64,000 nt of DNA, from assembly GCF_019704315.1 (NCBI RefSeq), contig NZ_AP024597.1, positions 1,922,001 through 1,986,000 of the forward strand. The letters run 5' to 3'. Both the position numbers and the translations under genes were made by a program. Below the pieces are notes generated by a model, which was not told the origin of the DNA, did not search any database, and saw nothing but the letters and a program-made list of their open reading frames with translations. Below, piece after piece: positions 1 through 64,000 of the stretch (position 1 is the first letter of the stretch; each line of letters begins with the position of its first letter). This stretch comes from Stygiolobus caldivivus (GTDB lineage Archaea; Thermoproteota; Thermoprotei_A; Sulfolobales; Sulfolobaceae).

Positions 1-1
1 G

Positions 2-49
2 GAAGAGGATTGGGAGGAAGAGGAAGACTGGGAAGAGGAAGAGTGGTAA
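2..49 (+). CDS. 3' end of an upstream gene with acidic Trp-spaced tail (partial)
   Basis: Read from base 2, the first 48 bases give EEDWEEEEDWEEEEW followed by a TAA stop, an acidic tail punctuated by tryptophans. A second frame (from base 1) reads a Gly/Arg-rich tail GRGLGGRGRLGRGR and stops at base 60, so the true frame cannot be settled without the upstream sequence. The protein is not identified. Either reading ends before the ABCE1 start. Confidence 0.4.
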   Translation, partial: EEDWEEEEDWEEEEW

Positions 50-100
50 GATTTTCATAATTTTTTATTGTTCTAATCTAAGTTTATGCGGGGAACTTCT

Positions 101-1915
101 TTGCGAGTAGCTGTTTTAAATTATGATTACTGTAAGCCCGATAAATGTAATATAGAATGCGTGGCATTTTGTCCAATAAATAAATCAGGAAGCAAAGCCA
201 TAGAGCTATCGGATATAGTAAAAGGAAAACCAGTTATTTACGAGGAAACATGTATCGGATGCGGAATATGTATTAAAAAGTGTCCTTTTGGAGCTATAGA
301 TATAGTTAATTTACCAGATGAATTCGGAGAAGAAGAAATCCATAGATATAAGGTTAATGGTTTTAAATTGTTTGGAATAATTACTCCTAAAAGAGGATAT
401 GTAATCGGCCTTTTGGGAAAAAATAGTACAGGTAAATCTACAATACTACGTATTTTAAGCGGAGAGCTCGTGCCTAATTTTGGTGATCCACAAGCTAAAC
501 TAACAAAAGAACAAGTACTAGATCGATTTAAGGGTAAAGAGCTGTATGATTACTTTAGTTTATTATACAGTGGGAAGTTAAAAATTATTCATAAAATTCA
601 GTACGTTGAATATGCTAGTAAATTCCTAAAAGGAACGGTAAACGAGCTATTAACTAAGGTAGACGATAGGGGTAAAATAGACGAGGTTAAATCCTTATTA
701 AATCTTTCTCCTATGTGGACAAAAGATGTCAGATATTTGAGTGGAGGAGAATTACAAAAACTTCTAGTTGCGGCTGCACTCCTCAGAGAAGCAGACGTTT
801 ATCTATTCGATGAACCTTCATCATATCTAGATATTAGGGAAAGGATAAATATGGCTAATTCTATAAGAGAACTAACTAAAGGGAAATACGTCGTTGTGGT
901 TGAGCATGATTTAATTGTATTAGATTATCTCACCGACTTAATAAATATAATTTATGGTAAGAGTTCTGTTTATGGACGTGTATCAAAAACGTATACTAGT
1001 AGGGTTGGTATTAATAACTTTCTCAAGGGATATTTACCCGCTGAAAATATGCAAATTAGATCAGATGAGATTAAGTTTAATTTAAAAGAACTTACAGATC
1101 TTGATTTAACGGCCAATGCTCAACCTAAGGTTATATGGACCGGACTCTCTAAGAAATTAGATGGATTTAGCCTAGAAGTTGAAGAGGGTTATGCTAGAGA
1201 AGGAGAAGTAATTGGTATTGTAGGGCCTAACGGAATAGGAAAAACAACATTTATGAGAATTTTAGTCTCGGAAATAAAACCTGATGAGGGGCAGGTTTTG
1301 ACAGAAGGTTTATCCCTATCATATAAGCCTCAAAGAATAGCACCTAATTATGATGGGACAGTCCAAGAGTTCCTAGAAAGCGTAAGGAAGGACGTTTTAT
1401 CGAGCTCTAATTGGTTTTTTGAAGAAGTTGTAAAAAGACTTAATTTACATAGAATTTTAGAGTCTAAAGTAATAGACTTAAGCGGAGGAGAATTACAAAA
1501 ATTATACGTCACTGCATCATTAGCGAAAGAAGCAGACGTATATGTTATAGACGAACCTTCATCGTATTTAGATGTAGAAGAACGTTATATCGTGGCAAAA
1601 GCGATAAAGAGGGTAACTAGAGAGAGAAAGAGTGTAACATTTATGGTAGATCATGATTTAGCTTTACACGATTATATTGCAGATAGAGTAATGGTTTTCA
1701 CTGGTGCCCCTGGGTTAAAGGGCTATGCTAAGAAACCTCAAAGTTTAAGTTCAGGAATGAACGAGTTTCTTAAGGAATTAGGAATAACGTTCAGAAGAGA
1801 TATGGATAGCGGGAGGCCAAGGGTGAATAAGCCTGGGAGTTATTTAGATAGAATTCAGAAAGAAAATAATGAATATTATTCTATGAAAATAGTTAGAGAG
1901 GAAAGTAATACGTAA
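101..1915 (+). CDS. abce1: ABCE1/Rli1 ribosome-recycling ATPase
   Basis: ABCE1 splits the ribosome after termination together with aRF1/aPelota and acts in the cytosol. The N-terminus carries two 4Fe-4S motifs: Cys at about 11, 16, 20, 24 and at 51, 54, 57, 61 (CIGCGICIKKCP). Two ABC ATPase halves follow: Walker A GKNSTGKST (~105) and GPNGIGKTT (~375), signature LSGGELQK in both (~213, ~460), Walker B FDEPSSYLD and IDEPSSYLD. Length 604 aa is normal. An ATG at 86 is in frame, but the family begins MRVAVL, so I prefer TTG at 101; the GGGGA at 91-95 is then its ribosome binding site. It leads into the FBP aldolase gene 32 bases downstream. Confidence 0.96.
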   Translation: MRVAVLNYDYCKPDKCNIECVAFCPINKSGSKAIELSDIVKGKPVIYEETCIGCGICIKKCPFGAIDIVNLPDEFGEEEIHRYKVNGFKLFGIITPKRGYVIGLLGKNSTGKSTILRILSGELVPNFGDPQAKLTKEQVLDRFKGKELYDYFSLLYSGKLKIIHKIQYVEYASKFLKGTVNELLTKVDDRGKIDEVKSLLNLSPMWTKDVRYLSGGELQKLLVAAALLREADVYLFDEPSSYLDIRERINMANSIRELTKGKYVVVVEHDLIVLDYLTDLINIIYGKSSVYGRVSKTYTSRVGINNFLKGYLPAENMQIRSDEIKFNLKELTDLDLTANAQPKVIWTGLSKKLDGFSLEVEEGYAREGEVIGIVGPNGIGKTTFMRILVSEIKPDEGQVLTEGLSLSYKPQRIAPNYDGTVQEFLESVRKDVLSSSNWFFEEVVKRLNLHRILESKVIDLSGGELQKLYVTASLAKEADVYVIDEPSSYLDVEERYIVAKAIKRVTRERKSVTFMVDHDLALHDYIADRVMVFTGAPGLKGYAKKPQSLSSGMNEFLKELGITFRRDMDSGRPRVNKPGSYLDRIQKENNEYYSMKIVREESNT

Positions 1916-1947
1916 AATTTTTTATATTGTTTAAGTATTTAGGCTTG

Positions 1948-3108
<1,161 letters not shown>

Positions 3109-3121
3109 CTTTTTCTTTCCT
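3109..3121 (+). terminator. Pyrimidine-rich stretch after fbp
   Basis: The 13 bases after the fbp stop are CTTTTTCTTTCCT-like and lie just before the S17e gene. Pyrimidine (T-rich) tracts terminate transcription in Sulfolobales, so this may be a weak terminator; there is no hairpin. Confidence 0.3.
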
Positions 3122-3149
3122 ATTCAGTATTTATTTGGAGGTAATAATA

Positions 3150-3383
3150 ATGGGAAATGTTTATACCAAGGATATAAAAAGAGTAGCAAAAGAATTATAT
3201 GAAAAGTTTAAAGACCAAGTTAGCCCAGATTTTTCTTCTAACAAGAAATTAGTCGACGCTTACGTAGATGTACAATCTAAGAAAGTGAAAAACAGGATAG
3301 CTGGGTATTTGACTAGGTACGCTAAACTAAGCAAAGAGCAAGCAAGTAAAGAGGAAGTAATAGAAGAGGAAAGTGAAGAATAG
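3150..3383 (+). CDS. rps17e: 30S ribosomal protein S17e
   Basis: Small-subunit protein of archaea and eukaryotes, 77 aa. The N-terminal [20 protein letters not shown] and the middle part [13 protein letters not shown] are typical of S17e; the C-terminus is a Glu-rich tail. The start is set by a strong GGAGGT (3137-3142) seven bases before ATG 3150; an in-frame TTG at 3135 overlaps that site and is rejected. It is followed after 2 bases by the ubiquitin-fold gene, so they are probably cotranscribed. Confidence 0.93.
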
Positions 3384-3385
3384 AA

Positions 3386-3646
3386 ATGCCCCTGACTGTA
3401 GTTCTGAGGGGCCCTCTGGTAACGACTTACGGGTTTGAAAAAATCACTTACGATGGGGAATATACGATCCAAGAAATAATAAAGAAAATAGATAATAATA
3501 AGAATATAATCTATGATAATAAAGTAGGTAATATAAAATCTGGATATATAATACTGGTAAACGGGAAAGACTATAGACTTCTCAAGAACCACGTAATTAA
3601 GGATAACGATTTAATAGAAATTATCCCTATAAATCATGGTGGTTAG
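3386..3646 (+). CDS. Urm1/MoaD/ThiS-like beta-grasp protein with C-terminal Gly-Gly
   Basis: An 86-aa ubiquitin-fold protein ending INHGG. The segment SGYIILVNGKDYRLLKNHVIKDNDLIEIIP is the typical MoaD/ThiS core in which the last strands precede a diglycine tail that is adenylated and thiocarboxylated by an E1-like enzyme. In S. acidocaldarius a Urm1-like protein of this type serves as a sulfur carrier and as a protein modifier linked to the proteasome; that this gene is its orthologue is inferred from fold, tail and context. Its end overlaps the start of the Cgi121 gene by 11 bases, suggesting translational coupling. It could instead be a molybdopterin MoaD, but no molybdenum-cofactor genes are nearby. 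Confidence 0.75.
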   Translation: MPLTVVLRGPLVTTYGFEKITYDGEYTIQEIIKKIDNNKNIIYDNKVGNIKSGYIILVNGKDYRLLKNHVIKDNDLIEIIPINHGG

Positions 3647-4049
3647 GATAATAATTAAAGTTTTTAAAATAATTAACTCTTCAATAGATTTTAAGTCATT
3701 AATAGGATATGATGGTAAGTGTGTATCTCAAGTTTTATCCTATATACCACCTGATATAGAAATAATTCATGCATGCGAGTTATTTCATTACTTACTTACA
3801 AAAGATAAAATAAACAAAAAGTTTAAATCCCCATCCCTTTTATTCCTCCTTCTTTTGACTCATGAAAAAAATATTAAAGATGCAACTTCCAGAGCAAGAC
3901 TAGAAAATGAGAAAGCAGAAGCCCTATATCAAATCGTATGTTGTAATAATGATCAAGACAATCTTATACTCTATCAGAAGGGACTTACAAATGAGGACAG
4001 AATAGCGTTGTCTAAGAATGCAATACATTCGATGGAGTGGCTCTCTTAA
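3636..4049 (+). CDS. cgi121: Probable KEOPS subunit Cgi121
   Basis: 137 aa. KEOPS makes the threonylcarbamoyladenosine (t6A) at tRNA position 37; Cgi121 binds the kinase Bud32 and the tRNA acceptor end. Support: the stretch SPSLLFLLLLTHEKNIKDATSRARLENEK... contains the hydrophobic helix and 'I..A..R...' pattern of Cgi121, and a C-terminal acidic 'NEDRIALSKNA' like the family's end. Similarity is moderate, so the call is probable. The first codons overlap the ubiquitin-fold gene. Pcc1, another KEOPS subunit, is at 35478 in this window; Kae1 and Bud32 are not here. Confidence 0.65.
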   Translation: MVVRIIIKVFKIINSSIDFKSLIGYDGKCVSQVLSYIPPDIEIIHACELFHYLLTKDKINKKFKSPSLLFLLLLTHEKNIKDATSRARLENEKAEALYQIVCCNNDQDNLILYQKGLTNEDRIALSKNAIHSMEWLS

Positions 4050-4067
4050 TTTTTATAGTATTTAATT

Positions 4068-5696
4068 ATGAATAGTAGAGTATTCTCACTATTTCTTATG
4101 GTAATAGGATTCTTACTCTTAGTTTCATCTCTCCATTTACTTAGCTTTTCAATGTACGAGGTTCTAATAGTGATTATTATATTTGCCTTTTTTGCATTTT
4201 TATTTAGTAGACTGAATATTTATCAGAAAGTAAAAGATATAATGGTTACATCAGAATTAAAGGGTTCAATTAATAGGATTAAATATAACTCTAAAGAATT
4301 CGTTTATATTTCCTTTAAAATAGTAGGAAAAGAAGGGTCGGGACAACAAGTAGACTATACGAAAGAGATAGCCCAAGCTGTAGATATTATAAAAAGGCAA
4401 AAAGATCGTAAAGTAAAAGTAGCTATTTTAACCACTTTAGACCCATTACCAGGTAGTGGATTTATATTTTACCAAGAAGTGGATAAGGAATTTAATGAGG
4501 AAGAATTCATCATAAATACTATAAATTTAAAGAATATAATAGAAAGCATAGCTCCTCATGTTTCTTTAGAAGCAGTAGCCATAAATAATGATTTATTTTT
4601 GCCTTTTCCTAAAGTTATGGGAGGGGTATTATTCGGAGGCTACATTTTTTATAAGAAATTCGGGATAGAACAGACAGAATTCCTAGATTATAATTTTGAC
4701 GTCCAAATAGGAACTACTGTAGATAACTATCAGATACCAGTAGGATTTATATCATCTGATGTCTTTAAGCATATCGCAATTTTTGGTGCTACCGGTAGCG
4801 GAAAGACTAATACGGCTTCAGTTATAGCTAGAGAATTATTTAAGAAGGGATTTAATGTTATAGTTTTAGATTGGCATGGTGAATACAAGAATTATTTACC
4901 GGATTTTAAGTACTACGGAAAGGACTCTATTATACCTTTAAATCCCATTGCGTATGAAGAACAAGATACGGAAGATATTATTGAAATAACTAAGGATGCT
5001 TTAGAGTTAACCGAGCCACAGACTTTCCTCATGTATTTAGTTTTAGAACAATTGAAGAGGATAAGAAGGCTTGACTCGACGTCGCTTAAATTAATCCTTG
5101 AAGCTATCAACTCAGAATCTTATATGATAAGGGATATTAAGTTTGCATTAGGTAGAAAGCTTTATATCTTGACCACTCCACAAGGTAGAAGGCTCTTCTC
5201 GATAGATGGAGGATATTCTTTTATTGATTTAGGAGAAAGGTTAATAGGAGGAAATATAATAGATCTAAGTTCTATATACAATATTAAGCTGCGTCGACTT
5301 TATTCACTGTACATCATGAAATTTTTATTTGAATATTATCAAAGACTAAAGGATCCTAATAGAAAGACTGTAATAATAGTAGAAGAGGCTCAAAACTATT
5401 TTAATGGCAATAATGAAATTCTCAAAAGAGCACTGCAAGAAATAAGAAAGTTTAACATTGGCCTTTGTATTATTTCACAGTCTCCATCTAGTTTAGATCC
5501 AGAGGTCATGAAAAATACTAGCATAAAAATAATTCATTCAATTAAGTCTAATTTAGATAAAAAAATAATTTCTGATTCCATAGGTCTTGATAAAGAACTA
5601 TATAATGTATTAGATAAATTAGACTTAGGTGAGGCTATTTTCATTTCTCCGAATATACGAAAAAATATGTTAGTAAAAATTAAAAAAATTGGTTAG
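4068..5696 (+). CDS. Membrane-anchored HerA-like ATPase (DUF87)
   Basis: 542-aa FtsK/HerA-superfamily ATPase. Two hydrophobic helices (residues ~5-27 and ~29-47) anchor it to the membrane. After a linker and HAS-barrel-like region comes Walker A GATGSGKTNT (~239), the HerA-typical VIVLDWHGEY (~265), and Walker B TVIIVEEAQNYF (~435), then CIISQSPSSLDPEVMKN with the sensor. HerA proper is soluble and works with NurA in DNA end resection; there is no nurA, rad50 or mre11 beside it and the membrane helices make it a distinct subgroup, like the DNA-import ATPase CedB. It may move DNA or extract proteins at the membrane; this is not decided. The last 4 bases overlap the convergent thermosome gene. 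Confidence 0.8.
   Translation: MNSRVFSLFLMVIGFLLLVSSLHLLSFSMYEVLIVIIIFAFFAFLFSRLNIYQKVKDIMVTSELKGSINRIKYNSKEFVYISFKIVGKEGSGQQVDYTKEIAQAVDIIKRQKDRKVKVAILTTLDPLPGSGFIFYQEVDKEFNEEEFIINTINLKNIIESIAPHVSLEAVAINNDLFLPFPKVMGGVLFGGYIFYKKFGIEQTEFLDYNFDVQIGTTVDNYQIPVGFISSDVFKHIAIFGATGSGKTNTASVIARELFKKGFNVIVLDWHGEYKNYLPDFKYYGKDSIIPLNPIAYEEQDTEDIIEITKDALELTEPQTFLMYLVLEQLKRIRRLDSTSLKLILEAINSESYMIRDIKFALGRKLYILTTPQGRRLFSIDGGYSFIDLGERLIGGNIIDLSSIYNIKLRRLYSLYIMKFLFEYYQRLKDPNRKTVIIVEEAQNYFNGNNEILKRALQEIRKFNIGLCIISQSPSSLDPEVMKNTSIKIIHSIKSNLDKKIISDSIGLDKELYNVLDKLDLGEAIFISPNIRKNMLVKIKKIG
5680..5690 (-). terminator. T-tract after thermosome gene
   Basis: Immediately downstream of the thsB stop on the minus strand the sequence reads AATTTTTTTAATTTTT, a T-rich tract of the kind that terminates archaeal transcription. 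It lies inside the 3' end of the convergent HerA-like gene. Confidence 0.4.
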
Positions 5697-7354
5697 TCTT
5701 CTTCTGAGGGCTTATTTTCTCCTCCCTTTTCTCCTCCTTTGCTTTCGCTCTTCTTACCTGCAGATATCAAGTCATCAATCCTAAGTATAAGTGTTGATGC
5801 TTCCGTAGCTGCTTTTATTGCATTCATCTTAACTAGTGCAGGTTCTATTACTCCTAATTTCCACATATCTTCTATCTGTCCAGTGTATACGTTAATTCCT
5901 ACCCACTTATTTGCCTCATTTTCATGAGCACTTCTTAACTTTACTATAAGGTCTATTGGGTCATATCCACCGTTTTCAATTAGTATCATAACTAAACTTT
6001 CTAATGCGTTAGCATATGCTTCAATTGCTAATTGCTCCTTTCCTCCTACTTGTGGTGCATACTTCCTCAGTCTTTTAGCTATTTCAATTTCGACTGCTCC
6101 TCCACCTGCTACAGCCCTACCATCTCTTATCACATCTGCTACAGTACCTAATGCATCTCTTAGTGCTCTCTCTGTCTCGTCAACTACTCTCTCCAGACCT
6201 CCTCTAATTAATATACTTACAGCCTTTGGATTCTTTGCGCCTTCTACAAATACCATTTTATCTTCTCCTACTTTCCTTTCCTCTACCAATGCAGCATAAC
6301 CTAAATCTTGGGCCGTTAATTCATCTATATTAGAGACTACTCTACCGCCTGTAGCTCTTGCTAGCTTTTCAAGATCACTCTTCTTTGCCCTCCTTACAGC
6401 TAGGATTCCTTTTTTGGCTAAATAGTGTTGAGCTACTTCATCAATACCCTTCTGGCATATAACGACATTAGCACCAGTTTGTGCGATCTTTTCGACCTTC
6501 TCCCTTAGTAAGTTTTCCTCTTCCTCAAGGAACTTTTGCATTTGGGTAGGATCATTTATTCTAATTTCTGCATCAAGTTCAGGTTTCTCTACTTCTAATG
6601 AAGCATCAAGCAATGCAATCTTAGCATTTTCTATTCTCTTTGGCATACCAGGGTGTACTACTTCTTTATCGACCACTATACCATATACTATTTGAGTATC
6701 GTTAATACTGCCACCGTGTTTCTTAACAATCTGTATATTATCTAAATCAACGTACCACTTATTACCTCTTAATTCTGCTACTTGTGTGACGGCTTTCACT
6801 ACAATGTCTGATAAATATTCTCTGGCTCCTGCTACTGCTTTGCTGTATAAGGATGTCATAGCTACCTTTCTTAACACGTCTGTATCATTTATAGATATAT
6901 TTGTGGCTATCTCTTGGATTGTTTTTAGTGCTTGTTCTTCTGCTTTCTTAAATCCGCTTACAATTATGGTAGGGTGTATTTCTTTGTATAATAGTTCTTC
7001 TGCTTTCTTAACTAATTCTCCTGAAAAAATCACAGCTGTCTTTGTACCGTCAGCTGTTTCCTCGTCTTGCCCTTTAGCTATTTGAACTAAAAGTTTAGCT
7101 GCTGGGTGCTGTAAATCCATCTTATCTAAAATTGTAGCTCCATCGTTTGTAATTGTTATATCTCCAAGGCTATCTACCAGCATCTTATCCATTCCTCTTG
7201 GTCCGTATGTTGTCTTAAGCGCTTCTTCTACAGCTTTTACTGCTGCAATGTTAATTCTAAGGGCTTCTTTTCCATAAGTCCTACTTGAGCCTTCCTTTAA
7301 TATTATAACTGGAATACCTTCTGGAGTAGTAGCTACAGTAGCTGTGGATGACAT
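5693..7354 (-). CDS. thsB: Thermosome subunit beta (group II chaperonin)
   Basis: 553-aa chaperonin that forms the double-ring, ATP-driven folding chamber of Sulfolobales. ATP-site motifs are [24 protein letters not shown] and GDGTKTA-type DGTKTA near the N-terminus, and GGGAVEIEI in the distal equatorial domain. The N-terminus [16 protein letters not shown] and the sequence as a whole match the beta paralogue. The tail is Gly/Lys/Glu-rich ([15 protein letters not shown]). A GTG at 7366 is in frame but belongs to the AGGTGAT ribosome binding site; ATG 7354 is used. Convergent with the HerA-like gene. Confidence 0.97.
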
Positions 7355-7361
7355 TTCCTTT

Positions 7362-7400
7362 ATCACCTGTTCGTTTTCCCATTAGAAGAGGTTATATAAA
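7362..7400 (-). promoter_or_regulatory. thsB promoter and ribosome binding site
   Basis: On the minus strand a TATA box TTTATATA (7393-7400) preceded by an A/T-rich BRE-like stretch lies about 42 bases before the ATG, predicting a start of transcription near 7370 and a 5' leader of roughly 16 bases that carries the Shine-Dalgarno AGGTGAT (7362-7368). The leader with a strong binding site fits a highly translated gene. Confidence 0.55.
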
Positions 7401-7433
7401 AATTTTTCTTTCCAATTAACCCTAACTATTTGC

Positions 7434-8033
7434 CTATAAAAGTTCTGTTGGAACCGTTATTTCTCTCTGAAAGAGTAGCTCTTCTATTTTATTTTTTATT
7501 AAAATCCTTTCTCTCGTAGATACTTTAGATAAAATTTTTTCGAAATATTTCTTACTAATTCCTAGATTATGTTGCACTTTGTTGAATAAAGATTTATCAT
7601 AGAAGTAGAACGTTAATGCTACTTTATATTTTATATGTTTATCTCTGAATTGTGGAAATCTTTCAATAAGGTCGTAGATAATTAATAATTTCTCGTTATT
7701 TTCAATGTATTTTAGGGGTATAATGGAGGATTCTCTAACGACACTACCATTATAAAATATGAATTTTTCCTCTACAGATCTTTTTAATTTGCCAAGACGG
7801 TTCCTTTTTATATTTTTATTGACGATCGCATCGGTTCTATTTTTAATAGATAAAGACTTAAGGATAAATGGTTCATACACAGACTTATAATTAGCTACAT
7901 TAACTGGTTCATCCACGGCATTTTCATATTGTTCAAATATCTGGTCTATTACCGAACCGCAACTACTGCATACTATAATACCGTTCTTATAATCCCAGAT
8001 CAAGTCTTTATTTTTACAATAAGGACACTCCAT
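7434..8033 (-). CDS. tfb3: TFB3, truncated TFB paralogue of the DNA-damage response
   Basis: 199 aa. The N-terminal zinc ribbon has Cys3, Cys6, Cys22 and Cys25 (ECPYCKNKD...VCSSCG). The rest, with KYKVALTFYFYDKSLFNKVQHNLGI, resembles a single degenerate cyclin-like repeat, so the protein is shorter than full TFB (about 300 aa) and lacks the B-reader and a complete DNA-binding core. In Sulfolobus the TFB3 protein is UV-induced and switches on DNA-exchange and repair genes together with TFB1. Position beside thermosome beta agrees with the S. acidocaldarius order as I recall it. Divergent from the EndA-like gene with 63 bases between them. Confidence 0.85.
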   Translation of the reverse strand: MECPYCKNKDLIWDYKNGIIVCSSCGSVIDQIFEQYENAVDEPVNVANYKSVYEPFILKSLSIKNRTDAIVNKNIKRNRLGKLKRSVEEKFIFYNGSVVRESSIIPLKYIENNEKLLIIYDLIERFPQFRDKHIKYKVALTFYFYDKSLFNKVQHNLGISKKYFEKILSKVSTRERILIKNKIEELLFQREITVPTELL

Positions 8034-8096
8034 AAAAAGATAAAGGCTACTACATATACTTTTTAATTCGTTTTAAAAGTAAGAATACTGACTCAG

Positions 8097-8384
8097 ATGG
8101 CAGAAAATAATGATATTGATAAATTTATAGTTATTAATGATTTAAAACAAAGAGGAAAAAAAGGTAGGATTTCAGGAAAATATATCTATTTAGAGTCTGG
8201 GAATAGAAAATATATAATAAAAACAATAAATGAAAATAATAAAGTTAATATTAGAGAAATAGAAGATTTCGTATCATTTTCCTCTAAAATAGATAAAGAA
8301 AGCGTTATTGCTATAGTTGATAAATATGGTGATGTCAGTTATTATTTCTTATCAGAAATAAAGCTAAATAAGAAAGGGGAATGA
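8097..8384 (+). CDS. EndA-like subunit of tRNA-splicing endonuclease (probably structural)
   Basis: 95 aa. The end of the protein, VIAIVDKYGDVSYY followed by LSEIKL, matches the C-terminal strand of the EndA nuclease fold (typically AVVDEEGDVTYY), the dimer-forming part. The region where the catalytic Tyr and His usually lie is shortened and has no histidine. Crenarchaea have heterotetrameric splicing endonucleases of one catalytic and one small structural subunit; this looks like the structural one. The window contains three tRNA genes with introns that such an enzyme would remove. It is followed after 3 bases by hisS. Confidence 0.6.
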   Translation: MAENNDIDKFIVINDLKQRGKKGRISGKYIYLESGNRKYIIKTINENNKVNIREIEDFVSFSSKIDKESVIAIVDKYGDVSYYFLSEIKLNKKGE

Positions 8385-8387
8385 AAA

Positions 8388-9689
8388 TTGGTATCTTATG
8401 AACCTCTAAGAGGAATGAAAGATTATTATGGCAAAGAATTAGAGAAGATTAAATTTATTGAAGATACCTTTAGGAAAATTGTAAATAGTGCAGGGTATTC
8501 AGAAATATACACTCCCGTAGTAGAAGAATTTGAATTATTTTCTATGAAAGGCGGTGAAGAGCTTAGGAATACAATGTATGTTTTCAAAGATAAAGCTGAA
8601 AGAGAAATAGCGTTAAGACCCGAGTTTACTCCTAGTGTAGTCAGGGCATATTTAAATAAAATGCAACACCTTCCAAAGCCGGTAAGACTATTCTATATAG
8701 GTACAGTTTATAGATATGATGAACCTCAATTTGGTAGATTTAGAGAATTTAGGCAAGCCGGAATAGAATTAATAGGTTCTAATAGTATCTTAGCGGACAT
8801 AGAGGTGGTTGACTTATTGCTTCAAATATATTCCTCTTTAGGCCTCTCTAAAGATATAGAAATTAAAATAAATAACATAGCAATTTATAGAAAAATTTTC
8901 AATAAGATAAATCTTGATGAAGCTAAACAAGAACACATACTTCATCTAATAGATAAAGGGAAAAGGGAAGAGGCTTTAAGAGAATTAAAAGGTACACTAT
9001 ATACAGATCTAATAAACTTTCTGCTTGAACAAAATCAAGTAAAAATAGATTCTTTAGACACGGTACTGAGTGAAGTTTCAAAGTACGAAAATTTAGAGTT
9101 AACCGAAGAAATAGATAAGATAAAAGCAATTAGTAGAATTATATCTGATTTCAATATTAAAGTAAACATAGATTTAGGATTTGTAAGAGGTCTAGCTTAT
9201 TATACGGGCTTGATCTTTGAGGTTAAGCATTATAAGGTTCCTTTTAGTATAGCAGGAGGAGGAAGATATGACAGTTTAGTTAGGCTATATGGAGGTAATG
9301 ATACACCAGCTATAGGGTTTGCCATCGGGGTTGAAAGGACCGCATTAGTACTAGATAGTGTAGATAAATTACAAAGCCCAAAAAAAGGTGTTTTAATTAT
9401 TATCTCTACTAACGATAATAGAAACAGCAGTGAAAAAGATATGATATCATATGGAATTAAAGTATTGCACAAGTTAAGGGAGTTAGGTTTAATAGTATCC
9501 CTAAACCTTAAGGAGCAGTCCATATCTAAACTTATCCCTTCATATTTAGAAGAGGGATATTCATTTATAGTGATAATAGGTAAGAAAGAATTAGAAGAAA
9601 AAAAGATAACTATTAAAAACCTAGAAAATAAATCTCAGCTCTCGATCCCAGAAAACAGTATAGAGGAGTATGTTAAGCAAATAATTTAA
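8388..9689 (+). CDS. hisS: Histidyl-tRNA synthetase
   Basis: 433-aa class II synthetase charging tRNA-His. N-terminal LRGMKDYYG is the class signature of His[16 protein letters not shown] and motif 2 [18 protein letters not shown] (~107-124) follow, then the histidine-specific GLAYYTG (~268) and motif 3 [13 protein letters not shown] (~308-320), and a C-terminal anticodon-binding domain. Start is TTG 8388, preceded by AAAGGGG (spacing 7). Directly behind the EndA-like gene and 14 bases before psmB, so likely one operon. Confidence 0.96.
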
Positions 9690-9706
9690 GTGATAAAAAG
9701 GATTTG

Positions 9707-10318
9707 ATGAATAGGGTTATTTTAATGGAGGAATTACCTGCAACTGCTTTAGGTATCCAATTAAATGACGGAATTATCCTTGCAGGAGAAAGAAGGTTAA
9801 GCTACGGAAATTTCGTATTAAGTAGGTCAGCAAAGAAAGTCTTCAAAATAGGACGTTTCGGAATAGCTGGTGCTGGGATAATAGGAGATGTGCAGACATT
9901 ATCGCGAATTATGGATGTAGAAATACGATATTATGAAATGTATAATAATAGGAAAATAAGCACTAAAGCCGCAGCTCAACTACTATCTGTAATACTATAT
10001 CAGAACAAGTGGATGCCATATATTTCTGAGCTATTGTTCGGTGGATTTGACGAGAATGGCCCTAAAATGTATATTCTAGATCCAGTAGGTTCTTTAATAG
10101 AAGATGTTTATGCAGCTGTAGGATCAGGAGCTAGAATAGCCATAGGTGTATTAGAGAGTGAGTATAAACCAGATTTAACATTAGATAAAGCAAAAGAGAT
10201 AGTGATTAAAGCTATGAGAGCGTCAATTGAAAGGGATGTAACATCTGGCGATGGAATAGACCTATTAACAATAAAGAAAGATGGAATTCATGAAGAGTTC
10301 ATAAGGGTAATTGAATAA
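9707..10318 (+). CDS. psmB: 20S proteasome beta subunit, probably not autocatalytic
   Basis: 203 aa, beta-type proteasome fold ([40 protein letters not shown]). The propeptide region reads [15 protein letters not shown]. Aligned on the family's TTTVGI...E17...K33, the conserved Glu (AGERR) and Lys-Lys (AKKVF) keep their spacing only if Ala takes position 1 and Thr position 2; the residue before the cleavage point is Pro, not Gly. In S. acidocaldarius one of two beta subunits is considered inactive and I read this as its orthologue. ATG 9707 is preferred; a TTG at 9704 and an ATG at 9725 are alternatives. Downstream convergent with rpo8. Confidence 0.88.
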
Positions 10319-10325
10319 TAAAAAC

Positions 10326-10351
10326 TCATTGTTTATATTCATTGTTTATAC
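10326..10351. repeat. Tandem 13-bp duplication between psmB and rpo8
   Basis: Two adjacent copies TCATTGTTTATAT and TCATTGTTTATAC (12 of 13 identical) in the short convergent intergenic space. Probably a replication-slippage duplication. Confidence 0.8.
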
Positions 10352-10370
10352 TTTTGAATGTTAACAAAAA

Positions 10371-10757
10371 TTATGATTTCTTTATACAGTAATAAACATG
10401 ATCCATCATTTTGAACATATTATCCATTATTAACCCTTTACCCTTAGAAGATATCTTAACTATTAGCCCGTAAAGAGAAATCTGGTCTAACGTAGATCCA
10501 TCTTCTTGGGTTTTCTCATAGAATAAGTAGCCGTGTGCACAAAAATCTTTTTCTGTATAGCTAGGTTTTTCTCTTGAAATCTCTACTCTCACATTTTCTC
10601 CTTCCCTGAATAGGTTTATCTCTTCTACTATATCTGATTCGATTAATATGTTATCTTCGCATTCTAATTTCAATATTAATAAGTTTTTCAAACTCCCTTG
10701 TTCAATTCTATTGACCTTACATAACAAGGACACCTTACCTGGCTGGATAGATTGCAT
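10371..10757 (-). CDS. rpo8: RNA polymerase subunit Rpo8 (RpoG)
   Basis: 128 aa, the crenarchaeal counterpart of eukaryotic Rpb8. Typical elements are VSLLCKVNRIEQGSLKNLL, DFCAHGYLFYE, ISLYGLIVKI and the C-terminal KMMDHVYYCIKK. Rpb8 folds as an OB-like beta barrel at the polymerase edge. The placement next to psmB and an Sm-like gene matches Sulfolobus. Divergent from SmAP3 with 42 bases between; convergent with psmB. Confidence 0.8.
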   Translation of the reverse strand: MQSIQPGKVSLLCKVNRIEQGSLKNLLILKLECEDNILIESDIVEEINLFREGENVRVEISREKPSYTEKDFCAHGYLFYEKTQEDGSTLDQISLYGLIVKISSKGKGLIMDNMFKMMDHVYYCIKKS

Positions 10758-10814
10758 ATCTCTAATTGAAATGCTGTATTAAATATTATTAACCATTTTG
10801 TGATACGTATGCAT

Positions 10815-11246
10815 ATGAGTAGTAGGAGAATAAGTGGAGATTTGAATACTTTAATCGATAAAACTATTATAGTAAAACTATCCAATAACAAAACATATTC
10901 CGGGGTCTTAAGTTCTTTTGAATTGACCCCTTTCATGATATCGTTAACTAATGCTAAAGATAATGAGAATAATAGTTATTATAAAGTGATCATAAACGGC
11001 TCACTGGTAACAGAGATTTTAGTTAAGAATGCACCAATCTTCGATCCTAGAGAGTTTGCCGATTTGGTATCTAAAGAACTGAATATTAGATCTGTAGATA
11101 TTAAAGTATATGAAGAGGCTGGTATAGTAACTATTTTAGATAAAATAAAGGTATCTGAAAATGGGGTAGAGGGGAGTGGTCCTCTAGCTCAAAAGGTTTA
11201 TGATATATATAATAGTTATATAGAAAAGAAGAAAAAAGGAACGTAA
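10815..11246 (+). CDS. Sm-like archaeal protein SmAP3
   Basis: 143 aa. Residues ~1-75 are an Lsm domain ([27 protein letters not shown], a variant Sm1 motif), followed by a C-terminal alpha/beta domain ([24 protein letters not shown]). This two-domain layout is that of SmAP3, whose partner RNAs are unknown. GTG 10800 and ATG 10809 are in frame; ATG 10815 ([10 protein letters not shown]) is chosen because it opens the Lsm domain. Upstream of the archaeosine TGT gene by 1 base, so cotranscribed. Confidence 0.8.
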
Positions 11247-11247
11247 A

Positions 11248-12756
11248 ATGGTAGGAGAATTTGAAATAAAAGAAGAAGACTTAGCAGGAAGGATAGGGAT
11301 TCTAAGTACATTACACGGTAATATTGAAACACCAACTTTTTTCCCTGTAATTAATCCTGTTAAATCTGAGATAACCGTAGAAGATATAAAAAAAGTTGGG
11401 TTTAATAACATAATAACCAACGCTTATTTAGTAAAGAAAAATCTTAACATTAAATCTCACATACACGACTACTTCAGTTTTAATGGAATAATAATGACTG
11501 ATTCGGGTGCATACCAAATTTTACAATATGGGGAGATAAGTATTTCTAACAAGGAAATCGTAGAATATGAATTAGAGATAAAACCAGATATCGCTGTAAT
11601 TTTAGACGTGCCTACTGGTGATGTGAAAAACGAATCGGATGCAAAACTTTCAGTAGATGAAACCTTACGCAGGATAAATGAGTCGTTACCTCACGTTAGA
11701 TCTTCATCAGATCAAATTATCTGGGTATACCCGATTCAGGGAGGAAGGTTTCTTGACTTGTTAGCATATTCAGCGAAGTACTCATTTCAGTTTGATGAGT
11801 TCAAGATGTTAGCTCTAGGGAGTCCTACAGTTTTAATGCAAAGATACGAATACGTGCCTCTAATAGATATGATATACACGGCAAAGTCTAATGTTACTAG
11901 GGGAAAAGCATTTCACTTATTTGGAGGGGGTCTGCCCCATATAATGCCTTTTGCTGTAGCTTTAGGAGTAGACTCTTTCGATTCAGCATCATATATATTA
12001 TATGCCCGTGATAATAGATATATTACCAGAGATAGGGTATACAGATTAGAGGAGCTAGAATATTTCCCTTGTTCTTGCCCGGTCTGCTCTAAGTATACGC
12101 CAAAAGATTTACAAGAGATGGAACAGAAAGATAGGACAAGGCTACTTGCGATCCATAATCTTTATGTAATTAAAGAAGAGATCAACGCGATAAAGCAATC
12201 CATAAAGGAAGGCAGATTATTTGAATATTTACAACAAAAGGCGTTTTCTCATCCCAGAGTATATGATGCTTTTAAATCAGTTCTTAAATATGCAGATTAC
12301 CTAGAAAAATTCGACCCACGAACTAAAGGTGAAATAAAAGGTGTTTTTTTGTATAATAAAGACTCATTAGCGAGGCCTGAAATAAAAAGGCATGAAAGAT
12401 TATTAAGGGAGAAGATTATTCATAAGGCTGATAAAAGTGCAAACCATAAAAAGAGAGTTGTGATAACATGTGAGGATGGGTACTATGATGATATTAATTC
12501 TGAAGTAGAAGTTTACTTGCTTAATCCGTTTTATGGACCTATTCCTATTGAGCTTAAAAATTCTTTTCCGTATTCACAGTATGAAACGCCTACAATAATA
12601 GATGATGAAATCATAGAACAAGAAAGGAAGAAACTAAAGGATTTCTTGTATGATATGAGAGATAATATAAGTTCTATTTCTGTAATAAAATGCGAAAAGT
12701 TACATATAAACTCTACCAGAGACGTTCCTATTGAGCTCTTTTTGGATCAACTCTAA
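11248..12756 (+). CDS. tgtA: Archaeosine tRNA-guanine transglycosylase, catalytic protein
   Basis: 502 aa. It exchanges guanine 15 in the D-loop of tRNA for preQ0, the first tRNA-bound step of archaeosine. Catalytic region: MTDSGAYQ (nucleophile Asp), VILDVPTGD, then the zinc site [11 protein letters not shown] with the downstream His. Full-length euryarchaeal enzymes end in a PUA domain; here none is visible, and a separate PUA protein is encoded at 13412-13921, so the enzyme looks split in two. The last 57 bases overlap the convergent PAC2-family gene. Confidence 0.92.
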
Positions 12757-13422
12757 TTGCTTTTGTAATTCTTCTTCTATCTTTTTAGCGTCTTCATATA
12801 ATTCTCCTACATCTATCTTTATGTTAAGCAGTTTACTTATCTCATCTACTGCAATAGCCGCCGCTGCCGGATCTATTCTATCTCTATCTGCATAAGGTAA
12901 TAAGACAGTTGCAGGCAAATCTTCAATTTCTGAATAAATAGTAAATAATGCAAGAGGTCCTATCATTAATAGTTGTTTCTCGATTAGGGGATAATTAAGG
13001 TTTAGCTGGCTTTTTGAAGTCCTAAGCCATCGTAAATTAGTATTAGAAGTTTTATATCTCCTATCAAGACCTCCTATCAAAATTACGTTAGAAACATCAA
13101 GCTTTTTAAGCCATTTAATAACTGTTTCGGAAAACTCGTTTGCCTCTCTTTGTAATGGTAGCAAATGGCTTAGCAATACTAGAAGGTGATTTTTTTCATC
13201 ATAAAACAGCTCAAAAGGAGTTGCTATTCCGTATTCATCTAAAAATGTTACGTCACGTAGATATTTTGTAAGCACGAACCCAACTCTTCTCATTCCGAGT
13301 TTCAGGGCTATATACCTTGTTGCTATATATCCTACTTCTCCTAAGGTTCTAAATCCAGTGATGAAATTAGCCCCTCTTAATTGTTCCTCGCTAATTCCTT
13401 TAAGTACAATCTTAATATTCAT
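12700..13422 (-). CDS. PAC2-family protein (proteasome assembly chaperone-like)
   Basis: 240 aa. The core [37 protein letters not shown] and the end of the domain [15 protein letters not shown] are typical of the archaeal PAC2 family (COG2047-like), homologous to eukaryotic proteasome assembly chaperone 2. C-terminus is a charged coiled-coil helix. It sits third in a minus-strand run after PAN and the PUA protein, starting 11 bases inside the PUA gene. A role in 20S assembly is inferred from homology and context, since a proteasome beta gene and PAN are close. Confidence 0.82.
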
Positions 13423-13921
13423 CTTTTATCTCCCTCTTAACAATTACAGCAACACCCCTTTTATATTGTTTTACTTCCTCTCCAGAGACTCTTGCTCTAC
13501 CTATAGCGAGCAACTCGTCATCTTCGTTTACTACTAGAACTTCGTCACCAGCTCTTATGTTATTATCGGCATCAAGTACAAATTTACAAAATACATTTCT
13601 TCCATCTCTAATGAATTGCGAGATATCGTTTTGTACTACAAATCTAAATTTAGGTTTTTGGCTACACTTTTTAACGATCAAGGCGCTAATTTCAGTTAGC
13701 GAGAACAGATAATCTTGAGCTCTAAGAACTAAGAAAAGTCTATAATTTGAATCAAGTATGTTTCTGATTTTACCAGTAGAAGCAGAATATTGAATAAAAA
13801 ACTTTTCATTAGGAGGAAATAAACATTCTGAAATTTCAGGCGAAAACTGATACAATGCTATCGCTTTAAGTAATTTAATTTCGGATTCTGATGCAGCTTT
13901 AGCCTCAGTTAAGTTAATCAT
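13412..13921 (-). CDS. PUA-domain protein, likely the tRNA-binding part of split archaeosine TGT
   Basis: 169 aa. The C-terminal ~80 residues form a PUA domain: [46 protein letters not shown]. The N-terminal part resembles the C2 region that precedes the PUA domain in full-length archaeosine TGT. Since the TGT at 11248 ends without PUA, this probably supplies it, as known for split-type ArcTGT in Thermoplasma; it could alternatively serve another RNA enzyme. Its ATG overlaps the PAN stop by 4 bases (ATGA), so they are translationally coupled. Confidence 0.75.
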
Positions 13922-15102
13922 GTGTATTTTTCATGTCTCTCTGGTATTTTATTTTTAAACCTACTCTTCTTTACTTTATCTATTGCTACAGTAATATCCT
14001 TATATGTTATATATTTTCTTCCATCTCTAATTGCATTATACCCAGCTTCTGTACATATATTTTTAATGTCAGCTCCACTTAGCCCTTCTGTCAATTTAGC
14101 TAATTCATTATAATTAATACTAGAGTCTATTTTCATTTTTGATAAGTATATTTTAAATATTTCTTCTCTGCCTTTAACGTCTGGTAACGGTACTTCTATT
14201 AGCCTATCAAACCTGCCTGGCCTCAATAATGCCGGGTCTAAGATGTCGATTCTGTTAGTAGCAGCTATTATTTTTACGTTATCAAGGGGCTTGAATCCGT
14301 CTATTTCAGCTAAAAGTTGCATTAATGTCCTTTGTACTTCTCTCTCTCCACTAGTACCTAAATCTATTCTTTTAGCTCCGATAGCATCTATTTCGTCAAT
14401 AAACACAATAGACGGTGCTTTTCTTCTAGCTAATTCGAAGACTTCTCTTACAATTCTCGCACCTTCTCCTACAAATTTTTGTGCAAATTCTGACGCCACT
14501 ACTTGAATGAATGTTGCATTACTTTCAGTAGCTACAGCCTTAGCTAGCATTGTCTTACCAGTACCAGGTGGTCCGTACAGTAATACCCCTTTAGGTGGTT
14601 CAATTCCTATTTCTCTGAATAACTCTGGGTTTTTTAGTGGGATCTCTACGACCTCTTTTAGCTCTTGTATCTGTGTTTCAAGACCTCCTATATCAGAGTA
14701 ATGAATGTTGGGTCTTTCTACTACTTCGAATGATTTTACGATTATATCTTCTCTGTTCGGCAGGATTTCAACTATGGCAGATCCTCTTTGGGTTAAGGCT
14801 ACAGATGTCCCAGGTTTTATTTTTTTAATATCTATTGCCGAGGCCACATTTACAACTAGATTTGGGCCTGAAGAACTCCTCACAACTACTCTTCCATCTG
14901 GTAATATGTCCAATACAGTAGCTTCAATGTAAGGTGGCGCTAATAATTTTTCTAATTCTCCTTTGTACCAATTCAAATCCTGTCTCAGCTTTTCTAATTC
15001 CTTAGTCAAAGATTCTATTTTTTCCTCAAGAAGCCTCACTATTGCATCATCATTATTATTTGAGTAATTGCGAGCCTTATAGCTATCAATTTCTCCTGAC
15101 AA
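13918..15102 (-). CDS. pan: Proteasome-activating nucleotidase PAN
   Basis: 394-aa AAA+ ATPase that unfolds proteins and feeds them to the 20S proteasome. N-terminal coiled coil (residues ~18-55, [16 protein letters not shown]), OB domain, Walker A GPPGTGKT (~176), Walker [10 protein letters not shown] (~231) and second region of homology [20 protein letters not shown] with the arginine fingers. The C-terminus is ...HEKYT: the penultimate Tyr of the HbYX docking motif is kept but the hydrophobic position is Lys. First gene of a minus-strand operon with PUA and PAC2 proteins. Confidence 0.95.
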
Positions 15103-15171
15103 CTGACCTCAGTATTATTATTGATTAAAAACCCTAAAAATGTTTAAGAGTGGATATTGTGTATAGATCCT

Positions 15172-15666
15172 ATGCAAAGTCAGGCAATAAAATACTGTGA
15201 ATTATGTGGTTCACCTATAAGAGGTAACGGAATAACCGTATTATTTGAAGGGAGTATTATTACGGTATGTCCCGCATGTTATGCAAGGATCAAAAAAAGT
15301 GCAAAAATTACCGATTTACCCAAAAAACCACAATCTAAGAAAAGTATAAAACCGTCAATGCCAAAAGTAAACAACGAAGTGGAGCTAGAAGTAGTAGACG
15401 ATTATTATAAGTTAATAAAAGAAGCCAGAGAGAGACTAAAGCTTACACAGCAGCAACTAGCTCTACAATTAAAGGTCTCTGAAAATATAATAAAACGATT
15501 TGAAAGTGGTAAGTTAAAGCCTACTATTCAGCAAGCTAAACAACTAGAAAAACTACTTGGAGTTAAACTATTAGTTCCCGTAGAAGAAGGAGGAGAAGAA
15601 GAGGAGGAGACTGATTTTAATCTCACCTTAGGCGACGTTGCCCACATAAGAGAGGGTAAAAGTTGA
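15172..15666 (+). CDS. mbf1: MBF1, multiprotein-bridging factor
   Basis: 164 aa. An N-terminal zinc ribbon (YCELCGSPI ... CPACYARI) is followed by a basic linker and a Cro-type helix-turn-helix ([30 protein letters not shown]). Archaeal MBF1 binds the small ribosomal subunit and is thought to act in translation rather than transcription. TTG 15157 is in frame but ATG 15172 opens the conserved part. Its stop overlaps the hflX start by 4 bases. Confidence 0.92.
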
Positions 15667-16730
15667 AAGCCGTATTGTTTGTAGGTGAAGAATATGAAGA
15701 CGAGGCTATAGCATTAGCTGAATCGGCACTTTATGAAATTTATAAAGTTTATCCTACACCTAGAAAGCCTAACCCTATTTTTTATCTCCAAAAAGATAAA
15801 TTAGAACAAATCAAAAAGGATGATACAATAGAAGCTATAATAATTTTTGATTTGCTTAAATCAAGGCATTTTATAGGATTATATAAGGAGCTTCCATCTA
15901 AAAAAATTTTAGATAAAGTCATGTTACTACTAGAGATATTTGCACTTCATGCAGGTTCTAAAGAAGCTAAACTCCAAATAGAATTGGCAAAGTTGCGTTA
16001 TGAACTACCGATTATAAAAGATATGTATAAGAAAACTAAGATCACTGAGCAACAAGGTCCTCTAGGTGCAGGAGTTTATGGTGTAGAAGCAGCAATAAGA
16101 CTATATCAAAGAAGAATTGTCAAGATAAGGCAAGAATTGGAGCAATTACGTAAGGTAAAAGAAGAACAGATTAAGAAAAACGACTTTAAGAAAATAGCTA
16201 TTGTTGGTTATACTAATGCAGGTAAGACGACTCTCTTTAACGCGCTAACCGGGTTAAAACAGAAAGTCGATTCTTCAATGTTTACTACGACCTCACCTAA
16301 ACGTTATTCTATTCCGGTAAGAATTGACGGAAAAAAGGAGAAAGTATTGCTGATTGATACAGTGGGTTTCATTAGAGGTATCCCTCCCCAAATAGTGGAA
16401 GCCTTTTTTGTAACATTATCTGAGGCAAAATATGCTGACATATTAGTTCTTGTCTTAGACGCATCAATTGACGACATAACGCTTATCGAAATGCTTACGA
16501 GTTCTATGAAAGTTCTGCGAGAACTAGGAATTTCTGGGAAACCAATGCTGATCGTATTAAATAAAGTTGATTTAGTTAAGCCCGAAGAAGTAGAAAATAA
16601 AATATCTTTAGTAAAGAAAATTGCTGAAGAAACATATGCTCCCGTTGAAGATATAATCCCAGTATCAGCATTAAAAGGTATTAATCTTAACTATTTAAGA
16701 GAGAGATTAGCTCAGATTATATGGGCATAG
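15663..16730 (+). CDS. hflX: HflX-type GTPase
   Basis: 355 aa. N-terminal HflX domain (about 170 residues, ending [20 protein letters not shown]), a helical linker, then the G domain with GYTNAGKTT (182-190), DTVGFI (~233) and NKVD (~300). HflX binds the large ribosomal subunit and can split stalled or heat-damaged ribosomes in bacteria; the Sulfolobus protein has been studied structurally. TTG start overlapping the MBF1 stop (TTGA). Next gene overlaps its end by 10 bases. Confidence 0.95.
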
Positions 16731-17269
16731 AGCTTAAGGATATTTATGTTTTGAGATTGGGACATAGACCCTTTAGGGATAAAAGAATTACAACTCACGT
16801 TGCTTTAGTAGCTAGAGCTTTTGGAGCAAGAGGTATCTTTATAGAGGGAGAGGATAATCAACTATTAAAGTCAATATATAATGTTCTAGATCAATGGGGA
16901 GGAAAATCGTATTTTAATATAGAGTTTGTATCAAATCCTAAGACTTTGGTTAAGAGCTGGAAAGAACGAGGAGGTAAAGTAGTTCATCTCACGATGTATG
17001 GCATTAATATCATAAATAAGCTTTCTGACTTTGATCAAATTAATTCTCCTTTATTAGTAATAGTAGGGTCAGAAAAAGTAGAAGGGTGGTATTATTATAA
17101 TTCTGACTATAATATAGCTGTAGGTAATCAGCCTCATTCGGAAGTTTCTGCGTTAGCTATCTTCTTGGACAGAATATATAAGGGTGAAGAACTAAATATA
17201 TCATTTAGTGATGCAAAACTCACAATTATTCCTAAAGAGAGAGGTAAAAAGGTGGTGAAAAATGAGTGA
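16721..17269 (+). CDS. trm56: tRNA (cytidine-56-2'-O)-methyltransferase Trm56
   Basis: 182-aa SPOUT-class methyltransferase acting on C56 of the T-loop, specific to archaea. Recognised by [28 protein letters not shown] at the N-terminus, [26 protein letters not shown] and [20 protein letters not shown], the knot region. The gene overlaps hflX at the start and tfe at the end (8 bases). Confidence 0.93.
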
Positions 17270-17801
17270 AAAAACTGACGCATTAATACTTGAATTAGCA
17301 AAGGAATTAGTAGGAGAAGATGCGGCAGATTTGCTTAAGTATTTACTTAAAAAGAGATCTGAAATCACAGATGAAGAATTAGCAAAAGAGTTAAACGTTA
17401 AACCTAACGAAGTAAGAAAAAAACTATATTTACTATCTGAACAAGGTTTCGTAACTAGTAGAAAAACAAAAGATAAGGATTCTAGTTTGTTTATATACTA
17501 TTGGAGGGTAAACTTGGATCAAATAAATGACGTGTTGTTGAATAGGAAAAGGATGATATTAGATAAGCTTAAAATAAGGTACGAGCAAGAAAAGGATTCT
17601 CTTTTCTATTTTTGCCCTCAAGATAATATAAAGTACAATATGGACGAGGCGTTAGAAAATGAGTTTAAGTGTCCAAAATGCGGAAGCCCGCTACAGTACT
17701 ATGAGTCAGAAAAAGCAAGACAATTCTTAGAGCAAAAAATTAAACAGTTAGAGGAAGAGATAGAAAAAGAGACTAAACGTGGGAAGAATAACAATAATTG
17801 A
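17262..17801 (+). CDS. tfe: Transcription factor E alpha subunit
   Basis: 179 aa. A winged-helix domain ([29 protein letters not shown]) is followed by a zinc ribbon ([12 protein letters not shown] ... [10 protein letters not shown]) and a coiled C-terminus. TFE-alpha stabilises the open promoter complex; in Sulfolobus it pairs with TFE-beta, which is not in this window. ATG start embedded in the end of trm56. Its last 23 bases overlap the methyltransferase gene. Confidence 0.94.
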
Positions 17802-18744
17802 CCTATTTTCAGGGGCAGGAGGCTTTTCTCTAGGCTTCAGAAAAGCTGGATTCATTATAAGACTAGCTGTAGACATAAATCATGCTGCTGCTAGGACTTA
17901 CTCTTTAAATTTTCCTCACACTATAGTAGTTGAAGATGATATAAGAAATTTGACAGGCAAGGATATCAGATATCTAGTTGGCGATGATATACAAATTGTT
18001 ATAGGAAGCCCACCTTGCGAACCTTATACGGGTGCAAATCCTCTCAGAATGAGGGAACCCTTAGACAGGTTATATCTTGATGAAAGAGGTGAGTTGACTT
18101 TAGAATACATAAGGATGGTAGGTGAGTTGTCTCCTAAAATATTTGTAATGGAGAATGTACCTTCAATAGCTAATACGGAAAGCCTTAGAGAAGCAATTAA
18201 ATTAGAATTTCGTAGAGTAGGCTATGAAAAAATATTTTTTAACTATTTAAAAGCAGAGGATTATGGAAATCCGTCAAAAAGGACTAGAGTATTTATATCT
18301 AATATTCCCTTAAATCCACCTAAATTAAAACGCCGAACTACGGTATGGGACGCTATTAATGACCTATCAGATCCAAAAATGGTAAATGCTATCCCTAACC
18401 ATGAAATCCAAGAGGTTAATGAAAGAAAAATGAAAGATCTTGCTAAAACTGAAATTGACGATTATATAACTATGTTCAGAGGAAGTTCTGGTAGAAATAT
18501 ACCATTATATATAAGGCTTAATCCCAACAAACTAGCTCCTACAGTATTAGGGAATTCGAAATTTATACACCCTTATGAAAGCAGATTTTTAACTGTTAGG
18601 GAACAAGCGAGGCTAATGAGTTATCCAGACTTTCACGTATTTCTAGGCAATAAGGATGAGCAATATAATCAAGTAGGAGAAGCTGTACCAGTAGCCTTAT
18701 CTACTGCAATAGCACGACAAATTATGAGTGAATATTATGCCTGA
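17779..18744 (+). CDS. C5-cytosine methyltransferase-like protein
   Basis: 321 aa with all main motifs of the DNA C5-MTase/Dnmt2 fold: motif [14 protein letters not shown] (8-20), motif [12 protein letters not shown] with catalytic Cys80 and Glu in place of the usual Gln, motif VI MENVPS (124-129), motif VIII KRTRVF (167-172), motif IX region [13 protein letters not shown] and motif [13 protein letters not shown]. The target-recognition part is short, about 60 residues. No restriction gene is adjacent; it is overlapped with tfe upstream and a COG4080 gene downstream. It may methylate DNA or RNA; the substrate is open. GTG start. Confidence 0.85.
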
Positions 18745-19195
18745 AATATTCGTAGTACTGCATAATGTAAGTAGTGTTCAAAAATTAATAGATTTTGTAA
18801 AATTTGCCTTTAATTTAGATATTAAGTACGTTATAGTAACTAAGATAGGTGGAGTTGCAGCGCAAGCTGGAGTCCCAGAAGCAAGTAAACTAGCTTATAG
18901 AATGAATAAGACCTTTCTAGTCTTACCTGATCTTAAAGATGCAATAGAGCTTTTTGTGCCAGATTCTACTATACTAATTTCCCAACAATTTGATAGGGAT
19001 TTTTCTCCAGATGTGATAAAAAGTAAGAAGAGAATAATGTTAGTTTTTCCAGGTATAGAAGCCGGCTTTACTAAAATAGAGCAAAGTTTTGGAGAAACTT
19101 ACAAGTTACCTCTATTTAAAGGTGAAGTGCCGCCGGTAGCTTCTTTGGCTCTAATATCGTACATGTTAAGTGGAGAAGAATTTAAAAAAGAGTAA
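18737..19195 (+). CDS. COG4080/DUF2122 family protein (SPOUT-like or RecB-like)
   Basis: 152 aa. Conserved archaeal family annotated either as SpoU-type methylase or as RecB-family nuclease; neither activity can be read from the sequence. Visible: [27 protein letters not shown], and [13 protein letters not shown] near the C-terminus, the latter resembling the hydrophobic knot helix of SPOUT proteins. In-frame ATG 18728 exists; ATG 18737 (MPEIFVV) is preferred. It overlaps the end of the methyltransferase gene by 8 bases, and the tRNA-Val promoter lies in its 3' end. Confidence 0.7.
19179..19190 (+). promoter_or_regulatory. TATA box of tRNA-Val
   Basis: AATTTAAAAAAG centred about 34 bases before the tRNA, within the 3' end of the COG4080 gene. 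The other two tRNA genes in this window have the same TTTAAA-type box at about -30. Confidence 0.5.
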
Positions 19196-19218
19196 AACCA
19201 AAAATGATCTCGTACTCT

Positions 19219-19308
19219 GGGCCCGTCGTCTAGCCTGGTTAGGACGCCGCCCTTACAAGCCCCCGCTAAGTAAGGCGGAGGTCCTGGGTTCAAGTCCCAG
19301 CGGGCCCA
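19219..19308 (+). tRNA. tRNA-Val(TAC) with 15-bp intron
   Basis: Acceptor arms GGGCCCG and CGGGCCC + A73, a D-arm with GTCTAGCCTGGTTAGGAC, anticodon stem CCGCC/GGCGG and T-arm CTGGGTTCAAGTCCCAG. The anticodon loop is 22 bases instead of 7; removing 19258-19272 restores CTTACAA with anticodon TAC at 19254-19256. The junctions form a bulge-helix-bulge: outer stem, 4-bp helix CTTA/TAAG, and 3-base bulges CAA and TAA cut after their second base. No CCA is encoded. Confidence 0.95.
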
Positions 19309-19330
19309 CTTTTAAACTTAAGATTATGTT

Positions 19331-20371
19331 ATGTTAGATCTTTTTTATGATATATCGATGAACAAGACTACTCTCTGGAATCGTTATATTTTACGCTTAC
19401 TTGAAATAATAGCCGCTCCATATTCTATCGTTAGAAAGATTTATCCACAACTTATTACACTATCTATTGTAGTATATACAATAGCTTTAGTTTTCGTATA
19501 TTACCAGAAATTAGACTGGGTCTCTGCTATATATGCTGCTGTAAATGTTATAACTACCGTAGGACTTTATGCCCCAGATATTAATACGATGCCCAGCGAA
19601 GAGAAAATATTTCTTACTATCTTAATTCTATTTACGGTAGGTTTATTTGCGTCTATGGTACAATCTCTAATTGGAACATTAGTAAGTAAGAATACGTGGA
19701 TAGATGCCCGTGCTAGATGGAGAGGTCGACATATGATCAACCATATAGTACTTATAGGGAATTCTGAAAGTATAGTGTCTGCCACTAAAAAATTACAGCA
19801 GTTAGATAAAGATTATGTAGTTTTGACATCATCTAAGAGTATTTATGAAGAACTAAAAGCAGAAAACGTGATTCTAGGAGATCCTAAAGATGAAAATAAT
19901 CTAATTAATGCCGGAATTAAAAACGCAGCATCCGCAATAATAGCTATGGACGATGACTCCGAGACTCTTCTTATTACTTTAAAAGTTCAAAAGTTAAATC
20001 CGCCCTTAAAAGTTGTTACAATGGTAAAGGACATATCTATGACCGATATAATGAAAACTGCAGGAGCTGATGTAGTTATACCTTATGAAGATATTATGGG
20101 GAGGATGCTAGCTTTTGCGTCGCTTTCAGACTCTTTTGCAGGGATAATATATTCGAGAAAAGAACGTGAGTATTCTATTGGTATATTCGACGTTAAGAAA
20201 GTAATAAAATTAAAGGATCTGCCGTCAAAGGTAGTCCCTATAGCAATTTTAAGAGATGGCCAGATAGATCCGTATTTTGATAAAGACACTGAGGTGAAAC
20301 CAGGTCAATCGTTATTCGTTTTAGGAGATCCATCTGTATTTAAAGAATTAGAGAAGTTGCTAAGCTTATAA
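19331..20371 (+). CDS. Two-TM potassium channel with RCK domain
   Basis: 346 aa. Membrane helices at ~41-58 and ~92-113 bracket a pore helix and filter TTVGLY (75-80), where the canonical sequence is TVGYG. The cytoplasmic part is an RCK_N Rossmann domain (INHIVLIGNSES, from ~136; the dinucleotide motif is degenerate) and an RCK_C domain (VVPIAILRDGQIDPYFD ... GQSLFVLGDPS). Architecture is that of MthK-type channels. TTG/ATG choice is not in doubt: ATG 19331, a short leader after tRNA-Val. Convergent with ahcY, 30 bases between. Confidence 0.88.
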   Translation: MLDLFYDISMNKTTLWNRYILRLLEIIAAPYSIVRKIYPQLITLSIVVYTIALVFVYYQKLDWVSAIYAAVNVITTVGLYAPDINTMPSEEKIFLTILILFTVGLFASMVQSLIGTLVSKNTWIDARARWRGRHMINHIVLIGNSESIVSATKKLQQLDKDYVVLTSSKSIYEELKAENVILGDPKDENNLINAGIKNAASAIIAMDDDSETLLITLKVQKLNPPLKVVTMVKDISMTDIMKTAGADVVIPYEDIMGRMLAFASLSDSFAGIIYSRKEREYSIGIFDVKKVIKLKDLPSKVVPIAILRDGQIDPYFDKDTEVKPGQSLFVLGDPSVFKELEKLLSL

Positions 20372-20373
20372 TA

Positions 20374-20401
20374 CTAAAATGAAAACAGAAAACACAAAAT
20401 C
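20374..20401 (-). terminator. T-rich segment after ahcY
   Basis: Read on the minus strand the gap between the convergent genes is AGGATTTTGTGTTTTC then TGTTTTCATTTTAG, four T4 runs with no hairpin. A plausible intrinsic archaeal terminator for ahcY. Confidence 0.35.
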
Positions 20402-21646
20402 CTATGTGCCATAGCGCCATTGTTTCATATATTCTATTTGCTCTTTGCTCATTGGTTCTAGTTCTATTCCCATTCCTTTAAGCTTTAGCCTTGCTACCAG
20501 CTCATCTATCTCTTGGGGTACGTTGTACACCCTATTCTCGAGCTTATCCTTATTTTCTACTATGAACTTAACAGATAGTGCTTGGTTAGAGAAACTTAAG
20601 TCCATGACCTCACTAGGATGTCCTTCAGCAGCTGCAAGGTTAACCAGTCTTCCTTCAGCCAATAGGTATATTCTTTTGCCATCTTTTAATGTATATTCTT
20701 CTAAATATGGTCTTACAGTTCTTACTTGCTTTGCCATCTCTCTTAGTCCTTTTACGTTAATTTCTACATTAAAATGTCCAGAATTGGCTAAGATTACACC
20801 GTCTTTCATTCTGATAAAATGTTCCTTATTGATTACATTGATGTTACCAGTAGCGGTCACAAATATTTCTCCTATTTCAGCAGCTTTATTCATAGGTAAT
20901 ACATCAAATCCATCCATTACTGCCTCTAGAGCTCTCAACGGTGATACTTCAACCACTATTACTCTTGCTCCCATACCTCTAAGCCTTTGTGCTATTCCTC
21001 TACCTACCCATCCATAGCCTGCAACAACGGCAACTTTGCCAGCAATGAGGATATTAGTAGATCTCAGTATGCCATCTATAGTGCTCTGACCTGTACCTAT
21101 TCTGTTATCAAAGAGGTACTTTGTAAATGCGTTGTTAACGGCTATTACAGGGTATTTTAGTACTTTCTCCTCTTCCATTGCTTTGAGTCTAATTACTCCA
21201 GTAGTAGTCTCCTCCGTTCCTCCTAAAACCCTACCGGAGTAGTTTTCATGGATATATGCGTGTAAATCCCCACCATCGTCCATAACTACATGGGGTTCGT
21301 ATTTCATTATCTCTCTTATGTTATTATAATAATCGTTTTCGTTCTCTCCTTTCCATGCAAAAACATGAATACCTTCTTCAGCCAGTGCTGCAGCGACATC
21401 ATCTTGAGTCGACAAGGGATTGCTTCCAGCTAGAGCTACTTCTGCTCCTCCTATTTTTAATGTTTTAACTAATACTGCCGTCTCTTTAGTCACATGTAAG
21501 ACTGCGCTTATTCTAACTCCCTTTAATGGTTTGTCTGTTTCGAATTGCTTTCTAATTTCCATAAGTGCAGGCATATGGAGCTCTGCCCACTCTATCTGTC
21601 TTTTACCTTGTTCAGATAGCGAAATGTCTTTTACTTTATAATCCAT
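20402..21646 (-). CDS. ahcY: S-adenosylhomocysteine hydrolase
   Basis: 414 aa. It splits S-adenosylhomocysteine to adenosine and homocysteine, clearing the by-product of the many methyltransferases in this window. Motifs: [18 protein letters not shown] at the N-terminus, [27 protein letters not shown], the NAD site [13 protein letters not shown], and the C-terminal [19 protein letters not shown]-type end ...YMKQWRYGT. Archaeal form without the Lys-Tyr tail of eukaryotic enzymes. A GAGGAG site nine bases or fewer upstream of the ATG. Confidence 0.97.
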
Positions 21647-21744
21647 ATTTTCTCCTCAGTTGCATAATGTTTCACTGAATAATTTAAGTATAACGAACTA
21701 GCTAGGTAGCGCATAATGCAAAGCTCTTTAGTTTATATTTAATG

Positions 21745-21763
21745 TTCTAGGGAATTACTAGAA
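21745..21763. repeat. Inverted repeat TTCTAG/CTAGAA
   Basis: Perfect 6-bp arms with a 7-base spacer in AT-rich intergenic DNA, roughly 100 bases upstream of the ahcY start. It could be an operator, but nothing shows which protein would bind. Confidence 0.5.
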
Positions 21764-21996
21764 TATTTTATATCCTTTATCTTGAAGTTAATTTAGTATA
21801 GTAATGGCGTATAATTCTAGTAATAATAATCATTTATACTATCCTATATAAGATTTATTATCTATAACTTTAAGATTTCTATCTATATAAATACTATACA
21901 TCTAATAAAGTAATTATATTTTATTATTTTATAAATGTTTTGTTTTCTAGGTTGATCAATCCTCGGCTAGGATCTGTTGATAAAAATAACCATAAC

Positions 21997-22008
21997 TTTT
22001 TTAAAAGA
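21997..22008 (+). promoter_or_regulatory. TATA box of tRNA-Met
   Basis: TTTTTTAAAAGA centred about 31 bases before the tRNA 5' end, matching the TTTAAA boxes of the two other tRNA genes here. Confidence 0.5.
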
Positions 22009-22033
22009 TTCTTTATCACTAATAATATGTTAT

Positions 22034-22121
22034 GGGCCCGTAGCTTAGCCCGGTAGAGCGCCCGGCTCATAACCAATTGTGAGGGACCGGGTGGTCCGGG
22101 GTTCAAGTCCCCGCGGGCCCA
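22034..22121 (+). tRNA. tRNA-Met(CAT), elongator type, with 14-bp intron
   Basis: Acceptor GGGCCCG/CGGGCCC + A73, anticodon stem CCCGG/CCGGG, T-arm CCGGGGTTCAAGTCCCCG-like. The loop of 21 bases becomes CTCATAA (anticodon CAT, 22068-22070) after removal of 22072-22085. Bulge-helix-bulge: 4-bp helix CTCA/TGAG with bulges TAA and GGA. The G1-C72 pair argues against initiator tRNA; a lysidine/agmatidine-type tRNA-Ile(CAT) is the less likely alternative. No encoded CCA. Confidence 0.92.
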
Positions 22122-22285
22122 TACTATTCAAATTTTTATAATGAAGCTTAGGCTACTCTTAAGACTAAACTTCTATTTTGTTGCTTGTTACTACTAGGAA
22201 ACACCTTATAGGTTGCGTAGTAATTATGGGAATAGTACAATTTATTTTAAATCAAGCTTAAGAAATTAGTTTTGATCGTTACTCA

Positions 22286-22306
22286 ACCCTTATATGCTAT
22301 AAGGGT
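22286..22306. repeat. Perfect 9-bp inverted repeat at the 3' end of tRNA-Leu
   Basis: ACCCTTATA-TGC-TATAAGGGT: two perfect 9-base arms with a 3-base loop, the last base being the complement of A73 of the tRNA-Leu gene. Read on the minus strand it would form a hairpin directly after the tRNA body. There is no T-run after it, so it is not a standard intrinsic terminator. Confidence 0.75.
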
Positions 22307-22403
22307 GCGGGGGGTGGGACTTGAACCCACGCAGGCCTACGCCAGCGGATCACTTAACGCTAGTCTTAAGTCCGCCCCCTTTGACCAGCTCGGGCACCCC
22401 CGC
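22306..22403 (-). tRNA. tRNA-Leu(TAA) with 14-bp intron
   Basis: Class II tRNA on the minus strand: acceptor GCGGGGG/CCCCCGC + A73, D-arm CCCGAGCTGGTCAAAGGG, anticodon stem GCGGA/TCCGC, long variable arm GGCGTAGGCC, T-arm GTGGGTTCAAGTCCCAC. The 21-base loop becomes CTTAAGA with anticodon TAA (22366-22368) when 22351-22364 is removed. The intron again uses a 4-bp helix CTTA/TAAG with bulges AGA and TGA. No encoded CCA. Confidence 0.95.
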
Positions 22404-22427
22404 GCAAATATTTGATATAATGTCTAA

Positions 22428-22437
22428 CTTTAAATTT
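22428..22437 (-). promoter_or_regulatory. TATA box of tRNA-Leu
   Basis: AAATTTAAAG on the minus strand, centred about 30 bases before the tRNA 5' end, preceded by purine-rich GAAAG that fits a BRE. Confidence 0.55.
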
Positions 22438-22570
22438 CTTTCCCATGTAATTTAGGTTACATTTATTATATACTCATGTTTAGGCGTTGAAATATGCTAA
22501 TAAGGAATTATAGTAGAAAGCAAAAATCTTAATTTATACTCCGATTGTAGTTTTAAGGGGTAAGTATATT

Positions 22571-22879
22571 ATGGTTGCTCACTCTAAAGGTTATAGGACA
22601 AGAACGAGAAAATTACTAACAAAGAGTGTAAGAGAACGTGGTGCAGTCCCTCATTTAAGCGCCTTAATGTATGAATATAGACAAGGGGAGTACGTAACAA
22701 TTAAGATAAATCCTTCAATTCATAAAGGTATGCCTCATAGGAGATATCATGGAAGAGTGGGTGTAATAGTAGGGAAAAGAGGAAAATCATATGAAGTTAA
22801 GGTAACTTTAGGTGATAAAGAGAAAATAATTATAGTGAGGCCTGAACATCTAACTCCCTTTAATGGCGTTAAAAGGTGA
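22571..22879 (+). CDS. rpl21e: 50S ribosomal protein L21e
   Basis: 102 aa. MVAHSKGYRTRTRKLLTKSVRERG and KGMPHRRYHGRVGVIVGKRGKSYEVKV are typical of L21e. First gene of the conserved L21e-rpoF-DUF655-ksgA string. An AAGGGGTAAG stretch about ten bases before the ATG serves as ribosome binding site, with an AT-rich TTAATTTATAC box near 22530 as candidate TATA. Confidence 0.96.
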   Translation: MVAHSKGYRTRTRKLLTKSVRERGAVPHLSALMYEYRQGEYVTIKINPSIHKGMPHRRYHGRVGVIVGKRGKSYEVKVTLGDKEKIIIVRPEHLTPFNGVKR

Positions 22880-22885
22880 AAATTT

Positions 22886-23230
22886 TTGTCATATTCTCTT
22901 CGAGTGTTAGAAGAACATTATATTCCTTATTCTGTTGCTAAAAAATATTTACAAGAAATAATAAGTAATGGTAATTCTTCAAACCTTCTTCAGAGGACTT
23001 TTGATTATCTAAACTCTGTCTCTAAATGCGGTGATAGTGGAGCAGAACAAATAATGGAAGAGTTAAAAGATATTGTTAAAAAGGAAGAGCTCAGGGCGAT
23101 GATAGCTAGTTTATGCCCACAATCCATTGATGAAGTCAGAACAATTTTAGCCACAGATACTTCAACAACTTATACTACAGAACAAGTCCAAAAGATAATT
23201 GAAATAGTTAAGAACCACATGGAGAGTTGA
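22886..23230 (+). CDS. rpo4: RNA polymerase subunit Rpo4 (RpoF)
   Basis: 114 aa, forms the stalk of RNA polymerase with Rpo7. The C-terminal half SLCPQSIDEVRTILATDTSTTY is the Rpo4/Rpb4 signature. TTG start with GGTGA overlapping the end of the L21e gene. Conserved neighbour of L21e and DUF655. Confidence 0.92.
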   Translation: MSYSLRVLEEHYIPYSVAKKYLQEIISNGNSSNLLQRTFDYLNSVSKCGDSGAEQIMEELKDIVKKEELRAMIASLCPQSIDEVRTILATDTSTTYTTEQVQKIIEIVKNHMES

Positions 23231-23263
23231 GGTTTTTACTTTTAAAATTATATAATACAATGT

Positions 23264-23899
23264 ATGCAAAGGAAAAGACCAGTTAAGGAGCGAATGGAGA
23301 AGACAGTATATGTGTTAGATTATTTGAGAGAAGGTAATCCTCTAGATAAGCACCCTATACATAAAAGTAAACCAGTTTTACAATTAATAGGGGAGGATTA
23401 CTTTATGCTTATGGAAGCTTCTCCAATTAACTCTTACCAAGAATTTCAACTAGAACAAAAGTTAGAGTTAAATAATTCTCACCTAAAGATCGACTTTCAC
23501 ATAACTTATGAAGATTTAACATCCGTAGCTAAGGACGAGCTTGTTAAAGTCCTCAGATTAATAGTGGAAAGTAAATCCCAATTATTTACAGACTTTTTTA
23601 ACAAATCAGAGCCTCTAACATTGAGGTTGCACGCATTAGAACTATTACCTAATATAGGGAAGAAAACACTTAAAACAATTTTAGAAGAGCGTAAGAAAGA
23701 ACCGTTTAAGGATTTGAAAGATATAGAGCAGAGAGTAGGAATTAAAGATGTGGTGGGTATAATAGTTGAGAGAATAGTTAAGGAACTTCAAGGAGGAGAG
23801 AAGTATTACCTATTCGTTTATCCTTTAGAGGAAAAAAGGAAACCAATAGAGCATTTCGTTTATTTAGGGTATTTAGAGAAATTGGGTAAAAATGGCTAA
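23264..23899 (+). CDS. DUF655 (COG1491) RNA-binding protein
   Basis: 211 aa. N-terminal KERMEKTVYVLDYLREG and an OB-like part, then a helix-hairpin-helix pair LRLHALELLPNIGKKTLKTILEERKKEPFKDLKDIEQRV. The family is found across archaea in front of ksgA; a role in ribosome or RNA processing is assumed but not established. Its end overlaps ksgA by 8 bases. Confidence 0.88.
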   Translation: MQRKRPVKERMEKTVYVLDYLREGNPLDKHPIHKSKPVLQLIGEDYFMLMEASPINSYQEFQLEQKLELNNSHLKIDFHITYEDLTSVAKDELVKVLRLIVESKSQLFTDFFNKSEPLTLRLHALELLPNIGKKTLKTILEERKKEPFKDLKDIEQRVGIKDVVGIIVERIVKELQGGEKYYLFVYPLEEKRKPIEHFVYLGYLEKLGKNG

Positions 23900-24551
23900 A
23901 AAAGGGCAACACTTTTTAGTAGATGTTAATACTGTAAAAAGAATAATTTCTTACGTAGATTTTTCCCAAAGACCGCTAATAGAAATAGGAGGGGGAAAAG
24001 GGGCTTTAACTTCTATTTTAAATCCCGATTTAACAATAGAATTAGATCCGACTTTAATTCCTTTTTTAATGAAGTACAATTTAGTTATTGCAGATGCGGT
24101 AAACCCTCCTTTTTCAAGAGGGCAAGTTGTCTCTTCTTTACCCTATTATATTACTTTCGATTTTATGACTACTATGGTAAAATTATCAGGGGTCCAAAGG
24201 CTAGTTTTAGTTTTACAGAAAGATTTTATCGATAAAGTTATTAATGATCCGACTTATATATCATTTACATTAAATTTTCACTTTAAAATATTTCCAAAGG
24301 AAATTATTTCACCGAGGTCATTCTATCCTAAGCCTCGGGTATTTTCACAGATAGTCGTTTTTGAAAGAATAAAGAGCTATAATTTCTATGTTGACGAAGC
24401 CCTTAGATGTATAAGTTCGTATAAAAATAAAAAACTCTCATCTTTAAGTGAGTTTTGTAAAGTAAGATCTAATGAAAATAAGCGAATCAGGGATTTCAAA
24501 CCATGGCAGGTAACAGAATTATTGAAGTTGCTGGATATAGGTTATGTATAA
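23892..24551 (+). CDS. ksgA: 16S rRNA dimethyladenosine transferase KsgA/Dim1
   Basis: 219 aa, dimethylates two adjacent adenosines of helix 45 of 16S rRNA. Motifs: KKGQHFLVD, SAM site LIEIGGGKGALTSIL, IELDPTLIP, and SLPYYITF where most members have NLPY. It is shorter than bacterial KsgA (about 270 aa), the C-terminal domain being reduced, with FYPKPRVFSQIVVF still present. The last 49 bases are shared with the next gene. Confidence 0.93.
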   Translation: MAKKGQHFLVDVNTVKRIISYVDFSQRPLIEIGGGKGALTSILNPDLTIELDPTLIPFLMKYNLVIADAVNPPFSRGQVVSSLPYYITFDFMTTMVKLSGVQRLVLVLQKDFIDKVINDPTYISFTLNFHFKIFPKEIISPRSFYPKPRVFSQIVVFERIKSYNFYVDEALRCISSYKNKKLSSLSEFCKVRSNENKRIRDFKPWQVTELLKLLDIGYV

Positions 24552-25102
24552 ATGAAAATACTTACGAACCAGCAGAAGACTCCACATTACTTATGAGTAT
24601 TATTAATATAAAACCTAAGGAAAAAGTCCTTGATATGGGTTCAGGTAGCGGACTTTTAGGGTTATATGCTATTATGCTAGGTGCGTCTAATGTAACATTT
24701 GTAGACATAAACCCTTTTGCTTCAGAATCTACACTTTGTACATTAAACCTAAACAAGGTTGAGCCTTATAGGTTTGAGGTTATTAATTGTGATCTATTAT
24801 CGTGTTTGCGTCCGAATATAGTTTATGACGTGGCTATATTTAATCCGCCTTATCTTCCTTTTGAGGAATATGACTCATGGATTAAGTACAGTTGGTCGGG
24901 AGGTAAAGATGGGGTTACAGTTATAGAAAAATTTCTCAAAGTTATTAAAGCTAAAAGAATATATACCGTCCTTTCCTCGCTTTCAGACCTGGACAAACTT
25001 TTTGGGTCACCTTATTTTAGTAAGTATAAGATCGGGAAGAGAAAAGAGATTACAATAGGATACGAAACTATTATTAGTATGGAGCTGGTGAACGATGATT
25101 AG
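24503..25102 (+). CDS. HemK2/Mtq2-like N5-glutamine methyltransferase
   Basis: 199-aa class I methyltransferase. DMGSGSGLLGLYAIMLGA is the SAM site, and NPPYLPFEE is the NPPY motif of enzymes that methylate glutamine amides; in archaea and eukaryotes this small single-domain group modifies the GGQ of the release factor. No Trm112 partner gene is adjacent. Start ATG 24503 lies inside ksgA; there is no good later start before the conserved ENTYEPAEDS. Confidence 0.85.
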   Translation: MAGNRIIEVAGYRLCINENTYEPAEDSTLLMSIINIKPKEKVLDMGSGSGLLGLYAIMLGASNVTFVDINPFASESTLCTLNLNKVEPYRFEVINCDLLSCLRPNIVYDVAIFNPPYLPFEEYDSWIKYSWSGGKDGVTVIEKFLKVIKAKRIYTVLSSLSDLDKLFGSPYFSKYKIGKRKEITIGYETIISMELVNDD

Positions 25103-25811
25103 ACTCATAGTAGTGGAACCAGAAGGTTCATATAATGTGGGGTTTATTGCAAGATTAGTAAAGAATTTTGAAGTGGATGAATTTTACTTAGTAAATCCGA
25201 AATGTAAGATGGAAGAGGCTATTAATTTCTCTGCACAAGGTAGAGATATCTTGGAAAAAAAGGCTTTGATAGTTTCAGCCTTTGATGATGCTATTAAAGA
25301 TCTCGATATAAAAATAGCCACTTCAAGTATAGCTGATAATGAAGGGGATCTTCTCCGGCGGTCAATTAAACCATGGGAAATAGGAAAATTCATTTCAGAT
25401 GATAAAAAAATTGGCTTGATTTTCGGGAGAGAGAGCGTGGGACTAACCAGAGAGGAAATATTTAAATCAGATTTTCTATTACATATTCCGGGAAACCCAG
25501 CATATCCAGTGTTAAATCTCTCACATGCAGTAAGCATAGTTTTATATGAGGTGTATAAATTAAGGACAAGTTCGATAAAAAATGAAAACATTTCAAATGA
25601 ATCCATAAAGTTAATGGAACTATATTCTAGAAAAATTATTGATAGTCTGAAACGTAGTGAAGGCGACGAATACATGTATGTAGTGTTAAAGAGGGTTTTG
25701 CTTAAGGGAGTTTCAAGTGAAATAGAGGCAAAAACTATTGTTAGGTTGCTAAGGAAGATTTATGTTAAGATCAGTATAGCCGAGGGGAAGAAAGTAGATG
25801 AAATAGAGTGA
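25095..25811 (+). CDS. trmJ: tRNA 2'-O-methyltransferase TrmJ (position 32)
   Basis: 238-aa SPOUT enzyme. N-terminal IRLIVVEPEGSYNVGFIARL, then GLIFGRESVGLTREE and the knot LHIPGNPAYPVLNLSHAVSIVLYEVY, and a helical C-terminal extension. The S. acidocaldarius orthologue methylates the ribose at position 32 regardless of base. Overlaps the preceding and following genes by 8 and 4 bases (if the long S3Ae reading is used). Confidence 0.93.
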   Translation: MIRLIVVEPEGSYNVGFIARLVKNFEVDEFYLVNPKCKMEEAINFSAQGRDILEKKALIVSAFDDAIKDLDIKIATSSIADNEGDLLRRSIKPWEIGKFISDDKKIGLIFGRESVGLTREEIFKSDFLLHIPGNPAYPVLNLSHAVSIVLYEVYKLRTSSIKNENISNESIKLMELYSRKIIDSLKRSEGDEYMYVVLKRVLLKGVSSEIEAKTIVRLLRKIYVKISIAEGKKVDEIE

Positions 25812-25849
25812 AAATTTTTTATAAAGGTTGTTTAGAGTATGTGATAGTC

Positions 25850-26440
25850 ATGTCATCAAAAGCTAGCTCGACGATTAAGGACAAATGGAAGCTTAAGAAG
25901 TGGTTTACGATCCTATCACCAAAAGTATTTGGGGAAGTACCTCTGGGAAGTACACCTGCGTTTGAGATCTCACAGACCCTCAATAGAAAGGTAGAAGCTA
26001 CTTTATATGACTTAACAGGCGATTTTAGTATGGTTTACGTACACTTATACTTTAAAGTAATCGGGAATGAAGGAGAAAGGCTAGTTACAAGGTTCGCTGG
26101 TCATGAATTATCTAGGGATTATATTAGGTCTTTAATAAGGAGGAAAAGTTCAAAAATAAATACTATAATCGATGTGAAAACCCAAGACGGTTATATTGTA
26201 AGGGTAAAGGGTCTAGCCCTTACTACTTATAGAGCTCATAGATCACAGAAGACGGCTATTAGAAGGGTTATGGCTTATACAATTACAAAGAAAGCTGCTG
26301 AAAGCACTTTTGATCAGTTTGTGCAAGATGTAGTCTTTGGAAAATTAGCTAATGACATATTTCAAGAAGCTAAGAAGATATATCCATTGAGAAAAGTAGA
26401 GGTAGAAAAGACTAAAGTAATTAAAGTACCCGCTTCTTAA
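25850..26440 (+). CDS. rps3ae: 30S ribosomal protein S3Ae (eS1)
   Basis: 196 aa. WKLKKWFTILSPKVFGEVPLG, GRTLN-type SQTLNRKVEATLYDLTGDF and RRVMAYTITKKAAEST are the family hallmarks. The open frame extends back to 25808, but ATG 25850 starts the conserved N-terminus (MSSKASSTIKDKWK). Followed by the nucleotidylyltransferase 7 bases on, with an intervening T7 run. Confidence 0.95.
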   Translation: MSSKASSTIKDKWKLKKWFTILSPKVFGEVPLGSTPAFEISQTLNRKVEATLYDLTGDFSMVYVHLYFKVIGNEGERLVTRFAGHELSRDYIRSLIRRKSSKINTIIDVKTQDGYIVRVKGLALTTYRAHRSQKTAIRRVMAYTITKKAAESTFDQFVQDVVFGKLANDIFQEAKKIYPLRKVEVEKTKVIKVPAS

Positions 26441-26447
26441 TTTTTTT

Positions 26448-27647
26448 ATGAAAGCTGTAATATTGGCTGCAGGAAAAGGAGAAAGATTAGAACCGATTAC
26501 CCACACTCGTCCTAAACCGTTTATACCAGTCTTAAATAAACCTTTAATCGTAGATATTATAGAAGAGATACGAAAATACGTAGACGATGTAGTAGTCGTG
26601 ATAAGCCCTCAACATAAGGATTATTTTATGAAAAATTTAAACAATGTTTCTTTTGTCTGTCAAAAAGAAGGGAAAGGTACTGGTGCAGCATTAAAAACTG
26701 TTTCATCTGTCATTAAAGAAGATTTTCTATTAATTTACGGAGATATATTTTTAGGTAATAAGTCTATAATTTCTGAGTTATTACGTGAAAAAAATGCAAT
26801 TTTAGGTGTAGAAGTTAAGAATCCTAAGGATTACGGAGTCCTAGTAACAAATAACGGGAACCTCTCTAAAATTATAGAAAAGCCAGACAATCCTCCCTCT
26901 AATATTATCAACGGGGGTATCTACAAATTAGAACCAGATATTTTCACATTTTTAGATAAAATAAGTAATTCTGAGAGGGGAGAGCTAGAGCTTACAGATG
27001 CTATTACCCTTATGGCAAAAGAAAAAGATGTGAGAGTGATTAGATATCGAGATTTTTGGTTAGATATAGGTAAACCGTGGAATTTACTAGATGTAAACAA
27101 ATGGGTATTAGATAATTTATCGTCTAGCTCGAATTATGGCAAAGTAGAAGACGGAGTAAAGATTAAAGGGAAGGTAATAATTGAACGAGACGTAGAGATA
27201 AAATCGGGAACATATATAGAAGGTCCTGTATATATAGGAAAAGGGAGCATTATTGGTCCTAATTCATATATAAGGCCATATACTGTTCTAGTTGAAAATA
27301 ATAAGGTTGGTAATGCAGTGGAGATAAAAGAGAGTATTTTAATGGAAGGCACTAAAGTTCCTCATTTGAGTTATGTGGGCGATTCTATTCTCTCGGAGGA
27401 TGTAAATTTTGGAGCGGGGACACTAATAGCTAATTTACGTTTTGATGAGAATGAAGTAAAAGTAAATATTAAAGGTAGAAAAATAGGCAGTGGAAGAAAG
27501 AAGCTAGGTGCAATCGTCGGAGGGCATGTAAGGACTGGTATAAATGTGACTATCCTACCTGGAATTAAGATAGGAGCTTACGCAAGGATATACCCTGGCG
27601 CTGTCGTTAATAGGGACGTTGGTTATGGGGAATTTTTTAAGCCTTAG
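26448..27647 (+). CDS. Bifunctional sugar-1-phosphate nucleotidylyltransferase/acetyltransferase (ST0452-like)
   Basis: 399 aa. N-terminal nucleotidylyltransferase domain with AVILAAGKGERLEPITHTRPKPFIPV and LIYGDIFLG (metal-binding Asp); C-terminal left-handed beta-helix of hexapeptide repeats (IEGPVYIGKGSIIGPNSYI ... GGHVRTGINVTILPGIKIG). Close in sequence and length to S. tokodaii ST0452, which makes activated glucose/GlcNAc sugars and acetylates amino-sugar phosphates. It likely supplies UDP-sugars for glycan or exopolysaccharide synthesis. The 3' end overlaps the convergent GTPase gene by 11 bases. Confidence 0.93.
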   Translation: MKAVILAAGKGERLEPITHTRPKPFIPVLNKPLIVDIIEEIRKYVDDVVVVISPQHKDYFMKNLNNVSFVCQKEGKGTGAALKTVSSVIKEDFLLIYGDIFLGNKSIISELLREKNAILGVEVKNPKDYGVLVTNNGNLSKIIEKPDNPPSNIINGGIYKLEPDIFTFLDKISNSERGELELTDAITLMAKEKDVRVIRYRDFWLDIGKPWNLLDVNKWVLDNLSSSSNYGKVEDGVKIKGKVIIERDVEIKSGTYIEGPVYIGKGSIIGPNSYIRPYTVLVENNKVGNAVEIKESILMEGTKVPHLSYVGDSILSEDVNFGAGTLIANLRFDENEVKVNIKGRKIGSGRKKLGAIVGGHVRTGINVTILPGIKIGAYARIYPGAVVNRDVGYGEFFKP

Positions 27648-28839
27648 CGGTTGATGATACTATTTTTATAACGTCATTGTTCTGGAGCTTATAATCGTCT
27701 CCCACTCTCATCTTATTTCTTACATTGATTGCGTATAGGAACCCTTTAGCTAGCTCACTATGTATTTCTAAAGCTAAATCTCTGGGCGTAGAACCTTTTT
27801 TGATAAGAATCGCATCGGGTAAAATGTTACCATTATGATCTGTTAGTTTTTTCTCATCTTCTACTGGATAGACTACTATCATCCCTAAAGCGTCAAAAAC
27901 TGCTGTATTAACAGTCTGTTGAACACCGGTGCTTCCAAATTCTTCCAGTACGTTCTTCCTTATGTATTCTAAGGCGTCTTTTTGCTTTTGAGGTATTGGT
28001 TTTATTATTTTGAATTCTCTTTCACCGGGTATGTACTCTATTATCCCGTTTTTTGATGCTTTCCTTAGTGCTAATTCCGCCTCAGCACTGGTTGGTATTA
28101 CCCACTTATATTTTCTCGTAATTTTTTGGATAAATTGCTTAGCTTCAGGTAAATCAGCTTTGTTAGCAGCTATCACAATTGGTTTAGAAATCTCTCTCAG
28201 CTTCTTGCTAAAATTACGTAAGTCATCTTCACTCCATTGCATTAGTTTTACGTTTTCTAATTTAGTTTGCCGTAGAGTCTCTATTATATGGTATTTATTA
28301 ATTGATAGCCCTGAAAGTTTGGAGAGTAGTTCATCTACGGGATCTTTATTCGATAAGTCTGTAGTTCTTGCGAATTTTTGCCAATCTTTTGATACTATAG
28401 AATAAAACCACTCTTCGATTTCTTTCTCGATGAAACTTATGTCTTCCTCTGGATCTCTAGTACCTGGTTTTACTGGGATTCCTTCCTCATCTGTACTTCC
28501 GCTTGCGTCTATAACGTGAATTAGCACGTCTGCTTTTCTTAGATCATCGAGGAACTTGTTACCTAATCCTCTTCCTTCATGAGCACCTGGAATTAGTCCG
28601 GCTACGTCTACCATTTTGATTGGGATAAATCTATAATCGTTGATACATACAGAGTTTCTAGGATTACATTTAACGTTAAACTCTTTATGAACGCACATTT
28701 GTTTTACGTATGCAATGCCAACATTAGGCTCTATAGTTACAAAAGGTCTATTTGCTATTTCCACTTCTAGCATAGTAGAAGCGGCAAAAAAGGTGCTTTT
28801 TCCTACGTTCGTTTTTCCTATCAGTCCTACAGTTATCAT
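27637..28839 (-). CDS. ychF: YchF/OLA1-related GTP-binding protein with TGS domain
   Basis: 400 aa. G1 GLIGKTNVGKST (residues 5-16), switch VDVAGLIPGAHEGRGLGNKFLDD (about 75-97), NKAD-type AANKADLPEA, and a C-terminal TGS domain (ILIKKGSTPRDLALEIHSEL). Archaeal members of the Obg/YchF branch associate with ribosomes. The gap to the divergent L15e gene is only about 60 bases. Confidence 0.93.
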   Translation of the reverse strand: MITVGLIGKTNVGKSTFFAASTMLEVEIANRPFVTIEPNVGIAYVKQMCVHKEFNVKCNPRNSVCINDYRFIPIKMVDVAGLIPGAHEGRGLGNKFLDDLRKADVLIHVIDASGSTDEEGIPVKPGTRDPEEDISFIEKEIEEWFYSIVSKDWQKFARTTDLSNKDPVDELLSKLSGLSINKYHIIETLRQTKLENVKLMQWSEDDLRNFSKKLREISKPIVIAANKADLPEAKQFIQKITRKYKWVIPTSAEAELALRKASKNGIIEYIPGEREFKIIKPIPQKQKDALEYIRKNVLEEFGSTGVQQTVNTAVFDALGMIVVYPVEDEKKLTDHNGNILPDAILIKKGSTPRDLALEIHSELAKGFLYAINVRNKMRVGDDYKLQNNDVIKIVSSTAKA

Positions 28840-28901
28840 TCAAGATATGATCGGACAAATGAGTTTATTAATTAGTTGTTTATTAAGTGAGTAGAAGAAT
28901 A

Positions 28902-29552
28902 ATGGCATCATCAATGTATAGTTACATCGAGAGCACGTGGCAAAAGGAGGACTGGAAAAGGAACGTGTTGAGGAAAAGGCTCATTGAATGGAGAAAAAGT
29001 GAAGCTGTAGTTAGAATTGAAAAGCCGAGTAGGCTGAACAGAGCTAGAGCAATAGGATATAAGGCTAAACAAGGATTTGTAGTAGTACGAGTTAGGGTTA
29101 GAAGGGGAGGTATGAATAAACCTAGACCTAATAGCGGTAGAAGACCTAAGAGAATGGGTGTTTATGGTTATTCACCGTCCAAAGGATATAGGTGGATAGC
29201 TGAAGAGAGGGCAGCAAGGAAGTTCCCTAACTTAGAAGTCTTGGGAAGTTACTATGTAGGTGAAGATGGTCTATATAAGTACTACGAAATTATTATGGTA
29301 GATCCTTCTCATCCAGTTATCAAGGCAGATCCTAATTTAAAGTGGTTACAAGACTCCGCTAATAGGAGAAGAGTATTTAGAGGGCTAACAAGTGCTGGAA
29401 AGAAAGCTAGAGGACTGAGAAAGAGCAGAGGTCTTAAAGGCACAATAGCACATAAGTGGAAGAAGAAAGAAAAAGAAAGAGAATTAAAGAGAAGGCATGA
29501 AGGTTCAAAGTACTATAGGTTACAGAATTTTGACAAAATACCTGGGAAATGA
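28902..29552 (+). CDS. rpl15e: 50S ribosomal protein L15e
   Basis: 216 aa. [28 protein letters not shown]-type and [18 protein letters not shown] segments and the basic C-terminal half are typical of L15e. GTG 28887 is an upstream in-frame alternative; ATG 28902 (MASSMYSYI) is preferred. First gene of the exosome-proteasome superoperon; its stop overlaps the next start (ATGA). Confidence 0.95.
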
Positions 29553-29995
29553 AGGTAGCTTTTATTTCAATTTCAGTATTCTGTCACGAAACAGAAGATA
29601 GAAATAAAATTCTAAGTTCATTAGAGTCCTTTTTCTCCCTAAATAACGCAGAAGTTAAAGATAGTATAGTTCAAGGCCATTACGGTAATAAAATCGAAAT
29701 AATAGAGTATAAAATGAAGGGGAAAGAGGCACAAAACATATTTGAGAAAGTACTAAGTTCATTAGATAAGGTAGATCTAATTTTATTAGTATCGACCTTA
29801 CAGTCAAGAACCGATAAGGGAAAGTTACACCTAAGAATTGACAAGCAAAGATTAATAGAAGAAAATAAGATTTTCCTAAGAGATGGGGATGATGTAGTAA
29901 AACTAATAGTGTCGTTTAGAAACTTCAGAAATTCCAACGAAATAATAGAAGAGTTGAAGAACCTTGCTAGTAGAGACATGCGTGAAAACGTCTAG
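29549..29995 (+). CDS. DUF54 RNA-binding protein (COG1325)
   Basis: 148 aa. Family conserved between L15e and Rpp30 in many archaea. Visible core: [41 protein letters not shown], and [31 protein letters not shown]. It is related to ribosomal L5-like folds and is predicted to bind RNA; exact role unknown. Overlaps the Rpp30 gene by 32 bases. Confidence 0.85.
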
Positions 29996-30527
29996 GCTCA
30001 AAGAATATGCAGTTAAGTTAGGGTATAATATGATATTACCAGAAGAGGATAAAAGTGAAAATATTTACAGAGTTACAATAGAATCAGATTCAAAGGAAGA
30101 TCTATCCAAGAAGATCCGTAAGATAAAGGATAGTAAGATATTTTTATTTGTTAAGCCTCTTTCATCAGAGGCTCTAAGGTACTCTGTACAAAATTATCAC
30201 GTTAAATCCTTAATCGTTGACAGAAAGAATATACGAATTTTTAGTAAAAAAAGTAATTTAAATTTAATAAAGCAATACGGTAAAATAGTAGAAGTACAAT
30301 TAAAAAACTTAGAAATAGATGTAATTTTTAAAATTATTAATTTTAATAAGTGGATTGAATATCCTATTTTCTCCTCATGTGCAACTACGTTTAATGAGCT
30401 CTGGTCTCCTTTAGAAAAATTTTCGCTGTTAGTAACCTTGGGCGCGAATGAAGGAGATGCCTTAAAGTGGATTTATAATAACCCCTTATTACTACTTGGT
30501 AGAAATGATGCTACAAATATTTATTGA
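29964..30527 (+). CDS. rnp3: RNase P protein subunit Rpp30 (Rnp3)
   Basis: 187 aa, TIM-barrel subunit of archaeal RNase P that together with Pop5 supports the catalytic RNA domain. [22 protein letters not shown] at the N-terminus and PIFSSCATTFNELWSPLEKFSLLVTLG at the C-terminus are characteristic. TTG start inside the DUF54 gene; its 3' end overlaps pop5. The neighbour relation Rpp30-Pop5 is widely conserved and matches their physical complex. Confidence 0.9.
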   Translation: MLVETCVKTSRLKEYAVKLGYNMILPEEDKSENIYRVTIESDSKEDLSKKIRKIKDSKIFLFVKPLSSEALRYSVQNYHVKSLIVDRKNIRIFSKKSNLNLIKQYGKIVEVQLKNLEIDVIFKIINFNKWIEYPIFSSCATTFNELWSPLEKFSLLVTLGANEGDALKWIYNNPLLLLGRNDATNIY

Positions 30528-30924
30528 TCTCATAATATTTGCTTGGCTAATAATACTCAGCTTCTATGTATTAAAGGCTAGAATTATTTATTTTAAAAAA
30601 ATTAAAGCTAAGAAAAATATCAGAGTAAAGCGATATATTATATTTGAGATGATTCCCAAAGCCTATACCCAACCTGAGTTAGAGTTAGCAATTAGAGATG
30701 CAGTTAGGGAATTAGGAGGGAAGATTTGGCTGGAAATATCTAATCCTAAAGTAATTCTAGTATATCAAAATTATGGTGTAATTTCTACCACAAGAGCAGG
30801 ATATAAAGCTGTAATTGCAAGTCTTCCTTTAGTAAAGAGGATAAATGGTGAGGAAGTGCTACTAGTTCCTAGAAGGACAACAGGAAGTTTAAAAAAGGCT
30901 AAAAGGCTAATAGGTATTAGATGA
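30505..30924 (+). CDS. rnp2: RNase P protein subunit Pop5 (Rnp2) with N-terminal membrane segment
   Basis: 139 aa. The Pop5 domain (from about residue 40: RYIIFEMIPKAYTQPELELAIRDAVRELGG ... KVILVYQNYGVISTTRAGYKAVIASL ... TTGSLKKAKRL) is clear. It is preceded by about 25 strongly hydrophobic residues (LQIFIDLIIFAWLIILSFYVL) and a Lys-rich stop-transfer-like KKIKAKKN. There is no ATG, GTG or TTG between this segment and the domain, so it must be translated. Candidate starts are TTG 30496, ATG 30505 or 30508. Overlaps the end of rnp3. Confidence 0.88.
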   Translation: MMLQIFIDLIIFAWLIILSFYVLKARIIYFKKIKAKKNIRVKRYIIFEMIPKAYTQPELELAIRDAVRELGGKIWLEISNPKVILVYQNYGVISTTRAGYKAVIASLPLVKRINGEEVLLVPRRTTGSLKKAKRLIGIR

Positions 30925-30973
30925 TGACGCCGTCCCAGACTGTAAGCATGATGTGTACGCGACGAGCTGAATA
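30919..30973 (+). ncRNA. C/D box sRNA (ribose-methylation guide)
   Basis: C box ATGATGA at 30921-30927, near-consensus D' CTGT at 30940-30943, C' ATGATGT at 30948-30954, D box CTGA at 30967-30970. Both guide spacers are exactly 12 bases (30928-30939 and 30955-30966) and the D'-C' spacer is 4, as in archaeal dual guides. The C box overlaps the pop5 stop codon TGA (30922-30924). Predicted targets by the D+5 rule: the complement of GTACGCGACGAG (methylated U) and of CGCCGTCCCAGA (methylated G). Targets not searched. Confidence 0.75.
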
Positions 30974-31017
30974 ACACTTTTTTACCTACAGTATCAACTC
31001 ATATTTGGGAGAAAAAA

Positions 31018-31746
31018 TTGGCATTTGGACCTGCAGCAATGGGATATGATAGGGCTATAACTATATTCTCTCCTGATGGGTCTTTATACCAAGTAGACTA
31101 TGCGTTTGAAGCAGTGAGAAAAGGATGGACTACTTTGGGAGTAAAGACAAAGTCAGCAGTAGTCCTACTGTCTGAAAAGAAGAAAGCTACACAATTATTG
31201 GATGTTGATAACATAGAAAAAGTTTACCTACTTGATGACCATGTAGGGTGTAGTTTCGCTGGGCTTGCATCTGACGGAAGAATACTTATTGATTATGCTA
31301 GGTCTCAAGCACTCCAGCATAGACTGGTTTATGACGAACCCATAAATATTGACTACCTTACAAAATTAGTTGCAGATATAAAACAAGCATATACTCAACA
31401 CGGCGGGGTAAGACCTTTCGGAGTAGCGTTAATAATAGGTGGAGTTGATAAAGGTGGTGTGCCTAAACTTCTTATGACTGAGCCTAGCGGTCAATTTATG
31501 CCTTACTATGCAGTGGCTATAGGGCAAGGTGGTTCAACAGCCACTGAATATTTTGAGAAAAACTATAAGGAAGATCTAAATGTAGAAGACACAATACTCC
31601 TTGCTCTTAGGGCCCTAGCATCAACATTAAAACCGGGAGAAAAACTTACGCCTTCTACTGTAGAACTGGGATATGCTACCACAGATGTGGGGGTATTCAG
31701 AAAGATGTCTGTTGAAGAAAAGGTATCTATTCTTCAGAAGTTATAG
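31018..31746 (+). CDS. psmA: 20S proteasome alpha subunit
   Basis: 242 aa. N-terminal GYDRAITIFSPDGSLYQVDYAFEAV is the alpha signature that gates the ring pore, and GVDKGGVPKLLMTEPSGQFMPYYAVAIG follows. TTG start with GGGAGA 6 bases upstream. Between it and pop5 lies the C/D sRNA. The alpha gene is followed by SBDS and the exosome genes, the classical arrangement predicted by Koonin and colleagues. Confidence 0.97.
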   Translation: MAFGPAAMGYDRAITIFSPDGSLYQVDYAFEAVRKGWTTLGVKTKSAVVLLSEKKKATQLLDVDNIEKVYLLDDHVGCSFAGLASDGRILIDYARSQALQHRLVYDEPINIDYLTKLVADIKQAYTQHGGVRPFGVALIIGGVDKGGVPKLLMTEPSGQFMPYYAVAIGQGGSTATEYFEKNYKEDLNVEDTILLALRALASTLKPGEKLTPSTVELGYATTDVGVFRKMSVEEKVSILQKL

Positions 31747-31763
31747 GAGGCGTTTAAAAATAT

Positions 31764-32465
31764 ATGACAAAGAAAGAAGAAATGGTTATTGCTAAGTACG
31801 AGCACGGAGGAGAGCGATTTGAAATTTTAGTAAGACCTAAAGAAGCTATGGATTTAAGGAACGGAAAAAGCGTAAGTTTGTCTGATATAGTTGTCTCTGA
31901 TACAATATATAAGGATGTAAAAAAAGGTTTAAAAGCATCGCCTTCTTCTCTGAAGAAAGTCTTTGGGACTACAGATTTCGAAGAAATAGCAAGACAAATT
32001 ATATTAAAGGGTGAGATCCCTCTTACAGCAGAACAAAGAAAGGAAATTTTGGAAAATAAAAGGAAGCAAGTAATAGACTATATTGCCAGAAATGCTATAG
32101 ACCCAAAAACTAATTTACCAATCCCCAGAACTAGAATAGAAATGGCAATGGAACAAGCTAAGGTGCAGATCGATCCTAATAAAGACGTAGAAGGACAAGC
32201 TCTTCAGGTGGTAAGAGAGATTGCTAAAGTTATCCCTATAAAAATTGCTAAGGCGTTGATTGAAATAAAGGTGGATCCGAAGTACAGTTCTAAGGTTAAA
32301 TCGCAGTTACATAACTTAGGAGAGGTAAAGAAATCTAATTGGTTAGGAGACGGGACGTTAATTGCTGAGATAGAAATTCCAGCTGGAGCACAACAGGAAG
32401 TGATAGATAAGCTTAATTCCCTAACTAAAGGAGAAGTCGAAGTTAAGATTATGCAGGTGAAGTAA
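31764..32465 (+). CDS. sdo1: SBDS/Sdo1 ribosome maturation factor
   Basis: 233 aa, three domains. MVIAKYEHGGERFEILVRPKEAMDLRNG (N-terminal FYSH domain), GTTDFEEIARQIILKGEIPLTAEQRKE and a ferredoxin-like C-terminus. SBDS removes the anti-association factor aIF6 from 50S subunits with EF-2-type GTPases. GGAGG at 31746-31750 is 13 bases before the ATG. Confidence 0.96.
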   Translation: MTKKEEMVIAKYEHGGERFEILVRPKEAMDLRNGKSVSLSDIVVSDTIYKDVKKGLKASPSSLKKVFGTTDFEEIARQIILKGEIPLTAEQRKEILENKRKQVIDYIARNAIDPKTNLPIPRTRIEMAMEQAKVQIDPNKDVEGQALQVVREIAKVIPIKIAKALIEIKVDPKYSSKVKSQLHNLGEVKKSNWLGDGTLIAEIEIPAGAQQEVIDKLNSLTKGEVEVKIMQVK

Positions 32466-32466
32466 A

Positions 32467-33222
32467 GTGGTCGAAAATGCGGCTCCAAAAATTTTCTACC
32501 AAGATAGATCTATTGTGACACCAGGAGATTTAATCGCAGAGGGTGACTTACAAGTATCATGGTCTCCTTATTTTTACAAGATAGGGAATAAGTATTATTC
32601 AGCGATAACAGGCCTTTTAAGTGTTAAGGAAGGAAATGTATTTGAAGTTATCCCATTAGAAGGACAGCATTACTATCCTAGAATAGGAGATACGGTGTTA
32701 GGACTGATAGAAGACATAGAAATTTATGGATGGGTTGCTGATATCAAATCATTTTATTCAGCTTATCTACCTGCTTCATCGTTGCTTGGAAGGGCTATAA
32801 CCCCAGGTGAAGACCTAAGGCGTTTCTTGAATATAGGAGATTACGTAATAGCTAAAGTAGAGGCCTTTGATAGGACTATTAACCCGGTTCTTACTGTTAA
32901 AGGTAAAGGACTTGGTCGAGTCTCATCTGGAGTAGTGGTAGAAATATCACCAGCTAAGGTTCCAAGAGTTATCGGTAAGAATAAGAGTATGTTAGAAGTT
33001 TTAACATCAGAAACCGGTTGTGATGTTCAAGTTGCTCAAAATGGAAGGATTTTGATAAAATGTGCAAATAGCTTAAGCGAGGAAGCATTAGTTAGTGCTA
33101 TTAATATAATCCAATCAGAATCTCATATAAAAGGCTTAACAGAAAGAATAAGAGCTTATTTGAGAGAGAAATTAGGTGGGAGTAGAAATGATGCAAGTGC
33201 AGAAGCCAAGGCTAATACTTGA
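32467..33222 (+). CDS. rrp4: Exosome RNA-binding cap subunit Rrp4
   Basis: 251 aa. N-terminal domain ([13 protein letters not shown]), S1 domain (~70-140: [21 protein letters not shown]) and KH domain with [21 protein letters not shown] (~163-184). Rrp4 caps the Rrp41/Rrp42 ring and recruits poly(A)-rich RNA. GTG start, 1 base after SBDS. It overlaps rrp41 by 35 bases. Confidence 0.95.
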
Positions 33223-33919
33223 GAACGGTTTAAGGACTGACGGAAGAAGACCAGACGAAATGAGACCTATTAAAATAGAATTAGGCGTACTAAAAAACGC
33301 AGACGGTTCAGCTATCTTTGAAATGGGTAATACTAAAGTACTAGCTGCTGTATATGGACCAAAGGAGATGCATCCAAGGCATTTAGCATTACCAGACAGA
33401 GCTTCTTTGAGGGTCAGATATCATATGACGCCGTTTTCTACAGATGAAAGGAAAAACCCAGCTCCGAGCAGACGTGAAATTGAGTTATCAAAAGTTATAA
33501 GAGAGGCTTTAGAATCAGCAGTCTTAACAGAATTATTTCCTAGAACGGTGATAGATGTCTTTATGGAAGTATTACAAGCAGACGCGGGTACCAGGCTAGT
33601 TTCTTTGATGGCAGCGTCAATGGCATTGGCAGACGCGGGTATTCCTATGAGAGACCTGATAGCGGGAGTAGCTGTAGGTAAAGCAGATGGAGTAATAGTT
33701 CTTGATCTTAATGAACCAGAAGATATGTGGGGCGAAGCTGATATGCCTGTTGCTATGCTTCCTTCCTTAGGTCAAGTGGCTTTACTCCAGCTGAATGGTA
33801 ACATGACGCCTGACGAATTTAGGAAAGGCTTAGAATTAGTACAAAAGGGTATAACAGAAATTTATAATCTTCAAAAAGAGGCATTAAGGAAAAAATACGC
33901 TGAATACAAGGAGGAGTAA
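33188..33919 (+). CDS. rrp41: Exosome catalytic subunit Rrp41
   Basis: 243-aa RNase PH-fold phosphorolytic 3'-5' exonuclease. [52 protein letters not shown] and [14 protein letters not shown]-like [14 protein letters not shown] carry the active-site Asp. Close to S. solfataricus Rrp41. ATG 33188 is chosen over GTG 33176 and lies inside rrp4. Confidence 0.96.
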
Positions 33920-33920
33920 C

Positions 33921-34748
33921 ATGTCTGTTACACCGTCTAATCAAAACATTGTACCTATTGTTAAAAAAGAGAGTATATTAGCGTCATTAGAAAGGGGAGT
34001 TAGGACTGACGGTAGGAAACTAAATGAGTATAGGCGACTATCAATTACTTTAGGATATGCTAAAAAAGCAGAAGGCTCGGCACTAGTTAAACTGGGAGAT
34101 ACTACCGTACTAGCGGGTGTAAAGTTAGAAGAGGAAGAGCCTTTTCCTGATACGCCTAATCAAGGAAACTTAGTAGTTAACGTAGAACTTTTACCGTTAG
34201 CCTATGAGACTTTTGAGCCTGGACCTCCTGACGAGAACGCAATTGAATTGGCCAGAGTAGTAGATAGAAGTCTAAGGGATTCAAAAGCTGTAGATTTATC
34301 TAAATTAGTGATAGTTCCGGGCAAAAGAGTATGGACAGCATGGGTTGATGTATACGTTCTTAATTACGATGGAAATATACTTGATGCTTGTACTTTAGCT
34401 GCAGTTGCCGCACTATACAATACGAAATTACCTAAAATAGAAGGGGATGGCGATAATATTCATGTTGTAAGAGAAGAGAAGACAGATATTATACCCATAA
34501 ATTATCCGGTAGTTACTGTCACTACAGCTAAGATAGGTAACCACATTATAGTGGATCCTAATATAGATGAAGAAAGTATAGCTGATGTAAAACTTTCTAT
34601 ATCATATACTAGGGATAACAGAATAGTTGGAATGCAGAAAAACTTTAGTGGAAACCTAACATTGCAAGACGTAGATATGATGGAAAACATTAGTAGGTCT
34701 GCCGCTCAGTATTTATTCGAAGAACTTAAAAAGTATCTTAACTTTTAA
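33921..34748 (+). CDS. rrp42: Exosome subunit Rrp42
   Basis: 275-aa RNase PH-fold subunit that forms the alternating hexamer with Rrp41 and completes its active site, without catalytic residues of its own. RGVRTDGRKLNEYRRLSITLGYAKKAEGSALVKLGDT and LEPGPPDENAIELARVVDRSLRDS. Starts 1 base after the rrp41 stop; GAGGAG ribosome site in the end of rrp41. Confidence 0.96.
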   Translation: MSVTPSNQNIVPIVKKESILASLERGVRTDGRKLNEYRRLSITLGYAKKAEGSALVKLGDTTVLAGVKLEEEEPFPDTPNQGNLVVNVELLPLAYETFEPGPPDENAIELARVVDRSLRDSKAVDLSKLVIVPGKRVWTAWVDVYVLNYDGNILDACTLAAVAALYNTKLPKIEGDGDNIHVVREEKTDIIPINYPVVTVTTAKIGNHIIVDPNIDEESIADVKLSISYTRDNRIVGMQKNFSGNLTLQDVDMMENISRSAAQYLFEELKKYLNF

Positions 34749-34761
34749 AATGTGAGAAAAT

Positions 34762-34974
34762 ATGGGAAAGGTTACTGGAATAGCTGGCAGGTTCGGCGCT
34801 AGATACGGTTCTTCCCTAAGGAAGAAATGGAAGGAAATAATGGAGAAGAGGTATAAAGATTATCAGTGCCCTGTATGTAAGACTTCTGGCAAAGTAGTCA
34901 GAGTAGCTTCTGGTATTTGGTATTGTGAAAAATGTGGTGCAAAGTGGGCGGGGCTTGCCTATACCCCGTACTAG
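34762..34974 (+). CDS. rpl37ae: 50S ribosomal protein L37Ae
   Basis: 70 aa with a zinc ribbon CPVC ... CEKC: GRFGARYGSSLRKKWKEIMEKR, YQCPVCKTSGKVVRVASGIWYCEKCG. A ribosomal protein of archaea and eukaryotes. In several archaea rpoP follows it; here no Rpo12 reading frame is found, the Brix gene begins inside it instead. Confidence 0.95.
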   Translation: MGKVTGIAGRFGARYGSSLRKKWKEIMEKRYKDYQCPVCKTSGKVVRVASGIWYCEKCGAKWAGLAYTPY

Positions 34975-35494
34975 AGTTATTCTAACATCTTCAAGAGATG
35001 CACCTTTAAGAGTAAGATCTTTTTTAAATGAGCTTGAGTACGTTATACCTTTCTCAAAGCGTATAAATAGAGGTAGACAAAACTTAGAATCAATTATCTA
35101 CAAAGCTAGACTTTTTCAGGCTTCATATCTTATTATAATCGGAATTAAAAAAGGTAACCCGTCATCATTCGTAGTATATGATCTTTATACTTCATCTATA
35201 AAATATAAGTTAAGGATTTTTGGTATAACTTTAGTAAACGAAATACGTAATGATAAGGTTAAAACTGAGAGGATCAAGAGGGGGTGTATTGGCTCACTTG
35301 ATGATGACGAAATCAGGCATATGTTTATTGATCTGGGTTATTATTCTCTGTCTAAATGTGATGCATATGTTTCTGGTAAAATCGTGATATTAGGGGATCG
35401 TTTTAAGAAATTATATGAGATAAAATTCCTTGATTATAAAAATAACATTTTAGGTCCGATAATTCGTTTTATATACGATGAAAGTTCAAATTGA
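34955..35494 (+). CDS. Brix-domain ribosome biogenesis protein
   Basis: 179 aa. Archaeal Imp4/Brix-like protein: PRTRVILTSSRDAPLRVRSFLNELEYVIP at the N-terminus, FQASYLIIIGIKKGNPSSFVVYDLY and [18 protein letters not shown] at the end. It probably acts in large-subunit or pre-rRNA assembly. The open frame reaches back to ATG 34925 in the L37Ae gene, but TTG 34955 gives the expected N-terminus. Overlaps pcc1 by 17 bases. Confidence 0.85.
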   Translation: MPIPRTRVILTSSRDAPLRVRSFLNELEYVIPFSKRINRGRQNLESIIYKARLFQASYLIIIGIKKGNPSSFVVYDLYTSSIKYKLRIFGITLVNEIRNDKVKTERIKRGCIGSLDDDEIRHMFIDLGYYSLSKCDAYVSGKIVILGDRFKKLYEIKFLDYKNNILGPIIRFIYDESSN

Positions 35495-35741
35495 GATAAA
35501 AATTGATGAAGTAGATGGCGAGCTAAAAAAGGTTATATTTAATTCTATACTTATTGAGCAGTTAGATCAAAAAATAGTTAAAATTGATAGAAATAATGCT
35601 AGTTTACTAATTGTTGCCAACTCTTTGAGTAGGGGAAGAGCTATAATGAACTCTTATATATCTTGGATATACACAATAATAGAGACATTAAATAAGGTGA
35701 AAAATAATGACCGAAAGAATTCCCCCGGAGTTAAAAGCTGA
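35478..35741 (+). CDS. pcc1: KEOPS subunit Pcc1
   Basis: 87 aa. The small dimerising platform of the KEOPS t6A complex: [33 protein letters not shown] is the family signature (R..A..NS...W). Between the Brix gene and prefoldin, overlapping both. With Cgi121 at 3636 this is the second KEOPS gene in the window. Confidence 0.85.
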
Positions 35742-36084
35742 AATTGTAAAGCTTCAGCAATTACAAGACCAGCTTAATAGGGTTTTAACAGAAAAAAGTG
35801 TTATAGATAATCAATTGAGAGAAGTAAATAAAGTGTTACAAGAGTTAACACAGCTACCTTCAGATGCCACTGTTTATAAAATGGTCGGGAATTTACTGGT
35901 TAAAGTAAATAAAGACGATGTCCAGAAAGAATTAGATGAGCAAAAGACTATTTTAGAGTTAAGGTCAAGGACATATCAAAATCAGGAAGCTAAACTTAGG
36001 GCTCAACTTGAAGAGAGACAAAAGAAGGTTAATGAGCTGATGGCTAAATACTATCCACAAGGTGGCGGAGTGCCAAAGGCTTAA
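35707..36084 (+). CDS. pfdB: Prefoldin subunit beta
   Basis: 125 aa, two long coiled-coil helices joined by a beta hairpin ([27 protein letters not shown] is the central hairpin part). With the alpha subunit it forms the hexamer that delivers unfolded proteins to the thermosome, encoded at 5693. ATG 35707 lies in the 3' end of pcc1 with GGTGAAAA upstream. Last gene of the superoperon. Confidence 0.95.
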
Positions 36085-36111
36085 GTAGTTATCTTAGTGA
36101 TTTTTTATAAT

Positions 36112-36822
36112 GTGTTACGTATATACGCTGATTATCGGGAAAAAGAAAGCGGAATCCCTGACTTGCTTAGAGAATTAGGTGCAGTTGTTGTACTAGAAAA
36201 TTTAAGTGTAGCCGATTATGTTATATCAGAAAAAATCGGAATAGAGCGGAAATCAGTTACTGATTTAGTCTCTTCTGTGTTCGATAAAAGGTTTTTTGAT
36301 CAACTATCTAGGCTAAAAGAGGTTTATGAAAAACCTGTTTTACTCATAGAAGGAAAACTGGACTATATAAAAAATATAACCGACAGATGGAATGCAATTA
36401 GTGCTGCGATAATTTCAGCAGTGTTTGATTTAGATATAAAGGTTATATACTCAATGACTAAAAGAGATAGCGCTTATATTCTGTATAAAATAGCAGATAA
36501 AGCGTTCTCTAGTCCTCAAGATAACCAGAAAGGTGTTATTAATTTACATGATAAACCAAAATTTGAAAACCTGAGAGATATGCAATTATATGTAATAGAG
36601 TCTTTACCTTACGTCGGATCTAAATTAGCTCCTAAGTTATTAGAAAAGTTTGGATCAATAGAAGAAGTGTGTAAAGCTTCGGTATCTGAATTAGAGAAAG
36701 TGATAGGAAGTAGAAAAAGGGCTGAAGAAATTTATAAGGTACTCCACACAAAATATAAAAGCGTAGAAGAAAATAATTCTAAGCAGGATAAAAAAACAAG
36801 GGGAATATTGGATTTTTTATAG
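36112..36822 (+). CDS. xpf: XPF/Mus81-family structure-specific endonuclease (short crenarchaeal type)
   Basis: 236 aa. Nuclease motifs: RIYADYREKESGIPDLL, VADYVISEKIGIERKSVTDLVSSV (ERKxxxD) and PVLLIEGK; C-terminal tandem helix-hairpin-helix ESLPYVGSKLAPKLLEKFGSIEEV. No helicase domain, as in crenarchaea. The last residues RGILDFL form a PCNA-interacting peptide. GTG 36112 is chosen (conserved N-terminus LRIYAD); GTG 36097 also possible. Convergent with trxB, 2 bases between stops. Confidence 0.94.
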   Translation: MLRIYADYREKESGIPDLLRELGAVVVLENLSVADYVISEKIGIERKSVTDLVSSVFDKRFFDQLSRLKEVYEKPVLLIEGKLDYIKNITDRWNAISAAIISAVFDLDIKVIYSMTKRDSAYILYKIADKAFSSPQDNQKGVINLHDKPKFENLRDMQLYVIESLPYVGSKLAPKLLEKFGSIEEVCKASVSELEKVIGSRKRAEEIYKVLHTKYKSVEENNSKQDKKTRGILDFL

Positions 36823-36824
36823 GA

Positions 36825-37826
36825 CTAGAGTCTGAATTGTACTGCAAATTTCTTCTTTTCGGCTTTCCAGTCTACATTAACCGGCGGTAATCCAGACTTA
36901 TCTCTCAGATAGTTATAGGCTGATAGTGCAGCTTTGACTCCTTCAGCTGCTGCTACTACAGCTTGTTTGTAAGGTGTTGAAGTAACATCTCCAGCTGCGA
37001 ATATTCCTTCACTGCTTGTTCTACCCAGTTCATCGACTATTATTTCCCCTTTCTCATTTAGTTTAACTAAGCCCTTCACAATATCAGTTTTAAGCTCGTA
37101 TCCCATTTCAATTATTACTCCATCTACATCTAAAATTTCAGTTTTATTATCTTTTATACTGCTTATTATTATTTTTGAAACTTTCTGATCTCCTTGAATT
37201 TCTCTCACAGTATATCCTAAATACAATTTTATGTTATTGTTATTTACTATACTCTTAACTATTTCTTCATCAGAGCCTACTAATGTGTTTGATCTAGAGA
37301 TATAGTATGCTGGCTTAGCATATCTAGAAAGTAATTCAATAGCCTCTAGTCCAGGTTCACCTTCTCCGACTACAGCTGCAGGCTTATCTTTAAAAAACGC
37401 AGCGTCACATATCGCACAATAAGACACACCTTTTCCCTTTAACTCTTGTTCACCTTTAACGTGTAGCTCTCTAGGTGTCTTACCAAAAGCAAGAATCAAA
37501 GACTTGGCTTTATATTCGCCTTTTATGCCTTTAATAATAAATAAATCCCCTTCTTTTTCTATTTTATTTATCTCTTCTCCATATATAAAATTAGCCCCAA
37601 ATCGTCTAGCTTGCTTTTCAATTTTCTGAGCAAGGCCTATTCCAGATGACGAATCTACAGCAGGATAATTTTCTATCAATTCAGTTAAGGTTAGTTGACC
37701 TCCGAGGTCTTTTGATACTACTAGTGTTTTCATTTTTTGTCTTGCAGTATATAATGCTGCACTCAGTCCAGCAACTCCTGCACCTATTATAATTACATCA
37801 TATACATTTTCATTTATACTGTTCAT
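36825..37826 (-). CDS. trxB: Thioredoxin reductase
   Basis: 333 aa FAD/NAD(P)H disulfide reductase. FAD site [16 protein letters not shown] (11-26), redox pair Cys137/Cys140 in YCAICDA, and second FAD motif [11 protein letters not shown]. The NADPH fold reads [11 protein letters not shown], in place of GxGxxA. It keeps thioredoxin-like proteins reduced. A TATA box at 37847-37858 is about 26 bases from the ATG, so its mRNA is probably leaderless. Confidence 0.95.
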
Positions 37827-37846
37827 AATAACATTAAGTAACTTCT

Positions 37847-37858
37847 TATAATAAAAAT
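37847..37858 (-). promoter_or_regulatory. trxB TATA box (leaderless)
   Basis: On the minus strand TTTTTATTATAA centred about 26 bases before the ATG at 37826. A transcript starting at the ATG fits; no Shine-Dalgarno is visible between. Confidence 0.5.
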
Positions 37859-37933
37859 TTAATTAATGAAATAATCCATAAGCTTTCTAATGTAAGAAAA
37901 GTATTGACTATCATAGTTATGACTCCCAATACA

Positions 37934-37976
37934 CTTTAATATTCAAACTCATTACTTACTAACTAAATACGGTGAT
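37934..37976 (+). promoter_or_regulatory. EF-2 promoter and ribosome binding site
   Basis: CTTTAATATT at 37934-37943 is a TATA-like box; the predicted start near 37965 gives a short leader that contains GGTGAT (37971-37976) seven bases before the TTG start codon. Confidence 0.45.
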
Positions 37977-37983
37977 CTAAGCC

Positions 37984-40197
37984 TTGCCACGTTATAAGAC
38001 AGTAGAACAAGTACTGTCTTTAATGAAAGATATAACAAGAGTTAGAAATATTGGTATAATTGCTCACGTGGATCACGGTAAAACCACAACTAGTGATACA
38101 TTACTAGCAGCATCTGGTATAATATCGCAAAAAGTCGCCGGAGAGGCTTTAGCTTTAGATTATCTGTCCGTTGAGCAACAGAGAGGAATTACAGTGAAGG
38201 CAGCTAACGTTAGCCTCTATCATGAAGCTGAAGGCAAAGGTTACGTGATTAATTTAATTGACACACCAGGCCACGTGGATTTTAGTGGTAGGGTAACTAG
38301 AAGCCTCAGAATTTTAGATGGTTCAATAGTAGTAGTAGATTCAGTTGAAGGTGTAATGACTCAAACAGAGACAGTATTGAGACAGAGTCTTGAAGAAAGA
38401 GTAAGACCTATTTTATTTATTAATAAAGTTGATAGGCTCGTAAAAGAATTAAAGTTAAGCCCACAAGAAGTACAGAAAAAACTTACAGATCTTATTATGG
38501 AGGTAAATAATTTAATAGAGATGTACGCTGAACCTGAATTTAAGGAACAATGGAGAATAAGGCCAGAGTTAGGTAATGTAGTTTTTGGCTCAGCTAAAGA
38601 TAAATGGGGCTTCACTGTGCCAATGGCTGCTAAAAAGGGAGTAAAGTTTAGTGATGTCGTTACTGCTTATTCTAGCGGTGATAAATCTAAGATAGAAGAA
38701 CTAAGTGCTAAGGCTCCAATACACGAAGCCTTGTTAGATGCCGTAATTAAGCTAGTACCTAACCCAAGAGACGCGCAAAAGTACAGGATCCCGAAGATAT
38801 GGAAGGGAGATCTTGATAATGAGTTAGCTAAAGCAATGCTTAATGCTGATCCTAATGGGCCTATAGTACTTATGATTAATGACATGAAGGTAGATCCTCA
38901 TGCAGGTTTGGTCGCAACTGGTAGAGTATTCTCAGGGACTCTAAGAGCTGGAGAGGAGATTTGGTTAGTAAACGCTAAGAAACAGCAGAGAGTACTACAA
39001 GTAAGCCTCTACATGGGAGCTACAAGGGAGTTAGCAGAGGAGATTCCAGCTGGTAATATTGCTGCTGCTTTAGGTTTAGATTCAGCAAGGTCTGGAGAGA
39101 CGGCTGTTGATATTAAGTTCAAAGACTCTAACGTAGGCTCATTCGAAAGTTTACATTACGTATCTGAGCCTGTAGTAACAATCTCAGTTGAGCCTAAGAA
39201 TCCAAAAGATTTGACAAAGATGATTGACGCGTTAAGGAAGCTGAGTATAGAAGACCCTAATTTGGTAGTAAAAATCAATGAAGAAACTGGCGAGTATTTA
39301 CTTTCGGGAATGGGATTCTTACACCTAGAGGTCTCATTACAATTACTTAAAGAGAATTATGGCGTTGATGTAGTTACAACACCGCCTATAATAGTCTACA
39401 GGGAAAGCATTAGGGCAAAGAGCCAGATATTTGAAGGAAAGTCGCCCAATAAACATAATAAATTGTATATTAGTGTAGAGCCACTTAACAATGAGACTAT
39501 TGAGCTAATAGCAAACGGTACAATAAAAGAGGATATGGAAAACAAGGAAATGGCCAAGATATTAAGAGATAGTGCAGGATGGGACTACGACGAAGCCAAG
39601 AAAATCGTGGCAATAGATGAGAACATAAACGTCTTTATAGATGCTACCAGCGGTGTACAGCACTTAAGAGAAGTTATGGATACGATTATCCAAGGCTATA
39701 GGTTAGCCATGAAAGAAGGTCCATTAGCGTTTGAACCAGTCAGGGGAGTTAAAGTAGTTCTTCATGATGCTGTAATTCATGAAGACCCTGCACACAGAGG
39801 GCCTGCACAATTATATCCAGCAGTTAGGAACGCAATATTTGCCGGCTTCCTCACCGCTAAACCAACATTACTAGAACCATTACAAAAGCTAGATATCAGG
39901 GTACCTATGGAGTATGTAGGTAGTGTATCCGGCGTTATTACTAGGAAAAGAGGTAAAGTGTTAGATATGTCGCAAACTGGAAACGTTGCAAGAATAACTG
40001 CTGAAATACCCGTATCGGAATCCTTTGAATTAGCTAGTGAATTAAGAGCAGCTAGCGCAGGTAGAGCGTTCTGGGGAACAGAGTTTAGCAGATGGGCTCC
40101 GGTTCCAGATAGTTTACTAACGGACATTATTATGAAAATTAGAGAGAGAAAAGGTAAGCCTAAGCAGTTACCTAAAGTCGAAGATTTCTTATCGTGA
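37984..40197 (+). CDS. fusA: Translation elongation factor 2
   Basis: 737-aa ribosomal translocase. G1 AHVDHGKTT (27-35), [13 protein letters not shown], then domains II-V. The diphthamide His lies in [15 protein letters not shown] near residue 603. The GTP-binding and translocase sequences are intact. TTG start despite the high demand for this protein; the N-terminus [23 protein letters not shown] fits archaeal EF-2. Divergent from trxB. Confidence 0.97.
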
Positions 40198-40203
40198 TTT
40201 TAT

Positions 40204-40929
40204 ATGGAAGAGATTAACATATTTAAAAGTACTAAGGCAATATTTTTTGATTTTGATAACACTTTAGTTTCTTTTGAAGAGAAGTCGAATGAAGCCTTAC
40301 AAAAGGTCGTTGAAGATATATACAATTATTTAACTGAAAACTATCCCTCCAAGAAGATTCAAAAAGACGAGATAAAAAGGATAGTGTTTGAGACTTCTAA
40401 AGCTTTAGATGAAGAAGGTATTTACGATAGGAAGATCTGGTGGCAGAGCTCTCTTGACAAGCTAGGTATTAAAGCTGAGATGGAAGACCTGTACGAGTGG
40501 ACGCAAATTTATTGGAGTATCGCCTCTAACAACACGCCATATGAAGACGCCTTAGATCTAATTGAATATCTAAAGAGAAAAGGTTTCAAATTAGGTATAA
40601 TCACGAATAGTGATGGCGAGTGGGGAGATAAAAAATCCAGATTAGCTAAATTTCCGCTGATCTCTTATATAGATATAGTAATTATAGGGGGAGAGAACAA
40701 CATAAAGCCTAAACCTAATGTAGAGCCCTTTATAGTCGCATGTGAGAAAATTGGTTTTAGCACTAGTTCATGTGTGATGGTAGGCGATGACCCAGTTAAG
40801 GATTGTTTAGCTTCAAGGAAGGCAGGTCTAAGGTCTATATTGGTAGATAGGAATGGAAGAGTTAAGCATGCTGAGCTCTATGCAGATTATGTTGTCAGAA
40901 GCCTTAAAGAATTAGAAGAGATTTTCTAA
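40204..40929 (+). CDS. HAD-superfamily hydrolase
   Basis: 241 aa. Motif I FFDFDNTLVSF with nucleophile Asp16 and Asp18, motif II ITNSDGEWG, Lys in INKPKPNVEP-like NIKPKPN, motif IV MVGDDPVKDC. An alpha-helical cap follows motif I. A small phosphatase of the YjjG/glyceraldehyde-3-phosphate-phosphatase branch; substrate unknown. Just downstream of EF-2; ends 4 bases into the convergent M28 gene. Confidence 0.88.
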   Translation: MEEINIFKSTKAIFFDFDNTLVSFEEKSNEALQKVVEDIYNYLTENYPSKKIQKDEIKRIVFETSKALDEEGIYDRKIWWQSSLDKLGIKAEMEDLYEWTQIYWSIASNNTPYEDALDLIEYLKRKGFKLGIITNSDGEWGDKKSRLAKFPLISYIDIVIIGGENNIKPKPNVEPFIVACEKIGFSTSSCVMVGDDPVKDCLASRKAGLRSILVDRNGRVKHAELYADYVVRSLKELEEIF

Positions 40930-42335
40930 TAATTTTCTGAAATAAGCTTGATGTATCTTTCTATCTCCTCTTTATACAGTTTGTGAATATAATAAGTATA
41001 GTTATTACTAGAATAGTCTATGTTTTCTAACTCTTTAAAGTCTTCAATTGCCATATATTCTGTGTAATAACTTTCTTTAATGCCTTTTAAAGTGTGAAAA
41101 AGCGATGTAATTATTTTACCATTAGGGTAAAGTATAGATTTATACAGTCCTATGAATTTCTCAGCAAATCTATTAGTGATACTGGTATTGGTTAAAATGG
41201 ACTTTAACTCTACTGGTAAATTATGTAGTTCCTTTTTGATAAACTCGATCTTTGTATTAGAAAATCTTGGATATTTTTCTAATATATCTCGTATAATCGA
41301 TAGTATTTTCTGTTCAATCAATACACTTTCTTCTCTGTTTAACACGTCAAAATTAGAGTGATAATACTTATAATCGAGTGAATGAAAGGAAATAGTAGGA
41401 GCGTTGATCTCTAGAAATCTATAACTATCAGAATATGGTGAAGGATAGGGGATTTCTTTAACATCTTCATATTTAAGCGGTGTCGTAAGGGGTGTATAGA
41501 ATAAATATAGGTTATTAGAGGAGATGTTATCAAGTGATATTACCAATTTGGTGTTTTCTAGTTTCTCTCTGTTATTTTTCACATACTGTTTAGAGCCACA
41601 TGCCCATGAGAAACTCTCAAAATAACAGCCGCTTTCTTCTGCTGTAAAAGATATCGCATGTATCTCATAATTTGAGTCTCTAACATGGTTTAACTCAGAT
41701 AATAGAGCTACTCCTACTAAATCGTCGTGTTCTCCATAGAACCAATGATCGTGATGTGCAGTTACGTAAACTTTTTCATCTTTTTTGCCGTTTGATATTC
41801 CTTCTATAGAGAATCCTACAGAATCCATGAACGTATTCTTCATATAAAATCTACATTTTCCTTTAAGATAATTTAGCGTATTTTTATTGATAAAAAATGC
41901 CGGAATATATGGTGGAGTTTGTGGGCTGTTATGCAATAAAGGTCTGTTCTTAAGCACGATCTTCCTTATTGTGTCATCATTAAGGGTGAATAAAAGTACG
42001 GTGTCATGATCGTAAAGCTTGGCTATTCTCGCGTACTTAATACTCAATTCTGAAAGACTATTTAATGAGATTATACGATAGTTACTTGTCTCTATATCGA
42101 CAGAAGGAGAATAGGGTAATACAGCAAAATATTCATCGGGAACCTTTTTACTTTCGCACTGTATTTCTGCTTCTCTACTAGACCAATTTAGGACGTCATG
42201 GTAGTACAACTTTATGTCATCGAATTTATCCTCAAATTGCGACTTAATTACATTTAATATTTTCTTCTCTTTTTTCCCTCCCGCAATGATTTCACCGAAT
42301 CTTGAAAGCTCTTTTACTTTCTCATATATTCCCAT
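40926..42335 (-). CDS. M28-family metallopeptidase
   Basis: 469 aa. Zinc ligands are visible as TAHHDHWFYGEHDDLVGV (~191-208), AEESGC (~228-233), LDNISSNN and YHSNFD near 330. No signal peptide; likely cytosolic. A long N-terminal part (PA-like or cap domain) precedes the catalytic centre, and the C-terminal 130 residues have no recognised domain. The start ATG 42335 is fixed by an in-frame TAG just upstream. The mRNA is predicted leaderless from a TATA box inside the divergent gene. Confidence 0.88.
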   Translation of the reverse strand: MGIYEKVKELSRFGEIIAGGKKEKKILNVIKSQFEDKFDDIKLYYHDVLNWSSREAEIQCESKKVPDEYFAVLPYSPSVDIETSNYRIISLNSLSELSIKYARIAKLYDHDTVLLFTLNDDTIRKIVLKNRPLLHNSPQTPPYIPAFFINKNTLNYLKGKCRFYMKNTFMDSVGFSIEGISNGKKDEKVYVTAHHDHWFYGEHDDLVGVALLSELNHVRDSNYEIHAISFTAEESGCYFESFSWACGSKQYVKNNREKLENTKLVISLDNISSNNLYLFYTPLTTPLKYEDVKEIPYPSPYSDSYRFLEINAPTISFHSLDYKYYHSNFDVLNREESVLIEQKILSIIRDILEKYPRFSNTKIEFIKKELHNLPVELKSILTNTSITNRFAEKFIGLYKSILYPNGKIITSLFHTLKGIKESYYTEYMAIEDFKELENIDYSSNNYTYYIHKLYKEEIERYIKLISENY

Positions 42336-42366
42336 TTTATGAGTCTAATGAGTGAGTATATAAATA
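42322..42366. promoter_or_regulatory. Interlocked divergent promoters of the M28 and DUF447 genes
   Basis: TATATAAATA at 42357-42366 read on the minus strand is about 26 bases from the M28 ATG (42335), and TCATATATT at 42322-42330 on the plus strand is about 22 bases from the second ATG (42348) of the DUF447 gene. Each TATA box lies within the other gene's coding sequence. Both mRNAs would be leaderless. Confidence 0.5.
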
Positions 42367-42956
42367 AGGTATTTCCTCATGAGGGTGTTTTTGAAATTAT
42401 ATTAGGAACAGCTGGAATATCGGAAAATTTAGCCCCCATTGGATTAATAAGACATGGTGATGATTTTTTCTCTAAAATATTTAAGAATACTTTAACTTAT
42501 GCAAATCTAAAAGTAAAAAAATCATGTATAGTAAATATTTCTTTAGATCCTAAAACATTTTATATACTACTGTTTAACAGCCATGTTATAAATAAGGTCG
42601 AGATAGTAAAACGAGAATATGATAACATACCTTACCTAGAGAATTCGCTGAGTATACTTTCAGAGTGTATTGAAATCGAAAATAAAGATAATTTTTCTAT
42701 TTTTAAATATAATTTTATTAAATTACTTAATAATGGTACAGACTATCGAGCATTCAGTAGGGGTGATGCTCTTTTAATTGACTTACTAGTGCATATAACA
42801 AGGTTAGACATTTTCTCCGAGGAAGAATTAGCGAAGTACTCATCTATAATAGAATATGAGATAAAAACTATAGCCAGATTATCCCCCGATAAGCTCGACA
42901 TAGTAAGGGATCTGATTGAGCGAATTAATGCTAAAGGGTTAAAAATCAGTTTATAA
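42348..42956 (+). CDS. DUF447 family protein (flavin-reductase-like fold)
   Basis: 202 aa. Archaeal family with the split-barrel fold of flavin reductases: FEIILGTAGISENLAPIGL at the N-terminus is the family signature, and RGDALLIDLLVHITRLDIFSEEE is the characteristic helix. No activity is established. ATG 42339 also opens the frame; 42348 fits the predicted leaderless start. One-base overlap with the start region of leuB, so cotranscription with leuB is likely. Confidence 0.75.
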   Translation: MSEYINKVFPHEGVFEIILGTAGISENLAPIGLIRHGDDFFSKIFKNTLTYANLKVKKSCIVNISLDPKTFYILLFNSHVINKVEIVKREYDNIPYLENSLSILSECIEIENKDNFSIFKYNFIKLLNNGTDYRAFSRGDALLIDLLVHITRLDIFSEEELAKYSSIIEYEIKTIARLSPDKLDIVRDLIERINAKGLKISL

Positions 42957-42967
42957 TGCATATTATG

Positions 42968-43981
42968 ATGAGCTTTACAGTAGCTTTAATCCAAGGAGAT
43001 GGTATAGGACCAGAAATAGTCTCTAAATCTAAAACAATTTTAGCTAAACTAAATGAGTTATATTCTCTACCAATAAACTATATAGAAGTAGAAGCAGGAG
43101 ATAGAGCTTTAGCCAGATACGGAGACGCTTTACCTAAGGAAAGCCTTAAAGTTATAGATAAGGCGGATATGATACTAAAAGGTCCAGTAGGAGAGTCGGC
43201 AGTAGATGTTGTAGTTAAATTACGGTTAATGTATGATATGTACGCTAATTTAAGACCCGCAAAGTCTCTACCTAATGTCGAAAGTAAGTACGCAAATGTA
43301 GATATACTTGTAGTCAGAGAAAATACAGAAGATTTATACAAGGGTTTTGAGTATGTAGCATCTGAGGGTGTAGCTATAGGGATGAAAGTTATAACATGGA
43401 AGGCTTCTGTAAGAATAGCGCAAGTCGCTTTAAATGAATCATTAAAGCGTAAGAAGAAAGTTACTTGTGTACACAAGTCGAACGTAATGAGAATTACGGA
43501 CGGACTTTTTGCCGAAGCATGTAGAAGCGTGTTGAAAGGCAAAGTTGACTATTCAGAGATGTATGTGGATGCGGCTGCAGCTAATCTAGTAAGAAACCCC
43601 AGCATGTTTGATGTAATAGTTACTGAAAATGTATATGGTGATATACTAAGTGATGAGGCTGGTCAGATAGCAGGTAGTCTAGGGATTTCTCCATCTGCAA
43701 ACATAGGAGATAACAAAGCATTATTTGAGCCTGTGCATGGTGCAGCGTTTGATATAGCTGGAAAGAATATAGCTAATCCTACTGCGTTTTTACTGTCCGT
43801 AGCTATGATGTTGGATAGAATGTATGACCTTTCTAAGGAAGAGAAATATATTAGGGCTGCTAATGCGTTACGTAATGCTATATACAAAGTGTACCAAGAG
43901 AAGAAGAGCTTAACTCCTGATGTAGGTGGAAATTCAACTACTGATGATATTGTAAGTGTAATTTCTCAGTATCTAAGTTAA
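42968..43981 (+). CDS. leuB: 3-Isopropylmalate dehydrogenase
   Basis: 337 aa, third enzyme of leucine synthesis. VALIQGDGIGPEIV, RPAKSLPNVESKY, LVVRENTEDLYKGFE, CVHKSNVMRITDGLFAEACRSV and NVYGDILSDEAGQIAGSLG are the family motifs, with GAAFDIAGKNIANPTAF for NAD binding. Reads like the S. tokodaii IPMDH, whose start corresponds to M(S/G)FTVALIQG. ATG 42956 and 42965 are alternatives. Isocitrate dehydrogenase is excluded by the lack of its substrate loop pattern, though not decisively. Confidence 0.92.
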   Translation: MSFTVALIQGDGIGPEIVSKSKTILAKLNELYSLPINYIEVEAGDRALARYGDALPKESLKVIDKADMILKGPVGESAVDVVVKLRLMYDMYANLRPAKSLPNVESKYANVDILVVRENTEDLYKGFEYVASEGVAIGMKVITWKASVRIAQVALNESLKRKKKVTCVHKSNVMRITDGLFAEACRSVLKGKVDYSEMYVDAAAANLVRNPSMFDVIVTENVYGDILSDEAGQIAGSLGISPSANIGDNKALFEPVHGAAFDIAGKNIANPTAFLLSVAMMLDRMYDLSKEEKYIRAANALRNAIYKVYQEKKSLTPDVGGNSTTDDIVSVISQYLS

Positions 43982-44015
43982 TGTTTAAATAACGTTTATT
44001 TATAATTCATGTGAA

Positions 44016-44021
44016 GGTGAT
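44016..44021 (+). promoter_or_regulatory. Shine-Dalgarno site of ileS
   Basis: GGTGAT at 44016-44021, five bases before the predicted non-canonical start TTA at 44027. The site is well formed and there is no other gene start within reach of it, so it identifies the ileS start region. Confidence 0.6.
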
Positions 44022-44026
44022 GTAAA

Positions 44027-47000
44027 TTATCTCAGCGTCAAATAAGACCCTTAACTTCAAAGTTTGACCCCTTAAAGAGCGAGGAAGAGATATTAAACTA
44101 TTGGAACACCAATAATATATATAAAAAACTTAAAGAGGAAAATAATAAGTTACCTAGAAAATTTCTATTTATTGATGGACCCCCATACCCATCTAGCCCA
44201 ATACCCCACATAGGTACCGTATGGAACAAGGTAATTAAGGACTGTATATTGAGGTATGAGAGGCTGGCGGGATATCGTACTTATGATCAGCCTGGCTACG
44301 ATACACACGGGTTACCTATCGAAGTCGCCACTGAAAAACAACTTGGGGTACAAAAGAAATCTGACATCATAGAAAAGATCGGTGTAGCTAATTTCGTAAA
44401 TAAGTGTAGGGAACTAGCTCTTACTAACGCTTCCGCATTGACACAGAACTTTAAGAATATGGGAGTATTCATGGACTGGGACAAACCTTACTATACGTTG
44501 GACAATACTTATATCTCAAATTCATGGGCAGTAGTTAAGAAAGCGTATGAAATGGGCTTATTATATAAGGGGGTTCATGTACTTCATTGGTGTCCTAGAT
44601 GCGAAACTACGCTGGCAGACTATGAAGTCTCAGAGTATAAAGACCTAGAAGACCCATCTATATACGTAAAGTTTAAGATAAAAGGTTCTTCCAATAAGTA
44701 TTTAGTAATCTGGACTACGACACCATGGACCATTCCTGCTAATGTTTTCGTAATGATAAACAAAGATTACGAATATGCTGAAGTACAAGTTAATAATGAG
44801 ATATTGATCATAGCTAAGGATAGAGTAAAAGATGTTATGAAAGATGCCGAGATATCCGATTATAAGATTATTAGAACTTTTAAAGGAGAGGAACTATTAG
44901 GTGTAGAGTACGATCACCCTCTGAGGGATCTTGTTCCAGCACAAGCTAAAGCTGATGGTTATCATAAAGTAGTTGATGCAGGGGAGAACGTAACACTGAC
45001 CGACGGTACCGGCTTAGTTCATTCAGCACCAGGGCATGGGGATATTGATTTTGAGATCGGTAAAAAATATGGAATGCCTGTCCTCATGTTCGTTAATGAC
45101 CAAGGTATATACACTGAAGACGCTGGGAAATATAAGGGTAAGGCAGTAAGGAGTGTAGCTGAAGAAATAATAAACGACTTAAAGTCTAAGAACGCCTTAT
45201 TACACGCTGGTAAGATAGTTCACAGATACCCGGTTTGTTGGAGGTGTAAAAGCCCGCTTATATTAAGAGCAATAGAGCAATGGTTTATAGGTGTGTCAAA
45301 ACTAAAGCAGGAGTTATTATCTGAAATAGACAATGTGAATTGGGTACCTGAGTGGGGAAAAACACGTATAGGGAATATGGTCAGAGAGATAAGGGATTGG
45401 GTTATAAGTAGACAAAGATTTTGGGGTACCCCATTACCTATATGGGTGTGTCAGAAATGTAACAATGTGATAGTTGTAGGGAGTAAAGAGGAACTAAAGA
45501 AAGTTGCTATTAGTGAAGTCCCAGAAGATCTTCACAGGCCGTGGATAGACGATGTAAAAGTTAAATGCAATAAGTGCGGTGGAGAAGCCGTAAGAGTACC
45601 TGATGTTGCAGATGTATGGTTTGATAGTGGTGTAGCATTCTTTGCAAGTCTAGGAGAAGACTGGGAGACTAAATGGAAAGAAATAGGCCCAGTAGATTTA
45701 GTGCTAGAAGGACATGACCAATTGAGAGGCTGGTTCTTCAGCCTTTTAAGAGCAGGAGTTATATTGTTAAACAAAGCACCATATAAGTCAGTCCTTGTGC
45801 ACGGTTTCATGCTAGATGAACAAGGTAGAGAAATGCATAAGAGCCTCGGTAATTATGTTGAACCCTCTCAGGTGGTCACAAAGCACGGAAGAGATGTCCT
45901 TAGGCTGTGGTTGCTCAGAAACACCACGTGGGAAGATGCTAAATTCTCTTGGAAATCCCTAGAACTAACTAAGAGAGATCTTAATATTATATGGAATGTT
46001 TATGTGTTCGCTTCTACTTACATGAATCTTGATAACTTTGATCCTACAATGTATTCTTTTGAGTCTATAAAACCGTATCTGAAACCAGAAGATAAGTGGC
46101 TATTATCAAGATATTATAGGATGCTCAAAGACGTATCTGAATCTATGAAGGACTATAAAGTCCATGAATTAGCTAATAAGGTAACCTCGTTTATAACAGA
46201 AGATATAAGTAGATTTTATTTAAGGTTAACGAGAAAGAGGGCATGGAATGAAGCAAATGACCCTGATAAAATAGCCATGTATTACGTGTTATATCAAGCC
46301 CTTAAGGGTTCGTTAATTTTACTGTCTACTATAACGCCATTTATAGCTGAGAGGATTTATCAGGACTTTGTAGTAGATAATTTAGACTCTGTAAGTATGG
46401 AGAGAATTCCAGAAATTAAAGAGGAATTCATAAATAAGGAAATTGAAGAAGCTTTCGACTTAGCAAAGGAAATAGCTGAAGCTGGACTGAACGCTAGGGC
46501 AAAAGCTGAAATTAAACTAAGATGGCCCATTAAAGAAGCATTCGTATTCTTAATATCTGAACAAGATCGCAGAATAATTGGTACTATTACTGATGTACTC
46601 AGATCTATGCTGAACTCTAAGGAAGTAAAGGTAGAGGGCATAGAAGGATATAAGAGGTTTAGTAAAATAAAGGCATCACCAAATAGAGGGTCTATTGGCC
46701 CTGACTTTAAGAGACTCTCTTCTAAAGTCGTCTCCTATATTGAAGAAAATAGTGAAGCCGTAGCAAACGACATAATAAATAAGGGAGTTCACGAAGCCGT
46801 AATTGAAGGCCAACCTATACAGCTCAAGGTAAATCATGTCAATATTGTAGAGGAGACTCAGCCTGGATATGTGTCAGCAAGGTTTAGTAAAGGTGTTATA
46901 GTAATTAACAAAGAAATCAGCAAAGAGGAAGAGGAAGAAGGTATTATAAGAGATATCGTAAGGAGGATCCAGTTTATGAGAAAAGAACTATCGCTTAACG

Positions 47001-47188
47001 TAAACGATTATATCGACTTAAGTATAAAGGCTCCTGAAGAAAGAGTGTCTACTATCCAGAAATGGTTAAATTATATAAAAGAAGAGACTAGAGCTAAACA
47101 AGTGGTCATAGGAGAAGTTAAGGGCAATTTAATCCAAGACTGGGAGATAGAGGACGAGACATACACCATAGGAGTAAGTAAGGCTTGA
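44027..47188 (+). CDS. ileS: Isoleucyl-tRNA synthetase (non-canonical start codon)
   Basis: About 1053 aa, class I synthetase. The frame is open from 44021: [15 protein letters not shown], then [17 protein letters not shown] (the HIGH-type motif PHIG, residues ~59-62), editing domain with [19 protein letters not shown] (KMSKS-type, ~602-608) and two zinc motifs (CWRC, CQKC ... CNKCGG). No ATG, GTG or TTG occurs before TTG 44249, which would delete the ATP-binding motif. TTA 44027 behind the GGTGAT site is the most likely start (compare TTG), or the base is a sequencing error. The downstream gene overlaps by 4. Confidence 0.9.
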
Positions 47189-47949
47189 TTTTTCCTTTTC
47201 CTAGAAGAAAGAAACTTTCAGTTGTCTTATTTCTCTCAATATTTGATGTAGAGAGCACTCTAGCAGAGATTACAATTAAGCTATCTAATGTATTACGAGC
47301 TTTAGCTGAGTTTAGAGTGAGTGAAGTAATCTGGGTATATGAGTTTAAAGAGGAGAAAAAGAAGTGGAATATTGTTAGAGACATTACAGAATATGCACTA
47401 ACACCACCTTACTTGAAAAAATATATTCCCAAGAAGGATTCTCTATCTAAGGCAGGCCTCTTACAGCCTCTTAATATTCCCTCACATATAATAACGCCTG
47501 AATTCGTCGAAGGGGAGATTAGAATTAATAGAAAGGGAAATATAGGTTTAGCTGTTAATAAAGTACCTAAATCTAAGTATGCTATAGTTACGGACAGTCT
47601 TAACAAGGATGTGTGTTCTTACCCGTTTTACCCCTATTATTCGGGTTTTGCCTATAAGGTTCTTTCTTATAGTAAGTTCTTGGAAAAGTTTAGTAAAATT
47701 GATAATGTAATTCTAGGTAGTAGGTCTGGCGTAAATTTGCGGACAGTAGAGGATAAGATTAAAAAGACGTACGAGGAGAAGGGAATTTATTTAGTGATCG
47801 GCCCCCCGAAGCATGGTATACTGAAGGATTTTATAGAGTTTAATTGGCTTATCGTAAACTTCATCACTAAGCAAGGGGTAAAGGACGTAAGAGCTGAGGA
47901 AGCGCTATATGCCTCTTTAACCTTACTTAACTTTATACTGGATTCATAA
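47185..47949 (+). CDS. SPOUT-class RNA methyltransferase (COG2106)
   Basis: 254 aa. Archaeal/eukaryotic SPOUT family usually found upstream of rpl3. [41 protein letters not shown] (N-terminal Rossmann/knot core), [25 protein letters not shown], and [45 protein letters not shown] (knot). An insertion with OB fold separates them. Target RNA unknown. TTG start shares TTGA with the ileS stop. Confidence 0.85.
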
Positions 47950-48185
47950 AGGCTTGGAATTCAATTACCTTAAGAAACTAAGATGCTGTTTAGTAAATAC
48001 ACTGACATCGATTAAAAGCCTTTTATCAATAATATTATCTACAAATAACACATTACATAAAAAATCACTTCAATAAGATTAACAGCTAGATCAAAGGTAT
48101 AGATTCCTCTGATGCTGATAGCATGAAAAACTTCTTAAAATCGTTATGATATTTAGTAATTATTAGGCACAAAATAGATAGTTAC
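47950..48185. other. Gene-free region before the L3 operon
   Basis: About 236 bases of AT-rich DNA with no ORF of interest (longest ATG frame is 10 codons from 47981). A short inverted repeat ATGCT-3-AGCAT lies near 48118. It separates the COG2106 gene from the ribosomal operon promoter. Confidence 0.6.
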
Positions 48186-48225
48186 ACTTATAAGCTAATT
48201 GGTTTAAGAAAGAGGGACTGAGGGA
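48186..48225 (+). promoter_or_regulatory. Promoter and ribosome binding site of the L3 operon
   Basis: TATA box ACTTATAAG at 48186-48194 would start transcription near 48216. The leader carries GAGGGA (48220-48225) six bases before ATG 48232. This is the only clear promoter before a run of nearly 30 same-strand genes. Confidence 0.5.
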
Positions 48226-48231
48226 AATTTA

Positions 48232-49266
48232 ATGGGTCATCGTAAGTTATCCTCGCCAAGACGTGGTTCAGCAGCTTTGCGCCCCAGAAAGAGGTCTAGT
48301 GAATTCCTCCCGACTCCTAAGAGCTGGCCGTATATACAGTCTAATGAGCCGAAGCTTTTGGGCTTTATCGGTTACAAGGTAGGAATGACGCATATATTTA
48401 TGATTGATGATAAGCAAACATCCCCCAATTATGGTAAAGAGATTTATGTTCCGGTCACTATTATTGAAACTCCTCCAATAATTCCAGTCGCTCTGAGAGC
48501 GTACTATATTGACTCTAAAGGCGAACCTTCAGTTTTAACGGAATATTGGGGAGAGTTAGACGAAAAAGTAAGGAAGATATTAAGCGAGAGAAAGATAAAT
48601 AAGCTAAATATTGATAAGGAAAAAATGAAATCTAAACTAGATAATATATCAAATAATATACAAAAGATAGTGGCATTAAGAGTGCTAGCTGTAACTCAAC
48701 CCTATCTGATACCTTCATTAGGAAAGAAGAAGCCAGACGTTGCGGAGATTCAGATAGGAGGTGGTAATAATATAAAGCAACAACTCGATTATGCCTTATC
48801 CGTTCTTGGTAAAGAAGTCCAAGTTAAAAACGTGTTTAGAGAAGGACAATTAATTGATATCATAGGTGTAACTAAAGGTAAAGGTTTCCAAGGAGTGATA
48901 AAGAGGTATAGTGTAGTCGAGCTACCTAGATGGCATAAGCATAGGAAAGGTAGTAGAAAAATTGGTGCCAGAGGTCCTTCAATTTCCACTCCGAGTTATA
49001 CGCCTCAGCCAGGTCAGATGGGCTTCCACAGAAGGACAGAGTATAATAAAAGGGTACTTAAAATAGGAGATGATCCTAAAGAGATAAATCCTGCTGGTGG
49101 ATTCGTAAATTACGGGATAGTTAAAAATACATATTTAGTTATTGAAGGGTCTACATTAGGAAGTAAGAAAAGGCCTCTATTCCTTAGATATCCTATAAGG
49201 CCTACGTGGTCCCCTCAATCCGCGCCTAAAATCACTTATGTAAATCTTGCAAGTCAACAAGGGTGA
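48232..49266 (+). CDS. rpl3: 50S ribosomal protein L3
   Basis: 344 aa. [21 protein letters not shown] (N-terminus) and [32 protein letters not shown] and [19 protein letters not shown], the loop reaching the peptidyl-transferase centre. First gene of the ribosomal protein superoperon. It ends 4 bases before the rpl4 ATG with GGGTGA as binding site. Confidence 0.97.
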
Positions 49267-49270
49267 AAAA

Positions 49271-50074
49271 ATGTACATAGAACTAGAATCAAAAAAGGTA
49301 CCTGTACTCGATTTACAAGGTAATAAGATAGAAGAAATAGAGCTACCAAAATTTTTCAGTTACCCTGTAAGAAAAGATCTAATAAGGAGAGTTTTCATCT
49401 CAGAGTTCACTAGATCTTTACAGCCTAAAGGAAGAGATCCAATGGCAGGTAGAAGAACCTCTGCGTTAAGCTTTGGAATAAATCTTGGACTAGCTAGAGT
49501 ACCCAGAGTAAAGCAGAGTGGAGAAGCTGCATTAGCACCAAATACTGTTGGTGGAAGATTAGCTTTTCCGCCTACACCAGAAAAAAGAATAGTTGAAGAA
49601 GTAAATGAAAAGGAGAAAAAATTGGCAATAATAAGCGCGTTGTCTGCTACTACTATTCCTGATTTTGTAGCAATGAGGGGCCATAAGTTCACTGCCTCAT
49701 ATTTACCAATAATTGTTACTGACGAGTTAGAAAAAGTAGATAGAACTAAGTCTTTATATAAGGAAATATTTCCTAAGTTAGGTATTGCTGAAGACATAGA
49801 AAGAGTTAAAGAAAGGATTAGAATTAGATCTGGAAAAGGAAAGATGAGGGGAAGAAGATATAAAAGATCTAAAGGTCCGCTTATAATAGTTTCAAATGCT
49901 CATTCACCTTTAATTCAAGCTGGTTCGAATATCGAAGGAGTAGATGTCGTATCTGCAAATCTCGTAAGTGTCATTCATTTAGCCCCTGGCGGGCATCCAG
50001 GTAGGTTAACAATATATACGAAATCAGCTATCGATATCTTGTCTAAAAGATTACAAGGGAGAGTGATAGCATGA
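49271..50074 (+). CDS. rpl4: 50S ribosomal protein L4 (L1e)
   Basis: 267 aa. [43 protein letters not shown] is the family core. ATG 49271 ([12 protein letters not shown]) is used; an in-frame ATG-like start at 49247 lies inside rpl3. Overlaps rpl23 by 4 (ATGA). Confidence 0.96.
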
Positions 50075-50319
50075 TAATTAAGGAGTTCCTAGCCACAGAA
50101 AAGGCGATAAAGCTACTTGAGGCTCAGAACACGCTTACCGTACTGGTAGATAGAAATGCTACAAAAGCCGAGATTAAGAAAGAGTTAGAAAATCTTTTTA
50201 ATGTAAAAGTAGAAAAGGTCAATACTTTAATTACGCCTTTAGGAGAGAAAAAGGCTTACGTTAAACTTAAGAAAGAATTTAATGCAAGTGAAATAGCTCA
50301 TAAGTTGGGTATTTTATAA
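50071..50319 (+). CDS. rpl23: 50S ribosomal protein L23
   Basis: 82 aa. [58 protein letters not shown] is the whole-family pattern. It binds at the tunnel exit, near the SRP docking site. Confidence 0.96.
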
Positions 50320-50329
50320 GGTGATTTAG

Positions 50330-51046
50330 ATGGGTAAGAAATTACTTCAACAGAGAGCTGGACGTGGAGGAATAAACTTTAGGAGCCCGAGCTGGAGAAG
50401 AGTAGGAGCCGCTAGGTATCCTAATATAGTAGGGGATCATAAAGGTAAGGTTATAGATATATTACATAATCCTGGCGTAAACGCGCCGGTTGCTAAAATA
50501 AAGTTAGATTCAGGAGAGACTTTTTATACGCCAGCTGTTCAAGGGCTTACTGTAGGACAAGTGATCCAGATAGGAAGTAACGCTCCAGTGAGTAACGGTA
50601 ATATAGTTGAAGTAGGTAATCTACCTGAAGGAACTGTAGTTTGTAATGTGGAAAAAACCAGAGGAGATGGGGGTAAATTTGCTAGATCGGCTGGTGCGTA
50701 TGCTACGATAATTGGAAGAAGCGGAGATAAGGTATTAGTGAAGCTTACCTCAGAAAAGATAGTTCAAGTTACTGCTTCTGCGAGGGCTACTGTAGGGATT
50801 ATAGCTGGTGGCGGTGTTACTGAGAAACCGTTACTAAAAGCGGGAAATAATTACTGGAAGAATAAAGTTAAAGCTAAAAAATGGCCTCATGTTAGGGGAG
50901 TAGCTATGAACGTTGTTTCACACCCTCATGGCGGAGGATTACACCAGAGCGTAAGCAGACCCTCAACAGTTTCAAGGAATGCACCGCCAGGTAGGAAGGT
51001 CGGGCATATAGCAGCTAGAAGAACTGGAAGGCGTGAAGGAGCATGA
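50330..51046 (+). CDS. rpl2: 50S ribosomal protein L2
   Basis: 238 aa. Archaeal L2 with [44 protein letters not shown] and the active-site loop [20 protein letters not shown]. Ribosome binding site GGTGA before the ATG. Confidence 0.97.
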
Positions 51047-51087
51047 TTTTTTATTTATCTTTTAAAAAATAGATGTGGGGTGTTTAC

Positions 51088-51510
51088 GTGTCGATTGAAT
51101 ATCCACCTGAATGGAAAAAATTCAAATATAGGGGTAAATCGTTAGATGAATTGTTGAATATGTCTATGGACGAGTTTATAAAGCTTTTACCTTCGAGGCA
51201 AAGGAGATCTTTAGTTAGAGGTTTTTCTGATAGGCAAAGGAGACTTTTGGAAAAAATTAGAAAACATTCGAGAGAAGGAAAATATAATAAAGTCATAAAG
51301 ACTCATGTTAGGGATATGATAATTTTACCTGAAATGGTAGGATTGAGATTTGCTGTATATAACGGAAAGGAATATGTTGAATTTCAAGTTATGCCTGAGA
51401 TGATAGGTCATTACTTGGGAGAATTCTCGATAACCACAAAGAAGGTAGAGCATGGAGAGCCTGGACTAAAAGCAACCAGATCAAGCCTATTCCTAGCTAT
51501 GAAGGGATGA
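51088..51510 (+). CDS. rps19: 30S ribosomal protein S19
   Basis: 140 aa. [36 protein letters not shown] and [43 protein letters not shown] 51088 ([10 protein letters not shown]) with GGGGTG six bases upstream is preferred to ATG 51073. Confidence 0.95.
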
Positions 51511-51513
51511 AAT

Positions 51514-51987
51514 ATGCCGAACTGGTCATACCCTCAATTGTCTATACCTGAAGACAGGGTTGCTAGAGCTGTAATGAGGAATGTTGACTCATCAGTGCGA
51601 GATCTCTACAACGTGTGTAAAGCTATAAGAGGTATGAGGTTAAAAGACGCCAAAGCCTTCTTGGAGAGGGTAATGAGAGAAGAGGAAGCATTACCTTTTT
51701 GGAGATATTCTCATGGAGCTTCTCATAAGTCTAACATTTCAGAAAAGTGGAAAGTAAAAAGTGGTAGATATCCTAAAAAGGCAGTAAAATACGTTCTTAA
51801 AGTTTTACAGAATGCTGAGAATAATGCAACAAGCAAAGGGCTAGACATTGATAGTGTAAGGATTGTTCATATAGCTGCTCATAGAGGTGTTACGTTAAAA
51901 AGATACTTGCCTAGGGCGTTCGGTAGAGCTACTCATAAGTATAAGTATACTTCTCACATAGAAGTAGTCTTAGCTGAGGTAGAGTGA
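51514..51987 (+). CDS. rpl22: 50S ribosomal protein L22
   Basis: 157 aa. [55 protein letters not shown]. The basic loop lines the exit tunnel. Four-base overlap with the next gene's upstream reading. Confidence 0.96.
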
Positions 51988-51989
51988 AA

Positions 51990-52661
51990 ATGGTCTTAAT
52001 AAAGAAATATTTCCTTCAAAAATCAATGGTAAAGGTAAAAGTAGATGAGTATCTAGCAAAACAATTTTATAATGCTGAATATGCTGGGGTAGATATCATA
52101 AAGACTCCTATAGGAACTAGAGTAGTCATATATGCAGGTAGGCCAGCTTTTATTATAGGTAAGCAAGGAAAGACGATAAAACAACTGGCTCAAATTTTAG
52201 AAAAACTATTCGGTCTTGAAAACCCTCAGATAACCGTTACTACGGTTGAAAACCCAGAACTTAATGCACGAGTTATGGCGTTTAGGCTGGCTATAGCTCT
52301 AGAAAAAGGCTATCATTTCAGGCGAGCTGCATTCATAACTATTAGAAGGATTATGAAGGCAGGCGCATATGGTGCTGAGGTAGTAGTCAGCGGAAAGCTA
52401 ACTACTGAAAGGGCTAAATACGAGAAGCTCAAGGAAGGTGTTGTATATAAGAGTGGTCAACAACTTGAAAAAATTGTAGATAGAGCAATTGCAGTAGCTA
52501 TGTTAAAACCCGGTGTGTTTGGTGTCGAGGTAGTTATAACTAAGCCTATTAGGAGTATTGATAAAATTGAAATAAGAGAGAGACCTAGAGGAGGAGAAGA
52601 GGGAGGAACAGTTACTGTAACTAATGTAAGTTTTATTGATGATAATAAGGGTGGTAGTTGA
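51990..52661 (+). CDS. rps3: 30S ribosomal protein S3
   Basis: 223 aa. KH domain with [30 protein letters not shown] and the C-terminal domain [30 protein letters not shown] 51990 ([10 protein letters not shown]) follows the L22 stop; a GTG at 51984 is discarded. Ends with a Gly-rich acidic tail. Confidence 0.95.
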
Positions 52662-52662
52662 C

Positions 52663-52902
52663 ATGGTGTTAAATCCTAAGGAACTGAAAGACAAAGATAC
52701 TAAAGAGTTATTGGAACAATTAAAAGAACTTCAATCACAGTTATTAAGGCTAAAAGCTGAGTCAAGACTAGGGACTCTTAAGAATACTGCATCAATTAGA
52801 AATACACGAAAAGATATAGCAAGAATAATGACAATTTTAGCAGAGAAAAAACGAGGTATCAATAAGTCTCCAAGTGAAGAGAAGGCGGAGGCCAAGAAAT
52901 AG
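52663..52902 (+). CDS. rpl29: 50S ribosomal protein L29
   Basis: 79 aa. NPKELKDKDTKELLEQLKELQSQLLRLKAESRLGTLKNTASIRNTRKDIARIMTIL is the helical hairpin. GGTGG precedes ATG 52663; the frame extends back to 52636 but that part overlaps S3. Its stop abuts the Rpp29 start. Confidence 0.93.
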   Translation: MVLNPKELKDKDTKELLEQLKELQSQLLRLKAESRLGTLKNTASIRNTRKDIARIMTILAEKKRGINKSPSEEKAEAKK

Positions 52903-53135
52903 TGGATCTTATAGGTGCTAAAGTCACTATTTTATTTTATCCGGACTCGTTTTTTCTTAATAAATCTGGAATTATAATAGATGAAACATATAAGACCTTT
53001 ATTATTGACTTGAATAATGGAAAGAGAGTTAGGGTCTTAAAAGAAAATGGAATTTACGCGATAAACTTTAAAGGGAGGTTTTTTGTGATATCAGGGATTA
53101 AATTAGTAGGTAAACCTGAGAAAAGGTGGATGTGA
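52902..53135 (+). CDS. rnp1: RNase P protein subunit Rpp29 (Rnp1)
   Basis: 77 aa. Small Sm-like barrel: LIGAKVTILFYPDSFFLNKSGIIIDETYKTFIIDLNNGKRVRVLKENG. Rpp29 supports the RNase P specificity domain with Rpp21. GTG start. In archaea it is embedded in the ribosomal operon after L29, as here; the SUI1/aIF1 gene found there in many archaea is absent. Overlaps S17 by one base (TGATG). Confidence 0.92.
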   Translation: MDLIGAKVTILFYPDSFFLNKSGIIIDETYKTFIIDLNNGKRVRVLKENGIYAINFKGRFFVISGIKLVGKPEKRWM

Positions 53136-53479
53136 TGGGTAAAAAAGGTCAGGCAGCTAAAAGCGTTGGAATAGAGGGAATAGAACTTCCTTCAAAGTTA
53201 TGTGATGATCAGAACTGTCCGTTCCATGGGAGTTTAAGAGTAAGGGGATTAATCCTAGATGGTATACTAACCAAATTTAGGGCTACAAGAACTGGAGTGG
53301 TAGAAAGAGAGTATTTGTATTATAACACTAAGTATAAAAGGTACGAGAGACGTAAGAGCAAAATTCACGTTCACATACCTGCTTGTCTTGATGTTAAAGA
53401 AGGAGATAAAGTTATTATTGGGGAAACTAGACCAATTGCTAAATCAGTTTCGTTTGTAGTACTTGGAAAATCAAGGTGA
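53135..53479 (+). CDS. rps17: 30S ribosomal protein S17
   Basis: 114 aa. CDDQNCPFHGSLRVRGLILDGILTKFRATRTGVVEREYLYYNTKYKRYERRKSKIHVHIPACL, the archaeal S17 with an N-terminal Cys pair. ATG 53135 shares the A of the rnp1 TGA. Confidence 0.95.
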   Translation: MGKKGQAAKSVGIEGIELPSKLCDDQNCPFHGSLRVRGLILDGILTKFRATRTGVVEREYLYYNTKYKRYERRKSKIHVHIPACLDVKEGDKVIIGETRPIAKSVSFVVLGKSR

Positions 53480-53484
53480 GGTAA

Positions 53485-53901
53485 ATGCCCGAGAAGCTGA
53501 ATGTTTTAGGAAGCAGGAAAGGGTTCACTCCCGCATTACAGCATAATAGTAGAGTAGTAGTCGCTGATAACAGCGGAGCTAAAGAGGCTATGATAATCGG
53601 AGTTTATGGATATAGAGGTGTCCTGAGGAGAGTGCCTTTTGCTAATATAGCGGATCTTGTAATGGTAAGCGTAAAAAGAGGTACGCCTGAGGTTAGAAAA
53701 CAGAAATTTAAGGCTGTAATAGTGAGACAGAGAATGCCGTTCAGAAGGCCAGACGGCACATGGATTTCTTTTGAGGATAATGCTGTCGTTATAGTTAATC
53801 CAGATGGTACTCCTAAGGGTACAGAGATTAGAGGCCCCATAGCTAGAGAAGCAGCTGAAAGATGGCCTAAAGTAGCTAGTATTGCTACGATGGTGATTTG
53901 A
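53485..53901 (+). CDS. rpl14: 50S ribosomal protein L14
   Basis: 138 aa. [22 protein letters not shown]-type, [96 protein letters not shown] in short segments. It carries the NADNSGAKE motif. Overlaps L24 by 4 bases. Confidence 0.96.
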
Positions 53902-53903
53902 AG

Positions 53904-54311
53904 ATGGTATCCTCGAGACCTTCAAAGCAAAGGCAAATGTTAAGGGAAGCTCCTAAGCATTTGAGACACAAGATGCTTACTGCTAAGCTTGCAGAAGATC
54001 TGGCAAAACAGTACGGTATTAAGAGGCTTTCAATCAGAAAGGGAGATACAGTAAAGGTTCTTAGGGGTGAACATTTAGGGTACGAAGGTAAAGTTGCTGA
54101 TGTAAATACTAAAACTGGTAGGATAGCAATTGAAGGACTAACAAGGAAGAAAGCTGATGGTACTCCAGTATTTGTTTGGGTACATGCTTCAAAGGTTATA
54201 ATAACTAAGCTAGATACGAGTGATAAAGAAAGGGTATCGTCGATAGATAGAAAAAGAAAAGCTAGGGAAGATTATTTTAAGAAGAAGGAGGAGAAAAAGG
54301 AGGGCAGTTAA
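53904..54311 (+). CDS. rpl24: 50S ribosomal protein L24
   Basis: 135 aa. [58 protein letters not shown] is a KOW-type L24 core. TTG 53898 is in frame but ATG 53904 ([11 protein letters not shown]) begins the family N-terminus. C-terminal Lys/Glu tail. Confidence 0.95.
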
Positions 54312-54313
54312 AC

Positions 54314-55045
54314 ATGGTTCATATTACTAGGTTTGAAGCTCCATGGTTTTTGAAAGCCCCTAAGAAGGCATATAAATGGATTATTAGAGCTTCTGCCGGT
54401 CCTCATAAATTATCCGAAAGTATACCTTTAGCGATACTATTGAAATACTATCTTAAAGTTGCTGAGACTACGAGAGAAGCTAAGAGGATCATATTTGATG
54501 GAAAAGTTTCAGTAGACGGTAGGGTTAGGCGTGACTATAAATACCCTGTAGGACTGATGGATGTTGTTGAGATACCTTCCGCTGATATAAGAGTGAGGGT
54601 GGTTCCTAATAATGTTAGATTTTTAGATGTAGTTAATATAACTAAGGAAGATGCTAGATATAAGTTTGTTAGAATTTTAAATAAAACCACACAAAAAAGT
54701 GGGAGTATGCAGTTAAATCTTGAAGATGGAAGAAATATTCTAATACCTAAGGATAAGGTAAATGATTATAATTTTATGACCTTAGATACCTTAAAAATAG
54801 AGTTGCCTACTCAGAACATTGTCAAAAGTTATTCAGTTAAAGAGGGTAATTATGCAATAATTACGGGAGGAAAAAACGTGGGAACTATAGGAAAAATAAA
54901 GAATATACAATGGGCTAAGTACAAGAAAAGGGTATACAGTATAATTACGTTAGAAGTAAATAACACTACGTACGAGACCAATCTCCTCAACGTTATGGCT
55001 TTAGGAGAGTCCGAATTAGATCCTAATGTAGGGGTGAAACTGTGA
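54314..55045 (+). CDS. rps4e: 30S ribosomal protein S4e
   Basis: 243 aa. [31 protein letters not shown]4-like RNA-binding part [37 protein letters not shown] segment [16 protein letters not shown]. Ends in [17 protein letters not shown], overlapped by L5. Confidence 0.96.
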
Positions 55046-55578
55046 CAGAAGAGCAAGCAATTCAAAAAAACGTAATGAGAAGGGTAGTATTAGACAAAGT
55101 AACAGTGAACATTGGATTAGGTGAATCGGGAGAGAGGCTCCAAAAGGCATATCAGCTTCTCCAAGATCTGACTGGTGCTAAGCCCGTTTATACTAAAGCT
55201 AGAAAGTCTATCAGGGAATTTGGAGTAAGAAAAGGAGCCCCCATTGGAGTAAAGGTCACGCTTAGAGGGGAAAAAGCGGTAGAATTTCTGAAAAAAGCGC
55301 TAGCTGCTATTAATTATAGGATAAAAGCGTCAAATTTTGACAACTACGGTAACGTTGGTTTTGGAATAGCAGAGCATGTTCTCATCCCCGGTACGAGATA
55401 TGATCCAGAAGTAGGTATTTTCGGTATGGATGTGGTTATAACCTTAATAAGGCCAGGTTATAGAGTGATGAGAAGAAGGAGGAAATATACGAGGGTTCCA
55501 AAAAGGCATAGGGTTACTAAAGAAGAAGCAATGGAATTCCTAAAGCAAAACTTTAATGTCACGATAATAGAAGGGTGA
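55042..55578 (+). CDS. rpl5: 50S ribosomal protein L5
   Basis: 178 aa. [62 protein letters not shown]; contacts 5S rRNA. GTG start inside the S4e gene (GTGA). Confidence 0.96.
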
Positions 55579-55583
55579 GAGGT

Positions 55584-55748
55584 ATGGGTAAGTATAAGCC
55601 ACCGGCTGAGAGGAAGTACGGTAGAGGGGTTCAAATATGTCAGAGATGTGGTAGTAGGGACTCTGTTATTCAAAAATATGGTTTATACTTATGTAGGCAG
55701 TGTTTTAGAGAGGTAGCATATAGTATGGGTTTTAAGAAAACTAGGTGA
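55584..55748 (+). CDS. rps14: 30S ribosomal protein S14, zinc-binding type
   Basis: Only 54 aa and easy to miss. It begins [19 protein letters not shown] and ends SMGFKKTR. Zinc ligands CQRC and CRQC are both present (C-x2-C ... C-x2-C). GAGAGGT lies just upstream of ATG 55584. Located between L5 and S8 as expected in the spc operon; the last bases overlap the S8 upstream reading. Confidence 0.95.
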
Positions 55749-55753
55749 TGGGT

Positions 55754-56155
55754 ATGCCGTCTATTAATCCTTTGTCAAATGCATTAGTTACTCTATATAA
55801 TAATGAAATAAGAAGGAAAAAACAAGCAATAATAATGCCTGCATCTAAGTTGATAATTAACGTCCTCAGGGTCTTACAAAAAGAAGGTTATGTGGGCGAG
55901 TTTGAATACATTGATGATGGTAGATCTGGTAAGATAACCGTCCAACTATTAGGCAGAATTAATAAATGTGGTCCAATTACACCTAGATATCCTATGACGT
56001 ATAAGGACTTACTAACCTTACCTGACTATGTTAGAAAATATTTACCTTCTAAGGAGATCGGTATACTTATTATATCTACATCTAAGGGTGTAATGTCTCA
56101 TAAAGAGGCTTTAAGAGAGAGAATAGGAGGAATAGCACTAGGTTATGTGTATTAA
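55754..56155 (+). CDS. rps8: 30S ribosomal protein S8
   Basis: 133 aa. [54 protein letters not shown] and [29 protein letters not shown] 55754 is preferred over GTG 55745 and ATG 55748, which overlap the S14 stop. Confidence 0.95.
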
Positions 56156-56177
56156 ATCTTTCAGGTGGTGTTAGGTT

Positions 56178-56732
56178 ATGAAAGCCATATACTTGTATGA
56201 CGAAATTACAATTCCCGAAAAAGTGTCTGTTAGGTTAGAAGGTACTGTATTAAGTGTAAAAGGGCCTAAGGGTGAAATTAAGAGGGATTTCAGTCACGCT
56301 AAAGGTATAGTTATAAAGCAAGAGGATAATAAGATAATTTTGGAGGCTACATTTGCAGATAGGAGGAAAAAAGCTCTATTTTACTCAATTAAGGCCCATA
56401 TAGATAACATGTTCACTGGTGTTATAAACGGATATAAGTATTATTTAAAGATAATTTACACTCATTTCCCGATGACAGTAAAAGTAGTAGGGGATGAGGT
56501 GCAGATTACAAACTTAATAGGCGAGAAAAATGTAAGAAAAGCAAAGATCTTACCCGGCGTAAAGGTAACAGTTAAGGGAGAAGATATAGAAGTGGAAGGT
56601 ACTGATATTTACAATGTTTCACAGACCGCTGCTAATATAGAGAGAGCTGCTAAAATAACTGGATATGATAGAAGAGTGTTTTCAGATGGTATTTACATAT
56701 ATAAAAAAGAGGTGATCGGTCATGAAAAGTAA
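56178..56732 (+). CDS. rpl6: 50S ribosomal protein L6
   Basis: 184 aa. [36 protein letters not shown] and [26 protein letters not shown]; two repeated domains. GGTGGTG upstream of the ATG. Confidence 0.96.
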
Positions 56733-57114
56733 TGAAGTATACAAAATTAAAAAGGAAATAAGACAGATTAGAAGCAAGAAAATTGAATTTTATAGATACG
56801 ATTGGGATAAATATTACAGGATAGGAAGACAAGAGACATGGAGAAAACCTAGAGGAATAGATAATGCGATGAGGTTAGAGCTGAAAGGTTATCCCCCTAA
56901 AGTTAAGATAGGCTATGGGAGCCCTAAAGAGATTAAAGGTCTCCATCCCTCTGGTCTTAAGCCTATATTAATAAGTTCTATGAAGGAGCTCGAAAGGGTT
57001 AAGGATCAGAAGGATAAGGTCATAGTCATCATTAAGGCTAACCTAGGACTAAAAAAGAGGTTAGAGTTATTAAAGAGAGCTGACGAATTAGGTATTCGTA
57101 TAGCTAATAGGTGA
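56722..57114 (+). CDS. rpl32e: 50S ribosomal protein L32e
   Basis: 130 aa. [64 protein letters not shown] is the family core. ATG 56722 lies 11 bases inside rpl6. Confidence 0.95.
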
Positions 57115-57119
57115 TAAGG

Positions 57120-57575
57120 ATGCCAGATATGCTATTACAGAAAAGATTAGCAGCTCAGATAAAAAAGACTGGTTTGAATAACGTAAAGTTTAACCCTGAA
57201 TATATAGATGAGATCTCAGAAGCTTTAACTAGAAAAGATATAAAGAGACTTATAAAAGATGGAAAGATAGAAATTGAGCACCGTAAGGGGATAAGTAACG
57301 GTAGGTTAAAAGAAAGGAAAGAGAAGAAGAGGAAAAGGGGGGAGAGGCGTAAGCATGGGAGTAGGAAAGGTAAGGCTGGAGCAAGACAAGGAAAAAAGGA
57401 GTTATGGGTCTCGAAAATTAGAAAGATAAGAAAGTATTTAAAATGGCTTAGGGATAATAACGTGATTGATAAGAAGGCTTATAGGTTAGCATATAGGCGA
57501 GCTAAGGGAAACGCGTTCAAAAGTCTGAATGATGTGAAAACTTTTCTTAACCAGTTAGGTTATAAGGTGGAGTAA
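57120..57575 (+). CDS. rpl19e: 50S ribosomal protein L19e
   Basis: 151 aa. LLQKRLAAQIKKTGLNNVKFNPEYIDEISEALTRKDIKRLIKDGKIEIEHRKGISNGRLKERKEKKRKR, followed by a basic helical tail. GGTGATAAGG precedes ATG 57120 (MPDMLLQ). Ends directly before L18. Confidence 0.95.
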   Translation: MPDMLLQKRLAAQIKKTGLNNVKFNPEYIDEISEALTRKDIKRLIKDGKIEIEHRKGISNGRLKERKEKKRKRGERRKHGSRKGKAGARQGKKELWVSKIRKIRKYLKWLRDNNVIDKKAYRLAYRRAKGNAFKSLNDVKTFLNQLGYKVE

Positions 57576-58166
57576 ATGGCACACGGTCCAAATTATAAGG
57601 TAAAATTTAGAAGAAGAAGGGAAGGTAAAACTAATTATTATAGGAGATATGTATATGTGGTTAACGACGTAATTAGGTTTGTCCCGAGGATAACAAACGA
57701 GTATGTGATAGTTAGCATCGCTAAGTTTAATCCTAAGGGAGACGAGATGTTAGCTGTCGCTCATTCAATTGAATTAGCTAAGAAATTTGGTTGGAAAGGC
57801 GATACTAACAATACACCTGCTGTGTATTTAACTGGGTATTTAGCAGGTTTGAGGGCCTTGAAGGCTGGGGTTAAGAACGTCGCTGCAGATATAGGACTGT
57901 TTGTGCCGGTTAAAGGTGGAAGGGTATTTGCGGCAATTAAGGGTGGAATAGATGCGGGATTAGAAATACCTATAGGCGAGTTAGGTGATATAGATGACAG
58001 GATAAAAGGTCAACATATTGCTGAATATGCTAAAAAGCTCCAATCTGAGAACCCAGATCTGTACAAAAAGCTTTTCTCAAGGTATCTATCTAGGGGGTTA
58101 TCCCCTGAAAATCTTCCTCAACATTTTGAGGAAGTATTAAAGAAAATAAAGGAGGTTGGTTCATAA
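57576..58166 (+). CDS. rpl18: 50S ribosomal protein L18
   Basis: 196 aa. [84 protein letters not shown]; 5S rRNA-binding archaeal L18/L5e. Starts immediately after the L19e stop. Confidence 0.95.
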
Positions 58167-58810
58167 TGGCTGAGGAGGTTCCAGTATTAAATCCTGAAGA
58201 ATGGAAACCGAGGACAAAGATAGGCCAGATGGTTAAAGAAGGCAAAATAACATCTATGAAGGAATTATTCGAAAGGAACTATCCTATAGTTGAGCCTGAG
58301 ATAGTAGATATGTTACTACCTAAACTGAAGTATGAAGTACTAGATATAAAGATTGTCCAGAAGCAAACGGATGCTGGAGAGATCTCTAGGTACAAAGTCC
58401 TCATAGTAATGGGTAACATGGACGGCTACGTTAGTTTTGGGACAGGGAAAGCGAAGCAACTGAGAGTTGCTATACAGAAAGCAGTTAGAAATGCTAAGCT
58501 TAACATTATCCCAGTGAGGAGAGGATGCGGAAGTTGGGAGTGTACATGCGGAGAATCCCATAGCCTTCCCTTTAGAGTTTACGGAAAGGCAGGAAGTGTC
58601 GAGGTCTTTTTATTACCAGCACCTAAAGGGACAGGGTTAGTGGTAGGTCCTGCATTAAAGACATTGTTAACTTATGCTGGAATTAGAGATGCATGGTCAC
58701 GTACTAGGGGTTCTACTTATACGGCTGAGAACTTTATAAAAGCTGGGTATAATGCTTTATATAATACCTACAAATTTGTTACACCTACCGACTGGGGGAG
58801 GAAAAAATGA
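58166..58810 (+). CDS. rps5: 30S ribosomal protein S5
   Basis: 214 aa. IVQKQTDAGEISRYKVLIVMGNMDGYVSFGTGKAKQLRVAIQKAVRNAKLNIIPVRRGCGSWECTCGESHSLPF is the dsRBD-like and zinc-like archaeal S5 core. Overlaps L18 by one base and L30 by 4. Confidence 0.96.
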   Translation: MAEEVPVLNPEEWKPRTKIGQMVKEGKITSMKELFERNYPIVEPEIVDMLLPKLKYEVLDIKIVQKQTDAGEISRYKVLIVMGNMDGYVSFGTGKAKQLRVAIQKAVRNAKLNIIPVRRGCGSWECTCGESHSLPFRVYGKAGSVEVFLLPAPKGTGLVVGPALKTLLTYAGIRDAWSRTRGSTYTAENFIKAGYNALYNTYKFVTPTDWGRKK

Positions 58811-59280
58811 CTGAACTTGTGGCTGTAGTTAGGATAAGGGGTTGGGCTGTTACACCGTGGTTTATTCAAGATACTTTAGAGATGTTAAGGTTAAAGAGGA
58901 GATTTAGTGCGATGATCTATCCGAAGAATAAAGCTCTTGAAGGGATGCTGAAGTTAGTGTCTCCTTATATAACTTGGGGTGAGTTAAACGATGAGGGATT
59001 AAAATTGCTACTCTCAAAGTTAAAGACTGTCAACGGAGAAAAGGTTAATGATGAATATATAACTAAAGTTCTAAAAATAAATGGATATAATGAATTTGTA
59101 AAGAAAATAAAAGACGGTGAAGTTAAACTTAGTAAACTGGATGATTACTTTAAGTTACCTATAACTTTGCATCCACCTAAAGGAGGGTTTAAAGGTAAGG
59201 TGAATAGGCCTTACGGTTCTATGGGAGAGTTTGGTTATAGAGGAGAAAAGATTAATGAATTAATTAAAAGGATGGTGTAA
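58807..59280 (+). CDS. rpl30: 50S ribosomal protein L30
   Basis: 157 aa. VVRIRGWAVTPWFIQDTLEMLRLKRRFSAMIYPKNKALEGMLKLVSPYITWGEL and the archaeal C-terminal extension with HPPKGGFKGKVNRPYG. Overlaps S5 (ATGA). Confidence 0.95.
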   Translation: MTELVAVVRIRGWAVTPWFIQDTLEMLRLKRRFSAMIYPKNKALEGMLKLVSPYITWGELNDEGLKLLLSKLKTVNGEKVNDEYITKVLKINGYNEFVKKIKDGEVKLSKLDDYFKLPITLHPPKGGFKGKVNRPYGSMGEFGYRGEKINELIKRMV

Positions 59281-59283
59281 AAA

Positions 59284-59718
59284 ATGGTTGTGAGAAAGGA
59301 GAAAAAGAGTAGGAAATATAGGGGATATAGGACACACGGATGGGGTACAAAAGGTCAGCATAGGGATAGAGGAAAAGAAGGTGGAAGGGCAATTGGCATG
59401 CATAAGGAAAAATGGTCTTGGCTAGTTAAATATGGTGAAGGGTGGTACGGAAAGCATGGGTTTAGGAATCCAACGTCTAAATTGGTAAGTTCAATTAATT
59501 TAAGAATGCTACAGAACCTCATCGATAATGGAACTTTAAAGATGGTAAGTGAAGGAGGAAAGAATATTATAGATTTAGAGCAATACGGTTACGATAAATT
59601 ACTTGGTGGTGGGACTTTAAGTCAGCCTGTTATAATCAAGGTTAAGTATGCTACAGAAAAGGCTATGGAAAAGATTAAACAATTAGGAGGAGAAATTATA
59701 TTAACCTCAAAGGAATAA
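59284..59718 (+). CDS. rpl15: 50S ribosomal protein L15
   Basis: 144 aa. KKSRKYRGYRTHGWGTKGQHRDRGKEGGRAIGMHKEKWSWLVKYGEGWYGKHGF: the Gly/His-rich N-terminus. Last classical spc-operon ribosomal gene, 17 bases before secY. Confidence 0.95.
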   Translation: MVVRKEKKSRKYRGYRTHGWGTKGQHRDRGKEGGRAIGMHKEKWSWLVKYGEGWYGKHGFRNPTSKLVSSINLRMLQNLIDNGTLKMVSEGGKNIIDLEQYGYDKLLGGGTLSQPVIIKVKYATEKAMEKIKQLGGEIILTSKE

Positions 59719-59735
59719 AGGCTTTTTAGATTGCA

Positions 59736-61127
59736 ATGGGATTTGTTGACTTCTTAGAAAAGCTAGGGGAGTATTTGCCTGCTGTTACTAAACCCAAGCA
59801 GAAGCCTTCATTAAGTCAAAAGTTAATGTGGTCTTTTATTGCCCTTATTGTTTATCTTGTTATGTCATCCATACCTCTATACGGTATATCGACTACTAAC
59901 TCTTTCTTGAGTAATTTCCTAGCTGAGCAAATTATTTTTGCATCATCTCAGGGTACGTTAGCACAATTAGGTATAGGCCCTATAATAACTTCTGGTCTAA
60001 TTATGCAAATTTTAGTCGGTTCAAGATTAATAGAGATGGATCTAGCTGATGAAGAAGATCAGATTAAGTTTACAGAGGCCGAAAAGGGTTTAGCGTTTCT
60101 ATTTATAATAGTTGAGTCTGCACTTTTCGGTTATGTATTTACAAAAGCTACTAACAGTTTACTCTTGGCTACAATAGTTACCGTACAGTTGATAGCTGCT
60201 ACATATGTGATCTTATTGTTGGATGAAATGATACAGAAGGGCTGGGGACTCGGATCAGGGATAAGCTTGTTTATCTTAGCTGGGGTAGCAAAGATTATGT
60301 TTTGGGATATGTTTGGCATTGCAGGTGTTCAAAACCAAGATTTACCGGTAGGTTTCTTCCCAACTTTAGTATCGTATGTGGTTTCTGGGAAGAACTTACT
60401 GAATCTAATAGTAAATACTAGTACTACCACACCTTTCCAACCAGACTTGGTGGGTTTAATATCGACTATTGGTCTGACTCTGCTGATTATCTACCTTACT
60501 AGTATTAACGTTCAAATACCAGTTACTAGTCCCAGGTTAAGGGGTATAAGAAGTACGATTCCATTAAATTTCTTATACGTAAGCAGTATACCGGTCATTT
60601 TTGTCAGTGTCTTAGGTGCTGATTTTGAGTTATTTTCATCTATAGCTTCTGGTGTTTCTTCCACTGCAGGGTCTATACTTAGCGATATAGCTAATGCTTT
60701 CTTCTTCCCGCCAGCTAACGTACCACACAGTGTTTATGCTTTAGTAATTGACCCAGTTGGTGCTGCGATATATGCTGCTGTATTTATCGTTCTATCTATA
60801 GTATTTGGCATTTTGTGGATTGACGTTGCTGGATTAGATCCTGCTACGCAAGCTCAGCAGATGGTAGAAGCAGGAGTGGAAATCCCCGGAATGAGAAATA
60901 ACCCGAAAATTATTGAGTCTATACTAGCAAAGTATATTTATCCGTTAGGTTTCTTTAGTTCTCTAATTGTAGGAGTAATAGCCGTGTTAGCAACATTTCT
61001 AGGCGTGTATGGGACAGGTGTAGGATTGTTATTAGCTGTAACTATAGCTATTCAATACTATAATTTATTAGCATATGAGAGGACATTAGAGATGTACCCC
61101 TTGTTAAAGAGAATTATAGGTGAGTAA
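59736..61127 (+). CDS. secY: Protein translocase subunit SecY
   Basis: 463 aa, ten-helix channel for protein export and membrane insertion. Recognisable are PLYGIST-like first periplasmic loop, DEMIQKGWGLGSGISLFI (the G-S-G-S motif of the fifth-sixth helix region), SPRLRGIRSTIPLNFLYVSSIPVIF and GLLLAVTIAIQYYNLLAYE at the end. SecE and Sec61-beta are encoded elsewhere. Followed by adkA with a TTG start 3 bases after. Confidence 0.96.
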   Translation: MGFVDFLEKLGEYLPAVTKPKQKPSLSQKLMWSFIALIVYLVMSSIPLYGISTTNSFLSNFLAEQIIFASSQGTLAQLGIGPIITSGLIMQILVGSRLIEMDLADEEDQIKFTEAEKGLAFLFIIVESALFGYVFTKATNSLLLATIVTVQLIAATYVILLLDEMIQKGWGLGSGISLFILAGVAKIMFWDMFGIAGVQNQDLPVGFFPTLVSYVVSGKNLLNLIVNTSTTTPFQPDLVGLISTIGLTLLIIYLTSINVQIPVTSPRLRGIRSTIPLNFLYVSSIPVIFVSVLGADFELFSSIASGVSSTAGSILSDIANAFFFPPANVPHSVYALVIDPVGAAIYAAVFIVLSIVFGILWIDVAGLDPATQAQQMVEAGVEIPGMRNNPKIIESILAKYIYPLGFFSSLIVGVIAVLATFLGVYGTGVGLLLAVTIAIQYYNLLAYERTLEMYPLLKRIIGE

Positions 61128-61715
<588 letters not shown>

Positions 61716-61722
61716 GGAATTA

Positions 61723-62160
61723 ATGTTTATTTCAATAATTTATATAGTATTAATCTCTTTTTTGTTTAATTTTCTTCTCTACCTTTGGTACAAGTTCTAT
61801 TTAAGTCCTAAAATGATTGAAGCTATAGGTATGATAAGAAAATATGAAGATAGATTATCTTCGATAACATCTAACAAGAGACGAAATAAGGTTATGAGGG
61901 CAGTTTCTACAGAAGTTCAAACTTACACTAATAAGCTAAGGAATTATATGTTCTTCCAATCGTTCACTGTAATTATCGTGTACATGGTAGGTTTGATTTT
62001 AGTTTTAAACTATATAACTCCTCCTTATGCACTGTTTCCTTATGCAAGTATTCTTACTCCACCTGTTGATGGTAAACCTGAAATAAATAATCTATTTATC
62101 TATATACTTTCGTTTTTGCTATTTACTCCGTTATCACTTAGGAGACCAAAGGTTTTATAA
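61723..62160 (+). CDS. DUF106 membrane protein, Oxa1/EMC3/TMCO1-related
   Basis: 145 aa. Three hydrophobic segments: residues ~3-25, ~73-96 and ~124-140, with a charged coiled region [30 protein letters not shown] between the first two. Archaeal DUF106 (Ylp1) belongs to the Oxa1 insertase superfamily; its position directly behind secY and adk is conserved and supports a role in membrane-protein insertion. Confidence 0.82.
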
Positions 62161-62183
62161 ACTACAGACACGTTGAATTAAAT

Positions 62184-62444
62184 ATGCCTTCCCCTCAGCA
62201 GAGATCAAGGTCGCTAAGGCGGGTTTATATTAGGACTCCTTCGGGTAAGTCTAAGATCCACTATGAAGACAAGAAGACTTCGGAAGCTGTTTGCGCTATA
62301 TGTAAGGAACCTTTAAGAGGGGTAAAAACAGATAAAGTCTATAAGTACAGTAAAACCGAAAAAAGACCTGAAAGACCTTTTGGAGGTTATTTATGTCATA
62401 AGTGTCTTGAAAGACTTATAAAAAATACGTTAAGAGGGTACTAA
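62184..62444 (+). CDS. rpl34e: 50S ribosomal protein L34e
   Basis: 86 aa. [40 protein letters not shown]...[11 protein letters not shown], with CAIC and CHKC as the zinc pairs. Stop abuts the cmk start (ATGA-like, TAATG). Confidence 0.94.
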
Positions 62445-62995
62445 TGATAATAATAATTAGCGGGCCACCAGGTAGCGGTAAATCTTCTGTTGCTAAAATT
62501 CTTTCTACTACTTTATCGGTGGAGTATATCTCTGCTGGGATGTTGTTTAGAAAGATAGCTGAGGAGAGGGGAGTAAGTTTAGTAGAGCTTAACAAAATGG
62601 CGGAGAAAGATTTTGAAATAGATAAAGCTATAGATATGGAACTGTTGTCTTTAGTTAGCGGAAATAATAAAAACTTGGTTATTGAATCTCACATCGCTGG
62701 TTGGCTCTTTCATAATTTTTCCGATTTAACTGTTTACTTAACTGCTCCATTAATTACACGTGCTAGGAGGGTTGCAAGTAGGGATAAAATACCGGAAAGT
62801 GAAGCACTAGATCAGATTATAAAAAGGGAAGAAAGCCATAAAGATCGTTTTTTTAGATATTACGGGATTGATCTGTCTGATCTCACAGTTTTTGATCTAG
62901 TTATAAACACAGAAAATATATCGCCAAACTCTATAGCTGATATAATTTTAGATTACTTAAGAGGGAAACAAATTCGGTTAACTCACTCATCCTAA
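62444..62995 (+). CDS. cmk: Cytidylate kinase
   Basis: 183 aa, archaeal CMP kinase. P-loop SGPPGSGKSSVAK (6-18), YISAGMLFRKIAEERG, VIESHIAGWL, RRVASRDKIPESEAL. Commonly located between L34e and L14e in archaea; here L14e is absent and two membrane-protein genes follow. Confidence 0.94.
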   Translation: MIIIISGPPGSGKSSVAKILSTTLSVEYISAGMLFRKIAEERGVSLVELNKMAEKDFEIDKAIDMELLSLVSGNNKNLVIESHIAGWLFHNFSDLTVYLTAPLITRARRVASRDKIPESEALDQIIKREESHKDRFFRYYGIDLSDLTVFDLVINTENISPNSIADIILDYLRGKQIRLTHSS

Positions 62996-63016
62996 AATAT
63001 TAGTAATAATTAATGA

Positions 63017-63256
63017 ATGAAAATGACGTTAGTTTCATTTATCACTAATTTAACAGGAACTGTAACTGAAATAGGTTGGAGCATATTTATACTTGCATGG
63101 GCTGTAGGTTGGGCATTAAGAGGTTCGCCAATACCAATTTTCAGAATAAAAAGAGGAGGACAGGATATTGTTGAGGATGCAATCATCGCAGCGTTTTTCT
63201 TGGCTATAGGTAGTACCGTATTTTATTTGATCTCCTACGTGGCATCGCAGGTGTAA
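63017..63256 (+). CDS. Small two-helix membrane protein, candidate Ced subunit (CedA1/A2, pilin-like)
   Basis: 79 aa. Hydrophobic helices at ~17-35 and ~52-76, separated by a short basic loop RGSPIPIFRIKRGG. Sulfolobales carry small proteins of this kind next to cedA; CedA1 is reported to be the VirB2-like pilin of the DNA-import system, CedA2 is the other small protein. Which of the two it is cannot be decided from the sequence alone. ATG 63017 or 63023; a TAAAATATTA box at 62993-63002 may be its own promoter. cedA begins 3 bases after its stop. Confidence 0.6.
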   Translation: MKMTLVSFITNLTGTVTEIGWSIFILAWAVGWALRGSPIPIFRIKRGGQDIVEDAIIAAFFLAIGSTVFYLISYVASQV

Positions 63257-63259
63257 AGT

Positions 63260-64000
63260 ATGTTTAGTGTTTTTGAAATACTATATTATTCTCAGTTACT
63301 TGCGTCTCTGACGTATTTTTTAGGCTCTTTGATCTATGCCCTTCCTATTCCTCTATATGGAGTAAAGAAATGGGCTCCAAGACTAATAACCGATTCAATT
63401 TACGTAATAATTTGGAATAGTATATACATCGCGGTCTTATCTTTTATGACACAACTTTTAACAATGTTGGGTGTTAGTTGGCCAGCCTATGAAGAATGGC
63501 TTAATCAGGTGTTAAGCTTCGAAGAAGTTCTATATGCATTCTTGAAAATCCTCATATCATCGTTAGCTTTAACTGAAGCTAATCTAGCTCTAACAATACC
63601 TCTAGGTCAATTAATGTCTATATTACTAACTATTATCACATATACTGAGGGTTTAATTTCGGTCTCTTCATTGATATATCAATATGTTGGAATCTTCATT
63701 GCATTAGGAATATTATTTTTAGCAATTCCGTTTAGAGTAGGTAGGAGTGCAGGAGGTGCAATGATAGGTACATCAATAGTATTTTATGTTGGTTTACCTT
63801 ATTTACCGCAGTTCTTAGATAACATGGGACTTAATCCTCTCAATTCGTCTATTCCATCTAGTAATCAGCCTCATATATATGAATACTTTTATCAACAAGT
63901 TCTGCCACACTTAATAACTTCTTTAATACTAGGCCCGTCAATATATATATTCCTTTTACTAGCCTTTAGTGCGGGATTAGCGAATGTGGTATCCGGGTAT
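63260..64000 (+). CDS. cedA: CedA-like polytopic membrane protein, DNA import (partial)
   Basis: The frame is open from ATG 63260 to the window end (247 codons so far, no stop), so the gene is cut. It is strongly hydrophobic, with segments at about residues 10-32, 43-66, 95-145, 148-170 and 217-245 (approximate) and begins MFSVFEILYYSQLLASLTYF. CedA, the VirB6-like channel of the crenarchaeal system for exchange of DNA, is located directly after cmk in S. acidocaldarius as I recall; position, size and topology fit. No alignment was possible, so the assignment rests on context. Confidence 0.6.
   Translation, partial: MFSVFEILYYSQLLASLTYFLGSLIYALPIPLYGVKKWAPRLITDSIYVIIWNSIYIAVLSFMTQLLTMLGVSWPAYEEWLNQVLSFEEVLYAFLKILISSLALTEANLALTIPLGQLMSILLTIITYTEGLISVSSLIYQYVGIFIALGILFLAIPFRVGRSAGGAMIGTSIVFYVGLPYLPQFLDNMGLNPLNSSIPSSNQPHIYEYFYQQVLPHLITSLILGPSIYIFLLLAFSAGLANVVSGY

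Follow-up and report, generated by a model that had tools for sequence, protein, structure and literature searches.

The ileS locus

The window, i.e., the whole 64,000-nucleotide stretch analyzed here (positions 1,922,001–1,986,000 of a Sulfolobaceae genome assembled as one contig of 2.96 Mb and scored 99.99% complete), carries ileS, the gene for isoleucyl-tRNA synthetase (IleRS). Sulfolobaceae are heat- and acid-loving archaea. The parts of the locus are listed in window positions; "TTA-type" denotes those genomes of the family in which ileS carries TTA at the proposed start, and g1 to g11 are our labels for genera.

43984–43989, + strand: TTTAAA, predicted to be the promoter TATA box of ileS, its first T 32 nt upstream of GGTG
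44016–44020, + strand: Shine–Dalgarno (SD) sequence GGTGA; GGTG occurs in 21/21 TTA-type genomes, and +6 is the most start-rich spacing
44017–44025, + strand: out-of-frame mini-ORF GTG-ATG-TAA, overlapping the SD, its last base 1 nt before TTA
44018–44020, + strand: in-frame TGA that closes the ileS frame on the upstream side
44027–44029, + strand: UUA (TTA), the proposed ileS start codon, at GGTGA+6; invariant in 21/29 family genomes, with a g11 GTG at the same spacing
44027–47188, + strand: ileS, 1053 codons plus stop; Pfam tRNA-synt_1 (4.3e-122), Anticodon_1 and DUF5915, closest solved relatives IleRS
44204–44215, + strand: PHIG (HIGH-class) ATP-binding signature, upstream of the first standard start codon
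44249–44251, + strand: TTG, the first in-frame standard start, from which the product would be a truncated enzyme without PHIG

The ileS frame is open from 44021 to 47188, and its first in-frame ATG, GTG or TTG is TTG 44249, 74 codons past TTA. A sequence-only reading of this DNA had described the same frame, together with GGTGAT (44016–44021), TTA 44027, PHIG and TTG 44249; all of its coordinates check, as does its observation that no standard start codon lies in frame before the ATP-binding motif. It had also taken the gene for IleRS, and the Pfam domains and solved relatives agree: both the tRNA-synt_1 and the anticodon-binding domains of a class Ia IleRS are present, and the best structural relatives are IleRS. 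The HIGH-type signature belongs to the product only if translation starts upstream of TTG 44249, which bears out the further warning that annotation from a standard codon would truncate the protein. In a 464 kb sample of the genome, 343 genes have 150 codons or more, and of these ileS shows the longest gap between the opening of the frame and the first standard start (76 codons).

Conservation of TTA in the family

Of 31 family genomes, 29 yielded an ileS gene; the other two are 71% and 79% complete. The same TTA is present in 21 of these 29 genes, across seven of ten genera (g1, g3, g4, g5, g6, g8, and g9) and down to ~56% protein identity, always in the pattern GGTG-NNNNNN-A-TTA-TC[TC] with no length change: 7 nt separate GGTG from TTA, and the next codon is a Ser codon, TCY. 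The sequence-only reading had offered two explanations, a real UUA start or a base error, and had proposed looking for TTG in related genomes. TTA is indeed one base from TTG, but sequencing error is excluded because the same base stands in 20 other genomes (21 separate entries in 7 genera), and we give an error of sequencing or assembly practically no weight. Nor did the comparison reveal TTG there: TTA never becomes TTG in the 21 TTA-type genomes, and the other eight have GTG or ATG.

The standard starts of these eight genomes lie nearby (GTG in six g10 genomes and in g11, ATG in g7). In g10, assigned to Metallosphaera since the L022 sequence here is that of the named M. yellowstonensis locus L001, GTG lies in frame three codons (9 nt) upstream of the TTA position. 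The g11 GTG is at GGTGA+6, i.e., in TTA's place, and the g7 ATG is at or adjoining that place. All 12 order-level genomes read at this site have standard codons, ~45 to 50 codons before the ATP-site motif, where TTA lies 47 to 49 codons before it; one of them (L036) has ATG at GGTGA+6. On the IleRS tree, TTA occurs in the deepest family branch (g9), and at least four changes are needed to explain where it occurs; the simplest history would be a single early origin of TTA followed by losses in g10, g7, and g11. In two g9 genomes (L030 and L031), an ATG stands in frame 7 codons before the conserved TTA, which counts against a UUA start, although the TATA spacing suggests that this ATG falls outside the transcript. 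As a separate observation, an IleRS synthetase-like paralogue, split or with an internal TAA, occurs at G009:C1:1042014-1044256, G012:C1:1016512-1018179, and G019:C78:20911-22578.

Conservation at this site acts on nucleotides. Across the 21 TTA-type genomes, 34 columns of ileS are invariant for Leu, and the start column alone is all-TTA (next best, 13/21); a single codon is used throughout at only 3 of 318 invariant degenerate residues. In the GC-richer g9, g5, and one g3 genome, TTA makes up only 11–21% of the Leu codons of ileS, yet the start TTA is kept. Codons downstream of it vary as ordinary coding sequence, the stretch between the TATA region and GGTG varies freely, and the upstream frame is shut by TGA in many genomes. 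The conserved SD, its spacing, TTA, the closed upstream frame, and the coding signature from TTA on are direct observations. An SD and a start codon alone do not account for a T at −4 (20/21) and an A at −1 that are nearly invariant, and the TC directly after TTA is (nearly) invariant as well.

Two readings would place the signal elsewhere. First, the real start could be a standard codon downstream, as several genomes have TTG or ATG six to eight codons past TTA. No such codon is common to all, however; seven genomes, including this one, have none before the DGPPY motif, and the first one here would cost the PHIG signature, so that a downstream start is very improbable. Second, the GGUG...UUAUC block could be an RNA hairpin or protein-binding operator that masks the SD and start, given that its two invariant arms can pair and that −7 is always a purine opposite U. 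But the fold shows no clear gain over shuffled sequences and is essentially melted at 75°C, the predicted folds differ among genomes with no covariation, and a start codon would still be needed; we consider this reading improbable, if less so than a downstream start. As a genome-wide element, GGTGN6ATTATCY was not clearly enriched outside ileS relative to a reversed control.

Shine–Dalgarno spacing, leader and mini-ORF

SD spacing was scanned in 464 kb and then in 864 kb, or 29% of the genome. In-frame codons at GGTGA+6 were ATG, GTG or TTG in 55 and 58% of cases, respectively, compared with 26 and 32% at GGTGA+5 and ~7% at most other spacings. The ileS TTA thus occupies the most start-rich SD spacing of its genome: set against SD-led archaeal genes, ileS has the preferred spacing, and its codon, UUA, is not one of AUG, GUG, and UUG. 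The 7-base run AGGTGAT around the SD is complementary to the archaeal 16S rRNA 3′ end, and a duplex with the anti-SD is predicted in 21/21 TTA-type genomes; the 3′ end sequence used for this pairing is the general archaeal one, and a 16S search of the genome itself returned no match.

Decoding counts against a UUA start: UUA mismatches the CAU anticodon at two positions, and the aIF1 factor of S. solfataricus is reported (cited in PMC6237735 and PMC8211752) to select against codons that are not canonical starts. A dedicated initiator tRNA with a UAA anticodon was considered and rejected: among the ARAGORN calls (3/45 tRNAs ambiguous), the only confident UAA tRNA is an ordinary tRNA-Leu (L114), and the initiator (L104) has CAU. 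A locus at window positions 22033–22122 (+ strand) reads as tRNA-Leu(TAA) if introns are disallowed; if they are allowed, its anticodon is CAU, its intron is 14 nt long, and it is probably tRNA-Ile2.

In this genome, TTTAWA boxes peak 29–30 nt before the starts of SD-less genes, and the ileS TATA box of TTA-type genomes lies at −27 to −32 from GGTG. From this spacing, we predict that the ileS mRNA begins at ~44013–44014, on GGTG or no more than a few nt from it, and that the leader is ~11–14 nt long (~13 nt before UUA here), an unusually 5′-terminal position for an SD and a further point against a start at UUA. At the same distance from its TATA box, Metallosphaera has the in-frame GTG, an apparently leaderless start that may have come into use by loss of one base between GTG and TTA. 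By extension, the GTG 10 nt upstream of TTA in TTA-type genomes could be a ribosome entry followed by a change of frame.

That GTG opens the mini-ORF. GTG-NNN-stop occurs in 18/21 TTA-type genomes, all three stop codons being represented and 1 nt being left between the stop and TTA; the stop is absent from both g5 genomes (L011 and L012) and from L019 (genome G006), which keep the SD and TTA. The pattern suggests either that termination and re-initiation feed UUA or that selection stops ribosomes entering at GUG. These out-of-frame features go beyond the sequence-only reading and leave two variants possible.

The main rival to a UUA start is a leaderless start at GUG 44017 with a +1 shift in the first codons (GUG-NNN-(U)-NAA-UUA), UUA then being an internal Leu codon. 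In its favor, GTG lies 10 nt upstream of TTA in 21/21 genomes with the predicted mRNA 5′ end at or near it; a stop follows one codon later in 18/21, as in RF2-type shifts; and in Metallosphaera, where the TATA spacing is the same, a GTG stands in frame at −9, and two of the species keep TTA TCT downstream. But the RF2 parallel fails where the three genomes without a stop are concerned, and the P-site codons (ATG, ATC, GTC, AGT, GGC, GAC, and GTT) share no re-pairing. Moreover, the extra G of GGTG, which only an SD needs, is invariant in TTA-type genomes, whereas C precedes GTG in Metallosphaera; TTA in 21/21 is not what an internal Leu codon would show; and the g11 GTG and the order-level ATG sit in TTA's place. 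We therefore judge a frameshift improbable, about on a par with the hairpin or marginally ahead of it.

Re-initiation is better placed. As a sub-case of initiation at UUA, a leaderless GUG would yield a two-codon peptide, and the ribosome, held by GGUG:anti-SD pairing, would re-initiate at UUA 1 nt past the stop. The recurrence of GTG-NNN-stop with differing stops, the T at −4, and the predicted 5′ end at GUG are consistent with this, as are the non-canonical starts of fen and nadM (see below), which likewise overlap an upstream cistron. Against it, the g5 genomes and G006 do without the stop, and the working of a two-codon ORF is only putative. We regard this route as unlikely, though clearly more plausible than a shift of frame.

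Other non-canonical starts and comparison with known systems

When the 29% sample of this one genome was searched for SD-led frames that lack a standard start close by, five cases emerged, including ileS; SD-only hits without protein support (e.g., L151, L152, and L160) were not counted as starts. The other four are:

L068:13590-14108 (G000:C1:1913590), + strand: nadM (NMN adenylyltransferase), CTG at GGTGA+6 of an AGGTGAT run, within the tail of the upstream frame
L163:7491-8552 (G000:C1:1837491), + strand: fen (flap endonuclease 1), ATA after GGTGA+6
L167:7179, + strand: quinol-oxidase-like gene, SD-led ATA, aligned with standard starts of relatives
L170:12407, + strand: Rieske gene, SD-led ATT, aligned with standard starts of relatives

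The nadM start site varies in the family, with 18 CTG, 5 ATG, and 6 TTG at exactly the same place. The fen start, which here shares bases with the TAG that ends the upstream frame, is ATA in 25, ATC in three, and ATT in one of the 29/29 family genomes in which it was found, with no standard codon at the N-terminus. The closest solved FEN-1 structure (PDB 2izo, chain A) aligns only from residue 7 of the ATA-read protein; the construct probably lacks the native N-terminus, as expected if it was built from a truncated annotation. A second Rieske-like copy (G000:C1:2286117-2286941, − strand), with internal TGA and TAA and apparently decayed, adjoins the ATA-start oxidase gene.

Taken together, these data make us fairly confident that ileS starts at UUA 44027–44029, a genuine, selectively held, SD-anchored, and probably deliberately weak start. 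The first option of the sequence-only reading is backed by the SD spacing, the nucleotide invariance, the standard starts of relatives, and the other non-canonical SD-led starts; beyond that reading, the comparison supports a UUA start that is a family-wide, selectively held feature, and a phenomenon that extends past ileS. In the mechanism that we propose, GGUGA(U) on a short-leader mRNA (~13 nt, predicted) would pair with the 16S rRNA 3′ end and, through the preferred spacing, bring UUA into the P site. There the initiator, Met-tRNA(CAU), would be tolerated despite normal pairing at the middle base alone; IleRS would then begin with Met-Ser, and the mini-ORF overlapping the SD might feed UUA by termination and re-initiation. 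Selection would hold UUA across the family, most likely to limit IleRS synthesis or as an initiation-factor-sensitive start. We infer that the weak start itself is selected because TTA, one transition from TTG, is replaced by it in none of 21 genomes, whereas the nadM start moves between CTG, TTG, and ATG. The stringency of aIF1 would be a natural candidate control, given its reported discrimination against such starts.

Because several SD-led genes of the same genome start non-canonically, start-codon choice in the family looks looser than annotation assumes. A relaxed Sulfolobaceae rule, to which we lean with less assurance than to the ileS start itself, would be that, where SD pairing is good, important genes use UUA, AUA, AUC, AUU, or CUG as conserved starts, the ileS UUA being weak, factor-sensitive, and possibly used via re-initiation after a two-codon leaderless ORF. 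UUA on an essential synthetase and AUA/AUC/AUU on fen (29/29) would widen the archaeal start set. Both genes would offer natural test cases of how aIF1, aIF2, and SD pairing set start stringency in a near-eukaryotic translation system. They also illustrate that annotated N-termini can be wrong where gene-finders misplace gene beginnings (2izo is a probable example). The literature searched, which included few subscription papers, contained no report of UUA or another unusual start codon for Sulfolobus or for ileS.

A review gives AUG, GUG, and UUG as the archaeal start codons. Compared with the standard SD-led starts of Sulfolobaceae (PMC7531240), ileS has the same SD motif and the preferred spacing, but its codon falls outside that set. 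Within the family, fen and nadM resemble ileS in being SD-led and non-canonical (ATA/ATC/ATT and CTG, respectively) at a homologous position; they differ in overlapping an upstream frame, whereas ileS is served by a promoter of its own, the mini-ORF being the only cistron upstream. RF2-type +1 programmed frameshifting shares the order of start, codon, stop, and main frame at +1 with an SD-like element nearby, but in ileS the stop is not universal, there is no slippery codon, and the SD spacing fits UUA directly. In bacteria, infC, the essential translation gene for IF3, starts at AUU, a weak and factor-sensitive start. Likewise, ileS is an essential translation gene with a conserved start other than AUG, GUG or UUG (21/29), if initiation at UUA is accepted. 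The two differ in that AUU is one position from AUG and UUA two, and in that ileS encodes an archaeal tRNA synthetase whose regulation is only presumed. We class ileS with infC as a case of conserved initiation at a non-standard codon, one that in ileS lies further from AUG.
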